NCBI GenBank assembly: GCA_903928915.1
Contig: CAIYSL010000072.1
Span: 1-36,349 of the forward strand
Direction: 5' to 3'
Length of the DNA: 36,349 nucleotides
DNA from: an uncultured Syntrophobacterales bacterium
GTDB lineage: Bacteria > Desulfobacterota > Syntrophia > Syntrophales > UBA5619
Shown: piece by piece, positions 1-36,349 of the stretch
How positions within the stretch are numbered: position 1 is the first letter of the stretch
Layout: each line of letters begins with the position of its first letter
Notes under the pieces: model-generated
What the model saw: only the letters and a program-made list of their open reading frames with translations
Told to the model about the DNA's origin: nothing
Database searches by the model: none
Made by a program: the position numbers and the translations under genes

Positions 1-1
1 A

Positions 2-142
2 GCAGGGATCGTTTCCTCGCGGAAAAGCGGTACCGACATGATATACAAGCTCGAAGTCCCCTGTGTGGCAGACTTTTTTTCCTGCGCCACCGTGGTCCTT
101 GAGAATAACGTGAAGAAACAATTGAGCTGCCTCTGTAAGTAA
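2..142 (+). CDS. ArsR/SmtB-family regulator, C-terminal fragment (cut by window edge)
   Basis: The reading frame is open from the left edge to TAA at 140-142 and gives the last 46 residues of a protein. The visible part begins with the end of a winged-helix wing (GIVSSRKSGTDMIYKL) and continues into a final helix with PCVADFFSCATVVL and a tail containing two more Cys. This is the usual C-terminus of short ArsR/SmtB metalloregulators, in which the wing is followed by a dimerisation helix. The Cys pair in that helix could bind a thiophilic metal or metalloid, but this is inference. The start and the DNA-recognition helix lie outside the window. Its target could be the Cys-rich gene immediately downstream or a gene to the left; the sequence does not decide. 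Confidence 0.7.
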   Translation, partial: AGIVSSRKSGTDMIYKLEVPCVADFFSCATVVLENNVKKQLSCLCK

Positions 143-176
143 TTTTTTTTGTTCAACTGTTGGCTAATTTACCAAC

Positions 177-524
177 ATGCCATTAGATACGCAAGAAGAA
201 TGTTCGCCGGCACGTGGAAGCTGTCCTCAGCAAGTAGCGGAAAATGCAACCGCTTCCGGATTCAGCGCGAAGACAGCGGTCATGGCAATGATGAAAGAAC
301 GGATTTCAAATTTTTGGAGCGGGAAAACCCCTTGCTGGGATTTGTTAGGGGGCCCCGACCAAGTTTACTTCCATTGCTCAGCCTATCAAAACAGGGATCT
401 GCCGTGTTGGGAGATAGCCGGGACGCAATGCAGGAAGATTCTCAATTTCGAATGGGGGTGCCAGGATTGCACCGTTTTCCTGCTGTATGGTCATCGCTCA
501 CCGCAGGAAAGCCTTTTCCGCTGA
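177..524 (+). CDS. Small Cys-rich protein with paired CW motifs
   Basis: This frame encodes 115 residues. The C-terminal half carries PCWDLLGGP, then HCSAYQNRDLPCWEIAGTQC and GCQDC, a spacing I recognise from small 'two-CW' Cys-rich proteins of anaerobic proteobacteria, where the Cys residues probably bind a metal or Fe-S cluster. The function of that family is not established. The family's usual second Cys after the first CW is Gly here. An extra N-terminal stretch holds two further Cys (ECSPARGSC). No clear Shine-Dalgarno precedes the ATG at 177. A later start at Met36, Met38 or Met39 would keep the whole CW region, so the N-terminus is uncertain. A longer overlapping frame from 149 shows no recognisable motif and is less likely. 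The gene lies 34 bases after the ArsR-like fragment. Confidence 0.55.
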   Translation: MPLDTQEECSPARGSCPQQVAENATASGFSAKTAVMAMMKERISNFWSGKTPCWDLLGGPDQVYFHCSAYQNRDLPCWEIAGTQCRKILNFEWGCQDCTVFLLYGHRSPQESLFR

Positions 525-611
525 ACTTGGAATACGACTGCTGATGTTCGACATGCTCAAGGATGTTACCGTTTCCGGTGGGAAACTGACCAATGAACGG
601 AGGAGGTTTTT

Positions 612-2798
612 ATGAGGAAGCTGTTTTTCGTTTTCATGCTGTTGATACTCGTAGGCGCCGTGGGTGCAGTGAGCACGTCGTCCGTGATGTCGGCCCAGTC
701 CGACCAGCGCGCTGGGCAAGCCGTCATCTCCGGAAAAGTGAAAGATGTCAAGGGAGCCGGGGTGAAGGGGGCCGTCGTGACCGTGGAGGGGCAGAAGGCG
801 AAAGCGACCACGGCCGCGAACGGATCCTTCAAACTGACCGGCGTGAATCCCGGCTCGGTGTTTCTGTACGTGAAGACGCCTTCACCGGCGTATCTGGACG
901 GGGAGGCCCTGAAGGCCATCCCCGTAAAGGGCGGGGCAAGGATTACCGGTGTGGAGATAACCCTTTCGGGCCGCCCCAGTGCGGCCGCTACGTATGTAGG
1001 GGGGAAAAATTGCGCCGGCTGTCACGACGAGAAATTATCCAAGGCCCTCGACGGCTCTCCCCATGCATCCATTCACTCGCGCTTCGTGACCGAAGGTACG
1101 AGCCGCATGGTTTACAAGAACATGTGGCCGGAGCCCAGCAGCAAATACCTCCCCCGAGACCCCAAGGGCAAACTGCTCATGGTGCAGGATCCGCTGGACG
1201 GTAAGGGGCTGGTCCATCTGGTGCTCTGCACGAAAGGCGACGAACCCAAGCGTGAATACCTCTTCAAGTTCTACCCCGAACAGAAAGAGGGCGTCTCGCT
1301 GGCCGAGGCGGATCTGGATTGCTCGGACAAGCCCGCCGGCGCAGTCTGGATCCCTATTGCCGCCACGATCGGCGGCGAGGGCAACTGGGGCGAAGGGTAT
1401 GCCGACCCTGATCACAAGAAACCGGACCGCCACCCCAATTTCGGGGAGGGGAAGCAGCGGTATATGTGCAGGGTACAGGACGTGCCGTATCTCGTGAAAT
1501 GGATGAAAGAGAACAATGTATCGCGGGAAGGGCAGAAGCAGGACTACATCGACTACATGCCGGTGTTCATCATGCAGGACGGCACCCCGGCCGGCTCGAA
1601 GGTGCTGGCAAAAGGGGAAGTCGGCGCCCCGATGTTCTGGCAGAAGTCCCCGAAAAAATGGGCCACGCCCGACAACACCCTCTCGCGGAACTGCGCCGGG
1701 TGCCATGCCACCGGGGTGAAGATAAAAACAAAAGACTTCAAAGACTACAAGACCGTCGTCACCGACTGGGATTACAAGGACCTGAACATCACCTGCGAGC
1801 GCTGCCACGGACCCGGTTCCGAGCACGCGAAGTCCTCCGACAAGGCGCAGATCATTACGCCCAAGCATCTGACCGCAAAAGCGGGTAACGAGCTCTGCGG
1901 CCAGTGTCATGGAAACCACGACGGCAGGAGCATAACCCCGCCGGGGGTATACAAGCCCGCCTATGACGGAAACTACAAGGACACCCTCGGTCATGGGTTC
2001 TTCGTCCCGGGCGTGTACAACCTCGAGACGTTCTTTGCCAACTATGAAAAACCCACAACCAGCCTGATCCCTGACTGGAAGGAGGGGGCGTTCCACTCCT
2101 GGCCCGACCAGACCCACGGTCGCTCGCACTCCATGGAGCTTTCCGACCTGCGCAGGTCCGCGCATTACCGCAACAAGACCGAAAAGCTCACCTGCACTAC
2201 CTGCCACGACGCCCACACCCTGGATGCGGGACCGGCGTCGCTGAAGGTCGGCGGCTACGATTTCGCCAACGCGGCCTACGGGAACAACACCCTCTGTCTG
2301 GCCTGCCACGCCGGAAGCGGGCAGTTTAAAGACATCACCACAGCCGACGTGGCGGTGCTCCAGCTCGACGCCCGCCGTAAGGTGACGAAGGGCGGCGCCG
2401 CCGTCACGGCAAAAGCGACCGACACCGCCCTGGCCCGCAACCGGGTAGCCCGGTCCGTGGCCAAGCACATGCAGGTAGGCGCAGGGATGGGAGGGGCGCT
2501 CTATACGCCGGACGATCCGAAGATGCCGGTGGGCAACTGCGCCTCCTGCCATATGGCAAAGATCGGTAAACTGCAGGATATCGACGTCGATGCCATGTAC
2601 CACCTGGACTTCGACAAGAGCGGCAAGAGCGCCGTGGCCGAGGGCAACGTAGCCTCGCACGTCTTCGACATCGTCTGGCCGGGCCAGAGCGCGATCCTCA
2701 AGAACCCCGATCCGTCGAAAGGCCATGACTACGACATCATGCCGAACTCGTGCAGCAAGTGCCACGCCTTTGCCAGGATCAGCGGGGACCTGGATTAG
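612..2798 (+). CDS. Secreted octaheme c-type cytochrome with N-terminal carboxypeptidase-regulatory-like domain
   Basis: The 728-residue product starts at ATG 612 behind a strong site (GGAGGAGG). An N-terminal hydrophobic signal peptide (about residues 1-28) sends it to the periplasm. Residues about 38-115 form a CarboxypepD_reg-like beta-sandwich (VISGKVKDVKGAGVKGAVV... ANGSFKLTGV). Eight CXXCH heme motifs follow, with first Cys near residues 134, 361, 395, 429, 528, 562, 643 and 714. The gap of more than 200 residues between hemes 1 and 2 could hold a catalytic or docking domain. CERCHGPGSEH and CTTCHDAH are typical of multiheme electron-transfer or reductase proteins. The role is inferred to be periplasmic or extracellular electron transfer; no specific reductase can be named. 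It heads a group with a small exported protein and two rhodaneses, separated from them by a 15-bp hairpin. Confidence 0.9.
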   Translation: MRKLFFVFMLLILVGAVGAVSTSSVMSAQSDQRAGQAVISGKVKDVKGAGVKGAVVTVEGQKAKATTAANGSFKLTGVNPGSVFLYVKTPSPAYLDGEALKAIPVKGGARITGVEITLSGRPSAAATYVGGKNCAGCHDEKLSKALDGSPHASIHSRFVTEGTSRMVYKNMWPEPSSKYLPRDPKGKLLMVQDPLDGKGLVHLVLCTKGDEPKREYLFKFYPEQKEGVSLAEADLDCSDKPAGAVWIPIAATIGGEGNWGEGYADPDHKKPDRHPNFGEGKQRYMCRVQDVPYLVKWMKENNVSREGQKQDYIDYMPVFIMQDGTPAGSKVLAKGEVGAPMFWQKSPKKWATPDNTLSRNCAGCHATGVKIKTKDFKDYKTVVTDWDYKDLNITCERCHGPGSEHAKSSDKAQIITPKHLTAKAGNELCGQCHGNHDGRSITPPGVYKPAYDGNYKDTLGHGFFVPGVYNLETFFANYEKPTTSLIPDWKEGAFHSWPDQTHGRSHSMELSDLRRSAHYRNKTEKLTCTTCHDAHTLDAGPASLKVGGYDFANAAYGNNTLCLACHAGSGQFKDITTADVAVLQLDARRKVTKGGAAVTAKATDTALARNRVARSVAKHMQVGAGMGGALYTPDDPKMPVGNCASCHMAKIGKLQDIDVDAMYHLDFDKSGKSAVAEGNVASHVFDIVWPGQSAILKNPDPSKGHDYDIMPNSCSKCHAFARISGDLD

Positions 2799-2812
2799 AA
2801 GAATACCCCGCC

Positions 2813-2855
2813 ACGGTGACTGCCCTGCCGCCCACGGCAACAGGGCAGTCACCGT
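2813..2855 (+). terminator. Perfect 15-bp hairpin after the cytochrome gene
   Basis: Arms ACGGTGACTGCCCTG (2813-2827) and its exact reverse complement (2841-2855) enclose a 13-base loop, beginning 14 bases after the cytochrome stop. No T-run follows on the plus strand (AAAAGAG instead). It is therefore not a textbook intrinsic terminator. It may be an mRNA-stabilising or attenuating stem that sets the cytochrome message apart from the downstream genes. Confidence 0.55.
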
Positions 2856-2917
2856 AAAAGAGCATGCACGGCGCGGGGGAACAGCGAACGGACTCTGGAA
2901 ACGAAGGAGAGCGGAAG

Positions 2918-3208
2918 GTGAGGAAGTCGGCAGCATTGATGCTCACGGCAGTGGTGATACTCGCATTCGGAACACCGGTCGTGGCGCAGGAGTTGATGAA
3001 AGTGAAGGGATGGGTAAGCAGGATAGATGCGGGGGCCATGAGCGTGACAATCCTGCCCGAGGGGGGTAAGCCAGTCACCCTCATCATGAGCGATCCCGAA
3101 TCGCTTTCGAAGGTCGCAGAAGGCGACGAAGCCGAGGCACGGTACAGAGTGAAGGACGGAAAGAACGTGGGGAGGTGGCTCCGCAGAATCAGCGAAGGAT
3201 GCTCGTAA
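2918..3208 (+). CDS. Small exported protein, unknown function
   Basis: I place the start at GTG 2918, 5-6 bases after a GGAG-type site, because the product then begins with a typical signal peptide (VRKSAALMLTAVVILAFG, cleavage near VAQE). An earlier ATG at 2864 would put charged residues in front of this. The mature part is about 75 residues: a short beta-rich domain (KVKGWVSRIDAGAMSVTILP) followed by a basic stretch ending in EGCS with a single C-terminal Cys. No characterised family is recognised. Its place between a multiheme cytochrome and two exported rhodaneses suggests an accessory periplasmic role in the same process. Confidence 0.65.
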   Translation: MRKSAALMLTAVVILAFGTPVVAQELMKVKGWVSRIDAGAMSVTILPEGGKPVTLIMSDPESLSKVAEGDEAEARYRVKDGKNVGRWLRRISEGCS

Positions 3209-3234
3209 TAAGAAGTTACCATCAAGGAGGCAGC

Positions 3235-3936
3235 ATGAAACACGTTGTATCGTTACTGTTCGCTCTTATGCTTCTTTTCTCAACAGGCGCGGCGCACTCC
3301 CAGGTTGTCAGCGGGCCGTCTATCGCCCTCCCGCCGGCGGAAGTCATTCTGCAGGCATGTAAAGACATGGGGATCGAGGCGGTCGGCGGAGAATACGTCA
3401 TTACAAAGATGCCCGACCTGATCAACAAGTCCGGGAAGGTGTTCGTCATCGATGCAAGGCCCGCACGGAACTACGATGACGGGTTCATCCCGACAGCATT
3501 CAATATGTTTGACGCAAAATTCAAACGCATCTACCCGGAATTTGAAAAGTTGAACCTTGCGAAGGACACCGAGATATTCATCGGCATCGGAAGGCCGTGC
3601 CCCATGAGTCTCAGTGATATCAGACAGCTGAAAGAAAAAGGCTATACCAACCTGAAAGCCTTTGTCAAAGGACCGCTCTTCTTTGAAAAATATTTTTCCG
3701 AGGTTACGGCCAAAGGAGCAAAGAAGCATGCTGCAAACGGTGCAGTCATTGTCAACCTTGCCGACGATGCCGACCTGTCCAAATTCTTCGCCGCACCTAC
3801 GGAAAAGGAGAAAATGATAGTCCTGATCGGGCCGGCCGATAACGCAAGAATCAATTATGGCCTTGCCGATAAGGTTTACAAGGCCGGGTATAAAAAGACA
3901 GCTCTTTTTAACGGCAATATCAGCGATATTCGCTAA
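3235..3936 (+). CDS. Exported rhodanese-like protein, active-site Cys apparently displaced
   Basis: ATG 3235 follows an AAGGAGG site and opens with a signal peptide (MKHVVSLLFALMLLFSTGAAHS), giving 233 residues. Residues about 60-150 match a rhodanese fold: VFVIDARPARNYDDGFIPTA is the CH2A-like segment and IFIGIGRPCPMSLSDI the active-site loop. In active rhodaneses the catalytic Cys comes directly after the 'VFY' strand; here that position is Gly, and the only Cys lies about five residues later. It may be non-catalytic, or may use the later Cys. The last ~70 residues (AVIVNLADDADLSKFF... NARINYGLADKVYKAGY) look like a second, degenerate rhodanese half. It is 11 bases from the next, apparently active rhodanese, which suggests an exported pair for a sulfur or oxyanion substrate. 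Confidence 0.75.
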   Translation: MKHVVSLLFALMLLFSTGAAHSQVVSGPSIALPPAEVILQACKDMGIEAVGGEYVITKMPDLINKSGKVFVIDARPARNYDDGFIPTAFNMFDAKFKRIYPEFEKLNLAKDTEIFIGIGRPCPMSLSDIRQLKEKGYTNLKAFVKGPLFFEKYFSEVTAKGAKKHAANGAVIVNLADDADLSKFFAAPTEKEKMIVLIGPADNARINYGLADKVYKAGYKKTALFNGNISDIR

Positions 3937-3947
3937 GGGGTGGGGCA

Positions 3948-4415
3948 ATGAAAAAACTCTTTGTTCTTGTCACGATATCCGTACTGTTTACCTTTGGATG
4001 CGCCCACAGAGAAGCTGCCACGATAAGACCCGCAGAAAAGCCGGTGGCCAAAGTCGATGCCATCAAAGCGGGCAAAGAGGAGGGGACGATCGACAGACAA
4101 TTCTTCAAAAAGATCGTGGCCGATAAACCGGTGAACGTATCGCTCGTCGATGTACGGACAAAATTCGAGTACGACGCAGGTCACTTTGACGGCGCCAGAC
4201 ACCTGTTCATCAACGACCTCTTCGACAAGGGATGCGCTGCTACCCTGGCCCGGCTTCCCCAAGACGGGTTTATCGTGTTTGTCTGTGCTACCGGCGCGAG
4301 GGCCGGCGAAATGTACTTCGAGATCAAGGATAATTGCAAATACGGTGATATCGAAAAAATGTTTTTTCTGGATGTCGAAGTTGCCTACACACCCAAAGGT
4401 CCGGTAATCAAATAG
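3948..4415 (+). CDS. Rhodanese-domain lipoprotein
   Basis: The 155-residue product has a lipobox-like signal (LFTFGC, Cys 18), so it is probably anchored to a membrane. A single rhodanese domain covers about residues 55-150, with VSLVDVRTKFEYDAGHFDGA followed by the active-site loop VFVCATGARAGEM, which matches the C-X-x-G-x-R catalytic pattern. It probably carries sulfur as a persulfide or binds an oxyanion outside the cytoplasm. Rhodanese lipoproteins beside multiheme cytochromes occur in Geobacter outer-membrane conduit and selenite/tellurite uptake clusters; that parallel is suggestive only, because no porin gene is adjacent here. It is the last gene before the hairpin terminator at 4426. 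Confidence 0.8.
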   Translation: MKKLFVLVTISVLFTFGCAHREAATIRPAEKPVAKVDAIKAGKEEGTIDRQFFKKIVADKPVNVSLVDVRTKFEYDAGHFDGARHLFINDLFDKGCAATLARLPQDGFIVFVCATGARAGEMYFEIKDNCKYGDIEKMFFLDVEVAYTPKGPVIK

Positions 4416-4425
4416 CGGTACCGCC

Positions 4426-4470
4426 TTCCCGGGGGAGACGGCTCACGCCTCCCCCGGGGAAACGTTTTCT
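4426..4470 (+). terminator. Hairpin terminator after the rhodanese genes
   Basis: TTCCCGGGGGAG (4426-4437) pairs with CTCCCCCGGGGAA (4450-4462), leaving one bulged C, and is followed by a short T-run at 4465-4468. It lies between converging genes: the rhodanese from the left and the [2Fe-2S] gene from the right. It could serve the rightward transcript and, less well, the leftward one. Confidence 0.6.
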
Positions 4471-4532
4471 ACTGTCTGAATCGATTGCCTTTCCGCAAGC
4501 CTGTCCACCGCCTGGCAGACGTCAGCCAAACA

Positions 4533-4727
4533 TCAACGTCCCTGAGGATGTGTCTCGGCACAATGACACCCTCCCGCCTTTTTTTCGGATGCAATTCTTT
4601 CGATGATCGTTGAACGGCCGTTTTTCACATAATCCCTTTCAATGTCGCTCCTCGTATATGCAAAGCAATAGCAAACCAATTCGTCATTTTGGAACTCCTG
4701 TTGTTCAAATCCGGCAATCTCAATCAT
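4533..4727 (-). CDS. Small [2Fe-2S] protein, BFD/CopZ N-domain-like
   Basis: Read leftward, ATG at 4727 follows an excellent GGAGGAAAT site. The 64-residue product contains VCYCF (Cys19, Cys21) and GGCHCAE (Cys54, Cys56) around a helical segment (RSDIERDYVKNGRSTIIERI). This is the bacterioferritin-associated-ferredoxin-like fold seen in BFD and in the N-terminal domain of the Archaeoglobus copper chaperone CopZ; it binds a [2Fe-2S] cluster. The CXC-X32-CXC spacing differs slightly from classical BFD (CXC...CXXC). It lies 58 bases downstream of the flavoprotein gene on the same strand, so electron exchange between the two products is plausible but inferred. Confidence 0.75.
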   Translation of the reverse strand: MIEIAGFEQQEFQNDELVCYCFAYTRSDIERDYVKNGRSTIIERIASEKKAGGCHCAETHPQGR

Positions 4728-4785
4728 GGTATTTCCTCCTCAACGATCCTCCTGTCCGGCTGATCAACGGCAGGGGTAGCGATAC

Positions 4786-6165
4786 TTACGCGGATTCGAC
4801 GCCGTCGTCGCGGCGGTTTGCCTGACTCCATGCCTGGGCGGCCATTTGCACGGGATCCCAGGGGCTTGAGAGCGGCGGCGTGTAACTGAGATCGAGGTCG
4901 TTCAGAGACTCCACGGTCATGCCGTTATGAATGGCCGCCGCCACCGTATCGATGCGTTTGGAAACCTCGGTGCCGTATGCACCGATGATTTGCGCACCCA
5001 GCAGTTTGCGGGTTTTTTGATCGCCGGTGATCCGGATTCGCATTCTTTCGGCGTGCGGGTAGTAGACCTTGTGATCCCACGTTTCAATATCCACCGACAG
5101 GGGGGAAAATCCTTCCTCCCGCGCTTCATCGTCCTTCAGGCCGGTTCGTGCGGCTACCAGATTGAAAATCTTGACGGATTGGGTTCCCAGCGTGCCGGCA
5201 TATTCCCGGTTTCCCCCGACTGCATTTTCGCCGGCGACACGGCCCTGTTTATGGGCGGTGGTGCCCAAGGGAAGATAGGTGCTTTTCCCCAGCAGCCGGT
5301 GATAGGTCTCCGCGCAATCGCCGGCTGCATAAATATCCGGGACACTGGTCTCCATTCGCCTGTTGATGCGAATTGCGCCTTTAACGCCGGTTTCAATGCC
5401 GGCTGCTCGGGCCAGACCGGTCTCCGGCCGGCTGCCGACCGCCACCAGCACCATGTCTGCGGCAATGGTGTCGGCTGCGACCGAGCGCACGGAAAGTCGG
5501 TCTTTGCAGGATTCGATCCGCTCGACGGCAAAGCCGCTGAAAACCTGAACGCCTTGCCGCTCCAGTTCGGTCCGCACGATGCCCCCCAGCACCGGATCAA
5601 AGGTTGTGAGAACGGACGGTAAAAATTCGACCACGGAAACTGAAAGCCCTCGATGGATCATGGCGTCGGCCATTTCCATGCCGATATACCCCGCGCCGAT
5701 GATGACGATAGAGGTCGGACGACGAGAGGTGAGATATTTCTGCAAGGCAAAACTATCCGCCATCCAGCGGAGAAAAAAGACGCCCGGCAGATTGATGCCG
5801 GGTAGATGCGGTACAAGGGACATGCCTCCGGTGCCGATCACCAACTTGTCGTAGGGAAAGGTCTTGCCGCAGCCTTCCGCATCGGTGGCGAGAACCTGTC
5901 TCCGGTCCGGGAGGATCGCCGTGACGCGATGATCAGGAAATAGCCGGATGCCCCTTTCTTCAATTTCAGCGGCGGTTCGATGGGCCAGGGTCCTCCAGTC
6001 GGAGATCTCGCCGCTCAGATAAAACGGAAGCCCGCAGATGCTGAAATTGGGATACCGGTCCGCCAGGATCAGGGTGATTCCCGTATCGGGAGACAACTCC
6101 CTGGCGCGGAGGCTGGCACTGATTCCGGCATCGCTACCGCCAATGACCACCATCCTTTTTTTCAT
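4786..6165 (-). CDS. FAD-dependent disulfide oxidoreductase, CoA-disulfide reductase/NADH oxidase-like
   Basis: I place the start at ATG 6165 (minus strand, GAGGT-type site), giving 459 residues and leading directly into the FAD-binding motif VVIGGSDAGISASLRA. Upstream in-frame codons would add about 84 unrelated residues. NFSICGLPFYLSG places the redox-active Cys at residue 44, as in CoA-disulfide reductases and NADH oxidases. A second Rossmann motif (VIIGAGYIGMEMADAM) binds NAD(P)H, and YAAGDCAE is the second FAD contact. The C-terminal dimerisation domain is present, without the extra rhodanese domain some relatives carry. The gene diverges from arsR, so it is probably co-regulated with metalloid resistance; a role in thiol recycling or reduction of a metalloid-thiol adduct is inference. 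Confidence 0.85.
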   Translation of the reverse strand: MKKRMVVIGGSDAGISASLRARELSPDTGITLILADRYPNFSICGLPFYLSGEISDWRTLAHRTAAEIEERGIRLFPDHRVTAILPDRRQVLATDAEGCGKTFPYDKLVIGTGGMSLVPHLPGINLPGVFFLRWMADSFALQKYLTSRRPTSIVIIGAGYIGMEMADAMIHRGLSVSVVEFLPSVLTTFDPVLGGIVRTELERQGVQVFSGFAVERIESCKDRLSVRSVAADTIAADMVLVAVGSRPETGLARAAGIETGVKGAIRINRRMETSVPDIYAAGDCAETYHRLLGKSTYLPLGTTAHKQGRVAGENAVGGNREYAGTLGTQSVKIFNLVAARTGLKDDEAREEGFSPLSVDIETWDHKVYYPHAERMRIRITGDQKTRKLLGAQIIGAYGTEVSKRIDTVAAAIHNGMTVESLNDLDLSYTPPLSSPWDPVQMAAQAWSQANRRDDGVESA

Positions 6166-6209
6166 CGTGATATACCTCGCGAAAACGACGGAACGAACTA
6201 TCAATAGAG

Positions 6210-6226
6210 ATACTGAATTACAGTAT
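6210..6226. promoter_or_regulatory. Inverted repeat in the flavoprotein/arsR divergent region
   Basis: ATACTG and CAGTAT are perfect 6-base arms around a 5-base AT-rich centre (AATTA), 45 bases upstream of the flavoprotein start. Position and base content fit an operator for a dimeric regulator controlling the leftward gene. ArsR itself is the obvious candidate. Confidence 0.5.
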
Positions 6227-6299
6227 ATCATGCTGTTCAGACTATTTCGAACGCCCTCCAGCTTCAAAATCCCCCGCGAACATGGCCGTAAAGATTCAC

Positions 6300-6328
6300 T
6301 TGACATGGCCTCCGGCGCCAAGTATATT
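6300..6328 (+). promoter_or_regulatory. Near-consensus sigma70-type promoter of arsR
   Basis: TTGACA (6300-6305), a 17-base spacer and TATATT (6323-6328) form an almost ideal housekeeping promoter. The -10 box ends 27 bases before the arsR ATG at 6356, leaving a short leader that contains the GGAGGGG ribosome site. It probably drives arsR and the downstream efflux genes. Confidence 0.8.
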
Positions 6329-6355
6329 CCTTCCGGGAAATATGGAGGGGACGGT

Positions 6356-6706
6356 ATGAAGGAATTCATCAAGGTCATGAAGGCGCTTTCCGATCCCAAT
6401 CGCGTGTTGCTTGTCAAGATGCTTCAGAAAAGGACAATGTGCGTCTGCGAAGTCCAGGCCGCGCTGGGGATAGCCCAACCCACCGTTTCCAAACACCTGA
6501 AAATACTGGAAGGCGCGGGGCTTGTGGGGCGGAAGAAGGAAGGGCTCTGGGTGAATTATTCCCTGACCGACGGCGGCCGCAGCCCCTACGCGGCGAGCCT
6601 TCTGGGAAACCTGATGCACTGGCTCACCGATGATCCGACGGTCAGCGACCTGATCGAGAAGAGTGAAGCGATTCGGCGGGAGGACCTCTGCGGCACCCAT
6701 GGTTGA
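6356..6706 (+). CDS. arsR: ArsR-family metalloid-responsive repressor
   Basis: The product has 116 residues, starting at ATG 6356 behind GGAGGGG. It shows the full ArsR/SmtB order: an N-terminal helix with LSDPNRVLLVKML, then TMCVCEVQ with Cys29 and Cys31. These match the alpha-3 CVC arsenite site of E. coli ArsR. The recognition helix is QPTVSKHLKILEGAGLV and the wing is GRKKEGLWVNYSL. The C-terminus adds one more Cys (DLCGTHG) that could complete a three-thiolate site. Binding of As(III) or Sb(III) would release it from DNA. A near-consensus promoter lies upstream, and palindromes lie on both sides of the gene, at 6210-6226 and 6710-6735. The neighbouring acr3 supports the arsenic assignment. 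Confidence 0.9.
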   Translation: MKEFIKVMKALSDPNRVLLVKMLQKRTMCVCEVQAALGIAQPTVSKHLKILEGAGLVGRKKEGLWVNYSLTDGGRSPYAASLLGNLMHWLTDDPTVSDLIEKSEAIRREDLCGTHG

Positions 6707-6709
6707 TCG

Positions 6710-6735
6710 GATATATTGTCATATCGAAATATATC
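6710..6735. promoter_or_regulatory. AT-rich palindrome between arsR and the permease gene
   Basis: GATATATT (6710-6717) and AATATATC (6728-6735) are exact inverted arms with a 10-base centre, standing out in GC-rich surroundings. It starts four bases after the arsR stop and lies 39 bases before the permease ATG. It resembles ArsR-type operators, which are AT-rich inverted repeats. No clear -35/-10 pair accompanies it, so it may be an internal operator. Confidence 0.45.
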
Positions 6736-6774
6736 ACCTAACCAAACCGCCGCTGAGTGAGCGAGGAGTATCGC

Positions 6775-7854
6775 ATGTCTGAATGTTGCACAAAAAACGC
6801 CCCCCCAGGGCCTGTCACTATCCGGACAAAACCCGAAGCGGCTAAGACGCAGGGATGGTGGCTCGCGCTGCTCATTCCGGTCTTCGTTCTGCTCTACCTG
6901 TCGCTCGAACAGGGAACGGATTATCTGGTCTATTCGCTCATGGGAATGGACCGGAAGTCTCCCCTGGCCGCGGCGGTGTGGTTCTTCCTCTTTGAAGTGC
7001 CTAAAGTGCTCCTGCTCCTGACGGCCATCGTGTTCGTCGTGGGGATCATCCGCTCGTACTTTTCCCCCGAAAAGACGAGAAAGGCGCTGGAGGGGAGGCC
7101 ACTCTTTCTGGGCAATGTTATGGCGAGCACGCTCGGGATCGTGACCCCCTTCTGCTCCTGTTCAGCCATCCCCCTGTTCATCGGGTTCATGGAAAGCGGC
7201 ATCCCGCTCGGCGTCACCTTTTCCTTCCTCATCGCCGCGCCGATGATCAACGAAGTGGCGCTCGTGCTTCTCTTCAGCCTGTTCGGGTGGAAGACGGCGC
7301 TCCTGTATGCATCCACAGGTCTGCTGATCGCCATTGCCGCAGGCTGGATTATCGGCAGGCTCAAGGTGGAACGGTTCGTCGAGGCCTGGGTGTATGAAAT
7401 CAAGGCCGCGGAACTCGTGATCGAGGAGCGGGAAACGCCTTTTTCCGAAAGGGTCCAGGCCGGGTATCGGGCGGTCGCGGATATCGTCTCGAAGGTCTGG
7501 ATCTACATCGTGATCGGCATTGCCGTCGGAGCCGGCGTCCACGGGTATGTGCCGGAAAATTTCATGGCCTCCCTGATGGGCAAATCCGCCTGGTGGTCCG
7601 TGCCCCTGGCGGTGCTGATCGGCGTACCGCTCTATTCGAACGCCGCCGGGATCATCCCTATCATCCAGGCCCTTCTGGAAAAGGGGGCTTCGCTCGGCAC
7701 GTCGCTCGCCTTCATGATGGCGGTGATCGGGCTGTCGCTGCCGGAGATGATCATCCTGAAGAAGGTCCTCAGACTCCCCCTGATCCTGATTTTTATCGGC
7801 GTCGTCGCCTCCGGCATCATGGCCGTCGGGTACCTGTTCAATATGGTCTATTAG
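6775..7854 (+). CDS. Permease of the ArsP/UPF0718 (DUF318) family
   Basis: I prefer ATG 6775 (after GCGAGGAG) over the in-frame GTG at 6757; the product is then 359 residues. It has about eight to nine hydrophobic segments and the signature TPFCSCSAIPLFIGF in a membrane helix, with a second PLYSNAAGIIPI segment in the repeat half. This family includes ArsP, which exports trivalent organoarsenicals, and related permeases linked to other metals. The CSC motif may bind the thiophilic cargo. An N-terminal cytoplasmic SECC adds two Cys. Its place between arsR and a thioredoxin-like gene plus acr3 supports a role in arsenic handling, but the exact substrate cannot be read from the sequence. Confidence 0.85.
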   Translation: MSECCTKNAPPGPVTIRTKPEAAKTQGWWLALLIPVFVLLYLSLEQGTDYLVYSLMGMDRKSPLAAAVWFFLFEVPKVLLLLTAIVFVVGIIRSYFSPEKTRKALEGRPLFLGNVMASTLGIVTPFCSCSAIPLFIGFMESGIPLGVTFSFLIAAPMINEVALVLLFSLFGWKTALLYASTGLLIAIAAGWIIGRLKVERFVEAWVYEIKAAELVIEERETPFSERVQAGYRAVADIVSKVWIYIVIGIAVGAGVHGYVPENFMASLMGKSAWWSVPLAVLIGVPLYSNAAGIIPIIQALLEKGASLGTSLAFMMAVIGLSLPEMIILKKVLRLPLILIFIGVVASGIMAVGYLFNMVY

Positions 7855-7903
7855 CGCCAGGAAGCGACAGAGGTAACACAGTCGACACGAGGGAGGCGGG
7901 CAT

Positions 7904-8137
7904 ATGGATATCAAAATTCTGGGTATCGGATGCGCGAAATGCCAACAGCTGGAGAAGATGGTCAGAGCGGCGGTCGCGGAATGCGGCGCCGAAGCCGCAG
8001 TCGAACATGTGACGGATTTTAAACGGATCGCCCAATACGGCGTGTTCGGCACCCCGGCGGTAGTCGTCGACGGCACGGTCAAGTCCGTGGGGAAGATTCC
8101 CAAGAAGGAGGAGATCCTCGCCTGGCTGAAGAAATGA
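7904..8137 (+). CDS. Thioredoxin-fold mini-protein ('redox-active disulfide protein 2' type)
   Basis: The 77-residue cytoplasmic protein begins at ATG 7904 after GGGAGG. The motif GIGCAKC (Cys10, Cys13) sits at the end of the first beta strand as in thioredoxins and glutaredoxins, and [12 protein letters not shown] supplies the cis-proline loop. Such mini-thioredoxins often accompany DUF318 permeases and acr3, where they may reduce the permease's thiols or pass the metalloid to it. It lies between the permease and acr3 with gaps of 49 and 25 bases, so co-transcription is likely. Confidence 0.85.
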
Positions 8138-8162
8138 AGGGACGCCCTGTACGGAGGACACT

Positions 8163-9266
8163 ATGACTGACGGAATCGCAAAACGACTCTCGTTTCTGGA
8201 CCGCTACCTGACACTCTGGATCTTCCTGGCGATGGCGGCGGGCGTGCTGCTGGGGTATTTCGCCCCCGGCGTGGGCGACTGGATCGGGTCGTTGCGACCC
8301 GCGGGGACCCAGACCAGCATCCCGATTGCCCTGGGTTTGATCCTGATGATGTACCCCCCGCTCGCCAAGGTGAAGTACGAGGAGTTGGGCGACGTGTTCC
8401 GGAATTTCCGGGTGCTGGGGCTGAGTCTGCTGCAGAACTGGCTCATCGGGCCAGTCCTGATGTTCCTGCTGGCGATCCTGTTTCTGCACAACCAGCCGGA
8501 GTTCATGATCGGCCTGATCATGATCGGTCTGGCGCGGTGCATCGCCATGGTCATCGTCTGGAACGACCTGGCCCGGGGCGACTGCGAGTATTGCGCGGGG
8601 CTGGTCGCCTTCAACGCGGTATTCCAGGTCCTCTTCTACAGCCTCTACGCCTGGCTGTTCATCACCGTCCTGCCGCCGCTGATCGGCCTGTCCGGGGCCG
8701 TGGTGCAAATCACGATCGGCCAAATCGCCGAGAGCGTCTTCATCTACCTCGGCATCCCGTTCCTGGGAGGGATGAGCACCCGGTTCCTCCTGGTGAAGCT
8801 GCGCGGGAGGGAGTGGTACCAGCAAACGTTCATCCCCCGGATCTCCCCGCTCACGCTGGTGGCGCTCCTGTTCACGATCGTGGTGATGTTTTCCCTGCAG
8901 GGCAAGAAGATCATCGAATCACCCGGCGACGTGGCCCTGATCGCCGTGCCGCTGTTGATCTACTTCATCGTGATGTTCCTGGTGAGCTTCTGGATGAGCG
9001 CGAAGGCGGGGGCCGATTATGCCAGGTCGGCGACGCTCTCCTTCACCGCCGCCAGCAACAACTTCGAGCTCGCCATCGCGGTTGCCGTCGGCGTCTTCGG
9101 GATCAACCACGGGGCCGCCTTCGCCGCGGTGATCGGCCCGCTGGTCGAGGTTCCCGCGCTGATCGGCTTGGTCAACGTGGCCCTGAAGATCAAGGAAACG
9201 TATTTCCCGGGCGCGGAGGGCTCCCCGGCCACGATCTGCCGCATCGAGGCGAAGCGGTGCGGTTGA
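8163..9266 (+). CDS. acr3: Arsenite efflux transporter, Acr3 family
   Basis: The 367-residue protein has about ten transmembrane helices and begins at ATG 8163 behind [22 protein letters not shown] contains the Cys (about residue 126) conserved in Acr3 and required for arsenite transport. [17 protein letters not shown] near residue 300 is a second family signature. The length is typical. It exports As(III) as arsenite at the cytoplasmic membrane, driven by the proton gradient. Together with the CXC-type ArsR upstream it defines this region as an arsenic resistance operon. The C-terminal tail carries a short Cys-containing extension ([12 protein letters not shown]) that could be a cytoplasmic thiol site. 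Confidence 0.92.
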
Positions 9267-9310
9267 ATGGACGGTCGGGCGCGATGGGGAATGGGTAACG
9301 GTCGGCGGCT

Positions 9311-10417
9311 ATGGATGAACTGAGCAAGATCTACGTCGAGCCGACCAACCGCTGCAACCTCGAATGCGTGACCTGCATCCGCCATGCCTGGGACGAACCG
9401 CTGGGGGACATGGCGTGGTCTGTCTATCAAAGCTTGATCGACGGTCGGGCAGATTTCCCGGAAGCGAAGACGATCGCCTTCGCCGGCCTGGGCGAACCGC
9501 TCCTCCACGAACGATTCCCCGCGATGGTCGGCCTTGCCCACGAACGGGGGCTGCGGACGGAGATGACGAGCAATGCCCTGCTTCTGACACCGGTGCTCGC
9601 CGCGCGGCTGGTCGAGGCCGGACTCGACCAGTTCACCGTCTCGGTCGACGGGGCATCCGGCCCTTCCCACAGGGCAATCCGGCCCGGGGCGTGTTTGGAG
9701 ACGATCACGGCCAACGTCCAGATGCTCCACCGGATGAGCGCGGAGGCGTGCGCAACGCCGCTCAAGATCGGGATCGAATTCGTGGCGATGCGGCGCAACC
9801 TCCACGAGCTGCCCGCACTACGGGAAATCGCCGACCGGCTCAGGGCTTCCTTCATTCTCGTGACGAACGTGATGCCCTACACGGCCGAGCTGAGGGACGA
9901 GATCCTCTACCATATGGGGCCGACCAGCCACGACGGCGAGGGGGCGCCGTACAACCCGCTCTGGATACTGCCCCACATCGACTGGACTCGGGAGACGGAG
10001 GGGCCGTTGTCCGCCGTCATGCGCCACCGGCCGAAGTTGAGTTTTTTCGATACCGGTCCGGCCCAGCGGAACAACTACTGCCCCTTCGTCCAGGCCGGGA
10101 GCATGGTCGTGGCCTGGCACGGCGGCGTCAGCCCCTGTCCGGCCCTGCTGCACTCGTACCACTGCTTCATCCGGAGCCGTCCGAAGTTCTTCCGCCGCTG
10201 CGAGTTCGGCCGGCTCCCCGGGCGGAGCGTGAGGGCGATCTGGACGGACCCGGCGTATGCCGCCTTTCGCGAGCGCGTCCGCCGGTTCGACTTTTCCCCC
10301 TGCACCGATTGCGGCGGATGCGACCTGGGCGAATCGAACGAGGAGGATTGCTTCGGCAACCCCTTCCCCGTCTGCGGAGATTGTCTGTGGGCACGCGGCA
10401 TCCTGCGCTGCGCCTGA
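9311..10417 (+). CDS. Radical SAM protein resembling tungsten-cofactor oxidoreductase maturases
   Basis: The 368-residue protein carries the radical SAM cluster motif at once: VEPTNRCNLECVTC, with Cys15, Cys19 and Cys22. FAGLGEPLLH and LDQFTVSVDG are further AdoMet-radical barrel motifs. The C-terminal ~60 residues are Cys-rich (CTDCGGCDLGES, then CFGNPFPVCGDCLWARGILRC) and should bind auxiliary Fe-S clusters in a SPASM-like domain. The opening 'EPTN.CNL.C.TCIR..WDEPLG' and the closing 'CGDCLWARGI' are what I recall from radical SAM proteins next to tungsten aldehyde ferredoxin oxidoreductases. No such oxidoreductase gene is visible in this window; the gene sits inside the arsenic island. No clear ribosome site precedes ATG 9311. 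Confidence 0.8.
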   Translation: MDELSKIYVEPTNRCNLECVTCIRHAWDEPLGDMAWSVYQSLIDGRADFPEAKTIAFAGLGEPLLHERFPAMVGLAHERGLRTEMTSNALLLTPVLAARLVEAGLDQFTVSVDGASGPSHRAIRPGACLETITANVQMLHRMSAEACATPLKIGIEFVAMRRNLHELPALREIADRLRASFILVTNVMPYTAELRDEILYHMGPTSHDGEGAPYNPLWILPHIDWTRETEGPLSAVMRHRPKLSFFDTGPAQRNNYCPFVQAGSMVVAWHGGVSPCPALLHSYHCFIRSRPKFFRRCEFGRLPGRSVRAIWTDPAYAAFRERVRRFDFSPCTDCGGCDLGESNEEDCFGNPFPVCGDCLWARGILRCA

Positions 10418-10516
10418 AGGATAAGGCGTACCGGCTTTCCCTGCTGCGGCACGATCGACGCACCGTTACGGGATGGATTTCTGACAAATAAGACGAAAAG
10501 TGAGGTATGATGGGTG

Positions 10517-10903
10517 ATGAACATGAATAATGCGGCTCTTAAGATCGGTATCTTCGGCCTGGTACTTCTCCTGATGCCCGCAGGGCCGGCGGTCCGTGCT
10601 GCCGCGGCGGCGGAGTCCCCTGTCAAGGGGATGGTCACGATGGTCGACCTGGGCGCCAAGAAATGCATCCCCTGCAAGCTGATGGCGCCCATCCTTGCGA
10701 AGCTGGAAAAGGAGTATGCCGGCAGGGCAGCCGTGGTCTTCTTCGACGTCTGGGAAGACCCTGAACCGGCCAAGCGGTTCGGCATCCGGACGATCCCGAC
10801 GCAGATCTTCTTCGACAAAGAGGGGAAGGAGGTCTACCGGCACCAGGGGTTTCTCGGCGAGCAGGAGATCGTCCAGCGGTTCAAGGATATGGGGGTAAAA
10901 TAG
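10517..10903 (+). CDS. Exported or membrane-anchored thioredoxin
   Basis: The frame allows GTG 10514, ATG 10517 or ATG 10523; I use 10517 because a TGAGGT element lies about 10 bases upstream. The 128-residue product starts with a hydrophobic segment (about residues 8-30) that acts as signal peptide or anchor. The thioredoxin domain has CIPC (Cys50, Cys53), FFDVWEDPE and the cis-proline loop RTIPTQIFF. It is expected to work outside the cytoplasmic membrane as a disulfide reductase. The adjacent CcdA-like gene, 16 bases away, would supply its electrons. Its target may be a periplasmic protein of this island or c-type cytochrome maturation. Confidence 0.85.
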   Translation: MNMNNAALKIGIFGLVLLLMPAGPAVRAAAAAESPVKGMVTMVDLGAKKCIPCKLMAPILAKLEKEYAGRAAVVFFDVWEDPEPAKRFGIRTIPTQIFFDKEGKEVYRHQGFLGEQEIVQRFKDMGVK

Positions 10904-10919
10904 GATTGAGAAGGCATCC

Positions 10920-11627
10920 ATGCTGACGACCCTTTTTCTGACGATAAACGAATGGATCACCGGCGCAACCGCCCTGGCGGCGCTCGGCTGTTTCCTCTGG
11001 GGGATGGTGAGCGTCCTGATGAGCCCCTGTCACCTGGCCTCGATACCGCTGATCGTGGCCTACGTGGCCGGACAGGAGCGGGCCCTCAAACCGAAGCAGG
11101 CGGCGCAGTACGCCGTTCTGTTCACCGCGGGGCTGTTCATCACGATCGCCCTGATCGGCGTCGTCTGCGCGCTCCTCGGGCGGATGCTCGGGGATGTCGG
11201 TTCTTACTGGCAGGTCATCGTGGGGCTCGTGCTGGTGTGGGTCGCCCTGGGGATGCTCGGGGTGGAGCGGTGCACCCTCTCCGGGACCTGGCTGCACCGA
11301 CTGAACGTGAAAGGGTTCGGCGGCGCATTCACCCTGGGCCTGGCGTACGGCGTCCTGTCCGGCTCCTGCACCTTCGGGTTCATCGCCCCGATACTGGCGA
11401 TCATCACGATCCAGCAGAAGGTCCTGACCGGGATGACATTGATCGGGCTGTTCGCCCTGGGGCACTGTCTCCCGATCGCGGTCGCCGGCAGCTCCACCGC
11501 TGCGGTCCGGCGCCTGACGGAGAGCGAAACCTGGATCGGGTCGGGAGGCTGGTTTCGCAAGAGCGCCGGGGTCGTCATCGCCCTGCTGGGGATCTACTTC
11601 ATCGGCAGCCCCTTTCTGATCGGATGA
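10920..11627 (+). CDS. CcdA/DsbD-type membrane thiol carrier
   Basis: The product has 235 residues and about six transmembrane helices. The two redox Cys typical of CcdA are in place: SVLMSPCHLASIP (Cys37) and LSGSCTFGFIAP (Cys150), both followed by or next to helix-breaking Pro. CcdA proteins carry reducing equivalents from cytoplasmic thioredoxin across the membrane to exported thioredoxins. The exported CIPC thioredoxin gene directly upstream is the natural partner, forming a two-gene transmembrane thiol relay. A GAGAAGG site precedes the ATG. CcdA usually serves cytochrome c assembly; its place inside a metalloid operon suggests another target, which is inference. Confidence 0.88.
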   Translation: MLTTLFLTINEWITGATALAALGCFLWGMVSVLMSPCHLASIPLIVAYVAGQERALKPKQAAQYAVLFTAGLFITIALIGVVCALLGRMLGDVGSYWQVIVGLVLVWVALGMLGVERCTLSGTWLHRLNVKGFGGAFTLGLAYGVLSGSCTFGFIAPILAIITIQQKVLTGMTLIGLFALGHCLPIAVAGSSTAAVRRLTESETWIGSGGWFRKSAGVVIALLGIYFIGSPFLIG

Positions 11628-11649
11628 GTCCACCCAAGGAGTCTCGCGC

Positions 11650-12717
11650 ATGAAATTCATGGAAATCGCCCAGCACTTCAGCCCGGTGTGGTTTGCCGCG
11701 GTCATGGGGACGGCGGTCATCCCCCTGGTCCTGTCTCTCCTCGGCCTTCCGCTGATGGAATCCCTGGGGGTACTCTTTTTCTTCCTGGCTGTGCTGATGT
11801 TCCTGTTGGCCCTGGCGCCCTGGTCGGTGAAGGTGCTGCTGTTCCGGGAAAACGTCACGAAGGACCTCAACCACCCGGTGGCGGCCCATTTCTTCCCGAC
11901 CATGCCGATCGCGCTGGTCATCCTGGCGCTGGATTTTCTGAGATATCCAGATTTGTTCTTCTCCCCCGGGACATCCCGCATCATCGCCTTCTGGCTCTGG
12001 CTCTGCGGCTCCCTGGGCATCTATCTGTTCGCCTACCTGATCCTGATCCGCGTGTTTAGCCACCGGGAGATCACGCCGGCCCACGCCAACTTCGGCTGGT
12101 TCATCCCCCCGGTCTCCAAGATGATCATCCCGGTGGCCGGCCTCGAGCTGGCCGAGCTGTTTCCCGCTCAGCTGGAATTGACCTTCGGGCTTTCGCTGGT
12201 CAGCTTCGGCGCCGGGCTGTTCCTGTTTCTGTTCGTCGGGGCTGCCGTCTACCACCGCTACATCTACCATGAACTCCCGATGAGCCGGCTGGCGCCGACC
12301 TTCTTCATCGGCATGGTCCCCACGGCGATCATCGCCGCCATCCTGTTCAAGATGATCCACCTCTTCGCCAGCCGGGACGTGCTGGGGATCGCCCCCCAGG
12401 CCTTTACCTCGGTGGCGAAGATCGCGATCCTGATCTGCTGGGGGTTCTCTGCCTGGTGGTTCGTGATGGCCTGCATCGTGATCCTCTACTACATAAAGCG
12501 GATCGAACTTCCCTTCGCGATGAGCTGGTGGGCCTTCACCTTCCCGTCGGGCGCCCTCGGCATCGCCTCGGCCGTGGCCTGGAAGGTCTCGGGGTTTGTC
12601 TCGATCTACTGGTTCTTCCTCCTTGCGACCCTCTTTCTGCTCGGCGTCTGGCTGATCGTCTTTCTCCAGACCGTCCGCGGGATCGCCTCGGGCAAGCTCT
12701 TTCTCCCCGCGCACTGA
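11650..12717 (+). CDS. TDT-family transporter (tellurite-resistance/dicarboxylate, SLAC1-like)
   Basis: The protein has 355 residues with about ten transmembrane segments and starts at ATG 11650 after AAGGAG. FSPVWFAAVMGTAVIPL at the N-terminus and MSWWAFTFPSGALGIAS near residue 290 are hallmark motifs of the TDT family, which includes TehA, malate permease Mae1 and plant SLAC1 anion channels. It should move an anion across the cytoplasmic membrane. Members are often labelled tellurite-resistance proteins, but the physiological substrate of most is unknown. Its position between the thiol relay and a metal exporter argues for a metalloid or sulfur oxyanion; this is contextual inference only. 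Confidence 0.85.
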   Translation: MKFMEIAQHFSPVWFAAVMGTAVIPLVLSLLGLPLMESLGVLFFFLAVLMFLLALAPWSVKVLLFRENVTKDLNHPVAAHFFPTMPIALVILALDFLRYPDLFFSPGTSRIIAFWLWLCGSLGIYLFAYLILIRVFSHREITPAHANFGWFIPPVSKMIIPVAGLELAELFPAQLELTFGLSLVSFGAGLFLFLFVGAAVYHRYIYHELPMSRLAPTFFIGMVPTAIIAAILFKMIHLFASRDVLGIAPQAFTSVAKIAILICWGFSAWWFVMACIVILYYIKRIELPFAMSWWAFTFPSGALGIASAVAWKVSGFVSIYWFFLLATLFLLGVWLIVFLQTVRGIASGKLFLPAH

Positions 12718-12736
12718 TTCTAAGGGAGGTACAAGG

Positions 12737-13720
12737 ATGGAACACAGCCACGCCCACAACCACCATGAACCGCCGACCTCGCTGACAAACCTCCTGCTGG
12801 CGATCGTGATCAATGGCGGCATCGTCGCCGCCGAGCTCACGGTCGGCCTGTTGATCGGGAGCATGGCGCTCGTCTCGGACGCCGTCCACAACCTGAGCGA
12901 CATCGTGCACATGCTGTTCAGCTACTGGGCGGAAAATGTCGCCCGCCGCCCGGCAACCGCGGCGAAGACCTACGGCTACCGGAAGATCGAATTCATCGCC
13001 GCCTTCGTCAACAGCATCGGGCTGTCCGTGGTGATCGCCTTCATCTTCTGGGAGAGCCTGAAGCGGCTGGCCTCGCCGGCGGAGATCCCGGGCACCGAGA
13101 TGCTCCTGGTCGCCGCGGCGGCCTTCATCGGCAACGGCGCGGCAACGCTGCTGCTGCAGAAGATCTCGGCGCGGAACATCAACATCAGGAGCGCCTGGCT
13201 CCACTCGCTCCAGGACGCCCTGTTTTCGCTGGCCGTGATCGTCGGATCCCTGACGATCATCCTGTTCGGCTGGACGATCGTGGACCCGCTCCTGTCGCTG
13301 GCCATCTGCCTGGTGATCGCCCGGCAGATCGTCAAGATCGTCCGGCAAACCGTGGATTCGCTCCTCGACGCGGTCCCGGCCGGCGTCGACGCGCGCGCGG
13401 TGCGCAGCGACCTCGCGGCGATCGACGGCGTGCAGGAGGTCAACGACCTGCACATCTGGGAGGGAGGCGCCGACCAGCGGCTCCTGTCCGCCCACCTCGT
13501 CACCCGGGGGGCGGCCGACTGCGCAGCGATCATCCGTTCGGCCCAGGAACTCCTCCTGCACCGCTACGGGATCAACCACACCACGCTCCAGCTCCTGCCC
13601 GACACGGCCGGAGCGATGGAGCACTGCAGCCATTGCACCTGGGGTACGAACGAAGGGACGACCTGCACTCCGCAGGGCCGGGCTCCGGCATCCCCGGATG
13701 CAGAGGCGCCGCGGGATTGA
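12737..13720 (+). CDS. Cation diffusion facilitator (CzcD/ZitB-like metal exporter)
   Basis: The 327-residue protein starts at ATG 12737 after AAGGGAGGT. It has a His-rich N-terminus (HSHAHNHHE), six transmembrane helices and the metal-site motifs SDAVHNLSDI in helix 2 and HSLQDALFSL in helix 5. These match the HxxxD/DxxxD sites of zinc-type CDF exporters. A C-terminal cytoplasmic domain (EVNDLHIWEGG... HLVT) follows. The last ~40 residues are unusual: EHCSHCTW then another Cys, a thiol-rich tail not found in standard CzcD. The protein exports Zn(II)-like divalent cations in exchange for protons. It is the last gene of the rightward resistance operon, and a new promoter begins 14 bases after its stop. 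Confidence 0.9.
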   Translation: MEHSHAHNHHEPPTSLTNLLLAIVINGGIVAAELTVGLLIGSMALVSDAVHNLSDIVHMLFSYWAENVARRPATAAKTYGYRKIEFIAAFVNSIGLSVVIAFIFWESLKRLASPAEIPGTEMLLVAAAAFIGNGAATLLLQKISARNINIRSAWLHSLQDALFSLAVIVGSLTIILFGWTIVDPLLSLAICLVIARQIVKIVRQTVDSLLDAVPAGVDARAVRSDLAAIDGVQEVNDLHIWEGGADQRLLSAHLVTRGAADCAAIIRSAQELLLHRYGINHTTLQLLPDTAGAMEHCSHCTWGTNEGTTCTPQGRAPASPDAEAPRD

Positions 13721-13733
13721 GCGGAAAATCTCC

Positions 13734-13762
13734 TTGACATCGACTGCCCGCCTTCGTATTCT
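13734..13762 (+). promoter_or_regulatory. Near-consensus promoter of the catabolic operon
   Basis: TTGACA (13734-13739), 17 bases, then TATTCT (13757-13762). It begins right after the metal-exporter gene and lies about 170 bases before the bicupin start, so it begins a new transcription unit with a long leader. Confidence 0.75.
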
Positions 13763-13769
13763 CCTGGTC

Positions 13770-13910
13770 GCTCCGTGGTGCGGGAGCGGGTATTCGCCGG
13801 CAGGGATCTCTTACGGAGCCACTAGCACATTCCCCGTTCATTGCAGCCGGTTACCCCACCTGCGGCGGGGCGGAATCCTGCCGGGGCAGGGGCGCCGTCG
13901 TGGTAACCGG
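13770..13910 (+). promoter_or_regulatory. Structured 5' leader, possible cis-regulatory RNA
   Basis: Transcription from the promoter just upstream should start near 13769. The leader then forms two perfect long-range stems: GCTCCGT (13770-13776) with ACGGAGC (13813-13819), and CCGGTTACC (13847-13855) with GGTAACCGG (13902-13910). The second encloses a GC-rich insert with an inner CCTGCC/GGCAGG hairpin (13877-13890) and ends about 10 bases before the ribosome site. I do not recognise a known riboswitch class. The arrangement fits a translational or transcriptional control element, or simply a stable leader. Confidence 0.4.
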
Positions 13911-13935
13911 TCAGGGAAAATGGGAGCAGCGATTC

Positions 13936-14781
13936 ATGCCGTTCTACCGTTTCGAAAACCTGGCAAGCAACTATCTCACCCCGCACCTGTCGACCGGCAA
14001 GGCCCCGGTCATCGAAGGCGACTACCTGTACTTCTGCCTGCTCCACAAAGTCGCGGGCACCGGCTCCGAGCTGCACTACCATCCGAACGAACTGCTCGCC
14101 TTCCAGGTCACCGGAAAGTCCAACATCGTCGTCGGCCGGGACCGGCGCATCATCGGCCCCGGCACCTTCGTGCACGTGCCGGCCTTTGCGCGCCACTCGA
14201 TCAAGGCGACCGAGGACGGCAACTGCCAGTACCTGTACATCAAGGATAAGACCTGGACCGTGGTGGGGCTCGCCGAACAGGAGGCCGTTCCCGAACGGGC
14301 GATGACCGTCGCTGAGGTCAACCGGAAATACACGACCGGGGAGCTGAAGGACCGGCGGCTGGATGCTGATCGCTCCCGGGTCGTCGTCGAGGGACTCCCC
14401 GACTGCTACTACCCGCTCATCGACTCCTTTGCCCGGCCGCGCAGCTCGGCGGAGCGCACCTGCACCATAGCAGGGGAACGGCTGGTCTTCGGGTTCAGCG
14501 AGGCCCATCGCGGGGACCCTGCCCCTGCCCCCGGCGGCGGCCGCGAGCTGTTCCTGTACGTGCTGGCGGGCGAGATCGACTGCCGGCTCGACGGCGATCA
14601 GAAGCGGCTTGTCGCCGGCGACGTGGTGCATGCGCCGCGGGGCGCGGCCTGCCGCCTGCGGACGGTTTCCGACTTCGCGCGATACGTCACGGTCTGCCCC
14701 ACGCCCTACCTGGAGCAGCGCATCGAAAAAATGTCTCCCGCGGAGCGCGAGCAGGCGCGCATCCACGGTTCGGCACCGTAA
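13936..14781 (+). CDS. Bicupin protein, metal site in the first cupin only
   Basis: I choose ATG 13936 (GGGAG site) over the in-frame GTG at 13900, which lies inside the leader stem. The 281-residue product has two cupin domains. The first (about residues 30-115) keeps the metal ligands: GSELHYHPNE supplies His-X-His and Glu, and VHVPAFARHSI the last His. The second (about 150-260) has the fold (RELFLYVLAGEIDCRLDG... DVVHAPRGAACRL) but lacks the His-X-His. The first domain resembles the next gene's product, including the shared 'YLYIKDKTWTVVG' / 'FIAIKDLSQGIIG' ending, so the genes probably arose by duplication. Function could be a metal-dependent isomerase, dioxygenase-like enzyme or ligand sensor; the substrate is unknown. 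It is the first gene of the operon. Confidence 0.8.
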   Translation: MPFYRFENLASNYLTPHLSTGKAPVIEGDYLYFCLLHKVAGTGSELHYHPNELLAFQVTGKSNIVVGRDRRIIGPGTFVHVPAFARHSIKATEDGNCQYLYIKDKTWTVVGLAEQEAVPERAMTVAEVNRKYTTGELKDRRLDADRSRVVVEGLPDCYYPLIDSFARPRSSAERTCTIAGERLVFGFSEAHRGDPAPAPGGGRELFLYVLAGEIDCRLDGDQKRLVAGDVVHAPRGAACRLRTVSDFARYVTVCPTPYLEQRIEKMSPAEREQARIHGSAP

Positions 14782-14809
14782 CCCTTCCTCCCCCGGACAG
14801 GAGCTGCCC

Positions 14810-15346
14810 ATGGCCGCAGACAAACCAAAGGCAACCGCAGCGAAAGCAGGCCCCGCCGGGAGCGCCGGCAGGAAACGCGGCGGCGCGGCGCGGCCCCGGG
14901 CCGCGGGCAAGACCAAGACCGCCGGCGCCGTCAAGGCGGGCGGGGGTACCTATTGCTTCCCGATTGCCGAGCTGCGGAAGGTCGCCGCCGGCACCGGGTA
15001 CTCCACGTCGCACGGCGGCGTGGTCGAGGGCGACCGCATCCTCGTCGGCTGGATCCACAAGCCGCGCGGCACCGGATCGCGGATGCACTCCCACGCCAAC
15101 GAGCAGTTCAACTATGTCGTCAAGGGCACGCTCAGATGCGAGGTCGACGGCGTCAAATCGCTCGCACCGGCCGGCACGCTGATCTTCGTACCGGCCAACG
15201 CCCCCCACACCATGGTGGCCACACCGGACGAGGACGTGATCTTCATCGCCATCAAGGACCTGTCGCAGGGGATCATCGGCACGGCCGTCGACGGCACCAT
15301 GGCCGGCCCTCACTACGACCCGGGATTCGGAGAGAACGGCGGGTAA
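14810..15346 (+). CDS. Single-domain cupin with Ala/Lys-rich N-terminal tail
   Basis: ATG 14810 follows ACAGGAG. The 178-residue protein opens with about 48 residues rich in Ala, Lys, Gly and Arg, resembling a histone-H1-like or linker tail. The cupin domain follows with all metal ligands: GSRMHSHANEQFNYVVKG (His-X-His and Glu) and FVPANAPHTMVA (last His). The domain is close to the first half of the preceding bicupin. The basic tail is odd for a soluble cupin; it could bind nucleic acid or an acidic partner, or reflect a start set too far upstream, although no better start with a ribosome site is seen. Substrate unknown. Confidence 0.8.
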   Translation: MAADKPKATAAKAGPAGSAGRKRGGAARPRAAGKTKTAGAVKAGGGTYCFPIAELRKVAAGTGYSTSHGGVVEGDRILVGWIHKPRGTGSRMHSHANEQFNYVVKGTLRCEVDGVKSLAPAGTLIFVPANAPHTMVATPDEDVIFIAIKDLSQGIIGTAVDGTMAGPHYDPGFGENGG

Positions 15347-15442
15347 GAACAGCCCGCGGATCGGCGGGGGATGTGTCCCGGGGAGTCATGCCGGTGTCCG
15401 GACTGCCGGAGTCAGTACCCCGGCAAGTCAATCGGTCAAAGC

Positions 15443-15533
15443 GGTCATCCCGCGAAAGCCGGAACCCAGACGCCGTCCCGGTGCAGGCGGGAACCGGCGT
15501 CACCCGGACACCGGCCTTCGCCGGTGCGACGCA
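15443..15533. repeat. Degenerate intergenic repeat with palindromic core
   Basis: The 268-base gap between the cupin and flavoprotein genes holds GTCATCCCGCGAAAGCCGG and, inverted, CACCGGC-CTTC-GCCGGTG (a perfect 7-bp stem, 15509-15526). These resemble the dispersed 'GTCATTCCCGCGAAAGCGGG' intergenic palindromes common in proteobacteria. No transposase or T-run is associated. The rest of the gap shows no gene; a GAGGAG site at 15602-15607 belongs to the next gene. Confidence 0.5.
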
Positions 15534-15614
15534 TACGGCATACTCGTCACAGGTGTTGCCGGAGTAATAGGACCGCGCGGCTGCTGATCCGCGGGAATTG
15601 TTGAGGAGAAACAA

Positions 15615-17258
15615 ATGCATTCGCACTTTGTCAAGAGCCGGGACCTGATCGTTCCGCCCTGCCGGAATGCCTGCCCGGCCGGGGTGGACGCGGCCCGGTA
15701 TATCCGGGAGATCAAGCGGGGCCGGCCGGATCAGGCCCTGGCCGTGATCCGCGAACGGATCCCCTTCCCCGCCGTGTGCGCCAACGCCTGTTTTGCACCC
15801 TGCGAAGATGCCTGCGCCTACCGGCAGTTCGGCGACCCGATCGCCATCCGGGCGCTGAAGCGGGTCGCAGTGGAGCAGGGCGGTGACCGGGTGAAGCGGA
15901 AGAAACGGCCCGCCGCCGCGACCGGCCGGCGGGTAGCCATCGTCGGGGCCGGCCCCGCGGGGCTGACCGCTGCCTACTACCTTGCCCGGCTGGGGCACAA
16001 GGCGACCCTGTTCGACAGCCAACCCGAACCCGGCGGCACCATGCGCTACGGGATTCCCGACTTTCGGCTGCCCAAGGACCAGCTCGCCCGGGAAATCGCG
16101 GTGATCCTGGCCGCCGGGGTGGAGTTCCGGGGCGGGGTGACGATCGGAAGGGACGTTGCCTTAGCCGAGCTGAAGCGGGACTACGACGCCCTGTTCATCG
16201 CCTGCGGGGCAACCCGGGATGTGGAGTTCGCCCTGGAGGGCAGGCAAAAGCGCGGGGTCTGGTCGGGCTGGCAGCTCCTGCAGGAGGTGGCCACGGGCGC
16301 AGCGCCGGCCTTTCGGGGCGACGTGCTGGTAGTCGGCGGCGGGAACGTGGCCGTCGATGCGGCCCGCACGGCCCGGCGCCTGGGCGCCGGGACGGTGACC
16401 ATCGTCTACCGCCGCACCCGCGGGGAGATGCCCGCGCACCCCTCGGAAATCGCCGCGGCCGAAGAGGAGGGGATCCAGCTCGTCACCTCCTGGGCGCCCA
16501 GGCGGATCACCGGCGACAGCTCGGTCACCGGGCTGCAGCTCGTCCGGTCCGTCACCGCCGACCGCCGCGACAAGGACCCGGTCTGCGACGAAGAGATCAC
16601 CCACCGCCTGAAGGCCGACCACGTCATCCTGGCCGTGGGCCAGGCCTCTGACCTGGGGTTTCTCTCCGGAGACCCGGCCTTCGCCGGCCCGGGGGGGCGG
16701 ATCGCGGTCAACGCCGAGGACCTGATGACCGGCTCGCCCGGGGTGTTCGCCGGCGGTGACGTCGTCAGCGGGCCGGACTCCATCATCGGCGCCATCGCCC
16801 AGGGCCGCCGGGCCAGCCAGACCATCGATCGCTACCTCGGTGGCCGGGGCGAGATCGACGAGGCCCTGGCCGAGGCCGAGGGAGAGGTAGAGGTCGCCGA
16901 CCTGCCCGAGGCCGCCCAGCCCCGGACGGCCATCCCGACGCTCCCCCCCTGGCAGCGCATCTCCGGGTTCGACCGGGTCGAGCTGGGCTACGACGAGCGC
17001 CGGGCGCTGGCCGAGGCCAGGCGCTGCCTGACCTGCGACGCGCGCACGATCGAAGTCCGGGTGAACGCGGAGCACTGCAAGGAATGCGGGTACTGCGCCG
17101 AGGTATGCACCCTGGGCGCCTTCGCCCCGGCGGACCACTTCAACGCCAAGGGGTACCGGCCGATGGTGTGCAAATCCTCGGCATGGTGCGTTGGGTGCAT
17201 GAAATGCTTTTACGCCTGCCCCGATTTCGCCATCGACGTGCAGATAAAGTCGGCCTGA
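15615..17258 (+). CDS. GltD-like FAD/NAD(P) oxidoreductase fused to a two-cluster ferredoxin domain
   Basis: The 547-residue protein has three parts. Residues 1-100 form the GltD-type N-terminal cluster domain (PPCRNACPAG; Cys55, 59, 63 and 67 in VCANACFAPCEDAC). The middle is the flavoprotein core, with an FAD motif VAIVGAGPAGLTAAYYLA near residue 110 and a second dinucleotide motif VLVVGGGNVAVDAARTA near 237. The end is a PorD/KorD-like 2[4Fe-4S] ferredoxin: CKECGYCAEVC (from Cys488) and CVGCMKCFYAC (from Cys525). It directly precedes the alpha, beta and gamma subunit genes of a 2-oxoacid oxidoreductase. It therefore probably replaces the usual delta subunit and passes electrons from the thiamine enzyme to NAD(P)+, or the reverse. 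Phenylglyoxylate:NAD+ oxidoreductase has a comparable separate flavoprotein and ferredoxin subunit. Confidence 0.88.
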   Translation: MHSHFVKSRDLIVPPCRNACPAGVDAARYIREIKRGRPDQALAVIRERIPFPAVCANACFAPCEDACAYRQFGDPIAIRALKRVAVEQGGDRVKRKKRPAAATGRRVAIVGAGPAGLTAAYYLARLGHKATLFDSQPEPGGTMRYGIPDFRLPKDQLAREIAVILAAGVEFRGGVTIGRDVALAELKRDYDALFIACGATRDVEFALEGRQKRGVWSGWQLLQEVATGAAPAFRGDVLVVGGGNVAVDAARTARRLGAGTVTIVYRRTRGEMPAHPSEIAAAEEEGIQLVTSWAPRRITGDSSVTGLQLVRSVTADRRDKDPVCDEEITHRLKADHVILAVGQASDLGFLSGDPAFAGPGGRIAVNAEDLMTGSPGVFAGGDVVSGPDSIIGAIAQGRRASQTIDRYLGGRGEIDEALAEAEGEVEVADLPEAAQPRTAIPTLPPWQRISGFDRVELGYDERRALAEARRCLTCDARTIEVRVNAEHCKECGYCAEVCTLGAFAPADHFNAKGYRPMVCKSSAWCVGCMKCFYACPDFAIDVQIKSA

Positions 17259-17278
17259 GGCCGCGGAAGGTAACCCCG

Positions 17279-18454
17279 ATGAAACGATTTCTGGAAACAG
17301 GAAACTTTGCCGTGACCGAAGGGGCGATTCTGGCCGGCTGCCGCTTCTTCGCCGGCTACCCCATCACCCCGGCCACGGAGATCGCCGAATCGATGAGCCG
17401 CCGGCTCCCCCAGGTGGGCGGGATCTACGTGCAGGCCGAGGACGAGTGCGCAGCCATGCACCTCTGCATCGGCGGGGCGCTCGGGGGGTACAAGGCCATG
17501 ACCGCCACCAGCGGCCCCGGCTACATCCTGTACGCCGACCCCTACGGCTGGGCCATCGGCTGCGAGACCCCGCTGGTGATCCTCAATTCCGGCCGGGTGG
17601 GCCCGGTCAGCGGCATTACCGGCGCGCCGGGCCAGGGGGAATTCTACCTGACCCGCTACCCCACTCAGGGCGGCAACTTCGAAACCATCTGCCTGGCACC
17701 CAATTCGGCGCAGGAGGCCATGGCCATGACCGTGGAGGCCTTCTACCTCTCCGAGCGGTTCCGCACCCCGGTCACGGTCCTGGCCGACCAGCTGATCACC
17801 GACGGGTTCGAGGACATCAGCGTCCCGGGAAACGAGGGGGAGATGAAGGAGATGGGCTTCCGGATCTGGCCCCGGCAGATACACCCCGGCCCGCTCTTCT
17901 ATCCCGCCACCGACGAGATCGACATCCCGCCGGTCCAGCTGGGCCACAACACCGGCGCGCTCTGTTCGGACTGGACTCCCACCGAAGAGGGGTACGACAC
18001 CGAAGAGGTGGAGAATCACCACCGGCACGCCTTTCGGCTGATCTACAAGATCCGCAACCACCGCGACCTGATCAGCCACCGCTGCCAGAAAAGCTTCCTG
18101 GACGACGACCCGGAGCTGATCGTCGTCTCCTTCGGCACCCCCTCGCGGGTCGTGAACACCGCAGTGGCCAAGGCCAGGGGCCGGGGCCAAAGGATCGGCT
18201 CCCTGCGCCTGATCAACCTCTGGCCCTTCCCCGACGAGCTGTTCACCCGCAAGGCCATCTATCTCGTCGTGGAGCTCAACTGGGACGGGCAACTGGTCCG
18301 GGAGGTGCAGCGGGCCGCACCCAAGGACTCCGCGGTCCATTTTTTGGGCACCTGCGGCGATCTGCCGACCCAGGCGGACCTGGAGGAGTCGTTTAACAAA
18401 CTGCTCGCGAACCAGCCCCTGACCCGCAAGGGCTGGACACTGGAGGCTTGGTGA
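17279..18454 (+). CDS. 2-oxoacid:acceptor oxidoreductase, alpha subunit
   Basis: The product has 391 residues and starts at ATG 17279 (GGAAGG site). TGNFAVTEGAILAGCRFFAGYPITPATEIAE is the canonical KorA/PorA opening that binds the pyrimidine end of thiamine diphosphate, followed by YVQAEDECAAMHLCIGGAL and SGPGYILYAD. The C-terminal domain (VVSFGTPSRVVNTAVAKA... LRLINLWPFPDE) is the usual domain for subunit contact. With the beta and gamma genes it forms an oxidative decarboxylase that converts a 2-oxoacid and CoA to an acyl-CoA and CO2, in the cytoplasm. Substrate choice (2-oxoglutarate, pyruvate, aryl- or branched oxoacids) cannot be read reliably. The stop overlaps the next start by one base. 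Confidence 0.9.
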   Translation: MKRFLETGNFAVTEGAILAGCRFFAGYPITPATEIAESMSRRLPQVGGIYVQAEDECAAMHLCIGGALGGYKAMTATSGPGYILYADPYGWAIGCETPLVILNSGRVGPVSGITGAPGQGEFYLTRYPTQGGNFETICLAPNSAQEAMAMTVEAFYLSERFRTPVTVLADQLITDGFEDISVPGNEGEMKEMGFRIWPRQIHPGPLFYPATDEIDIPPVQLGHNTGALCSDWTPTEEGYDTEEVENHHRHAFRLIYKIRNHRDLISHRCQKSFLDDDPELIVVSFGTPSRVVNTAVAKARGRGQRIGSLRLINLWPFPDELFTRKAIYLVVELNWDGQLVREVQRAAPKDSAVHFLGTCGDLPTQADLEESFNKLLANQPLTRKGWTLEAW

Positions 18455-19302
18455 TGGACCGTCTGTCGAGCGAACTCGCCGCCACGTACCTGCGCCCCCG
18501 CAAGACCCCGTCCACGGCCTGTTCGGGCTGCGGCCTGGGCGCCAACCACAAGATCATTCTCCAGGCCGTCTCCGAGCTGGGCCTCCAAGTCAGCGACGTG
18601 GTCTGGGGGACCTCAATCGGCTGCGCTGGCCGGCAGACCTTCGCCACCTGGAAAGGGGACGGGTTCGCCGGCACCCACGGCCGGGTGTACGCCATCGCCC
18701 GGGGGCTGCGCCTGGCCCTGCCCGCCGAGATCAAGCTCATCCTCACGGTGGGCGACGGCGACGCCTTCGGGATCGGGCTGAACCACCTGCTCCATGCGGC
18801 CCGGTGCAACGCCGACATGACCGTGATCGTGAACGACAACCTCGGCTACCAGTCCACCGGCGGGCAGTTCGGCTGGACCACGCCCGCGGGCAGCCGGACC
18901 GACTCCAGCCCCTACGGCATGTTTGAGCCCGGGTTCATGGGGGGCGGGCTGGACATCATGAACATCCTGAAAGGGGCAGGGGCCACATTCCTGGCGCGCC
19001 ACATCGCCCGGGACGGACAGGCGGCGGTGGAGAACATGAAGCGGGCGATCCTGAACAGGGGGTTTTCGCTCGTACACATGCCTTACCCCTGCCCCACGAA
19101 CTTCGGCTCCACGAACCTCGGCACCCGGACCCCGGTGACGATCTACCGCTGGATTGTGGAGCGATCGGCGCCGCTGGGGCAGGAAACCGCCGATACCCTC
19201 TGGGCAACCGGCGTCTACCTCGACGCCAGCAACTCCCGGCCGGAGTTCAGCGAGCAGGTGCGCGAGAAGGGGCAGCAGATCAGGAGGACCCAGGCAGCAT
19301 GA
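18454..19302 (+). CDS. 2-oxoacid:acceptor oxidoreductase, beta subunit (thiamine diphosphate-binding)
   Basis: ATG 18454 overlaps the alpha-subunit stop by one base, indicating translational coupling. The 282-residue product has the cluster and cofactor motifs of KorB: TACSGCGLGANHKII (two cluster Cys) and GTSIGCAGRQTF. TVGDGDAFGIGLNHLLHAARCNADMTVIVNDNLGYQSTGGQ is the thiamine-diphosphate/Mg site. The residues after VNDN differ from the usual 'YGMTGGQ' (here YQSTGGQ), which may reflect a different substrate. A later conserved Cys occurs in PYPCPTNF. Cytoplasmic, part of the alpha-beta-gamma complex with the flavoprotein. Confidence 0.9.
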   Translation: MDRLSSELAATYLRPRKTPSTACSGCGLGANHKIILQAVSELGLQVSDVVWGTSIGCAGRQTFATWKGDGFAGTHGRVYAIARGLRLALPAEIKLILTVGDGDAFGIGLNHLLHAARCNADMTVIVNDNLGYQSTGGQFGWTTPAGSRTDSSPYGMFEPGFMGGGLDIMNILKGAGATFLARHIARDGQAAVENMKRAILNRGFSLVHMPYPCPTNFGSTNLGTRTPVTIYRWIVERSAPLGQETADTLWATGVYLDASNSRPEFSEQVREKGQQIRRTQAA

Positions 19303-19832
19303 AAGAGCGAGTGGAACTAGTGGCCAGCGGGTTCGGCGGCCAGGGGGTGGTCCGGCTGGGCCAGATCCTCGGCCAGGCGGCAGTCAAACAGGGGCTCCAC
19401 GTGACGATGCTCAAGAGCCACGGGACCGAGATGCGGGGCGGGTACGTCCGCAGCCAGGTGGTGATGTCGCCGAAGCTGATCGACTCGCCCATCTGCGAAA
19501 GCCCCGATTACTTCATCGCCCTGTCGCTGGCCGCCTACAAGCGATTCAGGGACACGGTGCCCCCGAGCGGCGTCATCCTGTACGATCCGGCCTTTGTCGA
19601 CGCGCTCGACGCGGGGCTTGCCTGCCGGCAGCTCGCCGTGCCGGCCAAGCAGCTCTCCGTGGAGCGGTTCAACCGGCCGATCCTCGCCAACACGATCATC
19701 CTGGGCGCCCTGTCCCGGCACCTGGCGCTCCTGGACAAGGAGCTCCTGCTGGAGAGCCTGCTGGCAATCATCCCCAAGTTCCAGGCCGAGAACCGGCAGG
19801 CCTTCCAGGCGGGGTATGACTGCGTTCACTGA
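19299..19832 (+). CDS. 2-oxoacid:acceptor oxidoreductase, gamma subunit
   Basis: The start overlaps the beta-subunit stop by four bases (ATGA). The 177-residue product begins with VELVASGFGGQGVVRLGQILGQAA and continues with SHGTEMRGGYVRSQVVMS, the two fixed motifs of the KorC/PorC family, which contributes to the CoA-binding and inter-subunit face. The length is typical. It completes the alpha-beta-gamma set; the ferredoxin-like delta part is supplied by the fused flavoprotein encoded before alpha. Confidence 0.92.
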   Translation: MKERVELVASGFGGQGVVRLGQILGQAAVKQGLHVTMLKSHGTEMRGGYVRSQVVMSPKLIDSPICESPDYFIALSLAAYKRFRDTVPPSGVILYDPAFVDALDAGLACRQLAVPAKQLSVERFNRPILANTIILGALSRHLALLDKELLLESLLAIIPKFQAENRQAFQAGYDCVH

Positions 19833-19844
19833 GGAGGACAGGTC

Positions 19845-20210
19845 ATGAAGATCATCAGGACCGACGAGTACCGGGAGATGGCGGATCCGACGCCCCCGGG
19901 CAAGGCATTGAACAAGATCCTCACCACCGCAGACGGGGCCAAGGAGATCGAGGGGATCTTCGTCGTCTTTCCCGGGATCCGGCACGGGCGCACCCACTAC
20001 CACGAAAAGCGGGAGGGGATCTTCGTGATCCTCAGCGGCCGGGCGCGGATAACCGTCGAGGGCCGGGACTGCCCGATCGAGGCCGGCGACATCATCTTTC
20101 TCGCCGCCGGGGAAAAGCACACGATCACCAACGAGTCGGGCGAGGAGTTCCGGTTCATGGAGTTTTTCACCAACCCGCCGCACGAGGCCGACTGGATCCC
20201 GGTGGAATAG
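19845..20210 (+). CDS. Small single-domain cupin
   Basis: ATG 19845 follows GAGGAGG. The 121-residue protein is one cupin barrel with intact metal ligands: HGRTHYHEKREGIFVILSG (His-X-His and Glu) and FLAAGEKHTITNES (last His). It is the third cupin gene in this operon, distinct from the other two in sequence. Placed between the oxidoreductase and the FAH-family enzyme, it may catalyse an isomerisation or decarboxylation in the pathway or act as a small binding protein. No specific family function is recognised. Confidence 0.82.
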   Translation: MKIIRTDEYREMADPTPPGKALNKILTTADGAKEIEGIFVVFPGIRHGRTHYHEKREGIFVILSGRARITVEGRDCPIEAGDIIFLAAGEKHTITNESGEEFRFMEFFTNPPHEADWIPVE

Positions 20211-20222
20211 GAGGAGCGGAGC

Positions 20223-21044
20223 ATGAAGATCGCACAGTTCATCCAGGACGGCCGGTTGGGGCTGGGGCTGGTCGAGGAGGGCGGCCTCGCGCCCCTCGAC
20301 TTCGCGGGGGACATGCTCGACTTCATCGCCGGCGACAGGACCGCGGCCCGGAAAACCGGCCGCCCGATTCCCCTCGGCCAGGTCAGACTGGCGCCGCCGG
20401 TGACGCGGCCCGGCAAGATCATCGGCATCGGCCTGAACTACCGGGACCACGCCGAGGAGCAGAACGCGAAGATCCCGGCGGAGCCGCGGCTGTTCGCCAA
20501 GTTCGCCACCACGCTGATCGGACCGGGCGACCCGATCGTCTGGGAGAGGGCCGTCACCGGCCAGGTAGATTTCGAGGCGGAACTGGCCGTGGTCATCGGC
20601 AGGGCCGTCAAGAACTGTCCGGAGGACCAGGCCCTGGCAGCGGTGTTCGGGTACGCCTGCGCCAACGACGTGAGCGCCCGGGACATCCAGCTCGCCAAGG
20701 GCGAGCTCGTGCGCGGCAAATCGCTCGACACCTTCTGCCCGCTCGGGCCCTGGATCGTCACGACCGACGAGATCCCGGACCCGGGAGCGCTTACGGTCCG
20801 GTGCCGGCTGAACGGCGCCCTGATGCAGGAGGGCACCACGGCCATGCTGATCTTCGGCATCCCTGCATTGGTCGCCTTTCTCTCCCGGTCGTTCACCCTG
20901 CTTCCCGGGGACGTCATCCTCACGGGCACCCCCAAGGGGGTGGGCGTATTCCGGAACCCGCCGGTGTTCCTGAAAGACGGAGACGAGGTGGTCGTGGAGG
21001 TCGAGAGGATCGGCAGGCTGGTAAATACCTGCCGGGCTGCGTAA
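20223..21044 (+). CDS. Fumarylacetoacetate hydrolase-family protein
   Basis: The 273-residue protein starts at ATG 20223 after AGGAGG. The N-terminal ~60 residues are the small accessory domain and the rest is the FAH fold. KIIGIGLNYRDHAEEQN, the metal-binding VDFEAELAVVIG (Glu-X-Glu), YACANDVSARDIQ with the Asp ligand, and GDVILTGTPKGVGV are all present. Members cleave or decarboxylate C-C bonds in beta-diketo or oxalo-type acids, or hydrate/isomerise 2-oxo-enoates, using Mg2+ or Mn2+. Next to a 2-oxoacid oxidoreductase it could make or use the 2-oxoacid substrate. Exact reaction unknown. Confidence 0.9.
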   Translation: MKIAQFIQDGRLGLGLVEEGGLAPLDFAGDMLDFIAGDRTAARKTGRPIPLGQVRLAPPVTRPGKIIGIGLNYRDHAEEQNAKIPAEPRLFAKFATTLIGPGDPIVWERAVTGQVDFEAELAVVIGRAVKNCPEDQALAAVFGYACANDVSARDIQLAKGELVRGKSLDTFCPLGPWIVTTDEIPDPGALTVRCRLNGALMQEGTTAMLIFGIPALVAFLSRSFTLLPGDVILTGTPKGVGVFRNPPVFLKDGDEVVVEVERIGRLVNTCRAA

Positions 21045-21069
21045 CGCACACCCGCCAAGGAGTCAAGAC

Positions 21070-22245
21070 ATGTCCGTACAATTCACCGCAGAGCAACTCG
21101 CCTGGCGGGATCTGGCCCGGGATTTTTTCGAACGGGAGGTGCGGCCCGTGGCCGCCGAGATCGACGCGCGGCCGGACCCGCAGGACTGTTATCCCGGCGA
21201 ACTGGTGGAAAAACTGTCGAAGATCGGCCTCCGCACACTCGCCCTGCCGAAGCAGTACGGCGGGATAAACGCCGATGCGGCCACCAAGGCCCTGCTGCTG
21301 ATGACGATGTGTGAAGTGGAGGCGGGAACCGCCAAGATCATGAGTCAGTGCTGGAAGGTCTCTCAGGTGATCGTCGAGGCGGGAACGGATCTCCAGCAAG
21401 AGAAGTTCCTCCGGGAGTTCGCCGCCGACCACCGCTACACCACCTCGATCCTGATGACCGAACCGAACGCCGGCAGCGACAACATCCTCCCTTACAACGC
21501 ACCCGGGGCCGGGGTGGCGTTGACGGCGATCCCGGACGGCGACTGCTACGTCCTGAACGGGACGAAATGTCTCAACTCCCTGGTGAGTTTCTCCAAGCTC
21601 CTGCTCGTCTACGCCCGCACCGACCCGAGCCGGCCGGTTCGTCAGGGCACGTCGACCTTTCTCGTGCCCGCTGACCTGCCCGGCATCACCTACGGGGAGG
21701 TGCACGACAAGATGGGGTTCCGCCTCTACCCGAACGGGGAGACCTTTTTCGCAGACGTCCGGGTCCCGGCGGAGTACATGATCGGGGGGCTCAACGCCGG
21801 GTTCGACACCTTCTCCCAGATCTTCCGGGGGAGCCTGGAGATTCCGGCCACCTACCTGGGGATCTGCAAGGCCATGTACCGGATCGCGCTGGACCACGCC
21901 AAGGGGCGGATTCAGGGGGGCAAGCCCATCGTCGAGCACCAGGCCGTGGGGACGATGCTCGCGGAAATCGCCATGGCGATCGACACGCTGGAGGGGTACC
22001 TGTGGGACACGGCCTGGCACCTCCAGAACGACCGGCAATTCGACGCGAAGAAGACGCGATTCGGAAAGATGTTTGCCGCCGACTGCTTCGTGAAGTGCAT
22101 GGTCCTGGGGCTGGAGGTCATGGGCGGCGCCGGGATCATGCGCGACAATCCGATGGAGAAGCTGATCCGCGACGGGCTCACCTTCCTCCACGGCGACGGG
22201 ACGAACTCCCTCACCAAGCTGCGCGTCGTCCCCCTGCTGGCCTAA
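21070..22245 (+). CDS. Acyl-CoA dehydrogenase with Asp at the usual catalytic Glu position
   Basis: The 391-residue protein has the standard ACAD order: an alpha-helical N-domain (FTAEQLAWRDLARDFFEREVRP), the middle beta domain (TSILMTEPNAGSD), and a C-terminal domain (LGLEVMGGAGIMRDNPMEKLIRDGL). The final active-site segment reads LHGDGTNSL where most family members have 'iyEGTseI'. This puts Asp376 where MCAD-type enzymes have the catalytic Glu, judged by eye. FAD and CoA-thioester binding residues look intact. It should dehydrogenate an acyl-CoA, but the shorter acidic side chain and extra residue in that loop hint at an unusual substrate or chemistry. An AAGGAG site precedes ATG 21070. 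Confidence 0.9.
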   Translation: MSVQFTAEQLAWRDLARDFFEREVRPVAAEIDARPDPQDCYPGELVEKLSKIGLRTLALPKQYGGINADAATKALLLMTMCEVEAGTAKIMSQCWKVSQVIVEAGTDLQQEKFLREFAADHRYTTSILMTEPNAGSDNILPYNAPGAGVALTAIPDGDCYVLNGTKCLNSLVSFSKLLLVYARTDPSRPVRQGTSTFLVPADLPGITYGEVHDKMGFRLYPNGETFFADVRVPAEYMIGGLNAGFDTFSQIFRGSLEIPATYLGICKAMYRIALDHAKGRIQGGKPIVEHQAVGTMLAEIAMAIDTLEGYLWDTAWHLQNDRQFDAKKTRFGKMFAADCFVKCMVLGLEVMGGAGIMRDNPMEKLIRDGLTFLHGDGTNSLTKLRVVPLLA

Positions 22246-22262
22246 CGGAATACGGAGTGTCA

Positions 22263-22667
22263 ATGGAATACCAGGAACGGACCGTCCAGCGCGTTTTTTC
22301 GATCCGCTTTTCCGCCGGGGAGAGGATCATCGACTGCCTGGAGCGGCTCGTGGCCGAAAAGGAGATCCGGACCGGGATCGTCCTGTTCCTGGGCGCCTTT
22401 ACCGCCGGCGAGCTGGTGTTCGGATTCACGCAGGACCCGGCCGGGGAGCGGACGTTCGACCGGGGCAGCTTCAACGAGCACCGGGAGGTGCTGGGGATCG
22501 GGGGGATCACCTGGCAGGACGGCAAGCCCAAGGTCCACGTGCACGCCGGTCTTGCCACCCGCCAGGACGTTTTGCTGGCCCACATCGTCGAGGCGGCTGC
22601 GGCCGGGGCGGAGGTGTTCATCATCGAACTGAGCGGCACCGGCTTTACCACCACGGCGCTGCTCTGA
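22263..22667 (+). CDS. PPC/DUF296-domain protein
   Basis: ATG 22263 gives 134 residues. The single domain runs FSIRFSAGERIIDCLERL... TGIVLFLGAFTAGELVFGF... PKVHVHAGLA... VFIIELSGTGF. The His-rich KVHVHAGLA strand is the signature of the PPC (plants and prokaryotes conserved) domain, a trimeric fold. Plant members are AT-hook DNA-binding proteins, but bacterial stand-alone versions have no AT-hook and unknown roles. The conserved His residues could bind a metal. Its place between acyl-CoA dehydrogenase and ligase genes suggests a metabolic rather than DNA-binding role; this is inference. Confidence 0.82.
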   Translation: MEYQERTVQRVFSIRFSAGERIIDCLERLVAEKEIRTGIVLFLGAFTAGELVFGFTQDPAGERTFDRGSFNEHREVLGIGGITWQDGKPKVHVHAGLATRQDVLLAHIVEAAAAGAEVFIIELSGTGFTTTALL

Positions 22668-22721
22668 AGGGGACGCCCCGCTTTCGCGCCGCGGACCCGC
22701 GCGACTCACAGGAGAGATGCG

Positions 22722-24362
22722 ATGACCGACCGACAGGACGTTTCCCGCGAACCGCGCCCGTGGTTCGGATCGTGGCCCGGCCACATTGCCCGGAGCCTGG
22801 CCTACCCCGCTGTTCCCGCCTGGTGGATCCTGGAGCGGAACGTCGAGCGCTTCGCGGACCGCGACGCGGTCCTGTTTCTCCACCACGAAGACGCCTGCGA
22901 GCTCGACCGCCTGACCTACCGCGACCTCTGGGAGCGGGCCAACTCCCTGGCGGCTGGGCTGGCGGAGCTGGGGGTCCGCCCCGGAGACCGCGTGGGGACC
23001 CTGCTGCCGAACTCCCCCGCGCTGATCACCAGCTACTACGGCATCTGGATGGCCGGGGCGGCCGTCACGCCCGTGAACGCCCTCGCCGCGGAAAAGGAGG
23101 TCAGCCACCAGTTGCAGAACGCCGGGGCGAAGCTCCTGATCGCCGGCGAGACGATGGCCGAAACGGCCCTGGCCGCGGCCGGGAACCTGGGGCTGCGGGT
23201 CGTCCTCGCCCCGGTGGGTGAGGCTTGCCGGCCGGCGGGACGCGACATCATCCGCTTCGAGGAGCTGATCGCGAGCGGCCGGAAACGGCCGGCCGGCGTG
23301 GCCGTCGATCCGGGCGAGGACACGGCGGTCCTCCTGTACACCGGCGGGACCACGGGCGAGCCCAAGGGGGCGGTCCTGACCCACCGGAACATCGTGGCGA
23401 ACACCATCCAGTTCGCCGAGTGGTACGCCCTGGAGGCGGGCCGGGAAACCTTCGTCTGCACCATCCCCATGTCCCACAGCGGCGGCATGAGCGGCGTCAT
23501 GAACGTGCCGCTGTACGGCGGGGCAACCCTGATCGTGCTGAAGCGCTTCCTCGCCGAAACCGTGGCCCGGGTGATCGAGCAATACCGGGCCACGCGGTTT
23601 TTCGGCGTGCCCACCATGTTCGTGGCCCTGCTGGCGAGTGAAGCGGCCCGGTCCCGCGATATGACCTCGCTTAAGGCCTGCCGTACCAACGCCGCCCCGC
23701 TCCCGGCAGCGGTGAAGGAGCAGTTCGACGCCCTGATCGGCAGGGAGGTCCTCGTCGAGGGGTACGGCCTCACCGAGACGAGCCCCCTGACCCACGCCAA
23801 CCCCATCGGGCGGGCAAAGGCAGGCTCGATCGGGATTCCGCTGCCCGACACCGACGCCAAGGTGATTGACCTCGCCACCGGCGCCGACCTGCCCCCGGGC
23901 CGGGAGGGGGAGCTCCTGCTTCGGGGCCCGCAGGTCATGAAGGGATACTGGCGAAACCCCGCCGCCACCGAGCGGGCCCTGGCCGGCGGCTGGTTCCACA
24001 CGGGCGACGTGGTCCGGATGGACGAGGAGGGATATTTCTTCATCGTCGACCGTCTGAAGGACATGATCAACAGCGCAGGCTACAAGGTGTGGCCCCGGGA
24101 GGTGGAGGAGGTCCTGTACACCCACCCCGGCGTCCGCCTGGCCGCGGTGTTCGGGAGCCCGGACGACTACTACGGCGAGGCGGTAAAGGCCTGCATCGTC
24201 CCGAAGGAGGGAGCGGGGAAACCGCTCACGAAGCAGGAGATCACCGCCTTCTGCCGGGAACGGATGGCGGCCTACAAGGTGCCCAAGCAGGTCGAGTTCT
24301 GCGACAGCCTGCCCGTCAGCGCCCAGGGCAAGGTGCTGCGAAGACTCCTCAAGAGCGGCTGA
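22722..24362 (+). CDS. AMP-dependent acyl-CoA ligase
   Basis: The 546-residue enzyme starts at ATG 22722 after AGGAGAG. All ANL-superfamily motifs are present: the P-loop LLYTGGTTGEPKGAVLTHRN, the A5 motif GYGLTETSP, HTGDVVRMDEEGYFFIVDR (A7/A8), the hinge KDMINSAGYKVWPREVEE, and the C-terminal catalytic Lys in GKVLRRLL. It activates a carboxylic acid to its CoA thioester through an acyl-AMP. The sequence is closest in feel to medium/long-chain and aryl CoA ligases, but the substrate pocket cannot be assigned by eye. It is the last gene of the compact enzyme block and probably supplies the acyl-CoA to the neighbouring dehydrogenase. Confidence 0.92.
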   Translation: MTDRQDVSREPRPWFGSWPGHIARSLAYPAVPAWWILERNVERFADRDAVLFLHHEDACELDRLTYRDLWERANSLAAGLAELGVRPGDRVGTLLPNSPALITSYYGIWMAGAAVTPVNALAAEKEVSHQLQNAGAKLLIAGETMAETALAAAGNLGLRVVLAPVGEACRPAGRDIIRFEELIASGRKRPAGVAVDPGEDTAVLLYTGGTTGEPKGAVLTHRNIVANTIQFAEWYALEAGRETFVCTIPMSHSGGMSGVMNVPLYGGATLIVLKRFLAETVARVIEQYRATRFFGVPTMFVALLASEAARSRDMTSLKACRTNAAPLPAAVKEQFDALIGREVLVEGYGLTETSPLTHANPIGRAKAGSIGIPLPDTDAKVIDLATGADLPPGREGELLLRGPQVMKGYWRNPAATERALAGGWFHTGDVVRMDEEGYFFIVDRLKDMINSAGYKVWPREVEEVLYTHPGVRLAAVFGSPDDYYGEAVKACIVPKEGAGKPLTKQEITAFCRERMAAYKVPKQVEFCDSLPVSAQGKVLRRLLKSG

Positions 24363-24800
24363 CCGGGCGGCCCGGGCCGGGTGTTTCTTCGCCGGCCGGG
24401 AGCGAACCTCTCCACTCCGGCGGACGGACTTCCCGAGCGGGACCGAAATTCCCGCAGGGAAAAATGTATTGACGAATCCCGGCGGCCATAGTAAGGACCC
24501 AGACGGCGGGCGGTCCACCTCTCATTCGCTGCACCATGCCACGCGCAGACATCGCCCGACCTTCGAACCGCCGATTTTGTACCGCGCAGGTCGTGCAGAA
24601 AAACCCCGTAAGGAGAAACAGCGCCCGAAAATGATGCTTCACCCCCTGTGATAAACCGATTCGGTATGCGAAGCTCCCGTCCCAGCAGCGGGGCTTCCCG
24701 GCGAGGAAGAGTTCTCTTTTCTTGCATCCCCGCTCCCTTCCCCAAGACAGGGTTCGCGGGATGCGCTCCCGATCGATGACATTGAATGAGGAGGTGCCAG
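24363..24800 (+). promoter_or_regulatory. 438-base gap: weak promoter candidate and hairpin-rich leader of the ABC importer
   Basis: No gene is seen here. TTGACG (24469-24474) with TAAGGA 17 bases downstream (24492-24497) is a weak promoter candidate. Further on, GAAGC-T-CCCG pairs with CGGG-GCTTC (24670-24697), and GCATCCC pairs with GGGATGC (24724-24764, one bulge inside). The importer gene's GAGGAGG site follows. These stems could regulate importer expression or process the message; I do not recognise a known riboswitch. The GC-rich stretch just after the ligase gene has no T-run and is not a convincing terminator. Confidence 0.35.
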
Positions 24801-26339
24801 ATGAAAAGAAGAAAAGGTTGGGCATTCTGGGGAATCGTTCTGCTGATCGGCGGCATGCTCATCGCCGGCCCCACGCCTGCTGCGGCCGCCGCCCCCGCAG
24901 GCACCCTGAAAATGGCCATCCACTGGGGACTTTCGGCCGACTGGCTTGATCCGTCCAGCAACAGCGCGCTCATTCCCTCCCAGATCACCCTGTACCTCTT
25001 CCACGACGCCCTGTTCAAGCCCATGCCCGACGGCACCTACTCGCCCTGTCTGGCCGAGTCCTGGACCGTCAGCCCCGATGCGAAGACCTACGAATTCAAG
25101 CTCCGCCAGGGGGTGAAATTCCACAACGGCGACACCATGACCGCCGAGGACGTGATCTTCACCTACTGGAGGTACAAGGCCAACCAGGCGAAGATCATCC
25201 ACGACAAGACCGAGAAGGTGGAGGCCGTCAACCCCTACCTGGTCCGGTTCAAGTTCAAGGAGCCCTTCCCCGATTTCTTGGAGGCGATGCTGCCCGGGTC
25301 GACCACCATCGGCTGGATCGTGCCGAAAAAGTACGTGGAGAAGGTCGGGGAAGCCGGGTACAAGAAGGCGCCCGTCGGCGCGGGTCCGTACAAGTACGTG
25401 GAATTCGTTGCCGGCCAGCGGCTGATCGCCGAGGCCTTCGACGGGTTCTGGCGGAAGACCCCCTCGATCAAGCGGCTGGAGTTCTCCATCATCTCCGAGC
25501 CGGCCACGCGCCTGGCCATGGCCGGCAGGGGCGAGGTGGACATCGCCACCCTGATGCAGGGGGTGTTCTATGAGAACCTGAAGAAGGACCCGAAGCTCCG
25601 GATGCTGGCGCCGCTCAGCCCGTCGCGGTGGACCGTATACATGACCGCCCAGTGGGACCCCAAGTCCCCCTGGGCGAACCCCAAGGTGCGCAAGGCCGCG
25701 TCCCTGGCCATCGACCGCAAGACTCTGGCCGACATCCACATGCCCGGCTGCGGCCCGATCGGCGGGCTGCCCCTCGAGGGGGACGCGATGGGCGTGGAAT
25801 TGCCGCCGGACCCCTACGACCCGGCGCAGGCCAAGAAACTCCTGGCCGAGGCCGGCTACCCGAACGGCTTCCACGGCGGGAAGTTCTACCCCTATGAGGG
25901 GGGGTACTGGCCCTACGGCGAGCAGGTGGCCAATTACTGGAAGGCCATCGGGATCACCGTGGACACGGTGCTCCTCGACCGGCCCGCCTGGTTCGCGACC
26001 CGCCAGGGGGGCAAGATGAAAGGGGGGATCTTCATCGACAACATCCAGCCCGCGACGATCGGCGGCCGCCTGCTGTACCTCTTCGGCCAGACCGGCTACG
26101 GGAACTACCCCGACATCCTGGAGGTGTGGAGCAAGTACCAGAAGGAGACGTCGGCGAAGGTGCGGAAAGACCTGATCCAGAACATCCAGAAGATGATCTA
26201 CGACCGGACGATGTTCATCCCCCTCACCTCCACCAATTCGCCCGCCGCGGTCGGTCCCCGGGTGAAGGGAAACCCCTGGAAGATCCAGCCGCTGATCTGG
26301 TTTACGGCCCCCTTCGAGGACATGGAGCTGGTCAAGTAG
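24801..26339 (+). CDS. ABC importer substrate-binding protein, family 5 (peptide/nickel type)
   Basis: ATG 24801 follows GAGGAGG; the 512-residue product begins with a Sec signal peptide (KRRKGWAFWGIVLLIGGMLI... AAAAAPAG). The mature protein shows the SBP_bac_5 pattern: TLKMAIHWGLS near the N-terminus, CLAESWTVSPDAKTYEFKLR, GVKFHNGDTMTAEDVIF, VGAGPYKYVEFVAGQ and KVRKAASLAIDRKTLAD. Members bind di- and oligopeptides, nickel chelates, opines or other small solutes in the periplasm. The ligand cannot be read here. Genes for two permeases, two ATPases and an amidohydrolase follow in order, so the ligand is probably hydrolysed after import. Confidence 0.92.
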   Translation: MKRRKGWAFWGIVLLIGGMLIAGPTPAAAAAPAGTLKMAIHWGLSADWLDPSSNSALIPSQITLYLFHDALFKPMPDGTYSPCLAESWTVSPDAKTYEFKLRQGVKFHNGDTMTAEDVIFTYWRYKANQAKIIHDKTEKVEAVNPYLVRFKFKEPFPDFLEAMLPGSTTIGWIVPKKYVEKVGEAGYKKAPVGAGPYKYVEFVAGQRLIAEAFDGFWRKTPSIKRLEFSIISEPATRLAMAGRGEVDIATLMQGVFYENLKKDPKLRMLAPLSPSRWTVYMTAQWDPKSPWANPKVRKAASLAIDRKTLADIHMPGCGPIGGLPLEGDAMGVELPPDPYDPAQAKKLLAEAGYPNGFHGGKFYPYEGGYWPYGEQVANYWKAIGITVDTVLLDRPAWFATRQGGKMKGGIFIDNIQPATIGGRLLYLFGQTGYGNYPDILEVWSKYQKETSAKVRKDLIQNIQKMIYDRTMFIPLTSTNSPAAVGPRVKGNPWKIQPLIWFTAPFEDMELVK

Positions 26340-26445
26340 GAGCAGCGCAGGGATCTTCATCCGTTTGTCGATGCTGTCGCAGGGGCAGGGATACGGGGTG
26401 AAAGGCCCCGCCCCCGCCGCTGCGGGTTAGGTGTTTTGGGAGACG

Positions 26446-27363
26446 ATGAAACGATATATCATTCGGCGCTTTTTCCTGGGGATCATCGTTGTATGGATTG
26501 TATCCGTTCTGATATTCGGGGCCACCAGGATCGGCCCTGATCCTGCGCTCATGATCGCCGCCCCCGGGGCGGACGAGGCGGAGCTCAGCGCGATTCGGGA
26601 CCGCTTCGGCCTGAACGAGCCGCTGCCGTTCCAGTACGCCATCTTCATCAAGAAGGCCATCCAGGCCGACTTCGGCGAGTCGGTCTACTACGGCCTGCCC
26701 GTCGCGGAGATCCTCTGGCAGCGGCTGCCGGCTTCGCTGATGCTCGTGGGGGCCGCTACGCTCATTGCGCTCGGGTTCGGCATCTCGGCTGGCGTGTTGG
26801 CAGCCCGGAGACGCACGGGGTTCCTCAACAATTTTCTCCGGTGGTTTTCCTTCCTCGGCCTGTCGATGCCCAATTTCTGGATTGCGATGCTGTTCATCCT
26901 CATCTTTTCCGTGAAGCTGCAGATACTCCCCACCGGCGGGTACGGAACCTTCTGGCACCTGCTGATGCCGGCCTTTTCCTTGGGCTGGTATTTCAGCGCC
27001 GGGTACACCCGCATCACCGAGTCGTCGCTGCTGCAGGTCCTCAACAGCGAGTACATCAAACTCTGCCGGGTGAAGGGGCTGACCGAATTCGCCGTCGTGG
27101 GCAGGCACGCCCTGAAGAACGCGCTCATCCCCGTGGTCACCCTGGCGGGGATGAACATCGTCTTGATGATCTCGAGCGCTGTGGCCATCGAGATGGTGTT
27201 CGGCTGGCCGGGGCTGGGGCTCTTGATGTACCACGGAGCGGTCTACCGGGATTTCAACGTGGTGCAGGCGGTCATCCTGTGCATCTCCGTCCTGATGGTG
27301 TTCATGAACCTGCTGGTGGATATCCTCTACGCCTACCTGGATCCGCGCATCCGGTACGATTGA
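26446..27363 (+). CDS. ABC importer permease, DppB type
   Basis: The 305-residue membrane protein starts at ATG 26446 (GGGAG site). It has the DppB/OppB pattern: an N-terminal helix (MKRYIIRRFFLGIIVVWIVSVLIF), a periplasmic stretch with RFGLNEPLPFQYAIFI, then five more helices. The EAA loop that docks the ATPase reads EYIKLCRVKGLTEFAVVGRHALKN. Together with the next gene's product it forms the transmembrane channel of the importer. The 106-base gap before it contains a short GC hairpin (about 26394-26411) but no separate promoter that I can see. Confidence 0.92.
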   Translation: MKRYIIRRFFLGIIVVWIVSVLIFGATRIGPDPALMIAAPGADEAELSAIRDRFGLNEPLPFQYAIFIKKAIQADFGESVYYGLPVAEILWQRLPASLMLVGAATLIALGFGISAGVLAARRRTGFLNNFLRWFSFLGLSMPNFWIAMLFILIFSVKLQILPTGGYGTFWHLLMPAFSLGWYFSAGYTRITESSLLQVLNSEYIKLCRVKGLTEFAVVGRHALKNALIPVVTLAGMNIVLMISSAVAIEMVFGWPGLGLLMYHGAVYRDFNVVQAVILCISVLMVFMNLLVDILYAYLDPRIRYD

Positions 27364-27394
27364 GTAGCCACGGAGACGAAAAGAAGGAATCTGT

Positions 27395-28261
27395 ATGAGA
27401 GGGGAATTCTGGAACGAACTGAAGGATATCTGGCGGAGGGTCCCCAAGATCGCGGTGATCATCCTCCTGTTGCTGATCGTGACGGCGCTTTCCGCCGACT
27501 TTTTGGCGCTTCACGACCCGGAGATCGGCGACCCCCGGCAGCGGCTGCTGCCGCCCGCCTGGGAGGAGACGGGAAAGTGGAGCTACCCGCTGGGCACCGA
27601 CACGATGGGACGGGACGTCCTGAGCAGGCTGATTTACGGCTCCCGGGTTTCCCTGATCGTGGCCTTTGCCGCCGTCATCATCGCCGGCTGCATCGGGACC
27701 TTCCTGGGACTCCTGGCCGGGTTCTTCGGGGGGTGGGTGGATCAGGTCATCATGCGCTTCACCGATGCCTGGCTGAGCATCCCTACGGTCATGTTCGGCG
27801 TCCTGATGGCCGTCATCCTCGGTCCCGGGGTCTGGAATATCGTCATCATCCTGGGGGGAACGTTCTGGTCGCGGTACGCCCGGGTGGTCCGGGGCGAGAC
27901 GCTGAGCATGAAGACCCGGGATTTTGTTCAGCTGGCCAAAATCGCCGGCTGCGGGAAGGCCCGGATCATCTGGAAACATATCCTCCCTAACGTATTCAGC
28001 AGCGTCATTACCCTCTCGTCCCTGCAGATCGGGATCGTGATCGTCGTCGAGGCTTCGCTCACCTTCCTCGGGGTGGGGGTCCCGCCGCCCAAACCGGCCT
28101 GGGGACTGATGCTGTCGGAAGGGCGGGGAGGACTGCTCGCCGGCTACTGGTGGCTGGTCATCTTCCCCGGTGTCGCCATCGCCATGCTGGTCACCTCGTT
28201 CAACGTGATCGGAGACTGGCTCCGGCGGTACCTGGATCCTTTTTATCGCAATATAGAGTGA
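27395..28261 (+). CDS. ABC importer permease, DppC type
   Basis: The 288-residue protein starts at ATG 27395 after AAGAAGGA. It has an N-terminal helix (KIAVIILLLLIVTALSADFL), the DppC-type HPLGTD-like segment YPLGTDTMGRDVLSRLIYGSR, and five further helices. The EAA loop reads DFVQLAKIAGCGKARIIWKHILPN. It pairs with the DppB-type permease. The length and all motifs are complete. Confidence 0.92.
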   Translation: MRGEFWNELKDIWRRVPKIAVIILLLLIVTALSADFLALHDPEIGDPRQRLLPPAWEETGKWSYPLGTDTMGRDVLSRLIYGSRVSLIVAFAAVIIAGCIGTFLGLLAGFFGGWVDQVIMRFTDAWLSIPTVMFGVLMAVILGPGVWNIVIILGGTFWSRYARVVRGETLSMKTRDFVQLAKIAGCGKARIIWKHILPNVFSSVITLSSLQIGIVIVVEASLTFLGVGVPPPKPAWGLMLSEGRGGLLAGYWWLVIFPGVAIAMLVTSFNVIGDWLRRYLDPFYRNIE

Positions 28262-28267
28262 GCGGCC

Positions 28268-29245
28268 GTGGACAATAACACACTCCTGCACGTAACCGGG
28301 CTGAAGACCTATTTTTTCTCCTTCGCGGGGACGCGGATCGTCAAGGCGGTCGACGACGTATCGTTCGATATCCGCCGGGGGGACCGCCTGGCGGTGATCG
28401 GTGAATCGGGGTGCGGCAAGAGCACCGTCGCCGCCTCGCTGCTGCGCGTCCTGCCCCCCTCCGCCAAGACGGTAGGCGGTGAGATCCTCTTCGAGGGGGA
28501 GGACCTGCTGAAGAAGAGCAACCGGGAGATGAACGATATCCGGGGCAGGAGGATCGCCATGATCCTCCAGGACCCGATGATGTCCCTGGACCCCGTGTTC
28601 ACCATCGGACGCCAGCTCGGCGAAACCCTGGAGCGGCACACCCCGCTGCGCGGCGAATCCCTGCTCCGGCGGATCAAGGAGCTCCTGACGGCAGTGAACA
28701 TCCAGGAGCCCGAGCGGCGGATCAACCAGTGGCCCCACGAGATGAGCGGCGGGATGCGCCAGCGGATCGTCGGGTCGATTGCGCTGAGCTGCGAGCCGAA
28801 ACTGCTCATCTGCGACGAGGCGACGACAAACCTGGACGTAACCCTGCAACTCCAGTATCTGAACCTGCTCAAGGAGCTGCAGGAGAAAACCGGGGTCACG
28901 TTGGCGTTCATCACGCACAATCTCGGGATCGTGGCCGAGCTGTGCACAACGGTGATCGTCATGTATGCGGGGAAGATCGTGGAGCGCGCCCCGGTGATGG
29001 ATGTGTTCGATTCCCCGGCCCACCCTTACACGAAAGCCCTCCTGGATGCGGCGTTCGGCCTGCAAGACACGCGGAAGCGAAGGCCCATTCCCGGCGAGCC
29101 GCCCAACCTGGCCAACCTGCCGCCGGGATGCAGCTTTCATCCGCGCTGTATCCATGCGGACGACCGGTGCCGGAAGGAAGAACCGCCCGAAGCGGACATG
29201 GGGCCCGGACGGAGCGCCAAATGCTGGCATCCCGGCAAGGAATGA
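28268..29245 (+). CDS. ABC importer ATPase, DppD type
   Basis: The only good start is GTG 28268, six bases after the permease stop; 325 residues. Walker A is GESGCGKST, the Q-loop follows at ILQDPMMSLDP, the signature is MSGGMRQRI and Walker B is LLICDEATTNLD, with the switch His in FITHNLG. The C-terminal oligopeptide-transporter domain is complete (PGCSFHPRCIHADDRCRKEEPP). The four Cys of this domain may bind an Fe-S cluster, as shown for related peptide ABC ATPases. It energises transport from the cytoplasmic face together with the next gene's product. Confidence 0.92.
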   Translation: MDNNTLLHVTGLKTYFFSFAGTRIVKAVDDVSFDIRRGDRLAVIGESGCGKSTVAASLLRVLPPSAKTVGGEILFEGEDLLKKSNREMNDIRGRRIAMILQDPMMSLDPVFTIGRQLGETLERHTPLRGESLLRRIKELLTAVNIQEPERRINQWPHEMSGGMRQRIVGSIALSCEPKLLICDEATTNLDVTLQLQYLNLLKELQEKTGVTLAFITHNLGIVAELCTTVIVMYAGKIVERAPVMDVFDSPAHPYTKALLDAAFGLQDTRKRRPIPGEPPNLANLPPGCSFHPRCIHADDRCRKEEPPEADMGPGRSAKCWHPGKE

Positions 29246-29284
29246 GGGGGCTCGAATAACGACTCAGGATGAAGTGATGCAGCG

Positions 29285-30106
29285 ATGATGGAAAAAGCGG
29301 AATTTGATTATTTGCTCAAGATCAGGGACCTCAAGATGCATTTCCCGGTCAAGGCCGGGATCGTCATGGATCGGGTGATCGGATGGGTCAAGGCCCTGGA
29401 CGGTATCGATCTGACGATCAAACCGAGGCAGGTTCTGGGGATGGTGGGAGAGTCCGGAAGCGGGAAGACCACCCTTTCCAAGGCCTTGCTGCTGCTCGAA
29501 AAGCCGACGTGCGGGGAGATACTCTACGAGGGGAAGGACATCCATTCCCTGACCGGCCCGGATCTGAAGGCCTACCGTCGCACGATTCAGGCGGTCTTCC
29601 AGGATCCCTTTGCCTCGCTGAGCCCCCGTCTCAGGGTCCGGGAGATCATCTCGGAACCCCTGGAGGTATCCGGCACCCTGAGCAGGAAAGAGCTGGAGAC
29701 GAAGGCGCTGGAAGCGCTGCGAACGGTGGGTTTGGACACCGGACTGATAAAGGTCTACCCCCACGAACTGAGCGGAGGCCAGCGGCAGCGCGTAGCGATT
29801 GCGCGGGCCATCTCTACCGATTCGCGGATCATCATCCTGGACGAACCCACCTCGGCGCTCGACGTCTCCATCCGCCTGCAGATCATCCACCTGCTGATGG
29901 ACCTGCAGCAGAAGCTGGAGCTGAGCTACCTCTTGATCGGGCACGACCTGGCCATGGTGGCCTACATGTCCACGGACATCGCCGTCATGTACCTGGGAAA
30001 GATCGTCGAGTTGGGGGAGACGAAGGAGCTCCTGCAGAACACGGCCCATCCCTACACCCAGGCGCTGATCGCGGCCTCCCTGCCCGACCATCCCCGGCTG
30101 AAATAG
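29285..30106 (+). CDS. ABC importer ATPase, DppF type, cut by an in-frame TAG
   Basis: The 273-residue product starts at ATG 29285 (or the next codon, 29288). Walker A GESGSGKTT, the Q-loop VFQDPFASLSP, signature LSGGQRQRV, Walker B IIILDEPTSALD and switch His in LIGHDLA are intact, so the ATPase domain is complete. The frame stops at TAG 30104-30106, right after DHPRLK. Immediately beyond, the same frame continues for 54 codons with the typical C-terminal domain of the family (see 30107-30271). A full-length DppF is about 325 residues, so a single base change has most likely created a nonsense codon. Readthrough or a sequencing error are alternatives. The truncated ATPase might still work. 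Confidence 0.88.
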   Translation: MMEKAEFDYLLKIRDLKMHFPVKAGIVMDRVIGWVKALDGIDLTIKPRQVLGMVGESGSGKTTLSKALLLLEKPTCGEILYEGKDIHSLTGPDLKAYRRTIQAVFQDPFASLSPRLRVREIISEPLEVSGTLSRKELETKALEALRTVGLDTGLIKVYPHELSGGQRQRVAIARAISTDSRIIILDEPTSALDVSIRLQIIHLLMDLQQKLELSYLLIGHDLAMVAYMSTDIAVMYLGKIVELGETKELLQNTAHPYTQALIAASLPDHPRLK

Positions 30107-30271
30107 GAGCGGACGATCATCACGGGCGAAATCGCCAGCCCGCTCAACGTCCCCCCGGGCTGCCGGTTTCACCCCCGCTGTCCGGGAAGAAAACCGATCT
30201 GCGAGGAGAAGGAGCCGCCGCTGGTCGCCGTCGGGAACAATCACTGGGTCGCCTGTCACGTAGAAGGGTAA
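30107..30271 (+). pseudogene. Detached C-terminal domain of the DppF-type ATPase
   Basis: Following the TAG codon without any frame change, 54 codons encode ERTIITGEIASPLN, PPGCRFHPRCP, KPICEEKEPPLV and HWVACHVEG and end at TAA 30269-30271. These are the conserved Cys motifs of the oligopeptide/dipeptide-transporter C-terminal domain, matching the intact DppD neighbour (PGCSFHPRC... DDRCRKEEPP... CWHPG). The stretch has no start codon or ribosome site of its own, so it is expressed only if the TAG is read through. The 165 bases show no decay other than the stop, so the event is recent or the stop is suppressed. Confidence 0.85.
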
Positions 30272-30286
30272 GAGGGTGAGATAACA

Positions 30287-31615
30287 ATGGAGAAGGCAAC
30301 GGAAGCGGTGAAAGTTCTGAAGGGCGCCCGGCTGATCGATGGAAACGGCGGACCGGTGCTGCGCAAAGCTCTCGTCGTCATCGAAGGGGGGCGCATCAAG
30401 GCTATCGGCCCCGAAGGAAAGGTCTCGGTGCCGAAGGGGGCCGAGGTGATCGACATGAAGGCCTGCACGCTGATGCCGGGGCTGATGGACATCCACCTCC
30501 ACTGCTCGGCCCACAACCCGATCACCTATCAGAACTACCGGGTCGCCCAGTTGGAGGCCACCCCTCCCCTCCAGATGCTCACCACCCTTCTGCACCAGCA
30601 GATCATGCTCGAGATGGGCTTCACGACCCTCCGGGACAACCCCTGGCCGAACGCCTACGGCGGCCATAATTCGACGGAGCTGGTCGCCCTGCGCGATGCG
30701 GTGGAGGCGGGCATCTTCGCGGGTCCGCGGCTGGTGGTGGGGGGATACGCCACCATGACCGGTTCGCATCTGGATCTGATCGTGCCCCGCGGCTGCCGCC
30801 GGGAGCCCGACGCCACGGCCGACGGTCCCTGGGAACTTCGCAAGCTCGCCCGGAAGCAGCTCCGGACCGGCGTCGACTTCATCAAGACCTGCGCCTCGGG
30901 CGGCGGCGGCACCGACAAGGAAGCGCCGGACGTGCGGAACATGACCCAGGAGGAGCTCGACGCGGTCGTGGACGAGGCGCACGCCCTGGACAAGCACTGC
31001 GCCTGCCACTGCTTTACCGCCGCCGCGCAGAAGATGGCCATCAAGGCCGGGGCCGACACGATCGACCACTGCGTGTTCACCGACGATGAGGCGATCGAGA
31101 TGCTGGTCAGCGAGAAGAAGTTCATCGTGCCGACGCTCCTGCACCGCTCCGACCGCGCCCTGGAGGTGCGGAGGAAGATCGGGACCTCGGAATTCACCCT
31201 GAAGAAGATGAAGATGCTCCAGCAGCACACGAAAGAAACCTTCCAGCGGTACCTCACGGCAGGGGTCAGGATCGCCATGGGGACCGACATGGCGCTCGAC
31301 CCGGAGATGGGGGCCAACGCCCAGGAGCTCGAGATCTACGTGGACTACGGGATGACCCCGATGGAGGCGATCCAGACGGCCACGAAGAACACCGCCGAGG
31401 CGATCTGGCTGGGGAAGGTGACCGGAACGCTCGAACCGGGGAAGTATGCCGACATCATCGCGATCGACGGCGACCCCTTGCGGGACATCCGTCTCCTCCA
31501 GGACAAGGAAAAGATCAAGATCGTGATGAAGGAGGGCACGGTCTTCGTGGACCGGCGGCCGGGGCACCGGAAGCTCGTCATCCACGATGAAGCCTGGGGC
31601 TGGAAGCGGCTCTGA
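30287..31615 (+). CDS. Metal-dependent amidohydrolase (prolidase/imidazolonepropionase-like)
   Basis: The 442-residue protein starts at ATG 30287, with an AGAGGGTGAG site. Amidohydrolase-superfamily ligands are present: MPGLMDIHLHCSAHN (His-X-His), VDFIKTCASGGGG with the probable carboxylated Lys, CACHCF (metal His), TIDHCVF (second His) and MGTDMALD (catalytic Asp). The C-terminal beta-sandwich (GKVTGTLEPGKYADIIAIDGDPL) returns to pair with the N-terminal strands. The FIKT...GGG form occurs in the subgroup of Xaa-Pro and N-acyl-amino-acid carboxypeptidases. Next to a peptide-type importer, it probably hydrolyses the imported compound at an amide or cyclic amide bond. It closes the transcription unit before the terminator at 31676. 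Confidence 0.9.
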   Translation: MEKATEAVKVLKGARLIDGNGGPVLRKALVVIEGGRIKAIGPEGKVSVPKGAEVIDMKACTLMPGLMDIHLHCSAHNPITYQNYRVAQLEATPPLQMLTTLLHQQIMLEMGFTTLRDNPWPNAYGGHNSTELVALRDAVEAGIFAGPRLVVGGYATMTGSHLDLIVPRGCRREPDATADGPWELRKLARKQLRTGVDFIKTCASGGGGTDKEAPDVRNMTQEELDAVVDEAHALDKHCACHCFTAAAQKMAIKAGADTIDHCVFTDDEAIEMLVSEKKFIVPTLLHRSDRALEVRRKIGTSEFTLKKMKMLQQHTKETFQRYLTAGVRIAMGTDMALDPEMGANAQELEIYVDYGMTPMEAIQTATKNTAEAIWLGKVTGTLEPGKYADIIAIDGDPLRDIRLLQDKEKIKIVMKEGTVFVDRRPGHRKLVIHDEAWGWKRL

Positions 31616-31675
31616 GCCGACACTTCCCCGGGAACCGTCCGGAACGCCCATACGGCGTAATCGATACCCCGCTTC

Positions 31676-31707
31676 ACCGGCGGCCTCAACGGCCGCCGGT
31701 TTTTTTT
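31676..31707 (+). terminator. Strong intrinsic terminator
   Basis: ACCGGCGGCC (31676-31685) and GGCCGCCGGT (31691-31700) form a perfect 10-bp stem with a 5-base loop, followed by eight T's (31700-31707). It ends the importer/amidohydrolase unit. Confidence 0.93.
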
Positions 31708-31712
31708 CAGCC

Positions 31713-31740
31713 TTGACAATTATGAGCATATGCCTATAAT
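31713..31740 (+). promoter_or_regulatory. Consensus promoter overlapping a 22-base palindrome
   Basis: TTGACA (31713-31718), 16 bases, and TATAAT (31735-31740) are both perfect sigma70 hexamers. The spacer and -10 box together (31719-31740) form an inverted repeat: ATTAT/ATAAT outer arms and a GCATATGC core, with 9 of 11 positions pairing. A repressor or activator bound here would control RNA polymerase directly. The DUF134 protein encoded 20 bases downstream is the likely binder. Confidence 0.8.
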
Positions 31741-31760
31741 ACCGCCGCTGGAGGCGTACG

Positions 31761-32159
31761 ATGCCGAGACCGAAATGCTGCCGACATATCGGGGCCATGC
31801 CCGAACAGACTTTTTTTCACCCCGAGGGTGCGACGCCCGCATCATGCGAGGCAGTGTCCCTGACCCTCGACGAGTACGAGGCGATCCGCCTGGCCGACCT
31901 CGAAGGGCTGTACCAGGAAGAAGCCGCATCCCGGATGAACGTCTCGCGCCAGACCTTCGGCAGGATCGTCGAGGCGGCGCATCGGAAGCTCGCCGATGTC
32001 ATCGTCAACGGAAAGGCTCTCAGGATCGAAGGCGGTCCGGTCTCCCTGCCCGCGGCGGCGCCTGCCCGGTGCCCCCGCTGCCGCCGGGCGCTGGGCGCCC
32101 TCTGCGGGGAGCGCAACGAACGGTCATGCCCGCACTGCAGAACGCATGCGGAAAAATAA
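31761..32159 (+). CDS. DUF134 / UPF0251 putative DNA-binding regulator
   Basis: The 132-residue protein starts at ATG 31761 behind CTGGAGG, about 14 bases after the expected transcription start. MPRPKCCRHIGAMPEQTFF is the family opening. A helix-turn-helix like that of sigma-70 region 4 follows (LTLDEYEAIRLADLEGLYQEEAASRMNVSRQTFGRIVEAAHRK). The C-terminus adds a zinc-ribbon-like CPRCRRALG... CPHCRTH. UPF0251 members often sit next to NifX/NifB-type cofactor-binding proteins, as here. A metal- or redox-sensing, autoregulatory role is likely, since a palindrome overlaps its own promoter. Confidence 0.9.
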   Translation: MPRPKCCRHIGAMPEQTFFHPEGATPASCEAVSLTLDEYEAIRLADLEGLYQEEAASRMNVSRQTFGRIVEAAHRKLADVIVNGKALRIEGGPVSLPAAAPARCPRCRRALGALCGERNERSCPHCRTHAEK

Positions 32160-32183
32160 AAAAACAGATAAAAGGAGAACCTC

Positions 32184-32546
32184 ATGAAGATCGCTTTACC
32201 GTCGCGTCAGAATCGGGTAGACGAGCACTTCGGCCACTGTGAATACTTCACCGTATTCACCGTCAACGACAACAGGGAAATTCTGGCAGAGGAAACGGTC
32301 GCCTCCCCTGCCGGTTGCGGCTGCAAATCGAACGTAGCCCAGGTGCTGGCTCAGATGGGGGTGACGACGATGCTGGCCGGAAACATGGGCCAAGGGGCCG
32401 TCAACGTCCTGAACAGTTGCGGGATCGATGTGCTGCGCGGCTGCACGGGTGATCTGAAACAGGTGGCCGAGCGCTGGCTCAAGGGAACGCTGCAGGATTC
32501 GGGAATCGCCTGCGCTCAGCACGAACACGGATGCCACGAGGCCTGA
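32184..32546 (+). CDS. NifX/NifB-C-like dinitrogenase iron-molybdenum cofactor-family protein
   Basis: The 120-residue protein starts at ATG 32184 after AAAGGAGA. MKIALPSRQNRVDEHFGHCEYFTVFTV and GNMGQGAVNVLNSCGIDVLRG are the fixed motifs of the family that binds Fe-Mo-type or Fe-S precursors. No nif genes are near. Family members outside nitrogen fixation are thought to bind Fe-S or Mo-containing clusters; the orange protein ORP is one example. Extra Cys and His (GCGCKSN, CAQHEHGCHEA) add metal-binding capacity. Co-transcribed with the DUF134 regulator, it could deliver the signal that the regulator senses. Confidence 0.88.
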   Translation: MKIALPSRQNRVDEHFGHCEYFTVFTVNDNREILAEETVASPAGCGCKSNVAQVLAQMGVTTMLAGNMGQGAVNVLNSCGIDVLRGCTGDLKQVAERWLKGTLQDSGIACAQHEHGCHEA

Positions 32547-32558
32547 GAGGAATACCCA

Positions 32559-33830
32559 TTGAGCAACCAAGCAGAATCATCGCCCAAGATGCCGGCGGCC
32601 CTTCTCCGCGACGGCCTGTCATTCCTGAAGCGGCAGCAGAAGGACTGGAAGGTCACCGTGCTGCGCACCTCCCTCGACAAGCTGGCCTACCAGATGGTCT
32701 TCCCGTACCTGTCGATCTACATCGTGGCCCTGGGGGCCTCGGGGATCCAGTTGGGCCTCGTCAACAGCATCGGCATGGCCGTGGCCGGCATCTTCGCGCT
32801 CTTCACCGGGTGGCTGATCGACCACGTCGGCTCCAAGAGGATCTACCTCATCGGCATCGGCTTCATGGCCGTCTCGTACCTGACCTACGGCCTGGCGCAA
32901 GACTGGCTGGTTACCATCATCGCCATGATGGCCTACTGGCTGGGGTTCTCCACGAGCGTCCAGAGCTGCGCCACCATCTGCGGCCACTGCCTGGTCAACC
33001 GGGACCGGGCAACGGGCATGATGATCTGCGAGACCGTTGCCGCAGGTCTGCTGGGAATGGCCGGGCCGATGCTGGCAACGTGGCTCGTGGCCCTCTTCGG
33101 CGGCGTCCACGTCGATGGGATCAGGCCCCTGTTCTTCCTGGGGCTCCTGATCACCCTCGGCACGTTCGCCATCGTGCTGATGCAGCTTTCCGACCAACGG
33201 TACGTGCGGCCGGGCACCGGGGCGAACTTCTTCAAAGACGTCTCCGAGGTCTTCAAAGGCGGCCCCGAGTTGAAGAAATGGGTCGTCATCGGCGCCACGA
33301 CCCAGCTTCCCCTCGGAATGGTCTTCCCCTTCACCCAGGTCTTCGCCCACACGGTAAAAGGCGCCAACGAATTCATCCTGGGGGCCATGGTCACCGGCTC
33401 GGCCCTGGCCTCCATCCTGTTTGCCATTCCGCTGGGGAGGCTCGCGGACCGCATCGGCAGGAAGAAGGTGCTGTACATGATCACCCCCTTCTTCTGGGTC
33501 TCCAACGTGCTCCTCATCTTTGCGCCCGCGCCCGGGTACCTCGTTCTTGCGGGGATCCTGCAGGGCTTCTACTTCATCTATGCCCCGATCACCGGCGCGA
33601 TCGAACGGGAACTGGTTCCGCCGCAATACATGGGGAGGTGGATCGGCATCAACCGGTTCTTCAAGATGGGGCTCAGCGCCGGCATGGCGGTCCTGGCCGG
33701 CGTCATCTGGGACAAGATGGGGCCCGAGTACGTCTTCATCGCCTCCGTGGCCATCGACCTGCTGATCAGGATGCCGCTGTTGATCAGCCTCCCCGAGACC
33801 CTCCATACCCGTTTCAAGGCGGATGGTTAG
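32559..33830 (+). CDS. Major facilitator superfamily transporter
   Basis: Translation probably starts at TTG 32559, seven bases after AGAGGAA; the next in-frame ATG (32589) has no ribosome site. The 423-residue protein has 12 predicted helices in two halves. The loop 2-3 motif is seen as GWLIDHVGSKRIYL and, in the second half, GRLADRIGRKKVLYM. The substrate is unknown. Membrane position is the cytoplasmic membrane; MFS members of this shape are often drug or metabolite exporters. It follows the NifX-like gene by 12 bases and shares its promoter, so the substrate may relate to metal or cofactor supply; this is inference. Confidence 0.9.
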   Translation: MSNQAESSPKMPAALLRDGLSFLKRQQKDWKVTVLRTSLDKLAYQMVFPYLSIYIVALGASGIQLGLVNSIGMAVAGIFALFTGWLIDHVGSKRIYLIGIGFMAVSYLTYGLAQDWLVTIIAMMAYWLGFSTSVQSCATICGHCLVNRDRATGMMICETVAAGLLGMAGPMLATWLVALFGGVHVDGIRPLFFLGLLITLGTFAIVLMQLSDQRYVRPGTGANFFKDVSEVFKGGPELKKWVVIGATTQLPLGMVFPFTQVFAHTVKGANEFILGAMVTGSALASILFAIPLGRLADRIGRKKVLYMITPFFWVSNVLLIFAPAPGYLVLAGILQGFYFIYAPITGAIERELVPPQYMGRWIGINRFFKMGLSAGMAVLAGVIWDKMGPEYVFIASVAIDLLIRMPLLISLPETLHTRFKADG

Positions 33831-34080
33831 TATCCACCTGTGCACCCAAACCGGCGATTATGTATCCGGCTTCCTGCAACCGCCGTCTGTAAGCGAGGCA
33901 TCGTCTGCGGAAGAAATTGTGGCAGCGGCTGCGCAGACGAGCCGCCTGCCCGTCTCTCTGTCGGCGTCGCTGATCGGGGTCTCGCTGGCCCTTTCCCTTG
34001 CAGCAGGGGGGTTGGCCAGTTATTTCATGGCCCGGCGGATGGCACGGATGAAGCCGGCCGATATTCTGCGGCAGATGTGA
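33823..34080 (+). pseudogene. Remnant of an FtsX/MacB-type ABC permease (C-terminal end)
   Basis: The open frame overlaps the end of the MFS gene by eight bases and has no ribosome site. Its first ~20 residues look random, but from about 33900 it reads as the last helix and tail of an FtsX-type permease: LPVSLSASLIGVSLALSLAAGG, then LASYFMARRMARMKPADILRQM. The rest of that permease (about 300-350 residues) is absent. It is therefore a 3' fragment left by deletion or recombination. Its TGA stop (34078-34080) abuts the stop codon of the converging gene with no base between. Confidence 0.7.
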
Positions 34081-35388
34081 CTAGAAATAGTACCCCACCC
34101 GGAATTCAACCCGGTAGTCGTTCTGCTTCTCGCCGAACTCGGTGTTTCTCCCGCCGACGATGAAGGCCGTCCGGAAACGCAGCTCCCAGTTGGTGAAGCC
34201 CGTGTACAACAGCTCCGGCGTCAGGGAGAAGCTCCGGTCCTCCAGGTTCACCATCCAGGTCACAGCCGGGATGAAATAGAGGATATCGAAGGGCTCTTTC
34301 TGGCTGAGGCGGGCGTACAGGTAGTCTTTTCCGGTCCCGGCCCGGCCGTAGGCGTCCGCCAGGCCCCTGACATTGGCCAGGGCGGCGGCGTTCCCGGTGG
34401 ACTGGTAGAGGCTGTAGGCCCGGTCGACGGTGGCGAAGAAATTCCTCTGCTCCTCTTCGCTGAAGCCCGCGCCGTTGTGGTAGTACTCCACGATCGTCGT
34501 CAGGTCGGACGTGCTGAGGTGGCGGATGCCGACCAGGTAGCTCTGGGCGTCCGCTTCGACCTGCCGGGCGCTCCCGCCTGCGTCCAGTACGGTCTTGCGG
34601 ACGTTCCGGAAGTAGGCATACTCGCCGTGGATCTCGAAATTGGTCGTGATGTTCCGGGAGAAATCCATGCCGTACCGGTCGGGTCGGCTTCCCCCCGTCA
34701 TGAACATCAGGTCGATGTCCGTGTCGTAGAGGAGAAAATAGAACCGGCCGGCGAAGTTCAGCTTGTTGTTGTTTCCGAAGGCGTCGTTGATGTGGTCAGT
34801 GACCGGCAGGATCGCCGGGGTGAAGGAAAAGGTCTTCAGCGGCCCGTCGAAGCTCTTGATGTAGTCCAGCGTGGCGACGATGAACCCTTCCAGAGCGAGC
34901 TCCGGGTCGTCGGGGTCCTTGGGCCGGTCGATGAACGCCGCGGGGTTCCAGGCGTATCCCTTGCCCCACTTCATCGTCTTCTTGCCCGCGTCGATCTTCA
35001 ACGACGGCGACGGCTTCAGCGAAGCGTAGGCCTCGTAGAAGACCGAGCGTTCGGAACTTCCGGCGGGGTCGGAGTATTTGAGGTCCGTGTTCGTCTTGAC
35101 AAAGAGACGATAGATGTCCCGTTCGTAGCTTCCCTCCAGTTGCACCCTGCCGTTCATCTCGGCAAGGGTCTTCCCCTGCGGATCGTCGTAATAGCGCAGC
35201 TTGTAAAAGGCGGAGTCGCGGTCCAGTCCGAACAGGAGCGGCTTGAATTCGACGTAGCCGCCGAAGTGGTACGGCTTCTTCTCGATCTCCGCGGCGTCGA
35301 AGGTGTAGGCCTCCTCGGCGGCGGCGGCCACCGCCGGGAGAAACAAAAGCAGGATCGCGAGCACGACCGGAACGAGGCATCTTTTCAT
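34081..35388 (-). CDS. Outer-membrane beta-barrel-like protein, unknown function
   Basis: Read leftward from ATG 35388 (GAAAGG site), the 435-residue protein has a signal peptide (MKRCLVPVVLAILLLFLPAVAAAAEE). It continues as alternating amphipathic strands rich in aromatic residues, and ends in VEFRVGYYF, the terminal Phe typical of barrels inserted by the BAM complex. It follows the LolA-like gene by 20 bases and an FtsX-type permease, so the three probably form one export or lipid/lipoprotein-handling system. No named family is recognised with confidence. Upstream codons would add about 160 unrelated residues, overlapping the LolA-like gene, so the later start is preferred. Confidence 0.82.
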   Translation of the reverse strand: MKRCLVPVVLAILLLFLPAVAAAAEEAYTFDAAEIEKKPYHFGGYVEFKPLLFGLDRDSAFYKLRYYDDPQGKTLAEMNGRVQLEGSYERDIYRLFVKTNTDLKYSDPAGSSERSVFYEAYASLKPSPSLKIDAGKKTMKWGKGYAWNPAAFIDRPKDPDDPELALEGFIVATLDYIKSFDGPLKTFSFTPAILPVTDHINDAFGNNNKLNFAGRFYFLLYDTDIDLMFMTGGSRPDRYGMDFSRNITTNFEIHGEYAYFRNVRKTVLDAGGSARQVEADAQSYLVGIRHLSTSDLTTIVEYYHNGAGFSEEEQRNFFATVDRAYSLYQSTGNAAALANVRGLADAYGRAGTGKDYLYARLSQKEPFDILYFIPAVTWMVNLEDRSFSLTPELLYTGFTNWELRFRTAFIVGGRNTEFGEKQNDYRVEFRVGYYF

Positions 35389-35408
35389 CGGGCAGACCTT
35401 TCGTTCCC

Positions 35409-36137
35409 CTATCGCAGCGACTCGATGTTGGACATGAAGGTCAGGGTGAAGACCTCGTCCTTGTAATCGCGCTTCTTGAGCCCGGCAAAGATCATGACGG
35501 ATTTGTACCCCTTGTACAGGGGGCTGTCCGTCTCGATAACCGCCGGCCGGGTGATCCCGCCGCCGAAGCTCTTGACGTCCTTGAAGTAGAGGGTCTTGAT
35601 CAGCATGTTCGCCTCGGTGAGGCACTCGATCTTCGTGGGCAGGACGTTCTTCTTGTCCGCCCAGATCTTGAGCCGGTCGTAGGCCACGGTCTTGGTCTTG
35701 GCCTTGAGCTGCAGGAGGTATTCGTTCCCCTTCTCCTCGACCTTCTCCACGTCGTATTCCGCGGCGTAGTCCAACTGGAGGATGTCGGCGTTGTTGAACA
35801 CGCCGCCCACGACGGACTGGAGGCTCGTGATCCGGACGGGCTTGCCCACGTTGGGGATGTACAGCCACATGTTGTCGCCCAGCCGCAGGGTGCTCCGCCC
35901 CTTCTCGCTCGCCGGGGCGATGAACAGCGAGGCCACCTTGTCGACCCCCTTCTTGACGGTGAACAGGGTGAATTCCTTCTTCCTGCCGTCGGGCTCGACG
36001 TTGATCAGCTTCCGGTAGGACTCGTAGGAGTCGGGGCTCAGGTTCCGGTCCACCTGCTTGAGAAGCGCCGTGCCGTCGAGGGCATAAAGCGGAGCGGCGA
36101 CCAGCAGCGACAAAAAAACCATCAATGCCTTAAACAT
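35409..36137 (-). CDS. LolA-like outer-membrane lipoprotein-sorting protein
   Basis: Read leftward from ATG 36137 behind TAGGAGG, the 242-residue product has a signal peptide (MFKALMVFLSLLVAAPLYA). The LolA/LppX-like half-barrel follows: SYRKLINVEPDGRKKEFTLFTV, STLRLGDNMWLYIPNVGKPVRI and VLPTKIECLTEANMLIKTLYF. Such proteins carry hydrophobic cargo (lipoproteins or lipids) through the periplasm. The ribosome site contains the stop codon of the permease gene upstream, so the two are translationally coupled. It lies between the permease and the beta-barrel gene and could pass material from one to the other. Confidence 0.88.
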   Translation of the reverse strand: MFKALMVFLSLLVAAPLYALDGTALLKQVDRNLSPDSYESYRKLINVEPDGRKKEFTLFTVKKGVDKVASLFIAPASEKGRSTLRLGDNMWLYIPNVGKPVRITSLQSVVGGVFNNADILQLDYAAEYDVEKVEEKGNEYLLQLKAKTKTVAYDRLKIWADKKNVLPTKIECLTEANMLIKTLYFKDVKSFGGGITRPAVIETDSPLYKGYKSVMIFAGLKKRDYKDEVFTLTFMSNIESLR

Positions 36138-36146
36138 GAAAACCTC

Positions 36147-36349
36147 CTATACGTGTCTGAGCGCCTTGATCGGCTCCATGCGCGACGCCTTAAAGGCGGG
36201 CTGGAGACTGGCGATGACCGAAACGACGATGACCGTGGCCGAGATCACGAGGATATCGGCCGGAGAGATCCCTGCCTGGAGGACGATCCCCTGCTGCTGG
36301 CCGAAGTCGTAGCGTATCTTCAAGATGTTCAGGAGCTGGACGATGCCGA
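36147..36349 (-). CDS. FtsX/LolC-type ABC permease, C-terminal fragment (cut by window edge)
   Basis: The leftward frame is open from the right edge to TAG at 36147-36149 and gives the last 67 residues. They contain RYDFGQQQGIVLQAGISP, then ILVISATVIVVSVIASLQPAFKASRMEPIKALRHV. This is the final transmembrane helix and the 'P-A-x-x-A-S-x-x-P-x-x-A-L' tail of MacB/LolC/LolE permeases. The rest lies outside the window; an ATPase gene is expected further right. Its stop lies within the ribosome site of the LolA-like gene. Confidence 0.85.
   Translation of the reverse strand, partial: GIVQLLNILKIRYDFGQQQGIVLQAGISPADILVISATVIVVSVIASLQPAFKASRMEPIKALRHV

Follow-up and report, generated by a model that had tools for sequence, protein, structure and literature searches.

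Genes of the arsenic island and the radical SAM protein

The stretch of DNA analyzed here (the window, 36,349 nucleotides, which is the whole of contig C72 of genome G000) contains nine co-directional genes on the forward strand, arranged as arsR-arsP-arsE-acr3-rSAM-trx-ccdA-tdt-cdf, with intergenic gaps of less than 100 bp from acr3 to the end of the cluster. The first codes for an ArsR/SmtB repressor (positions 6356 to 6706), recognized by profile matches, with the ATG at 6356 (the point at which the sister island L240 begins to align) as its start; its CVCEV motif is presumably of the type that binds As(III). It is followed by an ArsP-type permease (6757 to 7854; PF03773, 244.7 bits), whose likeness to SaoE and to the SO_0444 efflux protein stays below their cut-offs, and by a small thioredoxin of the arsE/MTH895 type with a CAKC motif, which the earlier note did not mention (7904 to 8137; TIGR00412, 98.2 bits, cut-off of 62). 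Next to the radical SAM gene, the earlier note had placed acr3 and a thioredoxin/CcdA pair, and these are indeed its neighbors: the arsenite efflux transporter Acr3 upstream (8163 to 9266; TIGR00832, 441.5 bits, cut-off of 282.8) and, downstream, a thioredoxin with a hydrophobic, signal-like N terminus (10514 to 10903) and a ccdA/DsbD-type transmembrane electron carrier (10920 to 11627), both identified by NCBIfam/Pfam profile matches. Profile matches also identify a SLAC1/TehA-type (tdt) transporter (11650 to 12717), which has no counterpart aligned here in the three sister islands described below, and a CDF cation efflux transporter (12737 to 13720), which ends the island. Outside it, a CoA-disulfide-reductase-like flavoprotein is coded divergently (4786 to 6417, reverse strand), and a rhodanese-domain gene is found at 3948 to 4415.

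A sigma-70-like promoter sequence (TTGACA-17-TATATT, 11/12, positions 6300 to 6328, forward strand) lies just upstream of arsR, as a match to the consensus and not as evidence of function, and terminator-like sites on the forward strand fall within genes, with none between the genes of the cluster. Given this layout, the shared direction of the genes, and the CVCEV motif of the repressor, the radical SAM gene is likely to be induced by As(III).

The radical SAM/SPASM gene itself (9311 to 10417, forward strand) codes for a protein of 368 amino acids with the Pfam domains PF04055 (Radical_SAM, 48.7 bits) and PF13186 (SPASM, 38.3 bits), both above their cut-offs. As it can also be aligned from end to end with 65 relatives and gives a confident predicted structure with a SPASM fold (pLDDT of 87.8, pTM of 0.89), we consider the open reading frame to be real. 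The motifs quoted earlier for this protein are present, EPTNRCNLECVTCIRHAWDEPLG at the N-terminal start and CGDCLWARGI at the C-terminal end. The CX3CX2C motif (CNLECVTC) corresponds to C15, C19, and C22, and nine further cysteines are located in the SPASM and C-terminal regions (C257, C276, C331, C334, C337, C347, C355, C358, and C367). All 12 are invariant or nearly so in the 66-sequence alignment and would be enough for three [4Fe-4S] clusters. The structure closest to the model is BlsE (Z of 22.9, rmsd of 3.2 over 277 residues), and the other best matches, SuiB, a sactipeptide enzyme (5why), and anSME, differ from it by no more than about 2 Z units. Assigning a function by fold was discarded, as enzymes acting on proteins, on peptides, and on small molecules are all among the matches, and the comparison of folds is not decisive about the substrate.

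Many relatives of this protein, AOR-linked (that is, linked to tungsten aldehyde oxidoreductases, AORs) and arsenic-linked alike, begin with about 50 extra residues of the AbrB/MazE type fused to the radical SAM/SPASM protein (at positions 7851 to 8012 of locus L036 and at 24 other loci). PF04014 matches 23 of the 25 N-terminal segments at an E value of up to 0.1 (best, 3e-7), and a profile built from the segments matches AbrB structures at about 1e-4. The domain occurs in many members of both the TIGR04317 and the window-type groups described below and is missing from the window protein, its nearest relatives, L069, L118, and L121; its absence there suggests that recognition of a substrate or partner may have changed.

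A separate clade recurring in arsenic islands

The earlier note had recognized a kinship to the radical SAM maturases of AORs and proposed a comparison with family models and a phylogeny. The best NCBIfam match is indeed TIGR04317 (W_rSAM_matur), with 264.7 bits over positions 2 to 348 of the 349 in the profile, which falls short of the curated cut-off (380), followed by TIGR04311 (rSAM_Geo_metal, a putative metalloenzyme maturase), with 231.9 bits and a cut-off of 400. Nine other window-type members score 213 to 330 bits against TIGR04317, and the ten AOR-type members of the phylum score 397 to 455. In a tree of 72 rows rooted with TIGR04311, from which the outgroup rows L140 and L011 (mis-framed) were left out, the window protein falls in a clade of 60 rows (support, 96/87), apart from the ten TIGR04317 rows, which are themselves a weakly supported group (81/54); its own subclade has eight members (100/100). 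The large clade is marked by the signature PCxxCGGC...NEEDCFGN, with a CX2CX2C spacing (CX2CXC in L019 and L020) that is usually followed by NEEDCFGN, while the TIGR04317 rows have CX2CX5C, so that the spacing of the SPASM cysteines differs in all the members compared. By these sequence criteria, the window type appears as a distinct subfamily that is named by none of the curated models searched.

The relatives were collected by a genome scan with patterns from the window protein, giving 55 loci in a sample that may be biased, and by a search of the phylum, where 18 genomes had relatives and ten had TIGR04317 proteins over the cut-off. We called a locus arsenic linked when acr3, arsP, or arsC was found within 7 kb. 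This was the case for 29 of the 60 window-type loci and for none of the ten TIGR04317 loci (p of 0.004), while linkage to an AOR was seen at 7/60 and 7/10, respectively (p of 0.00025), counts and p values that are indicative, given the kinship among the rows and the shortness of some contigs. Another 6 of the 60 had an ArsR-type gene alone nearby, and 18 had no ars, ArsR, or AOR gene. By record name, the arsenic-linked members belong to Thermodesulfobacteriota, Chloroflexota, Actinomycetota (Thermoleophilia), Aminicenantota, Bacillota, and Spirochaetota, although the hosts are mostly metagenome-assembled genomes and single phylum assignments could be binning errors. Seven of the eight members of the window's subclade are arsenic linked, and the eighth (L117) lies beside ccdA and DsbA-like genes.

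A check blind to the neighborhood, in which 90 genomes of the window's order were searched for Acr3 and separately for the window protein, gave the same picture. The window-type gene was present in 8 of them and lay in an ars island in 7: six members are within 5 kb of Acr3 (p of about 5e-14, assuming that about 0.35% of the genome is so close, i.e., 10 kb of about 3 Mb with one Acr3), that of G660 (L258) is beside ArsP and a DsbA-like gene, and that of G291 is the exception. Conversely, no Acr3, ArsP, ArsC, or ArsR was found in a null set of 69 AOR loci (340 kb) from the same kinds of genome. The recruitment to an arsenic setting that had been supposed for this gene is therefore widespread, and the window protein, outside the AOR-linked TIGR04317 group, recurs in ars operons, but the description of the gene as stranded was misleading, as it is in arsenic islands that the subfamily is most often found. 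Because relatives recur in arsenic clusters across several phyla, their distribution points to a so far undescribed job in coping with arsenic.

Comparison of 30 Acr3 islands of the order indicates that the gene is an accessory one. The three nearest islands (L238, L239, and L240), from the same family and with acr3 genes 84 to 86% identical in DNA, contain arsR, arsP, arsE, acr3, trx, and ccdA in the window's order without the radical SAM gene, and the acr3-trx stretch measures about 140 bp in L238 versus about 1250 bp in the window. The gene occupies the same site in L017 and L018 and is found elsewhere in the island in L115, L116, L118, L121, and L251; it thus stays in arsenic islands though its place in them changes. 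In G687, the island lacks the gene, and a TIGR04317-like gene (judged by look and not by a family-model score) adjoins an AOR instead (L260).

Several loci have other arrangements. In Chloroflexota (L035, L039, and L068), a cassette of ArsR, GcvH-like, DGC-domain, and OsmC-like proteins lies upstream of the radical SAM gene. In Aminicenantota-type loci (L041, L044, L046, L049, L052 to L055, and L063), the gene has an ArsR-family gene on one side and an ABC ATPase plus a SufBD-like gene on the other, with a beta-lactamase-family gene upstream. A second, partial copy follows on the contig in G274 (L122/L032). In L022 (Deltaproteobacteria bin85), an in-frame TGA interrupts the window-type gene at 8715 to 8717; a selenoprotein reading was rejected, as the codon does not align with a cysteine of the window protein, and a mutation or sequencing error is likelier. 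Four ars islands of the same order carry another SPASM radical SAM protein (CNASCRYCPRT) downstream of acr3 (L233, 12295 to 13344; L253, 1935 to 3074; L255, 6611 to 7660; L256, 14172 to 15311), and those of L255 and L256 score 133 to 172 bits against TIGR04311 and TIGR04317.

Tungsten oxidoreductases and the possible role of the protein

The earlier note had found no AOR in the window, which holds for the whole contig, and had offered that the enzyme of this putative maturase might lie elsewhere. That much fits the data, as the genome codes for 14 AORs in other places, at least one AOR was found in each of the 57 host genomes tested (a few of which also have the TIGR04317 type or have it in place of the window type), and AOR-adjacent members with the same signature nest within the window clade, all of which argues against a clean break with tungsten. 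Among the genomes of the phylum, AORs occur in 313/395 overall and in 18/18 of the carriers (p of 0.014), and among Chloroflexota, they occur in 90/201 overall and in 14/14 of the carriers (Fisher p of 7e-6); in 7 of these 14, the contig that carries the gene also has an AOR close to it. The co-occurrence is confounded, as AORs and SPASM enzymes both favor anaerobes. Four of the AOR-adjacent members (L034, L036, L037, and L043) adjoin ThiS-like genes, and for the ThiS-like WorX, a role in the biosynthesis of pterin for tungsten oxidoreductases has been predicted (PMC13328260). None of the 29 arsenic-linked members has an AOR within 7 kb, and a single partner AOR was discarded, since in an AOR tree of 95 rows, the AORs of arsenic-linked genomes are scattered and have no clade in common.

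Our preferred reading, to which we give a probability of about 0.4, is that the protein is an arsenic-induced maturase or repair enzyme acting in trans on AOR-type enzymes. As an accessory gene of the ArsR-controlled island, it would be expressed in response to As(III); the SPASM radical SAM enzyme would generate a 5'-deoxyadenosyl radical and act on a protein substrate, modifying AOR-type tungsten enzymes coded elsewhere or reactivating their cofactor site, which, being a sulfur-rich metal site, may be attacked by arsenite. We count in favor of such a client the full-length similarity to TIGR04317, including the CGxCLWA segment, the nested AOR-adjacent members and their ThiS-like neighbors, the co-occurrence with AORs, the membership in the island, and a genome in which 14 AORs are coded but no protein exceeds the TIGR04317 cut-off. 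Against it, we count the distance from any AOR at the arsenic-linked loci, the scattered AORs without a shared partner, the confounding by anaerobic hosts, the different SPASM cysteine spacing, the fact that most AOR-bearing genomes carry neither type of radical SAM protein, and the literature searched, which yielded no report of damage by arsenite to enzymes of this class. We regard a client of the AOR type, acted on in trans, as a plausible candidate.

The protein might instead act on arsenic itself, forming or breaking a bond to arsenic in a product that would be exported by ArsP or Acr3, a reading that we regard as the main rival, though less likely. It would account for the tight and recurrent linkage to arsR, arsP, and acr3 despite the changing position within the island, a second, distant group of the superfamily is also found in ars islands (L233, L253, L255, and L256), and ArsL and ArsS already show that radical SAM enzymes can take part in arsenic metabolism (PMC8552651). 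However, the conserved cysteines of ArsL number just three, which makes a single cluster probable (PMC8552651), whereas the window protein has the SPASM set, AOR-adjacent and arsenic-linked members have one signature in common, and no ArsM-type methyltransferase was recognized beside the gene in the window. No ArsS family model is among the best 25 of the 33 NCBIfam matches of the protein, and in the open-license literature, the search for SPASM radical SAM proteins with Acr3 or arsenic returned work on ArsL and ArsS and unrelated papers. Taken further, and with about one chance in four, this reading would make the arsenic-island subfamily a further class of arsenic radical SAM enzymes beside ArsS and ArsL, with a radical reaction on arsenic or on an arsenical that has not been described so far, and with the second group separately recruited for related chemistry.

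More doubtful is a reading in which the enzyme modifies a protein coded by the island (for example, the neighboring thioredoxin or that of the ArsE type) or some other thiol protein of a Trx/CcdA/DsbA relay. The trx gene directly follows the radical SAM gene in the window, L017, and L018, and many members have trx, ccdA, and DsbA-like genes around them, but the sister islands without the radical SAM gene have the same thioredoxin and ccdA genes, and no single island protein accompanies every member. The closest solved folds include the peptide and protein modifiers SuiB and anSME, although the small-molecule enzymes BlsE and BtrN are among them too. L117, where we found no ars gene, also fits this reading, its gene lying in a ccdA-DsbA-VKOR-like operon. 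This likely operon (7760 to 12692) comprises the window-type gene, VKOR-like, DsbA-like, ccdA, and methyltransferase-like genes, and a second radical SAM gene. Least probable of all is that the gene is cargo with an arsenic-unrelated job traveling with mobile arsenic islands, since its presence or absence in closely similar islands and the 18/60 clade members without ars, ArsR, or AOR genes nearby are set against a linkage that persists across phyla and across positions and is absent (0/10) from the AOR-linked sister group.

Arsenic metabolism has few known radical SAM enzymes, and to our knowledge, the function of the tungsten-linked maturases is uncharacterized. A subfamily that is found in ars islands of several phyla and is cleanly present in or absent from very similar islands offers an experimental handle on both. 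It would lead either to a way of transforming arsenic in anoxic environments that is new or to the finding that arsenic stress and tungsten enzymes are directly linked.

Comparison with known radical SAM enzymes

The characterized SPASM/twitch enzymes BlsE, SuiB, anSME, PqqE, and MoaA have the overall fold in common with the window protein but are about 20% identical or less and act on other substrates; in the literature searched, we found no biochemistry of the window type. ArsL and ArsS are radical SAM enzymes of arsenic metabolism as well, involved in arsinothricin and arsenosugar synthesis, respectively, but the window protein, with its SPASM domain and nine conserved cysteines beyond those of its CX3CX2C motif, belongs to another family than ArsL, which has three, and is not of the ArsL type. 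TIGR04311, the outgroup of our tree, is part of the same superfamily. The closest known system is TIGR04317, the tungsten cofactor oxidoreductase radical SAM maturase, which is homologous over the full length, has both the radical SAM and SPASM domains and the C-terminal CGxCLWA segment, and, like the window-type group, includes members with the AbrB-like N-terminal domain. The window protein differs from it in scoring below the cut-off, in its separate clade, in having CX2CX2C in place of CX2CX5C, in the lack of the AbrB-like domain throughout its subclade, unlike the TIGR04317 group members that carry one, and in having the arsenic island, and not an AOR, as its usual neighbor.
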